Shown here: piece after piece, positions 1-43,774 of the stretch
Numbering within the stretch: position 1 is the first letter of the stretch
Layout of the letters: every line of letters starts with the position of its first letter
Source of the DNA: Treponema sp.
Lineage (GTDB): Bacteria; Spirochaetota; Spirochaetia; Treponematales; Treponemataceae
Assembly (NCBI GenBank): GCA_004294945.1
Contig: SHOL01000002.1
Location: forward strand, 1-43,774
Length of the DNA stretch: 43,774 nt
Direction of reading: 5' to 3'
Position numbers and translations under genes: made by a program
Notes under the pieces: model-generated
What the model was told of the DNA's origin: nothing
What the model saw: the letters and a program-made list of their open reading frames with translations, nothing else
The model's database searches: none

Positions 1-1028
1 CGCTCGAGTTCTTCGGCGCGGCCGATCAGCGGCTCGAGTTTTCCCGATTTTGCGAGCGAAGTGAGTTCGGTGGTAAACCGCTCCAGAAAGGCGCGCTTTG
101 GACTTTTCGGCCGGAGCCCCGCGTCGGATAGTGCGTCGGACAGTGCGTCGCGGCCGCCCTCCAGGCCGTTGTCGTGACCGCCCTCCAGGCCACCGTCGCC
201 GAACAGGCTGTTCTCTCCGCCGGAGTTCTCCCCGCCGGAGTTCTCTCCCGCACAGTCGTCAGAGTTCCCGGATGGCGAGCCCGAACCGCCGCGGCGCGAA
301 GCAGTTCCCGAACTGCGCCGTCGGTTGGGGCCTCCTGCTCCTCCGTTGAAAAAATCATCTGGGAACATCGGGTCGTCTGTGTCGTCTACATTGTCCGCAT
401 CTTCCATCCGGCTGTACGGTTCCCGTCCGTGCTTTGGATTGCCACCGGCAGTTCCGCCGGTAGTGCCGCCAGCAACGCCGCCGCCAGAACTTCCCCGGGC
501 TCCACCGCTTCCGTCGTCCATTCCGTCCTCATCGTCGTCGTCCGAAGGAACAAACAAATCCGGCCCGCTGGACGCACCGTATTCATCTCCTGCTTCGTCA
601 TCGACTAGGCCGTGGCTTATCACTTCCAGGAGCACCAGCCGAACGATTCCGCCGCGGCGCATAAAATACGAGCAATAGTTTTTCTGTTCGTCCAAAAGGC
701 TTACCAGAATGTCGGTCATGTCGAGCACCGGCTTTTCCGCGCTCCTGCAGTGGAGCACGGCACGCTGAAGCACGTCCTGGAAGCCGAGGGTCTGCAACGG
801 CTCTTTCGTCGTCAGCACGGGTATGTTCTTCCTGAGGTATTCGTCGGTACTTTCGTAAATATAGGAAAGATCTGCGCCGCACAGCGTCAGGATTTTCAGT
901 GCCGACGGATGGTCGAGCAAGGCAAGGAGCATATGCTCCGGAGTGACATATTCATGTCCGCGAATACGCGCGTCGGTCCATGCCTGGTCCAACACCTTCT
1001 GGACAACAGAGCTAATCTTAATTTTCAC
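1..1028 (-). CDS. clpA: ATP-dependent Clp protease ATPase subunit ClpA (N-terminal part, cut by window edge)
   Basis: ClpA is the AAA+ unfoldase that feeds substrates to ClpP in the cytoplasm. Only 342 codons lie in the window. A GTG start at 1026-1028 overlaps the clpS stop (GTGA), and the frame stays open to the edge. Residues about 1-143 form the Clp N domain (EHMLLALLDH near 31-40, a second repeat near 82-115) that binds ClpS. Residues about 146-312 are a very long low-complexity linker: an acidic DDDDEDGMDD stretch, Gly/Ser runs and short repeats (ENSGG, LEGG, ALSD). The first AAA module then begins (FLERFTTELTSLAKSGKLEP, followed by LIGRAEELE). E. coli ClpA has a linker of only about 25 residues, so the expansion is unusual. 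Identity is secure from the N domain, the D1 start and the coupling to clpS. The ATPase motifs and the ClpP-binding loop lie outside the window. Confidence 0.9.
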   Translation of the reverse strand, partial: MKIKISSVVQKVLDQAWTDARIRGHEYVTPEHMLLALLDHPSALKILTLCGADLSYIYESTDEYLRKNIPVLTTKEPLQTLGFQDVLQRAVLHCRSAEKPVLDMTDILVSLLDEQKNYCSYFMRRGGIVRLVLLEVISHGLVDDEAGDEYGASSGPDLFVPSDDDDEDGMDDGSGGARGSSGGGVAGGTTGGTAGGNPKHGREPYSRMEDADNVDDTDDPMFPDDFFNGGAGGPNRRRSSGTASRRGGSGSPSGNSDDCAGENSGGENSGGENSLFGDGGLEGGHDNGLEGGRDALSDALSDAGLRPKSPKRAFLERFTTELTSLAKSGKLEPLIGRAEELE

Positions 1029-1330
1029 AGTTTCTCCATTACGCAGCGGAGGGGAAATCCGTTCTGCCGAGCAACCTCGTGCACTTGCAGGCACCGGGTT
1101 GCTGCGATGTCGTAGGTATAGGCTCCCACAATGCCTCTACCCTTCTTGTGCACATCTTCCATAATTATATACGCATCGTCGTGGCTTTTGTGAAACACGG
1201 CCATCAGAACGGCGACCACAAAATCCTTCGTGGTAAAATCATCGTTCAACAGCAGCACGCGGTATTGCGCCGGCTCCTGAATATCTTCCGAGAAGAGTGT
1301 ATGCTGTTCAACTTTATTCTGCGTGCTCAT
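1025..1330 (-). CDS. clpS: ATP-dependent Clp protease adaptor ClpS
   Basis: ClpS docks on the ClpA N domain and delivers N-degron substrates to ClpAP. The 101-residue protein has the family core: YRVLLLNDDFTTKDFVV (the N-degron pocket strand with the conserved NDD), the helix around VLMAVFHKSHDDAYIIM, and the GRGIVGAYTYDIAATR segment. Length matches the family (about 100-106). It overlaps the downstream clpA start by four bases, so the two are translationally coupled and give the adaptor and its partner together. The start ATG at 1330 lies about 75 bases below a TATAAT -10 element at 1410-1415. Confidence 0.95.
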   Translation of the reverse strand: MSTQNKVEQHTLFSEDIQEPAQYRVLLLNDDFTTKDFVVAVLMAVFHKSHDDAYIIMEDVHKKGRGIVGAYTYDIAATRCLQVHEVARQNGFPLRCVMEKL

Positions 1331-1409
1331 ATACTAAAAAATACTGCAAAAAGGCCCTGGAAACAACTGGATATCGCAAAGAACTTGCATTGAATGCGCT
1401 TCGCGTGGC

Positions 1410-1415
1410 ATTATA
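1410..1415 (-). promoter_or_regulatory. Putative -10 element for clpS-clpA
   Basis: Read on the minus strand this is TATAAT, a perfect -10 hexamer in the short divergent gap between clpS and the exonuclease gene. No convincing -35 hexamer sits 16-18 bases upstream, and that position already lies in the opposite-strand coding region. The call rests on the -10 alone. Confidence 0.35.
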
Positions 1416-1421
1416 GCACCC

Positions 1422-2201
1422 ATGAAATCCGTCATATCCTGGAACGTAAACGGCATCCGCGCCGCAGAGAAAAAAGGCTTCCTCGACTGGCTCGCCCTCG
1501 AGTCCCCCGACATCCTGTGCCTCCAGGAAACCAAGGCCCACAAGGGCCAGCTCAACCCGGAACTTGTCAATCCGGTTCTTTCCGACGGCACACAGTACCT
1601 TTCCTGGTGGAGTTCGGCAAAAAAAGCCGGCTACTCCGGCACTGCACTATACAGCAAAACCGAACCGGTGAACATCATCCCCTTCGGCTACCCCGAATTC
1701 GACGACGAAGGCCGCGTCGTCATGGCCGAGTTTCCCGAAGCCGTCGTCATCTCCGCGTATTTTCCCAACTCCCAGGAAGCAGGCGCCCGGCTCGGCTACA
1801 AACTGGACTTCTGCGCTGCGATGCTCGAAACCTGCAACCGTCTTGTTGCATCCGGAAAACATATCATTCTCTGCGGCGACTACAATATCGCCCACAAGCC
1901 CATCGACCTCGCAAATCCCAAAACCAACGAAGGCAATCCGGGCTACCTCCCGCAGGAGCGCGCCTGGATGGACGAGTTCACCGGCGCAGGCTACGTCGAC
2001 ACCTTCCGCGCTTTCTGCTCCGAGCCTCACCAGTACACCTGGTGGAGCTACCGCTTCCGTGCCCGCGAAAAGAATATCGGCTGGCGCATCGACTACACCT
2101 GCGTCGATCCCGCCTTTATGCCTTTTGTTACAACCTCAACCATCCTCAAGGACGTACAGGGCTCGGATCATTGCCCCGTCAAGCTGACGTATGAGAATTA
2201 A
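1422..2201 (+). CDS. Exodeoxyribonuclease III / AP endonuclease (Xth family)
   Basis: Mg-dependent DNA repair nuclease of the exonuclease III/EEP superfamily, which cuts 5' of abasic sites and trims 3' ends. The 259 residues show every family motif: SWNVNGIRA near 6-14 (Asn10), CLQETKA near 33-39 (metal-binding Glu36), the GDYNIAHKPIDL catalytic block, WRIDY before the C-terminus and GSDHCPV at the end (catalytic Asp-His). Length is typical (250-270). The start is the ATG at 1422, just behind a CATTATAG stretch, with no clear Shine-Dalgarno; a near-leaderless message from a TTGCAT/CATTAT promoter (1385-1414) is possible. It overlaps the rhomboid gene by 11 bases. Confidence 0.93.
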   Translation: MKSVISWNVNGIRAAEKKGFLDWLALESPDILCLQETKAHKGQLNPELVNPVLSDGTQYLSWWSSAKKAGYSGTALYSKTEPVNIIPFGYPEFDDEGRVVMAEFPEAVVISAYFPNSQEAGARLGYKLDFCAAMLETCNRLVASGKHIILCGDYNIAHKPIDLANPKTNEGNPGYLPQERAWMDEFTGAGYVDTFRAFCSEPHQYTWWSYRFRAREKNIGWRIDYTCVDPAFMPFVTTSTILKDVQGSDHCPVKLTYEN

Positions 2202-2919
2202 ATACAACGCCCCGACCACGCTCACCTACTCCTTTTTCTGTACCCTCGTCGTCGCACTCGACCAGCACTACCTCTACGGCCTCGTCCGCGCCTTCTTCAC
2301 CGTGCCGAACGCGCTCCTGTTCGACCTCTTCGATCCGCTCAACTACCTCAGGCTCTTCACCCATATCGCGGGCCACGCCGACTGGAACCATCTCGTCAGC
2401 AACCTCGCCTACATACTCCTGCTCGGCCCCATGCTCGAAGAAGCCTACGGTTCGCTCACGATGCTCCTGATGATCGTCGTTACCGGCTTTATCACCGGCG
2501 TCCTCAATATCTGCTTTTTCCCGCACCCCCTGCTCGGCGCCTCGGGCGTCGTCTTCATGATGATACTCCTCGCCTCCTTCACCAACCACGGAAAAAACGA
2601 CATTCCCCTCACCTTCATCCTGATCGTCATCCTCTACCTCGGCCGGGAAATCCTCAACGCCTTCAAGGGCGACGACATCTCCCAGTTCGCCCACCTCGCA
2701 GGCGGTTTTTGCGGCAGCCTCTTCGGCTTTTTCAAACCCTCCAAAAGCGGCGCCCCGACGGTAAGCCAAAACATCCGCATCTACGCCCAACCGGCCCCAA
2801 AAACGTCCACCCCGAGCGGTGCAGCAGGCCCGGTCCCAAAAACGTCCACCCCGAAATCCTCCCGCCCAAAATCGAATCCATCCAAAACCGCCCGCCTAAA
2901 AATAGACCGCGGAGATTGA
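2191..2919 (+). CDS. Rhomboid family intramembrane serine protease
   Basis: Polytopic membrane protease that cleaves substrates within the bilayer. The catalytic dyad is visible: GASG with Ser118 at 116-119, and the partner His168 in FAHLAGGF. The family HxxxN motif is HLVSN at 67-71 after ADWN. About six hydrophobic segments lie between residues 12 and 182. A Pro/Ser/Lys-rich, probably cytoplasmic tail follows (about 183-242) and contains PKTSTP twice, encoded by an exact 20-base direct repeat. Native substrates are unknown. The gene starts inside the 3' end of the exonuclease gene and ends 31 bases before prfA, so co-transcription is likely. The tail is not needed for catalysis in known rhomboids and looks like a local repeat expansion. 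Confidence 0.88.
   Translation: MRIKYNAPTTLTYSFFCTLVVALDQHYLYGLVRAFFTVPNALLFDLFDPLNYLRLFTHIAGHADWNHLVSNLAYILLLGPMLEEAYGSLTMLLMIVVTGFITGVLNICFFPHPLLGASGVVFMMILLASFTNHGKNDIPLTFILIVILYLGREILNAFKGDDISQFAHLAGGFCGSLFGFFKPSKSGAPTVSQNIRIYAQPAPKTSTPSGAAGPVPKTSTPKSSRPKSNPSKTARLKIDRGD
2796..2854 (+). repeat. Direct 20-bp repeat in the rhomboid tail, 39-bp period
   Basis: An identical 20-base stretch occurs at 2796-2815 and 2835-2854. The 39-base period keeps frame and encodes PKTSTP twice. It looks like an in-frame duplication in a non-catalytic tail. Confidence 0.9.
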
Positions 2920-2950
2920 AGCGCCTACCGCGATTTGATATATTCAACGC

Positions 2951-4021
2951 ATGCGTGACAGACTCGACAGGCTCGCCCTTCGCTTCAAAGAACTCGACAC
3001 CGAGATTCAGAATCCCGACCTCATCCGGGACGCCAAAAAATACAAAGACACCATGCGCGAGCATGCCTACCTTTCGGAACTTATGGAAGAGTATGGACGC
3101 TTCACGAACATTGAACGCTCCATCGAAGAAACGAAAGCGCTCATCACGGACGCCGACGATCACGAAATGCGCGAGCTGGCCCGCAATGAACTTGCCGACC
3201 TCGAAAGTTCCTTCGAAGAAAGCGAACAGAAACTCAAGGTACTCCTGATACCGCCGGATCCGCTCGAAGAAAAAAACATCATCATGGAAATCCGCGGCGG
3301 CACCGGCGGCGAGGAAGCAGCGCTTTTCGCGGCCGACCTCTTCCGCATGTACACCCGCTTCGCCGAATCGCGCGGCTGGAAATACGAAATTATGTCCGCA
3401 AACGAAACCGCACTTGGGGGCTACAAGGAAATCACGCTTTCAATCTCCGGCAAGTACGTGTATGGCAGCCTCCGCTATGAATCCGGCGTGCACCGCGTCC
3501 AGCGGGTTCCGGAAACCGAAGCTTCAGGCCGCATCCAGACGAGCGCAGCCACCGTCGCCGTTCTCCCGGAAGCCGAAGAAACCGAAATCGACATACGCCC
3601 CCAGGATCTCCGCATCGACGTCATGCGCGCCGGCGGTCCCGGAGGCCAGTGCGTCAACACCACCGATTCTGCCGTACGCCTCACGCATATCCCTACCGGC
3701 ATCGTTGTTATCCAGCAAGACGAAAAAAGCCAGATCAAGAACAAGGCAAAGGCAATGCGCGTTTTGCGCACCCGTCTTTTTGAGCTCGAAGAAAACAAGA
3801 AAAACTCGGAACGCGCAGCAAACAGGAAACATCAGGTTGGCTCGGGAGACCGCTCCGAGCGTATTCGCACCTACAATTTTCCCCAGAACCGACTGACTGA
3901 TCATCGCATCAACCTCACGCTGTACAAGCTCGACCTCGTGATGCAGGGAGATCTCGACGAACTCATCGATGCACTGTGCATCGCTTCGCGCGAAGAACAG
4001 CTCAAGGCAGAGCTCGCCTGA
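2951..4021 (+). CDS. prfA: Peptide chain release factor 1
   Basis: RF1 recognises UAA and UAG in the ribosomal A site and triggers hydrolysis of peptidyl-tRNA. The 356 residues are standard length. The GGQ loop is at 231-233 in [19 protein letters not shown]; its Gln is the target of PrmC methylation. The stop-codon tripeptide reads P-E-T at 187-189 in [10 protein letters not shown], the PxT form of RF1 and not the SPF form of RF2. The [12 protein letters not shown] motif near 117-127 is also typical. It is followed after 16 bases by prmC, the enzyme that modifies it, a widely conserved pairing. Confidence 0.97.
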
Positions 4022-4037
4022 CGGGAGGGATCGGAAC

Positions 4038-5006
4038 ATGACCGCCGCCGAAGCAAAAAAACAGGGAGTCGCCCTGCTTGGCGGCTTTTCTTCCTCGCCG
4101 GAACTGGATGTTTCCGTCCTGCTCTCCAATTTATTGGGCGTCGGCCGCTCTGCGCTTGCAGCTCATCCCGAGCTGGAAATGGGCAGTTTGGAAACCCGCT
4201 TTTTTGAGCTGATCGAACGCCGCCGGCTAGGAGTGCCTGTAGCCTATCTCACCGGCGTCAAGGAATTCTGGGCTCTTCCCTTTCATGTAACTCCCGACGT
4301 CCTTATCCCGAAACCGGATACCGAAATTCTTGTGGAACGCGCGATCGACCTCCTCAAGCGGTTTACAAGCACCCGCGGGATCCCCGCTCAAGCCGGCGGC
4401 CAGCTTCCCGCCCAAGCCCTCGACCATTCTCCCGCTCAAGCCGCAGGCCCCATTCATGTTCTCGACGTCTGCACCGGTTCCGGCTGCATCGCCATTTCTC
4501 TCAAGCATGCCTGCCCCCGGGTTCACGCAACCGCTACCGACATAAGCGAAGCCGCTCTTGCCGTTGCCCGACATAACGCAACTGTACTGTTAGGAAACCC
4601 GGAAGCAGTAACTTTTCTCCATGGAGACCTCCGTGACGGTCTTCCGCCCTGTCGCAGAGCACAACCTCCAGACAGCACATCACCGGTCCTGAGTACAGAA
4701 GGCTGGTCGCTCATCGTCTCGAATCCCCCGTACGTACCCACAAAACAGGCACAAGCCCTGCTCCTTGACGGGCGAAGCGAACCGCTTCTTGCCCTGGACG
4801 GGGGAACAGACGGGCTCGACCTCGTCAAACCGCTCGTCCGTCACGCCTTCGGGGCTCTTTCACGCGGAGGCTATCTGCTCGTCGAAACCGGTGAATACAA
4901 TGCTGCCAAAGCCGCGGAATACTTCAAGCACACAGGATTTATCGATATACTCATACACAGGGATCTGGAAAACCAGGAACGCGTCGTAGAAGGAAGAAAA
5001 CCATGA
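4038..5006 (+). CDS. prmC: Release factor N5-glutamine methyltransferase
   Basis: SAM-dependent enzyme that methylates the GGQ glutamine of RF1 and RF2. The start is the ATG at 4038, behind a GGGAGGG ribosome site; an upstream in-frame ATG inside prfA is unlikely. The N-terminal helical domain covers about 1-95. The Rossmann domain begins with VLDVCTGSGCIAISL (motif I) and holds the diagnostic SNPPYVP catalytic motif and a C-terminal GGYLLVETG segment. Two insertions stand out: three degenerate 8-residue repeats starting PAQA at about 116-139, just before motif I, and a Pro/Ser-rich stretch (PPCRRAQPPDSTSPVLS) before NPPY. The 322 residues therefore exceed the E. coli enzyme (277). The last four bases overlap the next start (ATGA). 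Confidence 0.95.
   Translation: MTAAEAKKQGVALLGGFSSSPELDVSVLLSNLLGVGRSALAAHPELEMGSLETRFFELIERRRLGVPVAYLTGVKEFWALPFHVTPDVLIPKPDTEILVERAIDLLKRFTSTRGIPAQAGGQLPAQALDHSPAQAAGPIHVLDVCTGSGCIAISLKHACPRVHATATDISEAALAVARHNATVLLGNPEAVTFLHGDLRDGLPPCRRAQPPDSTSPVLSTEGWSLIVSNPPYVPTKQAQALLLDGRSEPLLALDGGTDGLDLVKPLVRHAFGALSRGGYLLVETGEYNAAKAAEYFKHTGFIDILIHRDLENQERVVEGRKP
4383..4454 (+). repeat. Three degenerate 24-bp tandem units inside prmC
   Basis: Units begin at 4383, 4407 and 4431 with cccgctcaagcc or cccgcccaagcc. The exact 24-base spacing adds eight residues per unit (PAQA plus four variable residues). Confidence 0.85.
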
Positions 5007-6817
5007 CTGACGACCCCGAAATCAAAACATTCTTCGCGGACTTTCCCCGCTACACCGAAGAAGACCGTACACTCATATCGGCTGCCTACCGGTATGCTAG
5101 CGAACGCGGACAACCGGCGACCCGTTCGTCGGGAGAACGCTGGATCGCCCACCCGCTGCGGGTCGCACGTATCATTGCCGGGCTCGGACTTGATGCCGAA
5201 GCCGTTGCCTGCGCACTTCTCCACGGTCTTTCTTCACCCGAATCAGGCGACGCATTCAACAAAGAGCTGGAAACAGTGTTCAGTCCGACAATTGCGCGCC
5301 TCGTAGACGGTACCTCGCGCATTTCAGGGCTCAAGATGCGGAACAAAACCATTCAGCAAGCCGAAGCTATTCGGAAAATGTTCTTTGCAATGGTAGACGA
5401 CCTCCGCATCATCCTGGTCCGGCTCGCCGACCGGCTGGACAAAATGCGTACGCTCAAAGCGTATCCGGAAGATGAACGCAAACGCATTGCGCAGGAAACT
5501 GTGGACATTTGGGCACCCTTAGCCAACCGCCTCGGTATCGCTCCGATCAAAGTCGAGCTTGAAGATCTCGGCCTGAAATATACCAACCGCGAAGTCTACG
5601 ACCAGATAAAGAATCTCGTAGCCGCAAAGAAAAACGAACGATCCGAGTTTCTCATCAGGGCCGAAACAGAACTCGTTCAGGCAGCCGCCCGTGCGGGCAT
5701 CAACATAAGAGTCAAATCGCGCGCAAAGCATTTTTGGTCCATCTACCAGAAAATGAAAAAGCGCAACAAGGCCGCAGACGAACTCTTCGACCTTCTCGCA
5801 ATGCGCGTTATCTGCCCCACCCCGAACGACTGCTACGCCGTGCTCGGCCTTGTCCATTCCATCTGGAAACCCCTGGACGGCCGGTTCAAGGATTACATCG
5901 CCATGCCCAAATCGAACGGCTACCAGAGTCTCCACACCACCGTCATGAGCATCGAAGGAATGCCGCTGGAAATCCAAATCCGCACGCCCGACATGCACCA
6001 GATTGCCGAAAGCGGCGTTGCAAGCCACTGGCTCTATAAAAAAGGAACCTCAAAAGAATCTGTTTCTGCGGAAACTATTCCCGTAGTAAACCGGCTCCGG
6101 GAACTTGCAAAAAGCGGCTTCACAGGCGAAGACTTCCTGGTACAAATCAAGGCAGACCTCCTCGGCGATTCCATTTTTGTATTCACCCCCAGAGGTGACA
6201 TCATTGAGCTGCCCTCGGGTTCCACACCCATCGATTTCGCGTACACAATCCATTCCGCTGTCGGCGAAAAAATCGTCGGTGCAAAGGCGAACGGGGCAAT
6301 CATTCCGCTGTCCCAGGCGCTGAAAAACACGCAGGTCGTCGAGATTATCACCCATCCGCAAGCACGCCCGACCATTAACCAGTACCACAGCGTGCGAACT
6401 GCAAAGGCCAGGCAAAAAATCCGATCCTGGCTGCAGGAGCACGATCCGGGCGTCGTCTTCGAGAAAAAAGAAGTTAGTGAAACCGATAAACAAGGAGAAA
6501 CTCAGCGTCAGGCGGTGCACCACAAGGGACTGCTCAGCCTGCACGGAACCCCCGAAACAGTACCGCAGTTCGATTCGGCGGTCCTGAAAATCCGGGTGGG
6601 CGACACTACCAATTTTTTGATTAAATTCGCAAACTGCTGCTCGCCAAAACCTCCGTCCCCCATAATCGGCTATGTGTCGCGGGGCAGAGGAATTATTATA
6701 CATCGAACCGATTGCACCAATCTCGGCAAAATTCCGGAGATTTCCAACCGGAGCATACCGGTGGAATGGGAATTGCCGCCAGATGAAAAGAAACCGGCAA
6801 AATCCGGAAAAAAATAG
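5003..6817 (+). CDS. RelA/SpoT-family (p)ppGpp synthetase, hydrolase site degenerate, no ACT domain
   Basis: Makes the alarmone (p)ppGpp from ATP and GTP/GDP in response to starvation. Order: degenerate HD domain (about 25-190), synthetase domain (about 235-350; FDLLAMR, DYIAMPKSNGYQSLHTTV and the catalytic LEIQIRT), TGS domain (about 390-450; IFVFTPRGDIIELPSGSTPI), and a conserved-cysteine domain near the end (FANCCSPKP, Cys545-546). The first metal His of the HD site (IAHP, His50) is present, but the paired HD reads His74-Gly75 (LLHGLSSPES in place of LLHDxxED). The hydrolase is therefore probably inactive, making this RelA-like in output. It stops at 604 residues soon after the cysteine domain, so the C-terminal ACT/RRM module of long RSH proteins (usually 700-750 residues) is missing. 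The start overlaps the prmC stop. Confidence 0.92.
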   Translation: MTDDPEIKTFFADFPRYTEEDRTLISAAYRYASERGQPATRSSGERWIAHPLRVARIIAGLGLDAEAVACALLHGLSSPESGDAFNKELETVFSPTIARLVDGTSRISGLKMRNKTIQQAEAIRKMFFAMVDDLRIILVRLADRLDKMRTLKAYPEDERKRIAQETVDIWAPLANRLGIAPIKVELEDLGLKYTNREVYDQIKNLVAAKKNERSEFLIRAETELVQAAARAGINIRVKSRAKHFWSIYQKMKKRNKAADELFDLLAMRVICPTPNDCYAVLGLVHSIWKPLDGRFKDYIAMPKSNGYQSLHTTVMSIEGMPLEIQIRTPDMHQIAESGVASHWLYKKGTSKESVSAETIPVVNRLRELAKSGFTGEDFLVQIKADLLGDSIFVFTPRGDIIELPSGSTPIDFAYTIHSAVGEKIVGAKANGAIIPLSQALKNTQVVEIITHPQARPTINQYHSVRTAKARQKIRSWLQEHDPGVVFEKKEVSETDKQGETQRQAVHHKGLLSLHGTPETVPQFDSAVLKIRVGDTTNFLIKFANCCSPKPPSPIIGYVSRGRGIIIHRTDCTNLGKIPEISNRSIPVEWELPPDEKKPAKSGKK

Positions 6818-6901
6818 CCGGAATGCCACTGGAGGCCTTTCGTCATTCCGCCCCCGGCATTCCGGCCATCTGCATTCCGGCCATCTGCATTCCGGCCATC
6901 T
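6817..6901. repeat. 15-bp tandem array (x3) with an upstream complementary arm, between convergent genes
   Basis: Units of gcattccggccatct lie at 6857-6871, 6872-6886 and 6887-6901. Just after the rel stop, gccggaatgcc (6817-6827) is the perfect complement of ggcattccggc at 6856-6866 and can also pair, one base shorter, with the later units. The array may work as a bidirectional terminator between rel and the CBS-ACT gene. No long T-run follows, so the terminator role is inferred. Confidence 0.75.
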
Positions 6902-6931
6902 GCATTTTGCCTTTCGGCATACTGAAACTCG

Positions 6932-7570
6932 TCAGCGTACGTCGATAATCTCCAGAGCAAACGGCTGAATTGCTTCAACAAGTTTTGGCCGGTCAATGCC
7001 GCTCACCTTCAGAATACACATCTTGCTTGTTACGTCCTTGCCGTCGCAAATCAGCAGCGAAATAATGTTTCCGCCCATATCTGCAATAGTCTGGGATATC
7101 ACTTTCAGCTCGCCCGTGCGCTCCGGCAAAAGAATAGTCAGACGAACCCCTTCCTGGCGGGCTCCGAACAGGTTTATAAACAACCGATACAAATCGCCGT
7201 CAGAAACGATTCCAACAAGGGCTCCGTCCCGCATTACCGGCAACGCACTGATATTATTGTCTACCATTATTCTGGCAGCTTCCTCTACCACTACATCTTC
7301 CTCTACAGTCACAACCTTTTTTTGCATCACTTTCTCGACTTTCAACTTGGAAAGGAGATAACTCATTTCATACATATCAAGCGTTGTCGCAACAGAGGGG
7401 CTCGCGTTTATCAAATCACGTTCGGTAACGATGCCGACCAGCTTGTTGTTCTTGTCCAGAACCGGCAGCCTGCCGACTTTTTCCTTTTTCATAAAAGCCC
7501 GCGCATCGGGAACCGACATGTCGGGATGAATATACAAGGGGTTTCGGGTCATCACATACGAAACATTCAT
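6932..7570 (-). CDS. CBS-pair plus ACT domain protein (AcuB-like)
   Basis: A 212-residue predicted cytoplasmic ligand-sensing protein with no catalytic domain. Two CBS repeats are clear: MTRNPLYIHPDMSVPDARAF with GRLPVLDKNNKLVGIVTERD, then KVMQKKVVTVEEDVVVEEAA with ISALPVMRDGALVGIVSDGD. CBS pairs commonly bind adenine nucleotides. Residues about 140-212 fit an ACT domain (VRLTILLPERTGELKVISQT, then IADMGGNIISLL), a fold that often binds amino acids. The start ATG at 7570 has AGGAGG six bases upstream. It has its own promoter but also lies directly downstream of livF on the same strand. A role as a sensor tied to branched-chain amino acid uptake is inferred from domains and position only. Confidence 0.85.
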   Translation of the reverse strand: MNVSYVMTRNPLYIHPDMSVPDARAFMKKEKVGRLPVLDKNNKLVGIVTERDLINASPSVATTLDMYEMSYLLSKLKVEKVMQKKVVTVEEDVVVEEAARIMVDNNISALPVMRDGALVGIVSDGDLYRLFINLFGARQEGVRLTILLPERTGELKVISQTIADMGGNIISLLICDGKDVTSKMCILKVSGIDRPKLVEAIQPFALEIIDVR

Positions 7571-7672
7571 AAGAATCCTCCTAAGCTTCAAGAGTTAACA
7601 GAACGTGTTCGGCTGTCTCACCGCAAGGCTCTTTATAAAAATTGAAGTGTTTAAAAAAAGTAGCCAGTGTTT

Positions 7673-7701
7673 ATTATACCATAGAAGCCTGTGGCGCACA
7701 A
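7673..7701 (-). promoter_or_regulatory. Sigma70-type promoter for the CBS-ACT gene
   Basis: Minus-strand -35 TTGTGC (7696-7701) and perfect -10 TATAAT (7673-7678), 17 bases apart, in the gap after the livF stop. The predicted leader is about 95 bases. Confidence 0.6.
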
Positions 7702-7707
7702 AAACAC

Positions 7708-8412
7708 TTACGCACCCAAATATGCTTCACGGACCGTTTTGTCGCTAAGCAGCTCTTTTCCGGAATCAGACTTCACAATGCAACCAGTTTCCAGAATGTA
7801 GGCGCGGGTCGCAATACCGAGAGCCTTGAACGCATTCTGTTCGACCAGAAGCACTGTCGTACCCGAAGCGTTGATCGTCCGGATTATTGAAAATATTTCA
7901 TCTACCAATATCGGTGCCAGCCCCATAGAAGGCTCATCCAACAACAACAGTTTCGGGGATGTCATCAGCCCGCGGCCGATCGCAAGCATTTGCTGCTCGC
8001 CGCCGGAAAGAGTACCGGCAACCTGTCGAATGCGTTCTTTAAGGCGCGGGAACAGTTCGAATACTCGCTCCAAGTCCGACTTTATACCCTCCCGGTCCTT
8101 GCGAATATACGCACCCATTTCCAGATTCTCGCGCACCGTCAGATTCGCAAAAACACGCCGCCCCTCGGGGACATGCACCAGCCCCTTTTTTACAATATCA
8201 TCTGGCGAAGTTTCAGAGATATCGCTGTCCAGAAAGGTTACCGAACCGCCGGATTTTTTTTGAATATTCGAAATAGCATGCAGCGTCGTCGTCTTTCCCG
8301 CACCATTCGATCCGATCAGCGTAATTATTTCACCGGGATGCACCTCGAACGAAATACCTCGCAAAGCCTTGATAGCACCGTACTGAACCGAAAGAGCATC
8401 AACCTTAAGCAT
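7708..8412 (-). CDS. livF: Branched-chain amino acid ABC transporter, ATP-binding protein LivF
   Basis: One of the two cytoplasmic ATPases of the Leu/Ile/Val importer. Walker A is GSNGAGKT near residues 34-41, the ABC signature is LSGGEQQ, and Walker B runs LLLLDEPSMGLAP. SMGLAP after Walker B and ILETG near the C-terminus are typical of LivF over LivG. 234 residues, normal for the family. The ATG at 8412 is chosen; a TTG one codon upstream (8415) is equally well placed behind GAGGAGG. It overlaps livG slightly, the usual coupling in liv operons. Confidence 0.93.
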   Translation of the reverse strand: MLKVDALSVQYGAIKALRGISFEVHPGEIITLIGSNGAGKTTTLHAISNIQKKSGGSVTFLDSDISETSPDDIVKKGLVHVPEGRRVFANLTVRENLEMGAYIRKDREGIKSDLERVFELFPRLKERIRQVAGTLSGGEQQMLAIGRGLMTSPKLLLLDEPSMGLAPILVDEIFSIIRTINASGTTVLLVEQNAFKALGIATRAYILETGCIVKSDSGKELLSDKTVREAYLGA

Positions 8413-9241
8413 CAATCATCGCCTCCTCGCCCAGATACGCCTTGATCACAGCGGGATTATCGCGAATCTCCTCCGGCACGCCGGTTGCAATCACCCGTCC
8501 GTAATCAAGAACAATAAGGCGCTCGCAGATCCCCATAACCAGCTTCATATCGTGTTCAATCAGGAGAATCGTCAGATCAAAACGCTTCCTGATAAACGAA
8601 ATCAATTCCATCAACTCCCGAGTTTCCTGGGGATTCATACCCGCCGCTGGCTCGTCCAGCAACAAAAGCGCCGGATCGGTCGCCAGAGCCCGCGCAATTT
8701 CCAGCTTCCGTTGTTCACCGTACGGAAGATTGCTCGCAGATTCATCCTGCTTGTCGGCAATCCGGAAAAGCTCAAGCAGCTCAACTGCCTTCTTCCGGAG
8801 CCGCTCATCGTCGCGATAAAACGCCGGAGTCCTGAAAATCGCGTCGAGCGGCCCGATTCTCCGCTGCATGTGCATGGCAATCAGCACATTGTCCAGCACG
8901 CTCAAGTTTCCAAACAGCCTGATATTCTGGAACGTCCGCGCAATCCCGAGCTTCGCCAGCTGATGCGGTTTACGGTTATGAACCTGAACAGTCCTGCCGT
9001 TTTTGTCCGTAAACAGAATCTCGCCTTCAGTCGGCGTATACACACCCGAAAGCATATTGAACACCGTCGTCTTGCCGGCGCCGTTCGGTCCGATCAGTCC
9101 AACAAGTTCACCTTTTTTCAACCTGCACGAAAAATTGCTTACCGCCCTCAAACCGCCAAAAACAATCGAAATATCCTCAACATTCAAAAGCACATCAGGT
9201 ATCCTGAACCCATGGCGGGACGCCTCACTTTTTTTTGCCAT
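8405..9241 (-). CDS. livG: Branched-chain amino acid ABC transporter, ATP-binding protein LivG
   Basis: Second ATPase of the importer. Walker A is GPNGAGKTT, the signature is the LivG-type LPYGEQRKLEIARAL, and Walker B is LLLLDEPAAGMNP; AGMNP is characteristic of LivG. After Walker A the sequence reads VFNMLSGVYTPTEGEI, as in other LivG proteins. A 14-residue Lys/Arg-rich N-terminal extension (MAKKSEASRHGFRI) precedes the core. It overlaps livM by 17 bases and livF by 8. Confidence 0.93.
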   Translation of the reverse strand: MAKKSEASRHGFRIPDVLLNVEDISIVFGGLRAVSNFSCRLKKGELVGLIGPNGAGKTTVFNMLSGVYTPTEGEILFTDKNGRTVQVHNRKPHQLAKLGIARTFQNIRLFGNLSVLDNVLIAMHMQRRIGPLDAIFRTPAFYRDDERLRKKAVELLELFRIADKQDESASNLPYGEQRKLEIARALATDPALLLLDEPAAGMNPQETRELMELISFIRKRFDLTILLIEHDMKLVMGICERLIVLDYGRVIATGVPEEIRDNPAVIKAYLGEEAMIDA

Positions 9242-10214
9242 CAGACGTCCTCCTCAGCGCACCCAGACGGTCAAACAACCGCACAAACGACAGTTCCTTC
9301 ATTCCAAGCAAACCCTGCGGACGGAATAACATTACCAGAATCAGAATCAGCGGGTAAAACAGCAAACGGTATTCCTGCAAAAACCGAAGAAATTCCTGCA
9401 GATACGTCAGAATAAACGCCGCAAGAATAGAACCGGTGATGCTTCCCATTCCGCCCAGCACAACATAAATCAGATAGTCCACGCTCCGGTTGAACGACGA
9501 AAGGTCAGGTTTCACAAACCCGATAAACGGCGCGTACAGCGCCCCGCCGATTCCCGCAACAAAAGCCGCAATCACAAATCCGGTCATCTTATATCGAAAC
9601 ACGCTTATCCCGCTCGAATTCGCAGCAATCTCATCCTCTCTTACAGAGAAGATAGCGCGACCATACGTGGAGCGCAAAAAATTCTGCAACAGAACGACCA
9701 GCAGAACAAGAACGCCGATCACCGTAAGCCAGGCATAATCCGCTCGAGCAGCCAGCAGAGTCGTAAACTGTTTGCCGTTCGGCCCGCCCGTAACTGATTT
9801 CAGGTTAACAAACACCACCCGCAGAATTTCGCCAAAACCGAGCGTCACGATAGCCAGATAGTCTCCCGAAAGCTTGAGCGTCGGGAAGCCAATCAAAAAC
9901 CCCATGAAAGCTGCCATCAGCCCACCGGCTGCAATGGAAAGCGGTAACGGCAGATGTGCGACCTGAGTCAGCCATATTGTGGTATATGCGCCAACAGCCA
10001 TGAATCCGGCCTGACCGAGCGACAGCTGTCCGGTAATACCGCAGATGATATTAACACTAATCGCCATGATAGCATTAATTCCTGCAAGGGTGATTATCTG
10101 GGCGACATACCCGTCGATAATCGAGCGGTTTATCAAAATAGCGGGTACAATTATTACCAGAGCCGACACCACTGTCAGCAACAGAAACGACTTAATACGT
10201 TTATCAACGTTCAT
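9225..10214 (-). CDS. livM: Branched-chain amino acid ABC transporter, permease LivM
   Basis: Inner-membrane permease, 329 residues with about eight to nine hydrophobic segments. Family signatures include SVNIICGITGQLSLGQAGFMAVGAY split across two neighbouring segments, LSGDYLAIVTLGFGEILR (the coupling-helix region that contacts the ATPase) and VVLGGMGSITGSILAAF. It has a short cytoplasmic N-terminus (MNVDKRIKSF). The start ATG overlaps the livH stop as ATGA, so translation is coupled to the other permease. Confidence 0.93.
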   Translation of the reverse strand: MNVDKRIKSFLLLTVVSALVIIVPAILINRSIIDGYVAQIITLAGINAIMAISVNIICGITGQLSLGQAGFMAVGAYTTIWLTQVAHLPLPLSIAAGGLMAAFMGFLIGFPTLKLSGDYLAIVTLGFGEILRVVFVNLKSVTGGPNGKQFTTLLAARADYAWLTVIGVLVLLVVLLQNFLRSTYGRAIFSVREDEIAANSSGISVFRYKMTGFVIAAFVAGIGGALYAPFIGFVKPDLSSFNRSVDYLIYVVLGGMGSITGSILAAFILTYLQEFLRFLQEYRLLFYPLILILVMLFRPQGLLGMKELSFVRLFDRLGALRRTSDGKKK

Positions 10215-11110
10215 ACTTTAATCCTGTCTTTCTTCCCCATAATACCGGTCGGTTTAACCAGCAATATGAGGATCAAAATTCCAAAAGAAATTGCATCGGA
10301 AAACTGGGACGACAAAAACCCTTTGGTCATCGTTTCTGCAACTCCCAGAATATATCCCCCAAGCATCGCCCCAGGTATAGAACCGATTCCGCCCAGAACG
10401 GCGGCGACAAAAGCCTTCAGTCCAGGCATCGCTCCCATTGTCGGATCGATCTGCGGGTATGCCGTAGCAAACAGTATTCCGCCGGCAGCGGCAAGAACAG
10501 AACCGAGGGCAAAGGTAAAAGCAATCACACGATTCACCGAAATTCCCATCAGACTGGCAGCCTTTAAGTCATACGACACAGCGCGCATAGCCTTGCCGAT
10601 TTTTGTCCAGTTAACGATATAATTCAGAATAATCATCAAAATAACAGACACCAGCAAAACCGTAATCTGAATGTTGGAAATCCCGAACCCGCCTGCAGAA
10701 ATATTAACCGTCTGCATCGTCGGATACTGTCGCGGATTCGGTCCGACAAACGGAAGAACACGCGCCCCATTCTGAAGTATCAGCGAAACTGCTATAGCAG
10801 TAATGAGCGAATTAAGCCGGGGCGCAGATCGAAGCGGACGATACGCAAATCGTTCGATAGTCATGCCCAGCACAGCGCACAGCGCCATCGACGCCGAAAA
10901 AGCCAACAACAAAGCAACTGGAGAAGGGCCCATAGCATGCAATACATAAAACCCGGTATACGCGCCTACCATCAGAATATCGCCGTGTGCAAAATTGATC
11001 AGCTTGACGATACCATAGACCATCGTATATCCGAGAGCGATCAAGGCATAAATACTTCCAAGGGAAAGGCCATTGATCAGCTGTTGAACCAGAATAACGA
11101 AAGAATCCAC
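10211..11110 (-). CDS. livH: Branched-chain amino acid ABC transporter, permease LivH
   Basis: First gene of the livHMGF operon and the second permease. The GTG at 11110 is chosen because AGGAG lies about seven bases upstream and the protein then begins VDSFVILVQQLINGLSLGSI, like other LivH proteins; an in-frame start further upstream would lie in the leader hairpins. 299 residues. Typical segments are YALIALGYTMVYGIVKLINF followed by AHGDILMVGAY, and AFVAAVLGGIGSIPGAMLGG. The downstream genes are all coupled by overlaps. Its leader holds three stem-loops and a separate promoter. Confidence 0.92.
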   Translation of the reverse strand: MDSFVILVQQLINGLSLGSIYALIALGYTMVYGIVKLINFAHGDILMVGAYTGFYVLHAMGPSPVALLLAFSASMALCAVLGMTIERFAYRPLRSAPRLNSLITAIAVSLILQNGARVLPFVGPNPRQYPTMQTVNISAGGFGISNIQITVLLVSVILMIILNYIVNWTKIGKAMRAVSYDLKAASLMGISVNRVIAFTFALGSVLAAAGGILFATAYPQIDPTMGAMPGLKAFVAAVLGGIGSIPGAMLGGYILGVAETMTKGFLSSQFSDAISFGILILILLVKPTGIMGKKDRIKV

Positions 11111-11128
11111 AATGCAACTCCTATGTGA

Positions 11129-11193
11129 GCCGATTTTTAAAAAGTCGGTTACTTTTTCAAATCGGCTTTTGGAGAAAAATAACAAGTCTTTCT
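11129..11193. repeat. Dispersed intergenic repeat, copy A
   Basis: The hairpin gccgattt...aaatcggc and the following bases match 41362-41423. The best part, 11163-11193, is identical to 41393-41423 except for one base in 31. Same orientation on the plus strand. Confidence 0.75.
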
Positions 11194-11268
11194 ATCAAAA
11201 AAACTTGTTACTTTTCTCCATGTTAATCTAAGGTTGCTTTTTCAAAACTTTCCCAGTTTTGAAAAAGC
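11129..11268 (-). promoter_or_regulatory. Leader of livH with three consecutive stem-loops
   Basis: Three inverted repeats lie between the livH promoter and the livH start. 11236-11268 has perfect 14-bp arms and a 5-base loop. 11171-11218 has about 16 of 17 arm bases paired and a T-run at the edge of its loop. 11129-11166 has about 15 of 16 arm bases paired. All would be in the 5' untranslated RNA. No T-run follows the stems, so they are not plain terminators. A regulatory or RNA-stabilising role is inferred. Confidence 0.6.
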
Positions 11269-11284
11269 CTCATGTGTATTGTGC

Positions 11285-11313
11285 ATTATACGTGAGCTTT
11301 CGGGAAAAGTCGA
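11285..11313 (-). promoter_or_regulatory. Promoter for livHMGF
   Basis: Minus-strand -35 TCGACT (11308-11313) and perfect -10 TATAAT (11285-11290), 17 bases apart. This lets the permease/ATPase genes be expressed separately from livJ, whose terminator lies just upstream. Confidence 0.6.
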
Positions 11314-11417
11314 TTAGTTTGACAAATTCAAGACACCTTAGACACTTCTGTTTTTTATGTCCACGCAGGATGCACAAAATATTCTTCTGAATTCATTACA
11401 CGCAGCCATGATGCGCA

Positions 11418-11453
11418 TAAAAAAAGCTGTCCGGTTTTCATTCCAGACAGCTT
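11418..11453 (-). terminator. Rho-independent terminator after livJ
   Basis: Read on the minus strand, AAGCTGTC pairs with GACAGCTT around a 14-base loop and is followed by a run of T. It separates livJ from livHMGF. Confidence 0.85.
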
Positions 11454-11506
11454 CAACAGGAACGTTCCGCCGAATAAGAGGCGGAACCACCCAAGATCAC
11501 AATATA

Positions 11507-12670
11507 TCAGGGATTAACAGTTGCCTTGTACACAGGAACAAGCTTGCCGTCTCTTTTTACTATCTCGAGCATAACAGCTGACTTGGTCGGATTTCGCTTC
11601 TCATCGAACGAAAGATTTCCTGTCAGGTAAGAACCTTTGGTTTTCTCCAGCGCTGCCTGCACCTTCACCGGATCAGCCGAACCGGAAGCAATAATCGCAT
11701 CCTTGATGACATACATGGCATCGTACGCAAGCGCAGCAAATGAAGTCGGAGTAGCGTTGAACTTTTCGCTGTATTTCTTTACAAAGTCGATAACCTTACC
11801 GTCGGTGGAGTCAGATGCATAGTGGTTCGAATAAAAACCGTTCAGCATTTCGTCTCCGGCGTTGTCAACTATTCCGTCCCAGCCGTCGGCACCTACTATC
11901 GGAACATTGAGCCCCTGGGCACGAAGCTGTTTGGCGATCAGAGCAACAGTGCTGTAATAATCGGGCAGATAGACAACCTCAGGATTCGCATTCTTGATTT
12001 TGGTAAGCTGGGCATTGAAGTCCTTGTCTCCGGTATTATAAGACTCGGCTGCCACAATTGTACCCCCGGCGGCTTCAAAACCAGCCTTGAAATTATCAAA
12101 AAGTCCAACAGAGTAATCATTTCCAACATCATAGAGAACTGCAGCTTTCTTCAGTCCAAGATTTTCGAAAGCGAATTTCGCTCCGACTTTGCCTTGGAAA
12201 GGATCGATAAAGCACACGCGGAAAATAAAATTCCCGGCATCCGTCACCGCGGGAGCCGTTGCTGCTGGAGCAACAACAACCACTTTTTGCGCTTGCGCCA
12301 GAGAAGTAATCGCCATCGTACAACCCGAAGTCAACGAACCGATAAACAGCTTCGCACCGTCTCTTGTAGTCAACAATTTATAAGCGCTCACAGATTTTTC
12401 GGGATTGCCTTCATCATCTTCAGCGATCAGCTGAACAGTCTGCCCATTGATGCCGCCGGCTGCGTTGATTTCTTCAACTGCCAACTGAACGCCGTTACGG
12501 GCTTCAGTACCATATACAGCAACTGCACCGGAAAGCGGAAAAATCCCACCAATCTTGATTGTGGATTTCGCATCCTTGCCTGCTTTATCTGATTTTGCAC
12601 AGCCGCCGAGAACGGCAACAGAAACAAAAACAAGAGCAAGCATTGATTTCAAAACAAAACTCTTTTTCAT
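11507..12670 (-). CDS. livJ: Branched-chain amino acid ABC transporter, substrate-binding lipoprotein
   Basis: Binding protein (LivJ/LivK type, type I periplasmic fold) that captures Leu/Ile/Val for the importer. The ATG at 12670 has AAGGAGAGG just upstream; an earlier in-frame start would spoil the signal peptide. Residues 1-23 are a lipoprotein signal ending VLGGC with the modified Cys24, so the mature protein is membrane-anchored. The core shows IKIGGIFPLSGAVAVYGTEA, the following ELAVEEINAAGG-like stretch (reads QLAVEEINAAGG) and LIAEDDEGNPEKSVSAYKLL. 387 residues. Its own strong promoter and terminator allow a high binding-protein to permease ratio. Substrate preference among aliphatic amino acids cannot be read from sequence. 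Confidence 0.92.
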   Translation of the reverse strand: MKKSFVLKSMLALVFVSVAVLGGCAKSDKAGKDAKSTIKIGGIFPLSGAVAVYGTEARNGVQLAVEEINAAGGINGQTVQLIAEDDEGNPEKSVSAYKLLTTRDGAKLFIGSLTSGCTMAITSLAQAQKVVVVAPAATAPAVTDAGNFIFRVCFIDPFQGKVGAKFAFENLGLKKAAVLYDVGNDYSVGLFDNFKAGFEAAGGTIVAAESYNTGDKDFNAQLTKIKNANPEVVYLPDYYSTVALIAKQLRAQGLNVPIVGADGWDGIVDNAGDEMLNGFYSNHYASDSTDGKVIDFVKKYSEKFNATPTSFAALAYDAMYVIKDAIIASGSADPVKVQAALEKTKGSYLTGNLSFDEKRNPTKSAVMLEIVKRDGKLVPVYKATVNP

Positions 12671-12715
12671 AACCTCTCCTTCACATGTACCCTTAAGCAC
12701 AGATTAACAAGTTTT

Positions 12716-12744
12716 ACTATATGTAATAGATACCGCTTTGTCCA
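12716..12744 (-). promoter_or_regulatory. Promoter for livJ
   Basis: Minus-strand -35 TGGACA (12739-12744; 5 of 6) and -10 TATAGT (12716-12721; 5 of 6) with a 17-base spacer, about 45 bases before the livJ start. Confidence 0.65.
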
Positions 12745-12858
12745 TATAAATGTGATTAACCAGCCCGTTTTCTCCCTGTTCATCTCTGGCAGTTCTTTAA
12801 CTACTTGCCAATCAACCCAGGAACCTACCCGCACATTATTCCTTGAACCTCTATGCAT

Positions 12859-12897
12859 AAAAAAAGCACTGTTCAATCCATTGGATTGACAGTGCTT
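12859..12897 (-). terminator. Terminator of the S10-spc-alpha cluster
   Basis: A near-perfect 16-17 bp stem (AAGCACTGT...ACAGTGCTT) followed by seven T on the minus strand, 44 bases after the zinc-ribbon gene. It closes the long ribosomal operon before livJ. Confidence 0.88.
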
Positions 12898-12940
12898 CAG
12901 ACGTTCATTAGAACATCGAAACCAGTAGTGTTGAAATTAA

Positions 12941-13123
12941 TCAGGCGGTTATGGTTTTACCGTTTTTAATGGCCGCCTTGCAAACCTTGCAGATCTTTGC
13001 TTTGGCGCCGTTAATTTCCTGTTCGTACAGAACCTTAATTTGATCTTTCTTGCAAACAGGACATGTACCACGTCCATGATTCGGAGTGCTCCGAATGCCT
13101 TTCCCACGATGTGCTTTGGACAT
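12941..13123 (-). CDS. Small zinc-ribbon protein of unknown function
   Basis: A 60-residue basic protein. Four cysteines in two CxxC pairs (Cys21/Cys24 in TCPVCKK and Cys45/Cys48 in KICKVCK) predict a zinc ribbon. The N-terminus is Lys/Arg/His-rich (MSKAHRGKGIRSTPNHGRG), as in RNA-binding ribosomal proteins. It starts two bases after the rplQ stop with GGAGG upstream and is the last gene before the operon terminator. Codon use and coupling say it is a real gene co-expressed with ribosomal proteins. I do not recognise it as a standard ribosomal protein; a ribosome-associated or RNA-binding role is inferred. Confidence 0.85.
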   Translation of the reverse strand: MSKAHRGKGIRSTPNHGRGTCPVCKKDQIKVLYEQEINGAKAKICKVCKAAIKNGKTITA

Positions 13124-13125
13124 AC

Positions 13126-13665
13126 TTATTCCTCCGTCTTTGCAGTCTTATCTGCAGGAGCTTTAGCCTTCTTTGCAGCAGGCTTTTTCTCGCCATCGGT
13201 TTCAGACTTGTTTGTTGTAGGGGCTTTCTTGGCAGGAGTTTTCTTTTCTGTAGCAGCTTTCGGAGCAGCTTTCTTATCTTTCTTTTCTTCTTTTGCGTCC
13301 GTCTCAAGCTTGTAATCTACAAGCTCAAGAATTGCTACTTCCGCCGCGTCGCCTTCGCGAAAACCGAGCTTCAGAACACGGGTATATCCGCCCTTACGAT
13401 CCTTCATGCGAGGCCCAATCTCGTTAAAAAGCTTGGCAACAATTGCTTCATCTGAAATAAATCGTGCCACCTGGCGGCGATTATGGACAGAATCCACTTT
13501 GCTGCGTGTGATCAGCTTTTCTGCAGTGCGGCGCACTTCGAGAGCTTTAGGCTTGGTTGTGGTTACACGCTCAAATTTGAAAAGAGAGGTAACCATATTG
13601 CGATGCATCGCCTTTCGATGGGATGCGGTGCGCGAAAGCGGATTAAAGCCATTTTTATGCTTCAT
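13126..13665 (-). CDS. rplQ: 50S ribosomal protein L17 with long Ala/Lys-rich tail
   Basis: Large-subunit protein near the tunnel exit. The N-terminal 115 residues are canonical: [20 protein letters not shown], then [19 protein letters not shown]-like core (residues about 50-70) and [20 protein letters not shown]. After about residue 120 comes a tail of roughly 60 residues rich in Lys, Ala, Glu, Pro and Thr ([19 protein letters not shown] and similar), absent from the 127-residue E. coli protein. The tail is probably disordered. The start overlaps the rpoA end by 11 bases. Confidence 0.95.
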
Positions 13666-14710
13666 CTGTTTCTTCCTTCTGCTTTGGCAACTTGATAGAA
13701 TTCTTGAGATGACTGTAATCGGTCATACCAAGGCCAAGGTTCCACTCAAGGAGTTTTTCCCTGATTTCCTGAAGGCTCTTCTTGCCGAAGTTTCGTGTCT
13801 TGGCAATATCATCTTCAGTTTTCCTTGTTAATTCACCAATTGTCCTGATATTTGCATTCTTTAGACAATTAGAGGATCTGACAGACAGTTCGAGCTCTTC
13901 TACCGGAGTATTCAACAGCTGGCGAACGCGTTCATCTTCTTCATCATAATCGTCGTCTTTACCAATCTCGTTCTCATTGAAATTAACGAATATCGAGAAA
14001 TGATCCTTGGCAATCTTTGCAGCTTCGGCAAGCGCATTGTCCGGAGAAATCGTACCATCGGTCCAGATTTCCAGAATAAGCTTGTCGTAATCGTTTCGCT
14101 GTCCGACGCGGCAGGGTTCGATAGCGTACTTTACTTTGATAACGGGACTGAAAATCGCGTCCATCGGAATTGTACCGACAATTTCGATATGACGCTCGTT
14201 AGTTTCAGCCGGTACGTAACCGCGACCCAAATCTACCTGGACTTCAAGTTCCATATGTCCACCATCCATCATCGTGAAGATGTGGAACGGCTTACTCAGG
14301 ATCTCGAGCTGGGTGTCGCGAGCGAACATATCGCTGGTGACGGTAACCGGGCCTTTGAATTCAAACAGGATAGTATCCTGTTCGACGTCTTCGGGAAGCC
14401 GCAAACGAATCTGTTTCAGATTATTCAAGACTTCCAGAGTATCTTCTACAACATTCGGAATGGTTTCAAATTCACTGGAAATAGTATGGGGAACACCGTC
14501 CGCATCGTACGAAACGATACGAACTGCTGTGATCGCATACCCCTGTATTGATGACAGGAGAACGCGACGTAAAGTATTACCTATAGTAGTTCCAAAACCG
14601 GTTTCGAAAGGAGAAGCCACAAATTTTCCGTAATCAGAGGTTACTTCATCATGCTCGAAAGACAGTCCTTTCGGCTTTTTGAATCCTTTTAGCAGATTTT
14701 TGCGGGCCAT
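13655..14710 (-). CDS. rpoA: DNA-directed RNA polymerase subunit alpha
   Basis: Scaffold subunit of RNA polymerase, 351 residues. The N-terminal dimerisation domain (about 1-240) has [20 protein letters not shown] and GYVPAETN. A flexible acidic linker ([13 protein letters not shown]) leads to the C-terminal domain (about 262-330) with [20 protein letters not shown] and [12 protein letters not shown], which contacts UP elements and activators. It sits between rpsD and rplQ, as in most bacterial alpha operons. Confidence 0.97.
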
Positions 14711-14721
14711 TCGAACTCCTC

Positions 14722-15357
14722 TTATTTAGAATAGAGCTCGACCACGAGCTGTTCTTTGATATCAGCAAGGTCGGTTACATCAACACGTCGGGGAACCGAA
14801 ACAAAAGTACCTTTCATGGCATCCGCGTCAACGGAAACCCAGGGATAAGCTCCAGATTTCGAATTTTCCTTCAATGCGTCCTTGATAACATTCAGCTTTT
14901 TGCTATTTTCCCGGATTTCAATCACGTCACCGGGCTTAACCTGGTAACTGGGTATGTTAACCGATTTGTTATTAACAAGAATATGATTGTGCTGGACAAA
15001 CTGCCGTGCTTGGTTCCTGTTAACTGCAAAATGCATCCGGTAGACAACATTATCAAGTCTCCGCTCAAGAAGACCAACAAGGTTTTCACCGGTTACGCCG
15101 GGCATGCGAAGAGCTCGTTCAAAGAAAAGACGGAACTGTGTTTCCAACATACCGTACATTCTTTTAATCCGCTGTTTTTCGCGAAGCTGAATGCCGTAGT
15201 CACTGCGTTTTCCGGTTCTCGCCTTGGGATCCTTACCAGGAATACCTCGTTTTTTGTTAATGGGGCACTTGTCACTCTTGCAGCGGTCACCTTTAAGGAA
15301 CAGTTTTTTCTGTTCAGTACGGCAAAGTCTGCAAAGGGGTCCTGTGTATCTTGCCAT
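14722..15357 (-). CDS. rpsD: 30S ribosomal protein S4
   Basis: 16S rRNA-binding assembly protein; in many bacteria it also represses its own operon. The 211 residues include the S4 RNA-binding domain ([32 protein letters not shown]). The N-terminus carries four cysteines (CRLC near 9-12, CKSDKC near 26-31), the zinc-binding form of S4. It lies between rpsK and rpoA. Confidence 0.97.
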
Positions 15358-15371
15358 TTATCTCTCCTTTG

Positions 15372-15752
15372 TCAGATGCGCCTTGTCTTGCGGGGGCGGC
15401 AGCCGTTGTGCGGGATCGGTGTAACGTCATTGATAGACTTTACCTTCAGACCGAGAGCTCCAAGGGAGCGTATAGCCGATTCACGTCCGACACCGGGTCC
15501 CTTAACAAACACATGCACTTCACGAAGCCCGTAGGTAAGGGCTTTTTGCACAGCTGTTTCCGCAACAGTCTGCGCCGCGAACGGAGTAGACTTTTTTGCG
15601 CCATTAAATCCAAGACCACCGGAAGATGCCCATGAAAGAGCATTTCCCTTGAGGTCAGTAATAGTAACGATCGTATTATTGAACGTTGCCTGAATGTATA
15701 CATTTCCTTCGTATACACTTTTCTTTTCTTTCCGCTTTTTTACGGTTGCCAC
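15372..15752 (-). CDS. rpsK: 30S ribosomal protein S11
   Basis: Platform protein of the small subunit, 126 residues. Typical segments are [38 protein letters not shown] and a C-terminal [16 protein letters not shown]. It follows rpsM by 27 bases. Confidence 0.97.
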
Positions 15753-15779
15753 GTTAGTTGTTCCTCCAACTCGGGAATG

Positions 15780-16145
15780 TTACTTCTTCTTACCCGCAAC
15801 GGTCTTTTTCTTACCCTTGCGTGTGCGAGAATTTGTCCTGGTTCGCTGACCGCGTACAGGAAGACCCTTTCTGTGCCGGAGGCCCCGGTAACAGCCAATA
15901 TCCATGAGACGTTTGATATTAAGACCGATTTCAGTTCTCAGACGACCTTCAACTTTATATTCGGTTTCAATAATACGTCTGATCTCCGCCAGTTCTTCCT
16001 GGTTAAGATCATTAATCAGCCTCATCGGATCAATCTTGGTCTTTTCGCAGATTGCATCGGCAGTAGAGCGACCAATTCCATAAATGTAAGTCAATGCAAT
16101 ATTGACATGCTTGTTAGGGAGGTCGACTCCCGCAATTCGAGCCAT
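15780..16145 (-). CDS. rpsM: 30S ribosomal protein S13
   Basis: Head protein of the small subunit that contacts L5 and the P-site tRNA. The 121 residues begin [20 protein letters not shown] and end with the Lys/Arg-rich extension [20 protein letters not shown] that reaches tRNA. It follows rpmJ by 12 bases. Confidence 0.97.
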
Positions 16146-16157
16146 TCTAGTCCTCCA

Positions 16158-16271
16158 TCAGCCCTGGCGCTGTTTGTGCTTGGGGTTGGTGCATATAATC
16201 CGTACGATCCCTCGTCTGCGAATGATCTTGCACTTATCGCATATGGGCTTAACGCTCGTTCTTACCTTCAT
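16158..16271 (-). CDS. rpmJ: 50S ribosomal protein L36
   Basis: Short gene of 37 residues read directly from the sequence: [20 protein letters not shown], then [17 protein letters not shown]. Cys11, Cys14, Cys27 and His32 form the zinc site, so this is the zinc-binding form. It has GGAGGG about ten bases before the ATG and lies between secY and rpsM without infA or map, which flank this position in many bacteria. Confidence 0.96.
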
Positions 16272-16284
16272 TCTAAAACCCTCC

Positions 16285-16313
16285 GAGAAAGAGACATAGT
16301 ATATCTCTTTCTC
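16285..16313 (-). promoter_or_regulatory. Intercistronic hairpin between secY and rpmJ
   Basis: Perfect 10-bp inverted repeat (gagaaagaga / tctctttctc, 9-base loop) whose arm ends right next to the rpmJ ribosome site. It may control translation or processing at the start of the alpha group. S4 autoregulation is a known possibility for this position in other bacteria; nothing here proves it. Confidence 0.5.
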
Positions 16314-16323
16314 AAATTTTTGA

Positions 16324-17640
16324 CTACAGGTTCCGCGACCTGATCTTTCCTTTTTTTACCAGTCCTTCATGATGATGCATCTTGAGCTGAGCTTCTATTG
16401 CACTCATTGTATCCAGATCGACACCAACAAGGATCAGCAACGAAGTACCTCCCATCAACATAGAAATCGATGGAGGAAATCCGAAAAGATTCTGGATAAT
16501 CGTGGGCAGAACCGCAATCACGGCGAGATACAACGAACCTGGCAAAATAAGCCGATTCAGTATCCTCTGCATGTACTCCTCGGTATTATCTGTTCTGATT
16601 CCGGGAATCGAGCCGCCGTTTTCCCGAATCTGTTTCGCAATCTCTGTGGGGTTCAGGGTTACCTGTGTATAGAAATATGCGAAGAAAACAATCAGAAGTA
16701 CATAAAAGATATTATACCAAATACCCTGTGGGCGCAGAAACGTCGCCAGACTGTTAAGCCATTTAACGTTCGGTCCAATGCTGCCGGCAATCTGCAAGGG
16801 GAAAGTCAGGAATGAGGAAGCGAAAATGACAGGGATTACTCCGGAAGGATTAATCTTGAACGGAATATAGGTATTCTGTCCGCCATACATCTTTCTTCCA
16901 ACGACCCTCTTTGCGTAATGCACAGGAATTTTCCGCTGACCCTGCTGCTCATAGACAACAAGAGCGATTATTCCGACAAACATCATCAGGGCTAAAATTA
17001 CGAATACGATATTGACATCACCATTTTGAACCAGTTTAACAAGCTCCCACAAAGCAGTGGGAAGCCGTGCGACAATACCTGCAAATATCAACATGGAAAT
17101 ACCGTTTCCGATTCCCCTGCTGGTTATCTGCTCGCCGAGCCAAACGGTAACCATAGTACCCGTAGTAACTGTCAGCATCGCTATAATAGTGAATGCCATT
17201 TTACCGATTACAACAGCGCCCGGAATACTGAATGCATACACTGTCACAGTAAACGATTGAATTAGAGCCACAACAATAGTGGCCATTCTTGTCCATGACT
17301 GCATTTTCTTGCGGCCGCCATCTTCCTCGACAATCTTTTTAAGACTTGGGAAGATGATCAGTGCAAGCTGCATCAGAATCTGGGTGGAGATGTACGGCGT
17401 TACACCGAGCATAAAGACAGAGAAGTTAGAGAATGCGCCGCCGGCAAAAAAGTCCATATAGTCAACGAACGCATTACCCTGTAACTGCGACTTGAAGTAC
17501 ACTGTCAATGCATGGGGATCAATACCGGGAATTGTCAGTACCGCACCAAGGCGAAAAACAGCGAGAATTATGACAGTAAAGGAAATCCGTTCACGAAGTT
17601 CCTTGATTCTGAACATATTTACAAAAGCATTGTTTGCCAT
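16324..17640 (-). CDS. secY: Preprotein translocase subunit SecY
   Basis: Channel subunit of the Sec translocon in the inner membrane, 438 residues with ten hydrophobic segments. Typical motifs are [18 protein letters not shown] (TM2), [20 protein letters not shown] (TM4-5), the cytoplasmic loop with [20 protein letters not shown], and [19 protein letters not shown] before TM9. It follows rplO, as in spc operons, but adk and map do not follow. Confidence 0.97.
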
Positions 17641-17660
17641 GTTTCTTCACCCATTCCCGA

Positions 17661-18134
17661 TTATTTTTCGTTCCGATCTTCCGGAGCGCAGTTGTCAACG
17701 ACGACTCCGCCGGCTTTTTCGATCTTAGCCTTGGCGGATGCCGAAACCTTGTCAACCGCAACAGTCAGCTTCTTTGTCAACTCGCCGTCTGCGAGAATCT
17801 TTACCGGGGAAGCTGCTTTTTTCAGAAGACCCTTGAGAACAAGTGATTCCTTGTTAACAGTTTCACCATTCTCATAACGGCTTTCGATATCGCATAGATT
17901 GAAGATTTCATAATCGACCCGAAACGGATAGTTAGAGAATCCGCGCTTTGCGATGCGGCGGTACAAAGGCATCTGACCACCTTCGAAACCGACATACACC
18001 TTTCCGCCGGAACGGGACTGCTGTCCCTTGTTTCCTCTACCGGCTGTCGTTCCGCGGCCTGATGAAGAACCGCGACCAACAATCCGTTTCTTTTTATTTG
18101 CTCCCTCGGGAGCATAGAGATTGAAATCGGACAT
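17661..18134 (-). CDS. rplO: 50S ribosomal protein L15
   Basis: Large-subunit assembly protein, 157 residues. The N-terminal glycine-rich tail (KKRIVGRGSSSGRGTTAGRG followed by NKGQQSRSGG) threads into 23S rRNA, and the family segment FEGGQMPLYRRIAKRGFSNY is present. It abuts the rpmD stop without a gap. Confidence 0.96.
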   Translation of the reverse strand: MSDFNLYAPEGANKKKRIVGRGSSSGRGTTAGRGNKGQQSRSGGKVYVGFEGGQMPLYRRIAKRGFSNYPFRVDYEIFNLCDIESRYENGETVNKESLVLKGLLKKAASPVKILADGELTKKLTVAVDKVSASAKAKIEKAGGVVVDNCAPEDRNEK

Positions 18135-18320
18135 TTAGTTGATCTCCTTGACCTCGACCAAATGCTGAACAGTCGCTACCATTCCGAGAATCGGAGCGGA
18201 AGATTCCTGTTCAACAGTCGAATTGAGCTTTTTAAGTCCAAGGGAACGTACGGTTGAAACGACATTCGGTTTCTGACCGATTGTGCTTCTTACAAGCTTT
18301 ATTTGAATCTTGTTTGCCAT
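18135..18320 (-). CDS. rpmD: 50S ribosomal protein L30
   Basis: 61 residues. IKLVRSTIGQKPNVVSTVRS followed by LGLKKLNSTV is the L30 core. It lies between rpsE and rplO as usual. Confidence 0.95.
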   Translation of the reverse strand: MANKIQIKLVRSTIGQKPNVVSTVRSLGLKKLNSTVEQESSAPILGMVATVQHLVEVKEIN

Positions 18321-18323
18321 CGT

Positions 18324-18839
18324 TTAACCCCACAAATCTTTCAGGGTCTTGCCCCGGTTCTTCGCCACAGTCTTGGCATCCATCAATTGCTTGATAGCTT
18401 CGAAAGTTGCGCGAACTACGTTTACGGAACAGTTCGATCCGAGAGATTTGGAAAGAACATCAGTCGCTCCGGCGGCTTCGAGAACTGCCCTGACCGGTCC
18501 TCCTGCAATGAGACCGGTTCCGGAACAAGCCGGTTTGAGCAGAACAGAAGAGCTCTTGAAATCAGCCTGTGAATCATGGGGAATAGTGCCATTTTTCAAC
18601 GGCACGTACACCATGTTACGTTTTGCCTTGTCAATACTCTTGCGAATAGCCTCAGATACGTCGTTTGCCTTACCAAAACCGAATCCGACCTTTCCTTTCT
18701 GATCGCCAACAACCGTTAAAGCAGAGAAAGAGAAACGTCGTCCACCCTTGACCACTTTTGCAGTCCGGTTGAGTTTTACCAGCTTCTCTACGTACTCTTT
18801 CGGCTGATTGTCTTTATCAAAGTTTTTCTGGTGATCCAT
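18324..18839 (-). CDS. rpsE: 30S ribosomal protein S5
   Basis: Small-subunit protein at the mRNA entry side with roles in decoding accuracy, 171 residues. The double-stranded RNA-binding-like N-domain has [20 protein letters not shown] and [19 protein letters not shown]; the C-domain has [20 protein letters not shown]. It follows rplR by eight bases. Confidence 0.97.
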
Positions 18840-18847
18840 AGCCTCTC

Positions 18848-19210
18848 CTAGAAATTGATCCCGGCACTGCGGGCACCATCAGCGACAGCTTTCACTACGC
18901 CATGGTAGAGATAGCCATTCCGGTCGAATACTACAGAAGTAATATTCTTTTCCTTGAGGCGGCGGCCGATTTCTTCACCAACTTTTGTTCCCGAAGCTAA
19001 ATTTGACTTCAGTTCCGAAAGTTCCTTTTCAAGAGTAGAAACAGCGGCAAGCGTGCTTCCGGTTACATCGTCAATTACCTGAACCGTAAGATTCTTGTTG
19101 CTTCTCGTTACCGTCATGCGGGGACGCTCTGCGGTACCGGCCACTCTCTTGCGGATATGAATCTTTCTTTTGAGCCTCTTTCTGTCTTTATCATTAAGTT
19201 TCTTGAACAT
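18848..19210 (-). CDS. rplR: 50S ribosomal protein L18
   Basis: 5S rRNA-binding protein, 120 residues. Family features are [20 protein letters not shown] near the start and [20 protein letters not shown] followed by ARSAGINF at the end. Confidence 0.96.
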
Positions 19211-19222
19211 ATCGCTGCATCC

Positions 19223-19762
19223 TTATTTGACGCCGGATTTACCGACTTTCCGCCTGATGATTTCGTTATCATAGCGGATTCCTTTCCCCTTGTAAGGTTC
19301 AGGACCGCGCAGTTTACGAATCTCAGCAGCGAATTCACCAACCTGGTCCTTACGGGCTCCAGTAATAGTGATTTTTCCAGCTGCATCGGCAGTCACAGTA
19401 AGACCTTCCGGGATTCCTGCCATAACATCGTTAGAGTATCCAAGATTCAGAAGAAGTACTTTTCCCTGAACCTCAGCTCGATAACCAACGCCATTAATGA
19501 CAAGAGTCTTTGTAAATCCGCTGCTTACACCGAGAACCATATTATTCAGAAGATTGCGATACAGTCCGTGAAAAGAACGGGTCTGCTTCGTATCATCTTT
19601 TCTGGTCACTACAGCATGATTTCCATCGACCTTAATCTCTATAGAGGGGTCGTAGGACTGCGAAAGCTTGCCTTTGGGGCCTTCAACAGTAAAAACATCA
19701 GCTGCAACGGTAACCTTGACTCCCGCAGGTATAAGTACGGGAAGTTTTCCGATTCTAGACAT
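19223..19762 (-). CDS. rplF: 50S ribosomal protein L6
   Basis: Large-subunit protein near the factor-binding site, 179 residues in two related domains. The start [18 protein letters not shown] and the C-terminal [20 protein letters not shown] are diagnostic. Confidence 0.97.
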
Positions 19763-19774
19763 AACTTCCTCCTC

Positions 19775-20173
19775 TTACCAAACGGTACAGATCAGCTCAC
19801 CGCCAACCTGTTTTTCTTGAGCTTTTTTCCCGGTTGTAACACCCTGCGAGGTTGAAACAATAAGTGTTCCGAACCCATTGTGCACGCGGGGGAGTTCTTT
19901 GTAACCGGTATACACACGGCGACCAGGTGTTGAAACCTTCTCGATTCCGTGAATTACGGGTGTATTGCTTTCATCGTATTTAAGGAAAACACGAATACAA
20001 TTTAGTCCGTCCTGGCTCACTTTCTTGAAATTCTTGATGTATCCTTCAGTTTTAAGGATTTTTACAATCTCAAGCTTGAGTTTGGAGGCGGGAATGTCCA
20101 CTTTTTCATGGCGGGCCATTGCCGCATTCCGGACCTTTGTTAGCATATCTGCTACGGGATCTGAAACGCTCAT
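19775..20173 (-). CDS. rpsH: 30S ribosomal protein S8
   Basis: Central-domain assembly protein, 132 residues. It begins [17 protein letters not shown] and contains the C-terminal [19 protein letters not shown]. In E. coli S8 represses the spc genes; no matching target was identified here. Confidence 0.97.
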
Positions 20174-20187
20174 CTTATTCTTCCCTC

Positions 20188-20373
20188 CTACCAGCTCGAC
20201 TTAGTAACGCCTGGAATCAGACCTTCACTAGCCAATTTTCGGAAACAGACACGACACATCTGGTATTTCCGTAGATATCCGCGCGGCCTACCACACACTC
20301 TGCACCGGTTATATTTCCGGGTTGCATATTTTGGTGTCGAATTAGCCTTATTAATCATCGCTGTTGTAGCCAT
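20188..20373 (-). CDS. rpsN: 30S ribosomal protein S14, type Z (zinc-binding)
   Basis: 61-residue short S14. [20 protein letters not shown] provides the two CxxC pairs of the zinc form, followed by [18 protein letters not shown]. Its place between rplE and rpsH is standard. Confidence 0.97.
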
Positions 20374-20384
20374 GAACTCCTCAC

Positions 20385-20936
20385 TTACTTCCTGAAGGGC
20401 ATACCAAACTTGACGAGAAGAGCTTTCGCTTCTGCATCCGTTTTGGCTGTGGTTACCACATTGATATTAAGACCGGCAACTCGCTCGATTTTATCGAAGT
20501 CGATTTCCGGAAAAATAATCTGTTCTGTGATACCCAGTGAATAATTTCCGTGACCATCAAACCCATTGGGATTGATACCGCGGAAATCCTTGACGCGGGG
20601 AAGCGCTACGTTTACGAAACGATCAAGAAATTCATACATTCTCGCTCCGCGAAGCGTTACCATTACGCCAATTTCCTGTCCCTGACGAAGCTTGAAGTTC
20701 GCAATACTTTTCTTTGCCTTGGTTTTTACAGCTTTCTGCCCTGTGATTAGACCCAGGTCGGTCGCTGCGGCATCAAGGAGTTTCTTGTTCGCAAGAGCTT
20801 CGCCAATACCCATGCTGACAACGATCTTGGTAATACGGGGGGTCTGCATAGTAGACGTATAACCAAGTTCTTTGAAAAGCTCGGGGGCGATCTTTTCTTC
20901 GTAGACTTTCTTAAGCCGGGGTGCATACTTACTCAT
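20385..20936 (-). CDS. rplE: 50S ribosomal protein L5
   Basis: 5S rRNA-binding protein, 183 residues. The ATG at 20936 is chosen since it shares one base with the rplX stop (TGATG) and gives the usual [20 protein letters not shown] start. [20 protein letters not shown] and [16 protein letters not shown] are typical. Confidence 0.96.
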
Positions 20937-21250
20937 CACAGTGCTTCTCCACATTTGCGGCAAACACGAACTTTCTTGTCACCGTCAATTTTGTACCCGA
21001 TTCGTGTCGGTCCGCATTTCTTGCAAACGATCATAACATTGGATACATGAATAGGAGCTTCGATCTCGACGATACCGCCGCGATCCTGCTGACTGCGCTT
21101 TTTCATCGCTTTCTTGACAATGTTGATACCAGAAACAATAACGCGATTCTTGTCCCGGACGACCCGGACGATTGTACCACGCTTGCCTTTATCTTTGCCA
21201 GCGATTACTTCAACCTGATCGTCCTTCCGGATCTTGAATTTTGCATCCAT
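20936..21250 (-). CDS. rplX: 50S ribosomal protein L24 with C-terminal zinc ribbon
   Basis: Assembly initiator of the large subunit, 104 residues. The KOW motif is [20 protein letters not shown]. The C-terminal half has two CxxC pairs ([13 protein letters not shown] and VRVCRKCG), so a zinc ribbon is predicted, unlike E. coli. The ATG at 21250 follows AGGAG by seven bases; a TTG two codons earlier is less likely. Confidence 0.96.
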
Positions 21251-21261
21251 TTTCAATCTCC

Positions 21262-21630
21262 TTACAGAACTTCCGGAGCAAGGGAAACGATCTTCATATA
21301 ATCAAGATCGCGGAGCTCGCGGGCTACAGGTCCGAAAATGCGCTTCCCCTTGGGATTCTTGTTCGCATCGATGATAACACAAGCGTTATCATCAAAACGA
21401 ATATACGTTCCGTCGGGGCGACGATATTCCTTGGAAATGCGAACAATAACCGCTTTTTCCACAGAACCTTTCTTGATTGTGGAAGTAGGGAGTGCATCCT
21501 TAACAGCCACCACAATAATGTCGCCGATACTTGCATATCGGCGGTGAGAACCACCGATAACCTTGATACACTGAACGAGTTTTGCGCCGGAGTTATCAGC
21601 AACGTTCAGGTTTGACTGCATCTGAATCAT
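21262..21630 (-). CDS. rplN: 50S ribosomal protein L14
   Basis: Intersubunit-bridge protein, 122 residues. [20 protein letters not shown] at the start and [20 protein letters not shown] near the end are canonical. GGAGG precedes the ATG. Confidence 0.97.
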
Positions 21631-21644
21631 GTCGTTTTCCTCCG

Positions 21645-21914
21645 TTATTTTGCGCGATCAAGGATTTCGACAAGGCGCCAGCACTTGTCCTTGCTGATCG
21701 GTCGGCTTTCTACGATTCTGACGGTATCACCGATGTGAGCGTCATTGTTTTCATCGTGAGCCTTGTACTTCTTACTACGAGAGACGTACTTCTTGTACAG
21801 TCTGTGAAGTTTTTTGGTTGATACCTGGACGGTGATGGTTTTATTCATCTTGTCGCTGGTAACCAAACCAACAAACTCGCGGTTCCCGGTAGTCTTTTCT
21901 GCTTTCTCTTCCAC
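21645..21914 (-). CDS. rpsQ: 30S ribosomal protein S17
   Basis: Primary 16S rRNA-binding protein, 89 residues from a GTG at 21914 with AGGAG upstream; an earlier in-frame ATG lies inside rpmC and lacks a ribosome site. The core is [20 protein letters not shown] and [20 protein letters not shown]. Confidence 0.94.
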
Positions 21915-21924
21915 GGGCCTGCTC

Positions 21925-22131
21925 CTACTTGTTTGCCTGTCCGGCAAGTTCTTTCTGCCGGATAAAGGTATTCAATCTAGCAATTTCGCGACGAATCGTC
22001 CTCTTCTGAAGAGGATTGTCTACATGACCGATTACAAGCTGAAACCGGAGATCCATGTATTTTTTATTCATTTCGTTGCGCTTGGAAACAAGTTCGGGAT
22101 AAGACATAGTGCCGAGTTCATTCTTCTTCAT
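21925..22131 (-). CDS. rpmC: 50S ribosomal protein L29
   Basis: Tunnel-exit protein, 68 residues, alpha-helical: [20 protein letters not shown] and [20 protein letters not shown]. It lies between rplP and rpsQ. Confidence 0.95.
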
Positions 22132-22143
22132 CTTATGCCTTCC

Positions 22144-22563
22144 TTATTCGTGAACCAGGCGTTCAGCAAACTTTGTCTTGAAGGGAAGTTTGCTTCCTGC
22201 CAGATGCATGGCTTCTGCAGCGAGTTCGCGGTCAACACCGGCCATCTCGAAAAGAATGGTGCCAGGCTTTACAACTGCGACCCAATACTCGGGCGCACCC
22301 TTTCCCTTACCCATACGGGTTTCAGCCGGTTTCTTGGTAAACGGCTTGTCGGGAAATACGCGAACCCACAATTTTCCGCCGCGCTTTACCTTTCTGTTGA
22401 GGGCAACACGCGCAGCTTCGAGCTGACGATTGGTAAGCCAGAAAGGTTCAAGAGAAACAAGAGCAAAATCGCCAAAGTCAATATTATTGCCCCTGGTAGC
22501 GTTGCCTTCAATTCTTCCGCGCTGAACCTTTCTGTATTTTACTCTTTTAGGACTAAGAGCCAT
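22144..22563 (-). CDS. rplP: 50S ribosomal protein L16
   Basis: Protein near the A-site and peptidyl-transferase centre, 139 residues. Signatures include [40 protein letters not shown] and [11 protein letters not shown]. Confidence 0.97.
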
Positions 22564-22566
22564 ACA

Positions 22567-23319
22567 TTAACTCCTTCCGGCAGGTGCGCGATCAGAGCGT
22601 TCGCTACGCTCGCCGCGTTCTGCACGTTCGGGACGATCACGTCTTTGTTTTTTAAGAAGTGCGCCTGCATCCTCTTTCTGCTCGTGACCATACATCATTC
22701 CGTTATATATCCATACCTTGACACCAATTGCACCATACGTGGTATGAGCTTCGGAGAAGCCGTAATCGATATCTGCACGAAGGGTATGGAGAGGAACGCG
22801 TCCTTCCTTGTGTTCTTCTGTTCGAGACATTTCTGCACCGCCGAGACGTCCGGAAACCCGGATTTTTACACCCTGAGCTCCTGCTTTCATTGCAGCCTGG
22901 GAAGCCATTTTTAATGCTTTCCTGAAAGAACCGCGATTCATCAGCTGACGGGCAACATTCTGAGACACAAGAGATGCATTCGTTTCTGATCGTTTGATTT
23001 CCTTAATCTTGATCTGAACCTTTTTTGTCAGACTCTTCTGGATCTCATTTCCGATTTGCTCGATATTTGCACCCTTGACGCCAATGATAACGCCGGGACG
23101 GGCTGTGTGAATCACGATGGTAACACGCTGGGGATGCCGAACAATTTCAATTTCTGCAATATCAGCGTTTTTGCACTCAGGCAACTCTTTTACCATCTTG
23201 CGAATGCGTAAATCTTCATGAAGAAGATCCGCATATTCGCGAGGATCGGCATACCAGCGAGAAGACCAGGTCTTGTTGACGCCGAGCCGCAAACCGATTG
23301 GATTTACTTTTTGTCCCAC
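22567..23319 (-). CDS. rpsC: 30S ribosomal protein S3 with charged C-terminal tail
   Basis: mRNA-entry protein with KH domain, 250 residues. The GTG at 23319 with GGGAG upstream gives the usual [20 protein letters not shown] start. KH motif [18 protein letters not shown]-domain [19 protein letters not shown]. The last 30 residues ([19 protein letters not shown]) form an Arg/Glu-rich tail with repeated R-x-E/S-R units, longer than the E. coli end. Confidence 0.96.
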
Positions 23320-23320
23320 G

Positions 23321-23677
23321 TTATTCTCCCGCCTTTTCATCTACGATGACGGTGATATGAACCATTCTTTTAAGGAGCATATCTGCCCGACCACGGCCGC
23401 GCGCCCACAATCTCTTGAGGCGAGGACCTTCATCGATACGAATTTCCTTGACGAAAAGCATGTCTTCATCGAGCTTTTTGTTCCGATCCAGCGCATTCGA
23501 CGCAGCTGACTTCATGGTTTTACTGAGAAGACGCGCACCTTTCTGTGGCATATTCTCGAGAACAGCCATTGCTTCGGCATACGATTTAAGCTTCACCACA
23601 TCGGCTACAGGACGAACCTTGGTAGGAGATGCGATAAGGAATTTCGAAGTGGCTATATATCCGCTTTTTTCAGCCAT
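23321..23677 (-). CDS. rplV: 50S ribosomal protein L22
   Basis: Tunnel-lining protein, 118 residues. The ATG at 23677 follows AGGTGG; a GTG three codons upstream would overlap that site. [20 protein letters not shown] and the basic loop [20 protein letters not shown] are typical. Macrolide-relevant loop residues look ordinary. Confidence 0.95.
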
Positions 23678-23690
23678 CTTGTCCACCTAC

Positions 23691-23969
23691 TTATTTGCCT
23701 GTTTTCTTGTCTGAACCCGCATGACCGCGGAAAACGCGTGTCGGCGAAAATTCACCAAGCTTGTGACCGACAAGGTTTTCGGTGATGTACACCGGAATCC
23801 ATGACTTGCCATTGTAAACAGAGATGGTATTTCCTACCATTTCAGGAATAATAGTCGAGCATCGAGAATATGACTTGATCATTTTTCTGTCGCTCGCCTT
23901 GTTCATTTCAATCACTTTCTTGTAAAGACTCTTCTCGATAAAGGGTCCTTTCTTAACAGATCTTGACAC
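23691..23969 (-). CDS. rpsS: 30S ribosomal protein S19
   Basis: Head protein, 92 residues: [40 protein letters not shown] and [17 protein letters not shown]. Confidence 0.97.
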
Positions 23970-23980
23970 GATCAGTCCCC

Positions 23981-24802
23981 CTACTTGCGTCTCGAAACAA
24001 TAAACTTGCTCGAGTTTTTCCGTTTATTGCGGGTCTTGTATCCACGGCAGGGTTGTCCCCAGGGAGTAACAGGATTACGTCCCTTACCGCGACCTTCACC
24101 ACCACCAAGCGGATGATCAACAGGGTTCATAGCCATAGCCCTGACTGCAGGACGTATGCCTTTCCATCTTGAACGACCGGCCTTACCAAGGCTGGTATTC
24201 ATGTGGTCGCCGTTACCGACTTCACCGATCGTAGCAAAGCAACGTTTATGAACAAGTCTCATTTCTCCGGAGGGAAGCTTGATGGTTACATAATCGCCTT
24301 CCTTGGCCGCAACAAGCGCGCTTGCACCGGCAGACCGGGCCATCTGCCCGCCTTTACCCAGAGTCAATTCAATGTTGTGAACGGTAAATCCGACCGGAAT
24401 CGCTTCCAGCGGAAGCGCATTGGCTACATCGAGCGCTGCGTTATCTCCGCTCAAAACCTTCTGACCGACCATCAACCCCTTGGGAGCGATGATATAGCGC
24501 TTATCGCCGTCTGCATAAAATACAAGAGCGATATTAGCACTGCGGTTAGGGTCGTATTCGATCGTTTTTACTGTACCCGGAATACCATATTTATTACGTT
24601 TGAAATCGATTTCTCGATATTTCTGCTTATGACCGCCGCCTTGATGACGAACTGCAGTGCGTCCGCCCGCGCCGCGACCACCGCGAGACTTCTTACCGCG
24701 AGTCAAGCTCTTTTCAGGCTTGTCTGCAGTAATCTCTTCTCTCGACAGATCAATGCGTGTTCTGGTTCCCGGTGTATAAGGCTTAAATACTTTAAGAGCC
24801 AT
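23981..24802 (-). CDS. rplB: 50S ribosomal protein L2
   Basis: Core 23S rRNA-binding protein needed for subunit association and peptidyl transfer, 273 residues. [20 protein letters not shown] near 75 and [20 protein letters not shown], with the conserved His of the catalytic-centre loop, are diagnostic. It follows rplW by 35 bases. Confidence 0.98.
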
Positions 24803-24837
24803 TTGGAATCCCCTTGTCTTACACTAATTCGAAAGCG

Positions 24838-25122
24838 TTATACGCCTTCGAACACCTTGATTGTTTCGCCGGGAGCAAGTCGAACGATTGCTTTTTTCCA
24901 GCTGGATGTCTTGCCCGGGCGAGACCGCACACGCTTGACTTTTCCGTCAACATTGATAACGGTGCAATCCAGAACTTTAACGTCGAAAAGCTTGCGAACC
25001 GCTTCTTTAATCTCGATCTTGGTTGCATCGGTATGTACTTTGAATACATACTTTCCCTGCTCTCGAAGTTCGTTCGATTTTTCAGAAAGAACCGGAGCAA
25101 TGAGGATATGTTCGTACGCCAT
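24838..25122 (-). CDS. rplW: 50S ribosomal protein L23
   Basis: Docking site for SRP and trigger factor at the tunnel exit, 94 residues: ILIAPVLSEKSNELREQGKY then VFKVHTDATKIEIKEAV. The ATG shares one base with the rplD stop (TAATG). Confidence 0.96.
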   Translation of the reverse strand: MAYEHILIAPVLSEKSNELREQGKYVFKVHTDATKIEIKEAVRKLFDVKVLDCTVINVDGKVKRVRSRPGKTSSWKKAIVRLAPGETIKVFEGV

Positions 25123-25760
25123 TACTCGGCCCCCTCATCAGAAGCATAAAAACCGGAAAGATTTTTTACAGCCGACTCGAGTACAATAACCTTGCGTCCA
25201 TAAAAAAGATCATGAGCGCGAAGCCTGTTGTAGGACAAGAAAGAAAGCGTTGGAATATTCCTTCCGGCACGCTTAATATTCGCATCATCATCCTTCAGAA
25301 TGATAACAGTACGCTCGTCCTTGGCAAATTTTTCAAGAATCTTTACAAGATCCTTTGTTTTGCCGCTTTCGACTGTAAAGTCTTCAATAACTGTAAGCCG
25401 ATTATCCTGGGCCTTAAGGCTCAGAATCGACTTCATTGCGAGCCGCTTCACCTTTTTCGGAAGCGAAAAACTATAATCACGCGGCCGGGGACCGAAAACA
25501 ACACCGCCACCAACAAGTATCGGAGATTTCTTGTCACCACGACGGGCGTTTCCGGTACCTTTCTGTTTGTACGGTTTGCTGTTTGATCCATGTACTTCAG
25601 CACGAGTCTTTGTACATGCGGTTCCAACGCGCAGATTCGCTAATTCATTGTTGATGGCGTAGTAGATCACGTCTTCATTGACCGGAAGGCCAAATACGTT
25701 ATCATCGAGATTAATTGTCCTCAGTTCCCTGCCATCGACCGAATAGACTTTCTTTTCCAT
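25122..25760 (-). CDS. rplD: 50S ribosomal protein L4
   Basis: Tunnel protein, 212 residues. The extended loop KTRAEVHGSNSKPYKQKGTG and NARRGDKKSPILVGGGVVFG is the family signature. In E. coli L4 represses the S10 operon; the tuf-rpsJ gap here holds hairpins but no proven target. Confidence 0.97.
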   Translation of the reverse strand: MEKKVYSVDGRELRTINLDDNVFGLPVNEDVIYYAINNELANLRVGTACTKTRAEVHGSNSKPYKQKGTGNARRGDKKSPILVGGGVVFGPRPRDYSFSLPKKVKRLAMKSILSLKAQDNRLTVIEDFTVESGKTKDLVKILEKFAKDERTVIILKDDDANIKRAGRNIPTLSFLSYNRLRAHDLFYGRKVIVLESAVKNLSGFYASDEGAE

Positions 25761-25775
25761 CGTCTTCTCCTGTCG

Positions 25776-26402
25776 TTAGAATTCTTTCTTGACTGCGGAC
25801 TTGATGATCAACGTACAGTCCTTGTTGCCGGGAACTGACCCGCGAACCATAAGCACTTTCAGTTCGGGATCGATCTTCTGGATCTTGAGATTCTGGACGG
25901 TAACCCGCTCACGACCCATACGACCGGGCATCTTGATGTTCTTGAAGCAGTGCCCTGGCGTTGTACTGTTTCCGGTACCGCCCGCCTCTCGATGAAACTT
26001 GGAACCATGAGACGCACGTCCACCATGGAATCCCCATCGCTTCATGACACCCTGAAAACCCTTACCCTTCGAGGTAGCGGTTACATCAAGGAAACGCGTA
26101 GATTCAAAAAGTTCAACGCCAATCTGATCGCCTACTGCTACTTCTTTTTCAAAGTCGCGGAATTCCTTGAGATGTCTCTTGGGGGCGATCCCTTCAGGAA
26201 ACTGTCCGGCGTATGGCTTTGTTGTTCTGGAAGCCTTGATTTCATCAAGACCCAAAACAACTGCTTCATACCCGAAAGCATCCTCTTTCTTGATCGACAC
26301 GACAGTGTTGGGCTCAACGCGGATCACGGTTACCGGTACAAGGTTTCCGTTTTCGTCAAAGACCTGTGTCATGCCGACTTTTTTTGCTATCAGACCTATC
26401 AT
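25776..26402 (-). CDS. rplC: 50S ribosomal protein L3
   Basis: Large-subunit assembly initiator, 208 residues from the ATG at 26402 (AGGAG upstream): [20 protein letters not shown]. The central [20 protein letters not shown] loop reaches the peptidyl-transferase centre. An earlier in-frame start would add an atypical N-terminus. Confidence 0.97.
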
Positions 26403-26461
26403 TCTGATTACACTCCTAAGGTACGTTATCCCCTGATCCGGGGGACCGTCTACCAAAAAAA

Positions 26462-26770
26462 TTACTGCTTGATTTCTACGTCTACACCTGCAGGGAGTTC
26501 AAGCTTCATCAATGAATCCATTACTTCCGCAGAGGGTTCGATAATGTCAATAAGGCGCTTGTGGGTGCGCATTTCGAACTGCTCGCGTGCTTTCTTGTTT
26601 ACGTGAGGAGAGCGAAGTACGGTCACCTTGTTTATACGTGTAGGAAGCGGAATAGGTCCGGAAACCTTGGCGCCTGCTTTCTGTACAGTCTGCACAATTG
26701 CTTTTGAGCTCTGGTCAATCAGTTCAACATCGAATCCGCGAAGTCTGACGCGAATTTTTTCCTTAGCCAT
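26462..26770 (-). CDS. rpsJ: 30S ribosomal protein S10 (NusE)
   Basis: Head protein that also joins NusB in antitermination, 102 residues. The ATG at 26770 follows GGAGG and gives [40 protein letters not shown] is canonical. It is the first ribosomal gene of the cluster after tuf. Confidence 0.97.
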
Positions 26771-26789
26771 TTTTCCTCCAGACAACTGC

Positions 26790-26843
26790 GCGTGGATCCC
26801 GGCGCACCGGAATCCACGCAAAGCAAGGGTTCCCTGCTTTATG
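26790..26843 (-). promoter_or_regulatory. Two hairpins in the tuf-rpsJ gap
   Basis: 26790-26819: GCGTGGAT pairs with ATCCACGC, with a second CCGG/CCGG stem inside. 26821-26841: AAAGCA/TGCTTT with GGG/CCC. Neither has a T-run. They could be the S10 leader control element or an mRNA processing/attenuation site; undecided. Confidence 0.5.
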
Positions 26844-26858
26844 CAGCTGTTCAAAAAC

Positions 26859-28046
26859 TTACGCGATAACCTCTGTTACCTGACCTGAAGCAACAGTGCG
26901 TCCGCCTTCGCGAACTGCAAGCTTGAGTCCTTTTTCCATAGCAATCGGATGAATAAGCTCACCAAGAATCTTGGTGTTATCACCAGGCTTAACCATGTCA
27001 ACACCGGCCGGAAGATTGATGGTTCCGGTAATGTCGGTAGTTCGGAAATAGAACTGAGGGCGATAACCCGAGAAGAACGGACTATGTCGGCCGCCTTCTT
27101 CCTTGGAAAGAACATAAATCTGGGCTTCGAATTTGGTATGAGGAGTGATCGTACCAGGCTTGGCAAGAACCTGACCGCGCTCAACCGCCTTCTTTTCAAT
27201 ACCACGGAGCAGAAGACCAACGTTATCTCCAGCCATACCGGAATCAAGAAGCTTGTTGAACATTTCAATACCGGTGATAACAGTCTTGACAGTCGGACGA
27301 ATACCGACGATTTCAACTTCTTCGTTAAGATTGACCACACCGCGCTCGATACGACCGGTAACAACAGTTCCGCGTCCGGAAATGGTGAAGATATCTTCAA
27401 CAGGCATCAGGAAGGGCTTGTCCTGGGCACGATCCGGATCTTTGAAGTAGGTATCCATAGTGTCAAGAAGATCCTGAATGCACTTGGTGTCTTCAGGACC
27501 AGCGCCATCAGCGAGAGCCTTGAACGCGGATCCCTTAATGATCGGAGTTTCGCGAGGGAAGCCGTAGGAAGCGAGAACGTCGCGAATTTCTTCCTCAACG
27601 AGTTCCATGAGATCGGGATCATCAAGAAGATCAACTTTGTTCATGAAAACAACGATCGAAGGAACACCTACCTGACGGGCAAGAAGAATATGTTCACGAG
27701 TCTGGGGCATAACCGAGTCGGGAGCGGAAACAACAAGAATCGCACCGTCCATCTGCGCTGCACCGGTGATCATGTTCTTGATATAGTCAGCGTGTCCCGG
27801 GCAGTCGATATGAGCATAGTGTCTCTTTTCTGACTGATACTCCATGTGTCGGGTATTGATTGTAATACCACGTGCCTTTTCTTCCGGCGCGTTATCGATT
27901 TCATCGTACTTGAGAAGCTTGTCGCCGTACTTTTTCGCGCAATAGCTGGTAATTGCCGCGGAAAGAGTAGTCTTACCATGGTCAACGTGACCGATGGTAC
28001 CAACGTTCATGTGAGGCTTAGTTCGTTCGAACTTTTCCTTTGCCAT
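26859..28046 (-). CDS. tuf: Elongation factor Tu
   Basis: GTPase that brings aminoacyl-tRNA to the ribosome, 395 residues. Motifs: GHVDHGKTT near 19-27 (P-loop), DCPGH, NKVD, and the C-terminal beta-barrel stretch [13 protein letters not shown]. The ATG at 28046 has AGGAGG upstream. It has its own promoter and heads the ribosomal cluster; fusA, which usually precedes it after rpsG, is absent. Because the next genes lie on the same strand within 90 bases, tuf transcription probably reads into rpsJ. Confidence 0.98.
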
Positions 28047-28094
28047 TTGATCCTCCTGAAAGATTATAGGCAAGCAATAAAAAATATTTCTCGC

Positions 28095-28123
28095 ATTATA
28101 CGTAAACCTGCTCTCTTTTACAA
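28095..28123 (-). promoter_or_regulatory. Promoter for tuf and the S10-spc-alpha cluster
   Basis: Minus-strand -35 TTGTAA (28118-28123; 4 of 6) and perfect -10 TATAAT (28095-28100) with a 17-base spacer, about 50 bases before the tuf start. Confidence 0.68.
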
Positions 28124-28613
28124 GATTGCGGGCTACTGCCAATACCAAGCGTAAACAGTACATCAAAAAGAGGACAGTGTGATTGAGTATGATTCAGACG
28201 GGAACACGCAGCCCAAAAGCATAGTGTTTTTTTTGCGACGTTGCTGTCCATATTGTATTGCGGACAGTTTTGGCCGGAACCACCTGATCATCACAGCATG
28301 CCGCTGATGACTGGTTTGGTATCCTGTAGAGCCATCGGGTTTTATACCCGCACGGAAAACCAACTGCTCACACAGTCAGCTCATCCGATCCATAAGCCCC
28401 TGATACCTTCTATTATATATTTCAATACACCAACGGCGCATGAACTACGGACATCAAGGGCTGCGCAATCCTGCCGATTAAACGGTTTTACGGTCGCGCC
28501 CTGGACTCTCAAAGAACACCGAAGAAACGCCCTTTCAGGCAGAATACTTCAAGTACTCTCTGTTTATACATTTTTGAATACTTTTCGTCAAGCATACAGA
28601 GGCTCTGAGCAAG
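28124..28613. other. Gene-free stretch with several stem-loops and an isolated -10 element
   Basis: No convincing coding frame, tRNA or rRNA was found between the tuf promoter and the rpsG terminator. Inverted repeats lie at 28244-28267 (ctgtcc/ggacag), 28289-28309 (catcacagc/gctgatg) and a nested pair at 28316-28363 (outer ttggtatcc/ggaaaaccaa, inner cgggt/acccg). On the minus strand TATAAT occurs at 28412-28417, upstream of all three, with no good -35. A small structured RNA of about 150-240 bases is possible. I could not match it to 4.5S, 6S, tmRNA or RNase P RNA by eye. Confidence 0.4.
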
Positions 28614-28640
28614 AAAAAACCTCCGTTTCCGGAGGTTTTT
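28614..28640 (-). terminator. Terminator after rpsG
   Basis: Stem aaaacctccg/cggaggtttt with a 4-base loop and a T-rich tail on the minus strand; symmetrical enough to work in both directions. It ends the rpsL-rpsG unit. Confidence 0.85.
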
Positions 28641-28700
28641 ACACTCTGCAAATTGATTCTAGCTTCAAAAGATACCAGAGAAAATGCAAAGCATTTCTCT

Positions 28701-29171
28701 TTACCACCGATAATGGGCAAAGGCCTTATTGGCGTCTGCCATTTTATGAGTGTCTTCCTTCTTCTTGTATGCAGAACCGGTATTGTTGAAGGCATCAACC
28801 AGTTCAGCTGCAAGACGTTCTGCCATCTCGTGACCGCTTCTTGAACGAGCCGCGTTAATTATCCAGCGCATTCCCAGAGCTTCCCTGCGAGACTCGCGGA
28901 TTTCGATCGGAACCTGATAAGTAGCTCCTCCAACGCGACGAGACTTTACTTCAACCATCGGCTTTACGTTATCAAGAGCTTTCAAAAAAACTTCAAGAGG
29001 CTCTTTGTCAGTTTTGCCCTTAATCTTATCAAGAGCATCGTACATAATCCGGGTGCTGGTGGCTTTCTGACCGCTCAACATCATCCGCCTGACGAACTTT
29101 GAAATGACAACACTGTGATACCGTGCATCAGGGGCAACAGGCCGGTCGATTGTTTTATTTTTTCTTCCCAT
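28701..29171 (-). CDS. rpsG: 30S ribosomal protein S7
   Basis: Head assembly protein, 156 residues. YHSVVISKFVRRMMLSGQKA, VKSRRVGGATYQVPIEIRES and AYKKKEDTHKMADANKAFAH are typical. It follows rpsL by 14 bases and ends its operon at a terminator, with no fusA downstream. Confidence 0.97.
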   Translation of the reverse strand: MGRKNKTIDRPVAPDARYHSVVISKFVRRMMLSGQKATSTRIMYDALDKIKGKTDKEPLEVFLKALDNVKPMVEVKSRRVGGATYQVPIEIRESRREALGMRWIINAARSRSGHEMAERLAAELVDAFNNTGSAYKKKEDTHKMADANKAFAHYRW

Positions 29172-29185
29172 TTTACCGTCCCTCC

Positions 29186-29560
29186 TTATGCTTTCGGGCG
29201 CTTGGCGCCGTATTTTGAACGACTGCGCTTTCGATCGGCAACACCAAGAGTATCTTTTGTTCCGCGAATGATATGGTAGCGTACACCAGGAAGATCCTTG
29301 ACACGACCACCGCGAATCAGAACAACCGAGTGTTCCTGAAGATTATGACCAATACCAGGAATATACGCAGTAACTTCGATTCCATTGCTCAAGCGGACAC
29401 GAGCGACCTTTCTCAGAGCCGAGTTCGGTTTCTTCGGGGTAACAGTCATAACACGGGTGCAAACACCGCGCTTTTGGGGACTGGCTTCAAGAGCCGGACT
29501 CTTTGTCCGGATAACAACAGCCTTACGACCCTGCTTTATAAGTTGGTTTATTGTAGGCAT
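29186..29560 (-). CDS. rpsL: 30S ribosomal protein S12
   Basis: Decoding-centre protein, 124 residues. [20 protein letters not shown] and [20 protein letters not shown] carry the lysines equivalent to E. coli Lys43 and Lys88, so the classical streptomycin-resistance positions look wild type. Confidence 0.97.
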
Positions 29561-29621
29561 TCGCCTTTACTCCTATTTTTATCCGGGCAGCACCCCGGAT
29601 GTATTAAACAAAACTCTGGTA

Positions 29622-29651
29622 AGAATACCTTCTATACCGATTTAAAGTCAA
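29622..29651 (-). promoter_or_regulatory. Probable promoter for rpsL-rpsG
   Basis: Minus-strand -35 TTGACT (29646-29651) directly after the rpoC hairpin, and -10 TATTCT (29622-29627) with an 18-base spacer. The -10 is weak. Confidence 0.42.
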
Positions 29652-29653
29652 TA

Positions 29654-29693
29654 ACACGCATTGCCGGCTTGGACACAAGCCGGCAATGCGTGT
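29654..29693 (-). terminator. Strong hairpin right after rpoC
   Basis: Perfect 17-bp arms with a 6-base loop, starting at the rpoC stop. Only a weak T-rich stretch follows, so it could be a terminator, attenuator or 3'-end stabiliser. Confidence 0.65.
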
Positions 29694-32600
29694 CAATCAT
29701 TTTCATCCGGATCGAAGTCTGAATCCTCCTCGATCGTTTCAGTTGCCTTTTCAAGCTTCCGTCGTTCAAGAATTTCATTCATCTGGAGATCAAGATCACC
29801 CTTTTCTTTGTCAAAAAGTTTGACATTTCGATACGTTTTGATACCGGTACCGGCAGGAATCAGATGTCCGATAACCACATTTTCCTTCAATCCTCTCAAG
29901 CTGTCGCTCGCCCCGGCAATAGCCGCATTCGTAAGGACACGCGTTGTCTCCTGAAAGGAAGCAGCGGAAATAAAAGAATCAATATTCAGCGAAGCTTTTG
30001 TAATTCCCTGGAACATTGGTCGGGCTATTGCCGGTTGACCGCCTTCGTTAATAACCCTGCTGTTCTCTTCATGGAATTTATATTTATCAACCTGTTGACC
30101 AAAGATGAATCGAGTATCGCCGACTGCGACAATCTCAACCTTCCTGAGCATCTGTCGAACAATAACGCCAATATGCTTGTCGTTGATCGAAACACCCTGC
30201 AGGCGGTACACTTGCTGAATTTCGTCCATAAGGTAATTTTGGAGCGCATTCTCGCCTGATACAGCAAGAATGTCGTGAGGATTGTATGCACCGTCACACA
30301 ATTTTTCTCCCGATTCAACGGTATCACCGTCACGAACAAGCAAGCGCTTGGTCATCGGAACGAGATGCTTGAATTCCTTGCCATACTGATCGCGAACAAT
30401 AAGCACGCGTTTTCCCTTCAGGATTCCCTTGAACGAAACAGTTCCGGAAATCTGGGCAAGAACAGCAGGATATTTTGGTTTTCGAGCTTCAAACAGCTCT
30501 GATACACGGGGAAGACCTCCAGTGATATCTTTTGTTTTAGCCGATTCCTTGAGTATTTTTGCGATCGTAGTTCCCGCCTTAACGTGAACCTTGTCTTCAA
30601 CAAGAAGATATGCACCGCCAGGAAGATAATACGACCCGATAGCATTACCGGATTCATCAGTGATCAAGATGCGCGGCTGTTTTGTTTCAAGCTGGAATTC
30701 GTTAATCCGCTTTTCAACTTTTCCGGTTTCTTCATCAAGCTCTTCGTTGAGCGTTGATCCCGGAATAATATCTTCATAATGAACGTATCCATCATACTCG
30801 GAAATAATCGGTTCCGAGAACGGATCGAAGGTCGCAATGGTCTGTTGCGTATCAACAAAATCGCCAGCCTTGACAACCACTTCAGAACCGTTTCGGATTT
30901 CGAATTTCTGATCCTGCGAAACAAGGTATATTTTATTGCCCCGAACGGCGACATAGGCAATCTCAACAGCGGGAATTTCATCGTTTCCGCGTTTAATGAC
31001 CGCTTCGCCTCTAAGAACTCGCTGCCCATCTACAACGAGCACCTTGTCTTTTGCTGCAACTTCATACGCATGAACAACCTTGTTAACTGTCAGCCATCCC
31101 TTTCGGGTGAACAGCCAGTTACCGTTTTCAAGTTCTACATGAGTGCCGGCTATATCCTTGATGATAACCGGGTACTTGAGAAGAATTCTATTCTCTTCAC
31201 TGACCTTCGTCGCAGCACCACCAACATGGAACGTACGCATCGTAAGCTGGGTTCCAGGCTGACCGATCGACTGAGCTGCAATAATACCGACCGCTTCACC
31301 GATTTCGATAATCTTGTTGTGAGCCAGATTTCTTCCATAGCATTTTACGCAGACGCCATGTTTGGATTCACAGGTAAGCACGGTGCGGAGCTTGACAGTT
31401 TCGACGCCGGCCTGTTCAATCTCCAGGGACTTGTCGTCTGTTACGAATTCGTTGACATCAATAATAATATCATGTGTGATCGGATGCACGACGCGCTCCA
31501 GCGTATAGCGTCCGGTTATTCTGGAGGACAACGATTCTACGACATCATCTCCTTCTTTGATTGCAGAATACTCGATACCATTGATAGTACCGCAATCTTC
31601 TTCATTGACTACAACATCCTGGGCAATATCGACCAGTCGGCGGGTCAGGTAACCGGCGTCGGCTGTTTTGAGCGCAGTATCGGCAAGACCTTTTCGGGCA
31701 CCGTTCGTCGAGATGAAGAACTCGATAACATTCAGTCCTTCCTTGAAGTTCGACCGGATCGGAAGTTCAATAATGTCTCCATTCGGTTTTGCCATAAGAC
31801 CGCGCATACCTGCAAGCTGGCGAATCTGATTTCTGCTGCCACGAGCTCCAGAGGTCGCCATCATATATATGGTATTAAAGCCATCTTGATCGCCTTCAAG
31901 AGTCTTCATCATGATATTGGTAAGATCTTCGTTCGTTTTCGACCAGACTTCGACAACACGGTTATAGCGCTCGTCTTGTGTAATATGGCCCTGCTGGTAC
32001 TGTTTCTGGATAGCCTCGACTTCCTTGTTGGCTTTCTCGATCATTTCCTGCTTTTCAGGAGGAACAAGAATATCATCCATGCTCAGCGTTGCGCCGAAGA
32101 AGGTAGCATACTTGTAACCGGTGGCTTTGAGCTGATCGAGCATCTGAACGGTAAGCCACGGCCCATGAGCCTTATGAACAGATTCGATGAGCTTGCGGAT
32201 CTGCTTGTCATCGAGCGTGATGTTTGTAAAAGGGACGCCATCGGGCATCGCTTCATTGAACACAAGACGACCCGGAGTTGTTTCGACAACCTCACCACGA
32301 TACTCGACCTTGATAAGAGACTGCCAGCCAAGGGCGCCTGTTTCGGCAGCCATCATTACTTCGTTGTAGTCGCTGTAGCGCCGTCCGGTCCCCTTCCCAT
32401 TCGGTTTGATCTTGGTAAGATAATACAATCCAAGAACCATATCTTGCGAAGGGTATACGATAGATTTTCCGTTAGCGGGGTCAAGAAGGTTTCTGCTGGA
32501 AAGCATAAGCGTCCAGCATTCCATCTGCGCCGCCTGGGTCAGAGGAACGTGAACAGCCATCTGGTCGCCGTCGAAGTCGGCGTTAAACGCCTTACAGACG

Positions 32601-33922
32601 AGGGGATGCAGTCTGATCGCCTTGCCTTCTACCAGAACGGGCTCAAACGCCTGAATTCCGAGGCGATGGAGTGTCGGCGCACGGTTAAGCATTACCGGAT
32701 GTTCCCGAACGACATCGTCGAGGATAGCGAAAACCTCCGGAGACTCCTGTTCCACAAGCAGCTTGGCTTTCTTGATGTTGCCGACAATATCCTTATCGAC
32801 AATTTTTTTCATGATGAACGGCTTGAACAGTTCAAGCGCCATTTTAGTCGGAAGACCGCACTGCCAGAGCTTGAGCTCCGGACCGACAACGATAACGGAT
32901 CGACCAGAATAGTCTACACGCTTACCGAGCAGATTCTGCCGAAAACGCCCCTGTTTGCCCTTGAGCATATCCGAAATAGATTTAAGCGGACGATTCGAAG
33001 CACCTTTAATGACACGCTTGCGCTTGGAGTTATCGAAGAGCGCATCAACAGCTTCCTGAAGCATTCGTTTTTCGTTTCGGATAATGATATCGGGTGCATT
33101 AAGACTCATCAGCCTCTTGAGCCGGTTATTTCTGTTTATGACACGACGATACAGATCGTTGAGATCTGAAGTGGCAAAACGTCCGCCATCGAGCTGAACC
33201 ATCGGGCGCAGCTCTGGCGGAATAACCGGGATTACATCGAGAATCATCCAGGACGGCTTGTTTGTCGACGCGCGAAAGTTTTCTACGATTTCAATCCTCT
33301 TGAGCAAACGCTTATCGCTCTTTGGTCCCTTTTCGATCATCTTTGCGCGCAATTCTACCGCAAGTTCATCCAAATTCAGGTTTTCGAGCAGCGTCTTGAT
33401 CGCCTCGGCACCCATGCCCGCAGTAAAGGAACCGCCGTAGCGTTCCTGTGCTTCATGGAATTCTTCTTCGGTGAGAAGCTGATTCTTTTTCAGATCGGTA
33501 TCACCGGCATCGATAACAATATATTTCTCGTAATAGAGAATGGACCTGAGCGCAGCAACCTGAAGATCAAGAAGCAAGCCCATGCGACTGGGAACCGAAC
33601 GATAATACCAAATGTGAGAAACAGGAGCTGCAAGCTCGATATGTCCCATTCGTTCGCGGCGAACCTTAAAATGCGTAACTTCAACTCCGCAGCGGTCGCA
33701 AATAACTCCCTTGTAGCGGATTGACTTGAACTTTCCGCAATAACATTCCCACTCTTTAGTCGTTCCGAAAATTCGCTCGCAGAACAGACCATCCTTTTCC
33801 GGCCGCAGTGTTCGGTAGTTGATGGTCTCGGGCTTCTTGACTTCACCATAACTCCACGCACGAATGGTTTCAGGCGATGCAAGCTTTATATTAAGACTGT
33901 CAAAATCCTGCAATTCTCTCAT
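29693..33922 (-). CDS. rpoC: DNA-directed RNA polymerase subunit beta'
   Basis: Catalytic subunit, 1409 residues, full length. The N-terminal zinc site is Cys60, Cys62, Cys75, Cys78 (ECYCGKFK and ICDRCG). The active-site Mg loop [10 protein letters not shown] places Asp449, Asp451 and Asp453. The second zinc cluster is near [17 protein letters not shown]. The bridge-helix/trigger-loop segments [20 protein letters not shown] and [20 protein letters not shown] are intact. The ATG at 33922 is chosen for the GGGAGG upstream and the [18 protein letters not shown] start; an earlier in-frame ATG adds 19 atypical residues. It follows rpoB after 80 bases. Confidence 0.98.
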
Positions 33923-34002
33923 CTTGTTTCCTCCCGGAATATCGAACCAAGAGCCGATATTCCGATATTTAGAATACAACCAGGGCTAATCGTTGTTGCA
34001 GA

Positions 34003-37000
34003 TCAGAAGTTTGATCCGGCCTTTTCGATCAACTCGGCATCGCGTTCAGTCAGCGGAATCTGCTTTCCTTTCGCGTCAAAAATGGTGAAATCAAGCGCGA
34101 GACCGCGCATTTCCTGAACAAGAACATTAAACGATTCGGGAATGCCTGCCGCGGTCGAGGGCTCGCCCTTTACGATCGATTCATAAATCTTTGAACGTCC
34201 GTTCATATCGTCGGACTTGATCGTCAAGAGTTCCTGGAGTGTATTGGCCGCACCATAGGCTTCCAGCGCCCATACTTCCATTTCGCCAAGACGCTGTCCG
34301 CCGAACTGAGCCTTGCCGCCAAGCGGTTGCTGAGTAACGAGCGAATACGGGCCTGTGGAACGCGCGTGCATCTTGTCGTCAACAAGGTGATGGAGTTTCA
34401 TGAAATAAATAACACCGACAAAGACAGGGTTATCAAAGGCGACACCCGTACGACCATCCCGAAGAGTTACCTTGGAATTGGCGGGGAAACCAGCTTCCGT
34501 AAGTTTTTCCTCGATCTGGGCATTAGACGGCGACTGGAATATGGGAGACTCGAACCAGGTATTCAAATGCGTGGCCGCAAGACCGAGTTCTGATTCCATG
34601 ATCTGCCCGATATTCATTCGGCTCGGAACACCGAGCGGGTTAAGACAAATATCGAGCGGAGTACCGTCTTCCATGTACGGCATATCTTCTTCCGGCAGGA
34701 TTCGGGCAACAATACCCTTATTTCCATGACGGCCGGCCATTTTATCGCCTTCACGAAGCTTGCGCTTGGTCGCTATTAACACTTTGACTACTTCGTCAAC
34801 GCCGGGGTTTAGATCATCACCTTCGGTTCTCTTTAGCCGCTGGACGTCAATAATCGTACCTTCAACACCATGCGGAACACGGAGAGACGAATCGCGGACT
34901 TCCTTTGCCTTTTCACCGAAGATCGAGTTGAGCAGCTTGAATTCCGGAGTAGTCTCGGTTTCGCTCTTCGGAGTGACTTTACCGATCAAAATGTCGCCGG
35001 ATCGAACCTTTGCGCCGATTCTGATAATACCTTCGGCATCGAGATTATCCAGGCTTTTTTCACTGGTGTTCGGAATATCGCGGGTTAGCTTTTCAGGGCC
35101 GAGTTTTGTTTCGCGAACTTCGGTTACAAATTCCTTTATATGGATGGAAGTAAACATATCTTCCTTGACCACGCGCTGGGAAATAAGAATCGCGTCTTCA
35201 TAATTGTAACCGTTCCACGGAACGAATCCGACCAGAATATTACGCCCCAGAGCGAGCTCTCCATGCCAGGTTGCCGGCCCATCGGCCAGTGGCGTACCCT
35301 TCTCGACCTTCTGACCGGGAAGAACAATAGGCCGCTGATGATAGCAGGTATCCTGGTTTGTTCTCTGATATTTCAGTAGCGGATACTCATCGCGGACAGA
35401 ATCATCCTTTACTCCGGAGGGTTTGATGACAACCTTGTCGGCTGCGACAAACTCAACTGTTCCAGGCCGTTTCGCCTTCACGAGAACCCCGGAATCATAG
35501 GCGCACTTGCTTTCCATTCCGGTACCAACGCGAGGTGGTTCGGGGAAGACCAGAGGAACAGCCTGTCGCTGCATGTTCGCACCCATGAGCGCACGGTTGG
35601 CATCGTCATGCTCAAGGAACGGGATTAATGACGCAGAAACAGAAATAATCTGCTTCGGAGAGACGTCCATGTACTGGACATCTTTCGGAGATCGGGTGAT
35701 GTAATCGCCATGACGCCGACAAGAAATCTGGTCAACGGCAAAGGTTCCATCTTCGTTAATTTCGGTAGACGCCTGTGCAATGTAGTATTTGTCTTCATCC
35801 ATTGCAGACAGATACTCGATTTCTCGAGTAATCATCCCATCTTTAAGCTTGACGTACGGGGCTTCCAGGAAGCCATAGTCATTAACACGGGTGTAATTGG
35901 CAAGAGACACAATAAGACCGATATTCGGACCTTCAGGAGTCTCAATCGGGCACATGCGTCCATAATGGGTATAATGAACGTCGCGAACCTCGAAACCGGC
36001 GCGGTCCCTGGAAAGACCGCCGGGACCCAGCGCATTGAGACGGCGCTTATGCGTGAGCTCGGCTAGCGGATTAACCTGATCCATAAACTGCGACAGCTGG
36101 CTGGAGCCAAAGAATTCCTTGATTGCCGCAACAATCGGTTTAATGGAAATAAGATCCTGCGGCTTGATCGTTTCGGTTTCCTTAAGGCTCATACGCTCTT
36201 TTGCAATGCGCTCCATTCGGGAGAAGGCAGTCTTAAGCGTATTGGTCATCAACTCGCCGACCGACCGGACACGACGGTTTCCGAGGTGATCGATATCGTC
36301 AATGGATTCGTCACCAACATACACCTTGATCAGGAACTTCATTGTAGCGATGATATCCTGCTTGACGAGAGTATAATCGGAAACAGGATCTGCGTAATCG
36401 AATTTTTTGTTGAGCTTGTAGCGGCCGACTCGTCCAAGATCGTATCTGCGTGACGAGAAGAACATGGACACCAGGTCTTTTTCGGCAGCTTCTACAGTTA
36501 TCGGCTCTCCCGGCATCAACACAGAGTATACGGCTGAAAGAGCGTCATCCTTCGAGGGTTCGTCGGACTCGGAATCCTTTCCGGAATACCTGATCTCTTC
36601 CCGTTCAAAACAATTGATGATCATTGGCGAGTTAAGAGAATCCGGATGCTCAAAGTTAATCACTTCGATTTCTGGAATTTTATTCATCATGAGTTCGTCA
36701 ATGTTGTGAGGATGCATCTTTTCACCGGCGCGATAGAGCTTTTTCTGCTCCCCGTTGTCGTCGGTAATGTACACTGCAGAAGCAAGTATTTTTCCTATAA
36801 GGTGTTCGCGTTTGTCGCGCGAATCCGACACTTTGACTTTTTCGGTGATGTAAAAACATCGAATAATATCTTCGCGCGTCTGATACCCGAGAGCCCGAAG
36901 AAACAGCGTTCCCAGAATACGTTTTTTTCGGTCGATCTTTGCGTACACCAGTTCTTTTTTCTGGTCAATCTCGAATTCAAGCCAGCTTCCCCGATACGGA

Positions 37001-37506
37001 ATGATTCGACTGGAATATATGCCTTTTTCATGACTGAAAATAACGCCCGGAGAGCGATGAATCTGCGAAACAACAACGCGTTCGGCACCATTGATAATAA
37101 AGGTACCACGATCGGTCATGAGCGGAATATCGCCCATATATATGTCTTTTTGACGGATTTCACCCGTCTCCTGAAAAATCAGATTAACACGGGCTTTGAG
37201 CGGTACCGAGTACGTCAAACCCTTCTGCTTGCACTCATATTCGGAAAACTTTATTCCTTCGTCATCGAGTTCGTAATAATCATACTCAAGAATCATGTCA
37301 CCGTTCGGGCTTTCGATCGGGAAAGTTGAGCGAAAAACATCTTCGAGACCGACTTCTTCATTCGAAGCAGCGGATGCGGATTTGTCTCGCTGAAGAAATT
37401 TCTCATATGATGAAAGCTGAATATCAATGAGGTCGGGCAAATCCATAAAATTCCGGATATTTTTGCCGATATACTGACGGTTGATCGCCTGGTTTCTTGC
37501 GAACAT
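34003..37506 (-). CDS. rpoB: DNA-directed RNA polymerase subunit beta
   Basis: Subunit forming the other jaw of the polymerase, 1167 residues from the ATG at 37506 behind an AGGGGG site. The rifampicin pocket reads [20 protein letters not shown] then [20 protein letters not shown]. Asn491 (codon 36034-36036) replaces E. coli Ser531. Asn at this place has been linked to the natural rifampicin resistance of spirochaetes. Conserved elements near the C-terminus ([40 protein letters not shown]) are intact. An attenuator-like terminator separates it from rplL. Confidence 0.98.
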
Positions 37507-37612
37507 CCCATACCCCCTAAAACGGTTCAAGACTGAAAGCACGTCTGACTTGCGACGGCTACTACACTGTTACGGATACACAACCAAAGGTCGCTTACAT
37601 CCGCAGACTGCA

Positions 37613-37645
37613 AAAGGTTCCCGTGTTACAACAACGGGAACCTTT
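37613..37645 (-). promoter_or_regulatory. Second hairpin in the rplL-rpoB gap
   Basis: Perfect 12-bp stem (aaaggttcccgt/acgggaaccttt) with a 9-base loop and only a short T4 after it on the minus strand. Position suits an attenuator or RNase III-type processing site; the function is inferred. Confidence 0.55.
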
Positions 37646-37662
37646 CGAGAAAGAATCATATT

Positions 37663-37694
37663 AAAAAAACCGTCCAACCCAAAAGCCGGACGAC
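37663..37694 (-). terminator. Attenuator-like terminator after rplL
   Basis: CGTCC/GGACG stem followed by seven T on the minus strand, just after the rplL stop. No promoter could be read before rpoB, so partial read-through into rpoBC is likely, as in E. coli. Confidence 0.7.
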
Positions 37695-37704
37695 TGTGCC
37701 AGAA

Positions 37705-38091
37705 TCAGGCAATCTCGACCACACCACCGGCTGCGGTGATAGATTCCTTGATCTTGTTGGCTTCTTCCTTGGAAACATTCTCCTTGAGAGTCTTGGGTAC
37801 TCCTTCAACGAGATCCTTTGCTTCCTTAAGACCAAGACCGGTAATGGTACGAACTTCCTTGATGACGGAAATCTTCTTGTCGTCGGCGGCAAGAGCCTTG
37901 AGAGTTACAGTGAACTCGGTCTGCTCTTCGGCAGGAGCAGCGGCTGCAGCACCAGCACCAGCCATAACCGCAACAGGAGCAGCGGCGGTAACACCAAACT
38001 TCTCTTCCATTGCTTTTACAAGTTCGGAGACCTCAAGAACGGTCATCGAAGCGATTGCATCCAGAATCTGATCATTTGTCAAAGCTGCCAT
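37705..38091 (-). CDS. rplL: 50S ribosomal protein L7/L12
   Basis: Stalk protein that recruits GTPase factors, 128 residues. N-terminal dimerisation helix, an Ala-rich hinge ([17 protein letters not shown]) and the C-terminal domain with [20 protein letters not shown]. It follows rplJ after 150 bases. Confidence 0.97.
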
Positions 38092-38241
38092 ATTAACTTC
38101 TCCTTAAGTAAACTGTTTCGGTTCATACGAACCGCGATATCTGCGGAAATCACGTTCCACAGACCTTTCTTTTCGCGCGGCCAGTACGACAGCGCGGAAC
38201 GAAGACTAACTCCGTCCCTGAAGCCTGGACCGCGATAAAAA

Positions 38242-38751
38242 TTATGCTTGTTCTGCCTTCTTGTCCGCAACGGCCTGCAGGGTTCGCGCAAGCTTGGAAG
38301 TATTTCCGAGCATGGCGGACATAAGCATCGAAATAAGCTCCTTCTTTCCCGGAAGCCTGGAGTATGCCTCGATTTTTTTGGAATCATACACCTCACCGCC
38401 GATAAGAGCACCCTTGATAACAAGAGCGGGAACTTCCTTCGAAAAATCAAAAAGAATCTTTGCCGCAGCTCCTGATTCTTCCCCGGCGAGAGCGACAGCT
38501 GTCGGACCGGTAAGATAGGAAGCCACGTCGCCGGCCTTCATCTCTTCGAAGGCAATGCGCGCAAAGTTATTCTTTACAACCTTGTACGAGCATCCTTTTT
38601 CGCGAAGCTGCCGACGAAGATCCGAAATTTGGGCAACAGTCAGCCCGCGATATTCGGTAAAAATGTAGTCGGAGGACTTTTCAAAGCGCGCCTTGATGTC
38701 AGCAATTGCCGCAGTCTTGGCTGCCTGGAGTTTTTTTGCTTGAACTGCCAT
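38242..38751 (-). CDS. rplJ: 50S ribosomal protein L10
   Basis: Stalk base protein, 169 residues. FTEYRGLTVAQISDLRRQLR and YKVVKNNFARIAFE are typical; the C-terminal helix binds L7/L12 dimers. It starts two bases after rplA. Confidence 0.96.
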   Translation of the reverse strand: MAVQAKKLQAAKTAAIADIKARFEKSSDYIFTEYRGLTVAQISDLRRQLREKGCSYKVVKNNFARIAFEEMKAGDVASYLTGPTAVALAGEESGAAAKILFDFSKEVPALVIKGALIGGEVYDSKKIEAYSRLPGKKELISMLMSAMLGNTSKLARTLQAVADKKAEQA

Positions 38752-38753
38752 GA

Positions 38754-39434
38754 TTATTCTCCTGTCTTGTAATCAATCCAGACACCGGGGCTCATTGTAG
38801 AGCTTACGGAAACAGACTGGACAAAATCGGCCTTCGCGTCGGACGGCTTTTTGCGCATCATTTCAACAAGGAACGCACTGATGTTTTCGGCAATCTTGTC
38901 CGAATCCATGGAAACCTTGCCAACTGCAAGATGGATAACACCCGTCTTGTCTGCACGAAATTCAACCCGGCCCTTCTTGAGCTCATTAATGGCCGCCGCA
39001 ATATCGTTCGTCACCGTACCGGTTTTCGGATTAGGCATAAGCCCCTTCCGTCCCAGAACCATACCAAGACGACCTACGTCTTTCATCATATCGGGAGTAG
39101 CGACGGCAATATCGAATTCGAGCCAGCCGCCCTTCACCTTTTCGATATACTCATCAGAACCGGCGTAAGCCGCACCCGCATCGAGCGCTTCCTTAACGCG
39201 ATCTTCCTTGCAAAACACCATCACTTTCTTTTCCTCGCGGAACTGATGGGGAAGAACAACGGTATCGCGCACAGACTGGCTTTTTCCGAGCTTGAGAGAA
39301 ACATGTACTTCAACAGTTTCATCAAACTTGGCAAATTTGAGTTCTTTAACCAACTCGCAAGCCTTAGCCAGATCATACGCCTTGGCGGGATCATATTTCT
39401 TGAGAGCGTTTCTGTAGTTTTTTCCGTGCTTCAT
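38754..39434 (-). CDS. rplA: 50S ribosomal protein L1
   Basis: Mobile L1-stalk protein, 226 residues. KFDETVEVHVSLKLGKSQSV, GLMPNPKTGTVTNDI and GRVEFRADKTGVIHLAVGK are family signatures. One base separates it from the rplK stop. In E. coli L1 represses its own mRNA at a site before rplK. Confidence 0.97.
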   Translation of the reverse strand: MKHGKNYRNALKKYDPAKAYDLAKACELVKELKFAKFDETVEVHVSLKLGKSQSVRDTVVLPHQFREEKKVMVFCKEDRVKEALDAGAAYAGSDEYIEKVKGGWLEFDIAVATPDMMKDVGRLGMVLGRKGLMPNPKTGTVTNDIAAAINELKKGRVEFRADKTGVIHLAVGKVSMDSDKIAENISAFLVEMMRKKPSDAKADFVQSVSVSSTMSPGVWIDYKTGE

Positions 39435-39435
39435 A

Positions 39436-39867
39436 TCAGCGCTCCACCTCTACACCCATACTGCGAGCAGTACCGGCAATAATCTTTTTGGCAGCTTCGA
39501 CATCATTTGCATTGATATCGGGCATCTTGAGCGTGGCGATTTCTTCAAGCTTGGCCTTGGAAAGAACTGCAACCTTGTGAGTCGATGCATTCTCGGAACC
39601 CTTCTGCAGATTGCACGCCTTCTTGATCAAAACAGATGCAGGCGGGGTCTTCAGAATAAACGTGAAGGTTTTGTCGGAATAGACAGTGATAACGCAAGGA
39701 ATAATCAACCCTGCTTCCATACTCTTTGTGCGATCATTAAACTGCTGCACAAACTGAGGAGCACTGACACCATGAGGTCCAAGCGCAGGTCCAACGGGAG
39801 GAGCGGGAGTCGCTTTTCCGGCGGGGCACTGCAGCTTAATCACAGCCGTGATCTTTTTCTTTGCCAT
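39436..39867 (-). CDS. rplK: 50S ribosomal protein L11
   Basis: GTPase-centre protein, 143 residues; it is also needed for RelA activation in E. coli. Proline-rich N-domain [20 protein letters not shown] and C-domain [20 protein letters not shown] then RSMGVEV are typical. Confidence 0.97.
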
Positions 39868-39919
39868 AAGAATCTCCTATGTGGTGATAACGATGCATTC
39901 AGAGTAACACCCCGAGCCC

Positions 39920-40020
39920 CGTGATTGTCCGCAAGGACAATCACGAAGCTGAAATACCCAGAGAATATTTCAGCATCTCCCATATGAAACAGAAGAAGCC
40001 TTGCCGATACGACAAGGCTT
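39920..40020 (-). promoter_or_regulatory. Three hairpins between nusG and rplK (leader / attenuator)
   Basis: On the minus strand, reading from nusG: AAGCCTTG/CAAGGCTT at 39996-40020 (terminator-like, although its T-run is better on the plus strand), GCTGAAATA/TATTTCAGC at 39948-39974, and a perfect 11-bp stem with a 4-base loop at 39920-39945. The first may end part of the nusG transcripts. The others lie where L1 autoregulation acts in other bacteria. Confidence 0.6.
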
Positions 40021-40034
40021 TTTCATGCTACATG

Positions 40035-40592
40035 CTAAATCTTTTCAACTTGTAATAGATCGACTTCAACCGGTGTTGACCGGCCGAAAATACCAACCAT
40101 AACCCGGAGCTTGTTTTTCTCCAGATTCACTTCTTCGATAACTCCGGTAAACGATTCGAACGGACCTTCTATAATCTTTACCTGTTCGCCAACCGAAAAA
40201 CTTTGCTTGGCCCGAACGGTTTTTTCTCCCTTGATTTCACCCGCTTTCTGCAAAATCGACTTGGCCTCTTCCGCACTGATCGGCTGAGGACGTACGCCAC
40301 CGGGAGTGCCGACAAAACCGGTTACCCCCTGAATCTTGCGAATAGACGAACACGTTGCCTTCCACCCAAGCTCGGGCAATTCCATTTCGATAAGAATATA
40401 ACCAGGAAGGAATTTTTTGGTAACACTCCGCTTTTTCCCGTCTTTAACTTCTACAACTTCTTCAACAGGAACCTTAATATCGGTAATAATATCGGCTGAA
40501 ATTTCACCGTTATCTATGAGAGAACGAATTGTCTTTTCGATTTTGTTCTCATACCCCGAATAGGTATGCAGAATATACCAGCCTCTTGCCAT
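40035..40592 (-). CDS. nusG: Transcription termination/antitermination factor NusG
   Basis: RNA polymerase-binding factor, 185 residues. The NGN domain begins GWYILHTYSGYENKIEKTIR and includes PGYILIEMEL. The KOW domain is FSVGEQVKIIEGPFESFTGV. It starts ten bases after secE, the usual pairing. A short insertion (IKVPVEEVVEVKDGKKRSVT) sits in the NGN domain, as in many bacteria. Confidence 0.97.
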   Translation of the reverse strand: MARGWYILHTYSGYENKIEKTIRSLIDNGEISADIITDIKVPVEEVVEVKDGKKRSVTKKFLPGYILIEMELPELGWKATCSSIRKIQGVTGFVGTPGGVRPQPISAEEAKSILQKAGEIKGEKTVRAKQSFSVGEQVKIIEGPFESFTGVIEEVNLEKNKLRVMVGIFGRSTPVEVDLLQVEKI

Positions 40593-40602
40593 CTGCTACG
40601 CC

Positions 40603-40782
40603 TTAAAATATAAGGTTTACACCGGCTACAAGAACAGCATCAAGCACACCGAGCAGAACAGCAATAACGACGGTCGACACAAGGACAACCTTAACAGCAG
40701 CAATAACATCTTCCCGAGTGGGCCAGACGACCTTGCGAAGCTCGGCCACACATTCCTTCAAAAACTGGACGATTTTTGACAT
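40603..40782 (-). CDS. secE: Preprotein translocase subunit SecE
   Basis: Short gene read directly from the sequence, 59 residues. An amphipathic N-terminal helix with the conserved FLKECVAELRKVVWPTREDV is followed by a single membrane span (VVLVSTVVIAVLLGVLDAVL). SecE clamps the SecY channel. It lies between tRNA-Trp and nusG, a common bacterial order. Confidence 0.97.
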   Translation of the reverse strand: MSKIVQFLKECVAELRKVVWPTREDVIAAVKVVLVSTVVIAVLLGVLDAVLVAGVNLIF

Positions 40783-40807
40783 GCCAGTCCACCTATATAA
40801 AAAGATA

Positions 40808-40880
40808 CAGGCCAGGCAGGACTCGAACCCGCAACATTCGGTTTTGGAGACCGACGCTCTACCATTAGAGCTACTGACCT
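40808..40880 (-). tRNA. tRNA-Trp (CCA anticodon)
   Basis: 73 bases. The acceptor stem AGGTCAG/CTGGCCT closes, the anticodon stem TCGGT/ACCGA frames the loop CTCCAAA with anticodon CCA, and the T-loop reads GGTTCGAGTCC. The 3' CCA end is not encoded. It sits between rpmG and secE. Confidence 0.96.
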
Positions 40881-40922
40881 AGGAGATTCAAAACCTCTCT
40901 TTTCGAGAAGCTTTAAAGCTCC

Positions 40923-40988
40923 TGTGAAATCCAACGGACTTCACAAGACCACCTACAACGAAAGCCTTCCAGCAAGACCGGAAGGCTT
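40923..40988 (-). terminator. Hairpins after rpmG
   Basis: Stem aagccttcc/ggaaggctt at 40962-40988 (perfect 9 bp) and tgtgaa/ttcaca at 40923-40945. The T-run is short, so they may be weak terminators or tRNA-processing landmarks between rpmG and tRNA-Trp. Confidence 0.5.
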
Positions 40989-41013
40989 CTCCCCGGAAAA
41001 CCACCTAAAACCC

Positions 41014-41184
41014 TTACTTTATCTTGGTTTCTTTATGAAGAGTATGCTTGCGATCAAACGGACAATACTTGCTTAACTCGAGCTTGCCCTGCATATTCTT
41101 GCGATTTTTCGAGGTAGTATAGTTTTTGCGCTTGCATTCGCTGCACTGAAGCGCGATCAATTCTGTTGCTGTTTTCTTGGCCAT
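41014..41184 (-). CDS. rpmG: 50S ribosomal protein L33
   Basis: Short gene of 56 residues: [20 protein letters not shown], then [10 protein letters not shown] and [15 protein letters not shown]. Cys14, Cys17 and Cys41 remain but the fourth zinc ligand of the C+ form (usually CPRC) is Asp44 here, so the zinc site is incomplete. It lies between tRNA-Thr and tRNA-Trp. Confidence 0.96.
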
Positions 41185-41210
41185 AAAAGTCCCCTTTCAA
41201 GGAAAGATAA

Positions 41211-41283
41211 AGCTCCCGAGCGGGATCGAACCGCTGACCTCAACCTTACCATGGTTGCGCTCTGCCGACTGAGCTACAGGAGC
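41211..41283 (-). tRNA. tRNA-Thr (GGT anticodon)
   Basis: 73 bases. The acceptor stem GCTCCTG/CGGGAGC closes (one T-G pair), the anticodon stem CAACC/GGTTG frames loop ATGGTAA with anticodon GGT, and the T-loop has GGTTCGATCCC. CCA is not encoded. It is the first gene of the tRNA-rpmG-tRNA-secE-nusG unit. Confidence 0.96.
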
Positions 41284-41321
41284 AATAACACGTCGCATCG
41301 ATGCGGTAAAGATGCTTGACT

Positions 41322-41350
41322 AACGTATCAGAGCCGAGACTGTTTGTCAA
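41322..41350 (-). promoter_or_regulatory. Promoter for tRNA-Thr / rpmG / tRNA-Trp / secE / nusG
   Basis: Minus-strand perfect -35 TTGACA (41345-41350) and -10 TACGTT (41322-41327) with a 17-base spacer, about 40 bases before the tRNA. A dispersed repeat lies directly upstream of the -35. Confidence 0.65.
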
Positions 41351-41361
41351 TAGAAAAGCGA

Positions 41362-41423
41362 GCCGATTTCAAGAGTCGTTTACTTTTGAAACCGGCTTTT
41401 GGAGAAAAATCACAAGTCTTTCT
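41362..41423. repeat. Dispersed intergenic repeat, copy B
   Basis: Same plus-strand orientation as the copy at 11129-11193. It has the same hairpin (gccgattt.../...ccggc, about 14 of 16 bases paired) and a 31-base block differing at one base. The second hairpin of copy A is decayed here. Confidence 0.75.
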
Positions 41424-41559
41424 GTTATAAAGGCTTGACCGCCCACCACGCGACTTAAAAAAAAGTACGATCTGCTCATGCCGTGTAGGCAAACCCCGAA
41501 TCAATTTCGTATATTTGACCTGCACGGAAATACAGCACAGACAACAGGAGCTGACACAC

Positions 41560-42417
41560 ATGAGCAATCTGGACGACAAAATAGAAAACATTCTTGCAAG
41601 CTACCAGAGGTTCGGCGGCATCAACCTGACCGACGACAACAACTTCCCGAACAGACAGAGTGTTTTTGCCGTTCTTGCGGATCTGGAAAACGTCATATTT
41701 CCTGGATTCAGAGAAGACTCCTGCCTGGATAACGCAACAATCAGATTTATTACCGGCGAACGGCTCCACCGAATCGCAAAAAACCTGACCGGAGAAGTCC
41801 TGAAAGCCATAAAATACATCTGCCTGATGAACCAGCGTGACGGATCGGGGTGCTACAAATACTCTGAACAAATCGTATTGGCCCTGATCGACGAGATACC
41901 TGAATTTCGACGCCTCGCACTAACCGACGCAAAGGCCGCGCTGGAAGGAGATCCCGCGGCGCGAAGCATCGAGGAAGTTATCCTGTCATACCCTGGACTT
42001 GAGGCCATGATCGTCCATCGCATCGCCTACTTCCTCTACACAAAAGGAGTACCCATAATCCCCAGAATGATGAGCGAATACGTCCATGGAAAAACCGGCA
42101 TCGACATCCATCCAGGGGCGACCATCGGCGAAGAATGCTTTATCGACCACGGCACCGGCGTCGTCATCGGCGAAACCTGCGTGATCGGCAAACATGTCAA
42201 GATCTATCAGGGAGTGACGCTTGGCGCGCTCAGCGTAAAAAAACTGATGGCCGACAAAAAGAGACACCCTACTATAGAAGATAATGTAACAATTTATGCC
42301 GGAGCCACCATACTGGGCGGCGACACCGTGATCGGAGAAGGCAGCGTGATAGGCGGAAATATGTGGATCACCGAATCCGTTGCTCCGGGAAGCAGGGTGT
42401 ATAAAGGATCGAATTGA
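41560..42417 (+). CDS. cysE: Serine O-acetyltransferase
   Basis: Makes O-acetylserine from serine and acetyl-CoA, the first step of cysteine synthesis. 285 residues from the ATG at 41560 (AGGAG upstream). The N-terminal helical domain leads to a left-handed hexapeptide-repeat domain from about residue 180: [40 protein letters not shown] and [19 protein letters not shown]. Catalytic histidines are probably His197 (IDHGTG) and His236 (KRHPTI), matching E. coli His158 and His193. The N-terminal region is longer than in short CysE forms. It overlaps the next gene's TTG start. Confidence 0.93.
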
Positions 42418-42803
42418 CCACGCCGACCGCCTATAAGCTGAAAATCCTGGATATCGCGATCGCTGCTGTAGTCATCGCCTTCACCGTATGGTCAGGCCTG
42501 GTAGTCTACGGCTCACAAAGCGAAACGGTCCGGGTACGCATTGAAGGAAGCGGTCAATCCTGGCTCTATCCCCTGACCGAGGAGCGGACCATAGCAGTTT
42601 CAGGGCCGCTCGGCGACACGATCGTACGCATTGAAAACGGAACAGCCCGGATCGAAACATCCCCCTGCCCCAACCAGACATGCATCGCAGGCCAACAGAT
42701 CCAGCATGTTGGTGACTGGAACGCATGTCTGCCGAATCGGGTACTTATCCGCGGAGAGGGCGACGGCGCAGAAGACAGCGAAATCGATATTGTTGCCTGG
42801 TAG
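42414..42803 (+). CDS. NusG domain II-like membrane-anchored protein
   Basis: 129 residues with a TTG start that overlaps the cysE stop (TTGA) and an AAAGGA site five bases upstream. One membrane anchor (about residues 11-32, [20 protein letters not shown]) precedes an extracytoplasmic beta domain. [20 protein letters not shown] and [14 protein letters not shown] match the NusG domain II family (PF07009 type) with its conserved cysteines (CPNQTC and CLPN). Function of the family is unclear; it is unrelated to the cytoplasmic NusG role. Confidence 0.8.
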
Positions 42804-43192
42804 ATTCTTTCGCCCCTTCGAGACGAGGGCGAACCCGGCAAAGACGTGATGATCAAAATAGTGATTGATTGTGATAATGATTGATGGAGTGATCGGTTTT
42901 ACGTATATACCTACCGGTAGGTATAGTGGAGCACACCGGAAATAGTACAAGCACCGAAGCGCGATCACGGGAACAAACCACCGATTCAAGCTATCTTGAA
43001 GCAGAACGATTACCACCAGCGAAGCGCAACGTTCAGAGCTCTTCACAGTAAGCGCCACGAAAGCGGCGACGATCAGACGCGGAAAGGCGGGCTGGAGTTT
43101 GCCTCGACCTCTCCCGCTTCAATTTTTTAATCCACCCCCCAAAAAAAACAGCGTGTTGCCTAAAAAAAAGCAGCGCTTAACAGGCTGATGTT
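42804..43192. other. Gene-free stretch
   Basis: No convincing gene in either strand; short frames here lack ribosome sites and family resemblance. It contains a small stem ttcgccc/gggcgaa (42808-42832), a 20-bp palindrome (42906-42925), a weak plus-strand terminator-like stem before T6 (about 43084-43131) and homopolymer tracts C6A8 (43135-43148) and A8 (43162-43169). Confidence 0.6.
42906..42925. promoter_or_regulatory. 20-bp perfect palindrome (tatacctaccggtaggtata)
   Basis: Every base pairs across a CCGG centre. Size and symmetry suit an operator for a dimeric helix-turn-helix regulator, for example of TetR type, but no regulator gene lies next to it in the window. Confidence 0.6.
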
Positions 43193-43221
43193 TTGTGCCG
43201 AAATTCGGGATGAGGTATACT
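43193..43221 (+). promoter_or_regulatory. Promoter for the surface-protein gene
   Basis: -35 TTGTGC (43193-43198) and -10 TATACT (43216-43221; 5 of 6) with a 17-base spacer, about 70 bases before the ATG. Confidence 0.5.
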
Positions 43222-43292
43222 CTGCGCAGGTTTTCAAAGCAAAATTTGGCGGACAGGCAAAAGGGTTTTACACTTATACGCAGGAGTCCCGG

Positions 43293-43774
43293 ATGAAACA
43301 GGCGAAATTTATTCAATATATATGCGCAATTGCGGTCTTTACCCTGGCGACGCAGGCGGGAGCCTGGGGGGCGACTGTATACTGGCAGGGAACAAGCACT
43401 GATATTTCGAATCCTGCAAACTGGACCTCAAACCCAACTTTGCCGCAGCCGACTGATGATGTGGTTATCGATACAGGACATTTCGCCACTGCATGGCCGA
43501 TATTCGGTGTTACCTACACAATCAACTCGTTGACGATTGGATCAGGGGCATCGGTGACGCTTGCGACCGGGACATTGACGGTTACAGGAACAGCAACAAA
43601 CAACGGGACTTTAACCATTGGTGATGCGACTCTCGGCGCTGGAACCTTTACATTAGATTCAGTTTCAATTACCGGAACCGGCACATCGGGGACGCTGACC
43701 GGGCCAGGCACGATAACGATGCTCAACGCGACAACCGGCGCGACGCTCAACGGCGGTGCCGGGCTGGCGGTGAC
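43293..43774 (+). CDS. Putative secreted repeat-rich surface protein (N-terminal part, cut by window edge)
   Basis: 160 codons are in the window and the frame is open at the edge. The ATG at 43293 has AGGAG six bases upstream. Residues 1-26 look like a signal peptide (hydrophobic ICAIAVFTLATQAGA). The mature start (YWQGTSTDISNPANW, then PTDDVVIDTG) resembles N-termini of large bacterial surface or autotransporter-like proteins. Thr/Gly/Ser-rich beta-type repeats follow (GTLTVTGTATNNGTLTIGDA). No enzyme domain is visible. Exported, outer-surface location and adhesin-like architecture are inferred; true size and C-terminal anchor are outside the window. Confidence 0.75.
   Translation, partial: MKQAKFIQYICAIAVFTLATQAGAWGATVYWQGTSTDISNPANWTSNPTLPQPTDDVVIDTGHFATAWPIFGVTYTINSLTIGSGASVTLATGTLTVTGTATNNGTLTIGDATLGAGTFTLDSVSITGTGTSGTLTGPGTITMLNATTGATLNGGAGLAV

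Follow-up and report, generated by a model that had tools for sequence, protein, structure and literature searches.

A Treponema Rel protein with a degenerate hydrolase site and no ACT domain, and a small alarmone hydrolase gene behind valS in the same genome

The analyzed window is a 43,774-nucleotide stretch of a Treponema sp. draft genome (346 contigs, 77.6% complete), in which further synthetases or hydrolases may have gone unseen, and it carries a long RSH gene, rel, behind prfA and a prmC-like gene. Names such as the Asp of HD are those of the Rel literature, and the hydrolase positions were numbered as in RelSeq (H53, D78, N148 and so on). The features of the locus are as follows.

2951..4021, + strand: prfA (release factor 1), upstream of rel, in a conserved prfA-prmC-rel order
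3969..5006, + strand: prmC-like gene, directly upstream of rel, its stop overlapping the rel start (ATGA)
5003..6817, + strand: rel, long RSH, with degenerate HD, SYNTH, TGS, linker and zinc finger/CC in this order, without helical domain and without ACT
5084..5539, + strand: HD (hydrolase) domain, HD_4 residues 28-179, fold kept in the model and PDB matches, catalytic set incomplete
5222..5227, + strand: His74-Gly75 replacing His-Asp, the Gly75 codon being GGT at 5225-5227
5240..5245, + strand: Glu80-Ser81 replacing Glu-Asp, after a two-residue insertion behind HG
5429..5443, + strand: Asp143 kept and Lys147 replacing Asn (LADRLDKM), from alignment of the ADRLHNM motif
5717..6046, + strand: synthetase domain (PF04607, 145.6 bits), with RFKD (RXKD) motif and invariant residues intact
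6173..6352, + strand: TGS domain (Pfam match) with tRNA-CCA-contacting His417, invariant in the alignment
6443..6586, + strand: linker at the place of the helical domain of other Rels, poorly conserved in the alignment, pLDDT <50 at residues 488-527
6608..6772, + strand: zinc finger/CC domain, the C-terminal-most, with Cys545-Cys546, GRG 561-563, His567 and Cys571

The 604-aa product carries HD, SYNTH and TGS domains on a single protein, as a long RSH does, and matches TIGR00691 (spoT_relA) at 585.7 bits, over the cut-off. Beside HD_4, Pfam places RelA_SpoT at residues 239-348 and TGS at 391-450; neither ACT nor AH-RIS (PF19296) was matched on this protein, and both were matched, together with the other three domains, on the outgroup Rel L024. 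The sequence-only reading of this DNA had the protein ending after its cysteine domain with no ACT module, which is borne out by Pfam and by the C-terminus lying about 14 residues past the zinc-finger/CC domain. The gap from the rel stop to the convergent next gene is only 114 bp and leaves no room for an ACT domain, so a frameshifted ACT downstream was rejected. The synthetase motifs, likewise read as intact, are so in the invariant columns of the alignment and in RFKD at residues 294-297, an RXKD synthetase motif and not the EXDD of RelA. The AlphaFold model (mean pLDDT 77.6, moderate, with residues 488-527 low) retains the HD fold, and the best Foldseek matches were B. subtilis Rel (PDB 6yxa, the best fold match), ribosome-bound RelA and SpoT. 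Over the entire chain, TM-scores reached only about 0.5, a value that a different arrangement of domains probably explains.

Downstream of rel, a 15-bp unit is repeated in three perfect head-to-tail copies (6857-6901), followed by a convergent gene for a CBS-CBS-ACT protein (6932-7591, - strand) and a branched-chain amino acid ABC transporter cluster (7708-12700, - strand), presumably of the liv type. The CBS-CBS-ACT gene adjoins rel in all 10 Rel-bearing genomes of the genus that were seen and is located elsewhere in other genera. B. subtilis Rel is activated by DarB, itself a CBS protein (PMC9848473), so a role of the CBS-CBS-ACT protein in Rel regulation is conceivable by analogy.

The intact hydrolase residues of a bifunctional Rel are not retained in the window protein, in which Gly75, Ser81 and Lys147 stand at three of the positions, with His50, His74, Glu80 and Asp143 still present. 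The HD pair had been read as His74-Gly75, and this is upheld by the GGT codon and by the other same-genus Rels (HG in 8/9 and HA in the ninth). The loss of the following ED pair, also claimed, is half right: the Asp is gone, but the Glu is retained behind the insertion. The third broken motif (Asn to Lys147) and the absence of the helical domain were overlooked at that stage.

Comparison across the order was based on 51 Rel N-terminal regions from five families (f1, the family of the window, 31; f2, 1; f3, 8; f4, 8; f5, 3) and 10 outgroup Rels retrieved with the window protein as query; G032, with a Rel split over contig ends, was left out of all motif counts. The full hydrolase set (R/H/H/D/E/D/D/N) is present in 10/10 outgroup Rels and, within the order, in G036, G045 and G053. 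Among f1 Rels the Asp of the HD pair is lost in 30/31, with G, N, S, A or E in its place, and the Asn of the ADRLHNM-type motif in 31/31; in the one Rel that keeps the Asp (G018), Asp143 is replaced by Glu and the Asn by Arg. Tyr-Ser takes the place of His-Asp in the Rels of T. vincentii and Candidatus Avitreponema, so the His is gone too. In f4, the Asp is replaced by His or Gln in 8/8, and in f3 the Asp is retained in 8/8 and the Asn replaced by Ser in 8/8. The insertions that f3 Rels (L114, L116, L130 and others) carry directly after the HD motif are very variable in length, the domain being otherwise conserved.

As to ACT, of the 30 f1 proteins with a C-terminus, 29 stop 0-23 residues past the point where the window protein ends in the alignment, and 20/20 Rels of f2-f5 have tails of 64-81 residues. 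The contrary f1 row, G021 (L124), keeps a 77-residue ACT-like tail that is unrecognised by Pfam, and the HD motif on its N-terminal fragment is degenerate.

A candidate for the missing activity is encoded in the window's own genome. A search with the small alarmone hydrolase (SAH) of a relative as query recovered a 193-aa protein at G000:C198:6190-6771 (- strand), a stand-alone HD protein with intact FRHQ, HDVIED and ADRISN motifs, that is, with the HDxxED and Asn motifs of the ActSpo2 type. It scores 19.6 bits against Pfam HD_4, under the cut-off of 27.2, and the HD_4 search of this genome returned Rel only. The ActSpo2 and DsRel classes were reportedly defined by Jimmy et al. 2020. The C198 protein is of the ActSpo2 type and an orthologue of T. 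denticola Tde-SAH; it shares 73% identity with its counterpart in G025, a genome that is probably T. denticola-like, and matches PDB 7p1y (E 2e-91). According to PMC10434055, Tde-SAH hydrolyses (pp)pGpp in a Mn2+-dependent manner and its D74A mutant, the equivalent of Gly75 in the window Rel, has no detectable hydrolysis; by analogy, the C198 protein would be a Mn2+-dependent alarmone hydrolase. The expectation that a synthetase lacking its hydrolase needs another enzyme, and the search proposed along with it for a second RSH or small hydrolase, thus led to an intact small hydrolase, but not to the RelA/SpoT split that had been envisaged, as no further long RSH turned up in the 77.6% complete genome.

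The SAH gene is widespread, being found in 50/59 relatives, 267/291 genomes of the order and 169/177 of the high-quality ones; an apparent stop inside the SAH of G045 is merely its terminal stop. In the window's genome it follows valS at a distance of 15 bp, the two together occupying G000:C198:6190-9495 (L166), and valS is directly upstream in 27/30 loci (L133-L162) and in 6/6 further loci. This spacing and the conservation of the pair through the order suggest that valyl-tRNA synthetase expression is linked to alarmone removal.

No SAH was detected in 9/59 relatives, seven of which have a degenerate Rel (G001, G002, G003, G005, G008, G027 and G043). Of these seven, four have no valS and three have it truncated by the end of a contig; the gap therefore looks like an assembly effect, and the idea that some same-genus species are without a hydrolase was rejected. 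The remaining two retain valS: G030, of 1.1 Mb, in which no RSH was found, and G036, with an intact Rel, for which the masked stretches in the valS contig prevent use as proof of complementarity. The order contains 24 SAH-less genomes, and 15 further ones among those listed were examined for valS: nine are without a true valS (best hits of 22-31% identity), valS is cut in G074 and G083, and the contig of G189 ends after valS. In G183, G205 and G222 (all f5), valS is present with no SAH behind it; these three absences have no assembly explanation and count against the reading favored below.

These absences bear on the alternative that survives best, namely that (p)ppGpp hydrolysis persists in an HG-type HD domain whose metal binding is rearranged around His50, His74, Glu80 and Asp143. 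All four residues are in the window protein, two His and the Asp persist in most of f1, and no SAH was detected in five relatives of the same genus whose Rel is of the HG type; however, the valS contig is missing or cut in such SAH-less relatives. A functional rearrangement is also difficult to reconcile with a substitution that varies among G, N, S, A and E, with the Tyr-Ser Rels that have no His at this position, with the loss of the Asn throughout f1 and with the dead D74A mutant of T. denticola SAH (PMC10434055). Residual hydrolysis by the window Rel is therefore considered unlikely.

That the rel gene is instead decaying toward loss, and no longer encodes an active synthetase, is very unlikely. 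Long RSHs occur in nearly all other Treponema species according to PMC10434055. In favor of decay, a long Rel was not found in G025, G030 and the f5 genomes G039, G042 and G056. The three f5 genomes are 93-99% complete with prfA and SAH present, an apparent case of total Rel loss in a second family; G007 and G010 were set aside as Rel-less candidates, with the prfA contig of the former ending just downstream and prfA not found in the latter. Against decay in the window lineage, the open reading frames are intact, and mean pairwise identity among 29 f1 proteins is 78% for SYNTH and 76% for TGS compared to 52% for HD, with a median HD/SYNTH divergence ratio of 2.20 in f1 and 1.17 in the outgroups. 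Little or no variation is seen at the synthetase residues, at the TGS His that contacts the tRNA CCA (PMC7058999), at the two zinc-finger cysteines or in the GRG motif, and synteny is kept. Judged from these divergences, the HD domain is evolving under what appears to be relaxed constraint while the rel gene is retained.

A split of the RelA/SpoT type by duplication, with an undetected SpoT-like long RSH performing hydrolysis, has a still smaller chance of being correct. The genome is incomplete and could conceal such a gene, and in what is present of it no SpoT paralogue was found beside the window Rel, the one long RSH detected. In the relatives, though, each genome has its strong HD_4 matches in a single Rel and only short proteins otherwise carry a synthetase domain, the motif of the window protein is RXKD and not EXDD, and the locus is syntenic with intact Rels. 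Among the short proteins, DsRel-type SAS are present in many relatives and none was found in the window's draft genome; some genomes have a third stand-alone RelA_SpoT protein of ~230-280 aa (L092-L098) besides Rel and a TPR-type DsRel. Lastly, an error of sequencing or assembly at 5225-5227, which the single draft genome of many contigs might invite and which had been named as a refuter of the first reading, is refuted by the independent genomes carrying HG or HA and has a negligible chance of explaining the result.

The reading that we favor, at a probability of roughly 0.85, is that the window encodes a synthesis-only Rel, probably ribosome-triggered, that would have arisen in parallel to proteobacterial RelA, with hydrolysis passed to a separate enzyme. 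The HD domain keeps its fold without the metal- and substrate-site residues and, as these are lost and mutants of homologues are inactive, should not hydrolyse (p)ppGpp. Because the contact residues of the synthetase, TGS and zinc finger are intact, the protein most likely makes (p)ppGpp on a starved ribosome with deacylated tRNA bound. Removal would fall to the separate, valS-linked ActSpo2-type SAH, as extrapolated from the T. denticola orthologue, and a strong separate hydrolase could make an ACT-less Rel tolerable. The first reading also expected the loss of ACT to change ribosome sensing; the window protein retains its contact residues in TGS and the zinc finger, and the ACT-less RelA of Francisella still responds to ribosomes (PMC4708007).

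The evolution of the system was approached with a quick IQ-TREE analysis of 60 rows that excluded the HD domain and the N-terminal fragments G017 and G021N. Families f1, f3, f4 and f5 each formed one side of a branch. The canonical and degenerate states are separated by at least three changes, with four changes for the Asp and five for the Asn; the count itself gives no direction, and losses of the canonical site are the natural reading because the outgroups are canonical. Loss of ACT maps to one event, in a count that excluded G021. The prfA-prmC-rel order was found in f1, f2, f3, f4 and f5, including the intact-Rel loci of G036, G045 and G053, and as this locus is shared with intact Rels of the order, the window protein is a vertically inherited Rel and not an acquired RelA. 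SAH co-occurs with the intact Rels of G045 and G053. Since SAH is near-universal in the order and present beside these two intact Rels, it probably came first and would have let the Rel hydrolase decay repeatedly, with ACT lost later, in f1. The fuller scenario is tentative and may well prove incorrect: the valS-linked SAH made the Rel hydrolase dispensable across the order, at least three independent decays followed, and f1 lost ACT as well, so that a minimal synthetase sensing the ribosome remained, composed of HD fold, SYNTH, TGS and zinc finger. If true, alarmone removal would depend on how the valS operon is expressed and not on a conformational switch within Rel.

In a long RSH, a single protein alternates between two opposed states, one for synthesis and one for hydrolysis. 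In these treponemes the two activities have apparently been uncoupled repeatedly, outside the proteobacteria and without duplication of Rel, and the need for the HD fold, the helical domain and ACT becomes testable once hydrolysis lies elsewhere. No account of a hydrolase-dead Rel class in treponemes was found in the open-licence PMC literature. Atkinson 2011 (PMC3153485) lists the Rel of Spirochaetes as bifunctional and gives as ACT-less the RelA of three proteobacteria and the Rel of Elusimicrobium; annotations naming the present Rels bifunctional would be wrong. The lack of ACT is puzzling, because E. coli RelA and B. subtilis Rel become toxic when ACT/RRM is deleted by engineering, through overproduction that depends on the ribosome (PMC7058999). 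About thirty species here have a natural ACT-less Rel.

Several known systems allow for direct comparison. With bifunctional Rel, as in B. subtilis (PDB 6yxa), the window protein shares lineage, the HD-SYNTH-TGS-zinc finger order, RXKD and the locus of the order's intact Rels, and differs in being without hydrolase residues, helical domain and ACT/RRM. With beta/gamma-proteobacterial RelA it shares the long RSH form, a retained but degenerate HD domain and presumably synthesis-only activity; in contrast, it has RXKD and not EXDD, has lost other residues, is without ACT, and belongs to a genome without a detected SpoT paralogue, where hydrolysis would, by analogy, be performed by the small SAH. 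T. denticola has Tde-SAH (TDE1690, ActSpo2) and Tde-SAS (TDE1711, DsRel) with no long RSH (PMC10434055), whereas the window genome would pair a synthesis-only long Rel with SAH, DsRel not having been found in the draft. The closest likeness in architecture is Francisella tularensis RelA, which combines a degenerate HD with no ACT (PMC4708007; PMC7058999); that protein is proteobacterial, with EXSD, whereas here the loss extends across a family of spirochaetes and takes in the helical domain as well. The naturally ACT-less Francisella RelA is activated 11-fold by E. coli ribosomes (PMC4708007) and thus sets a partial precedent for activity and ribosome stimulation in a protein of this build.
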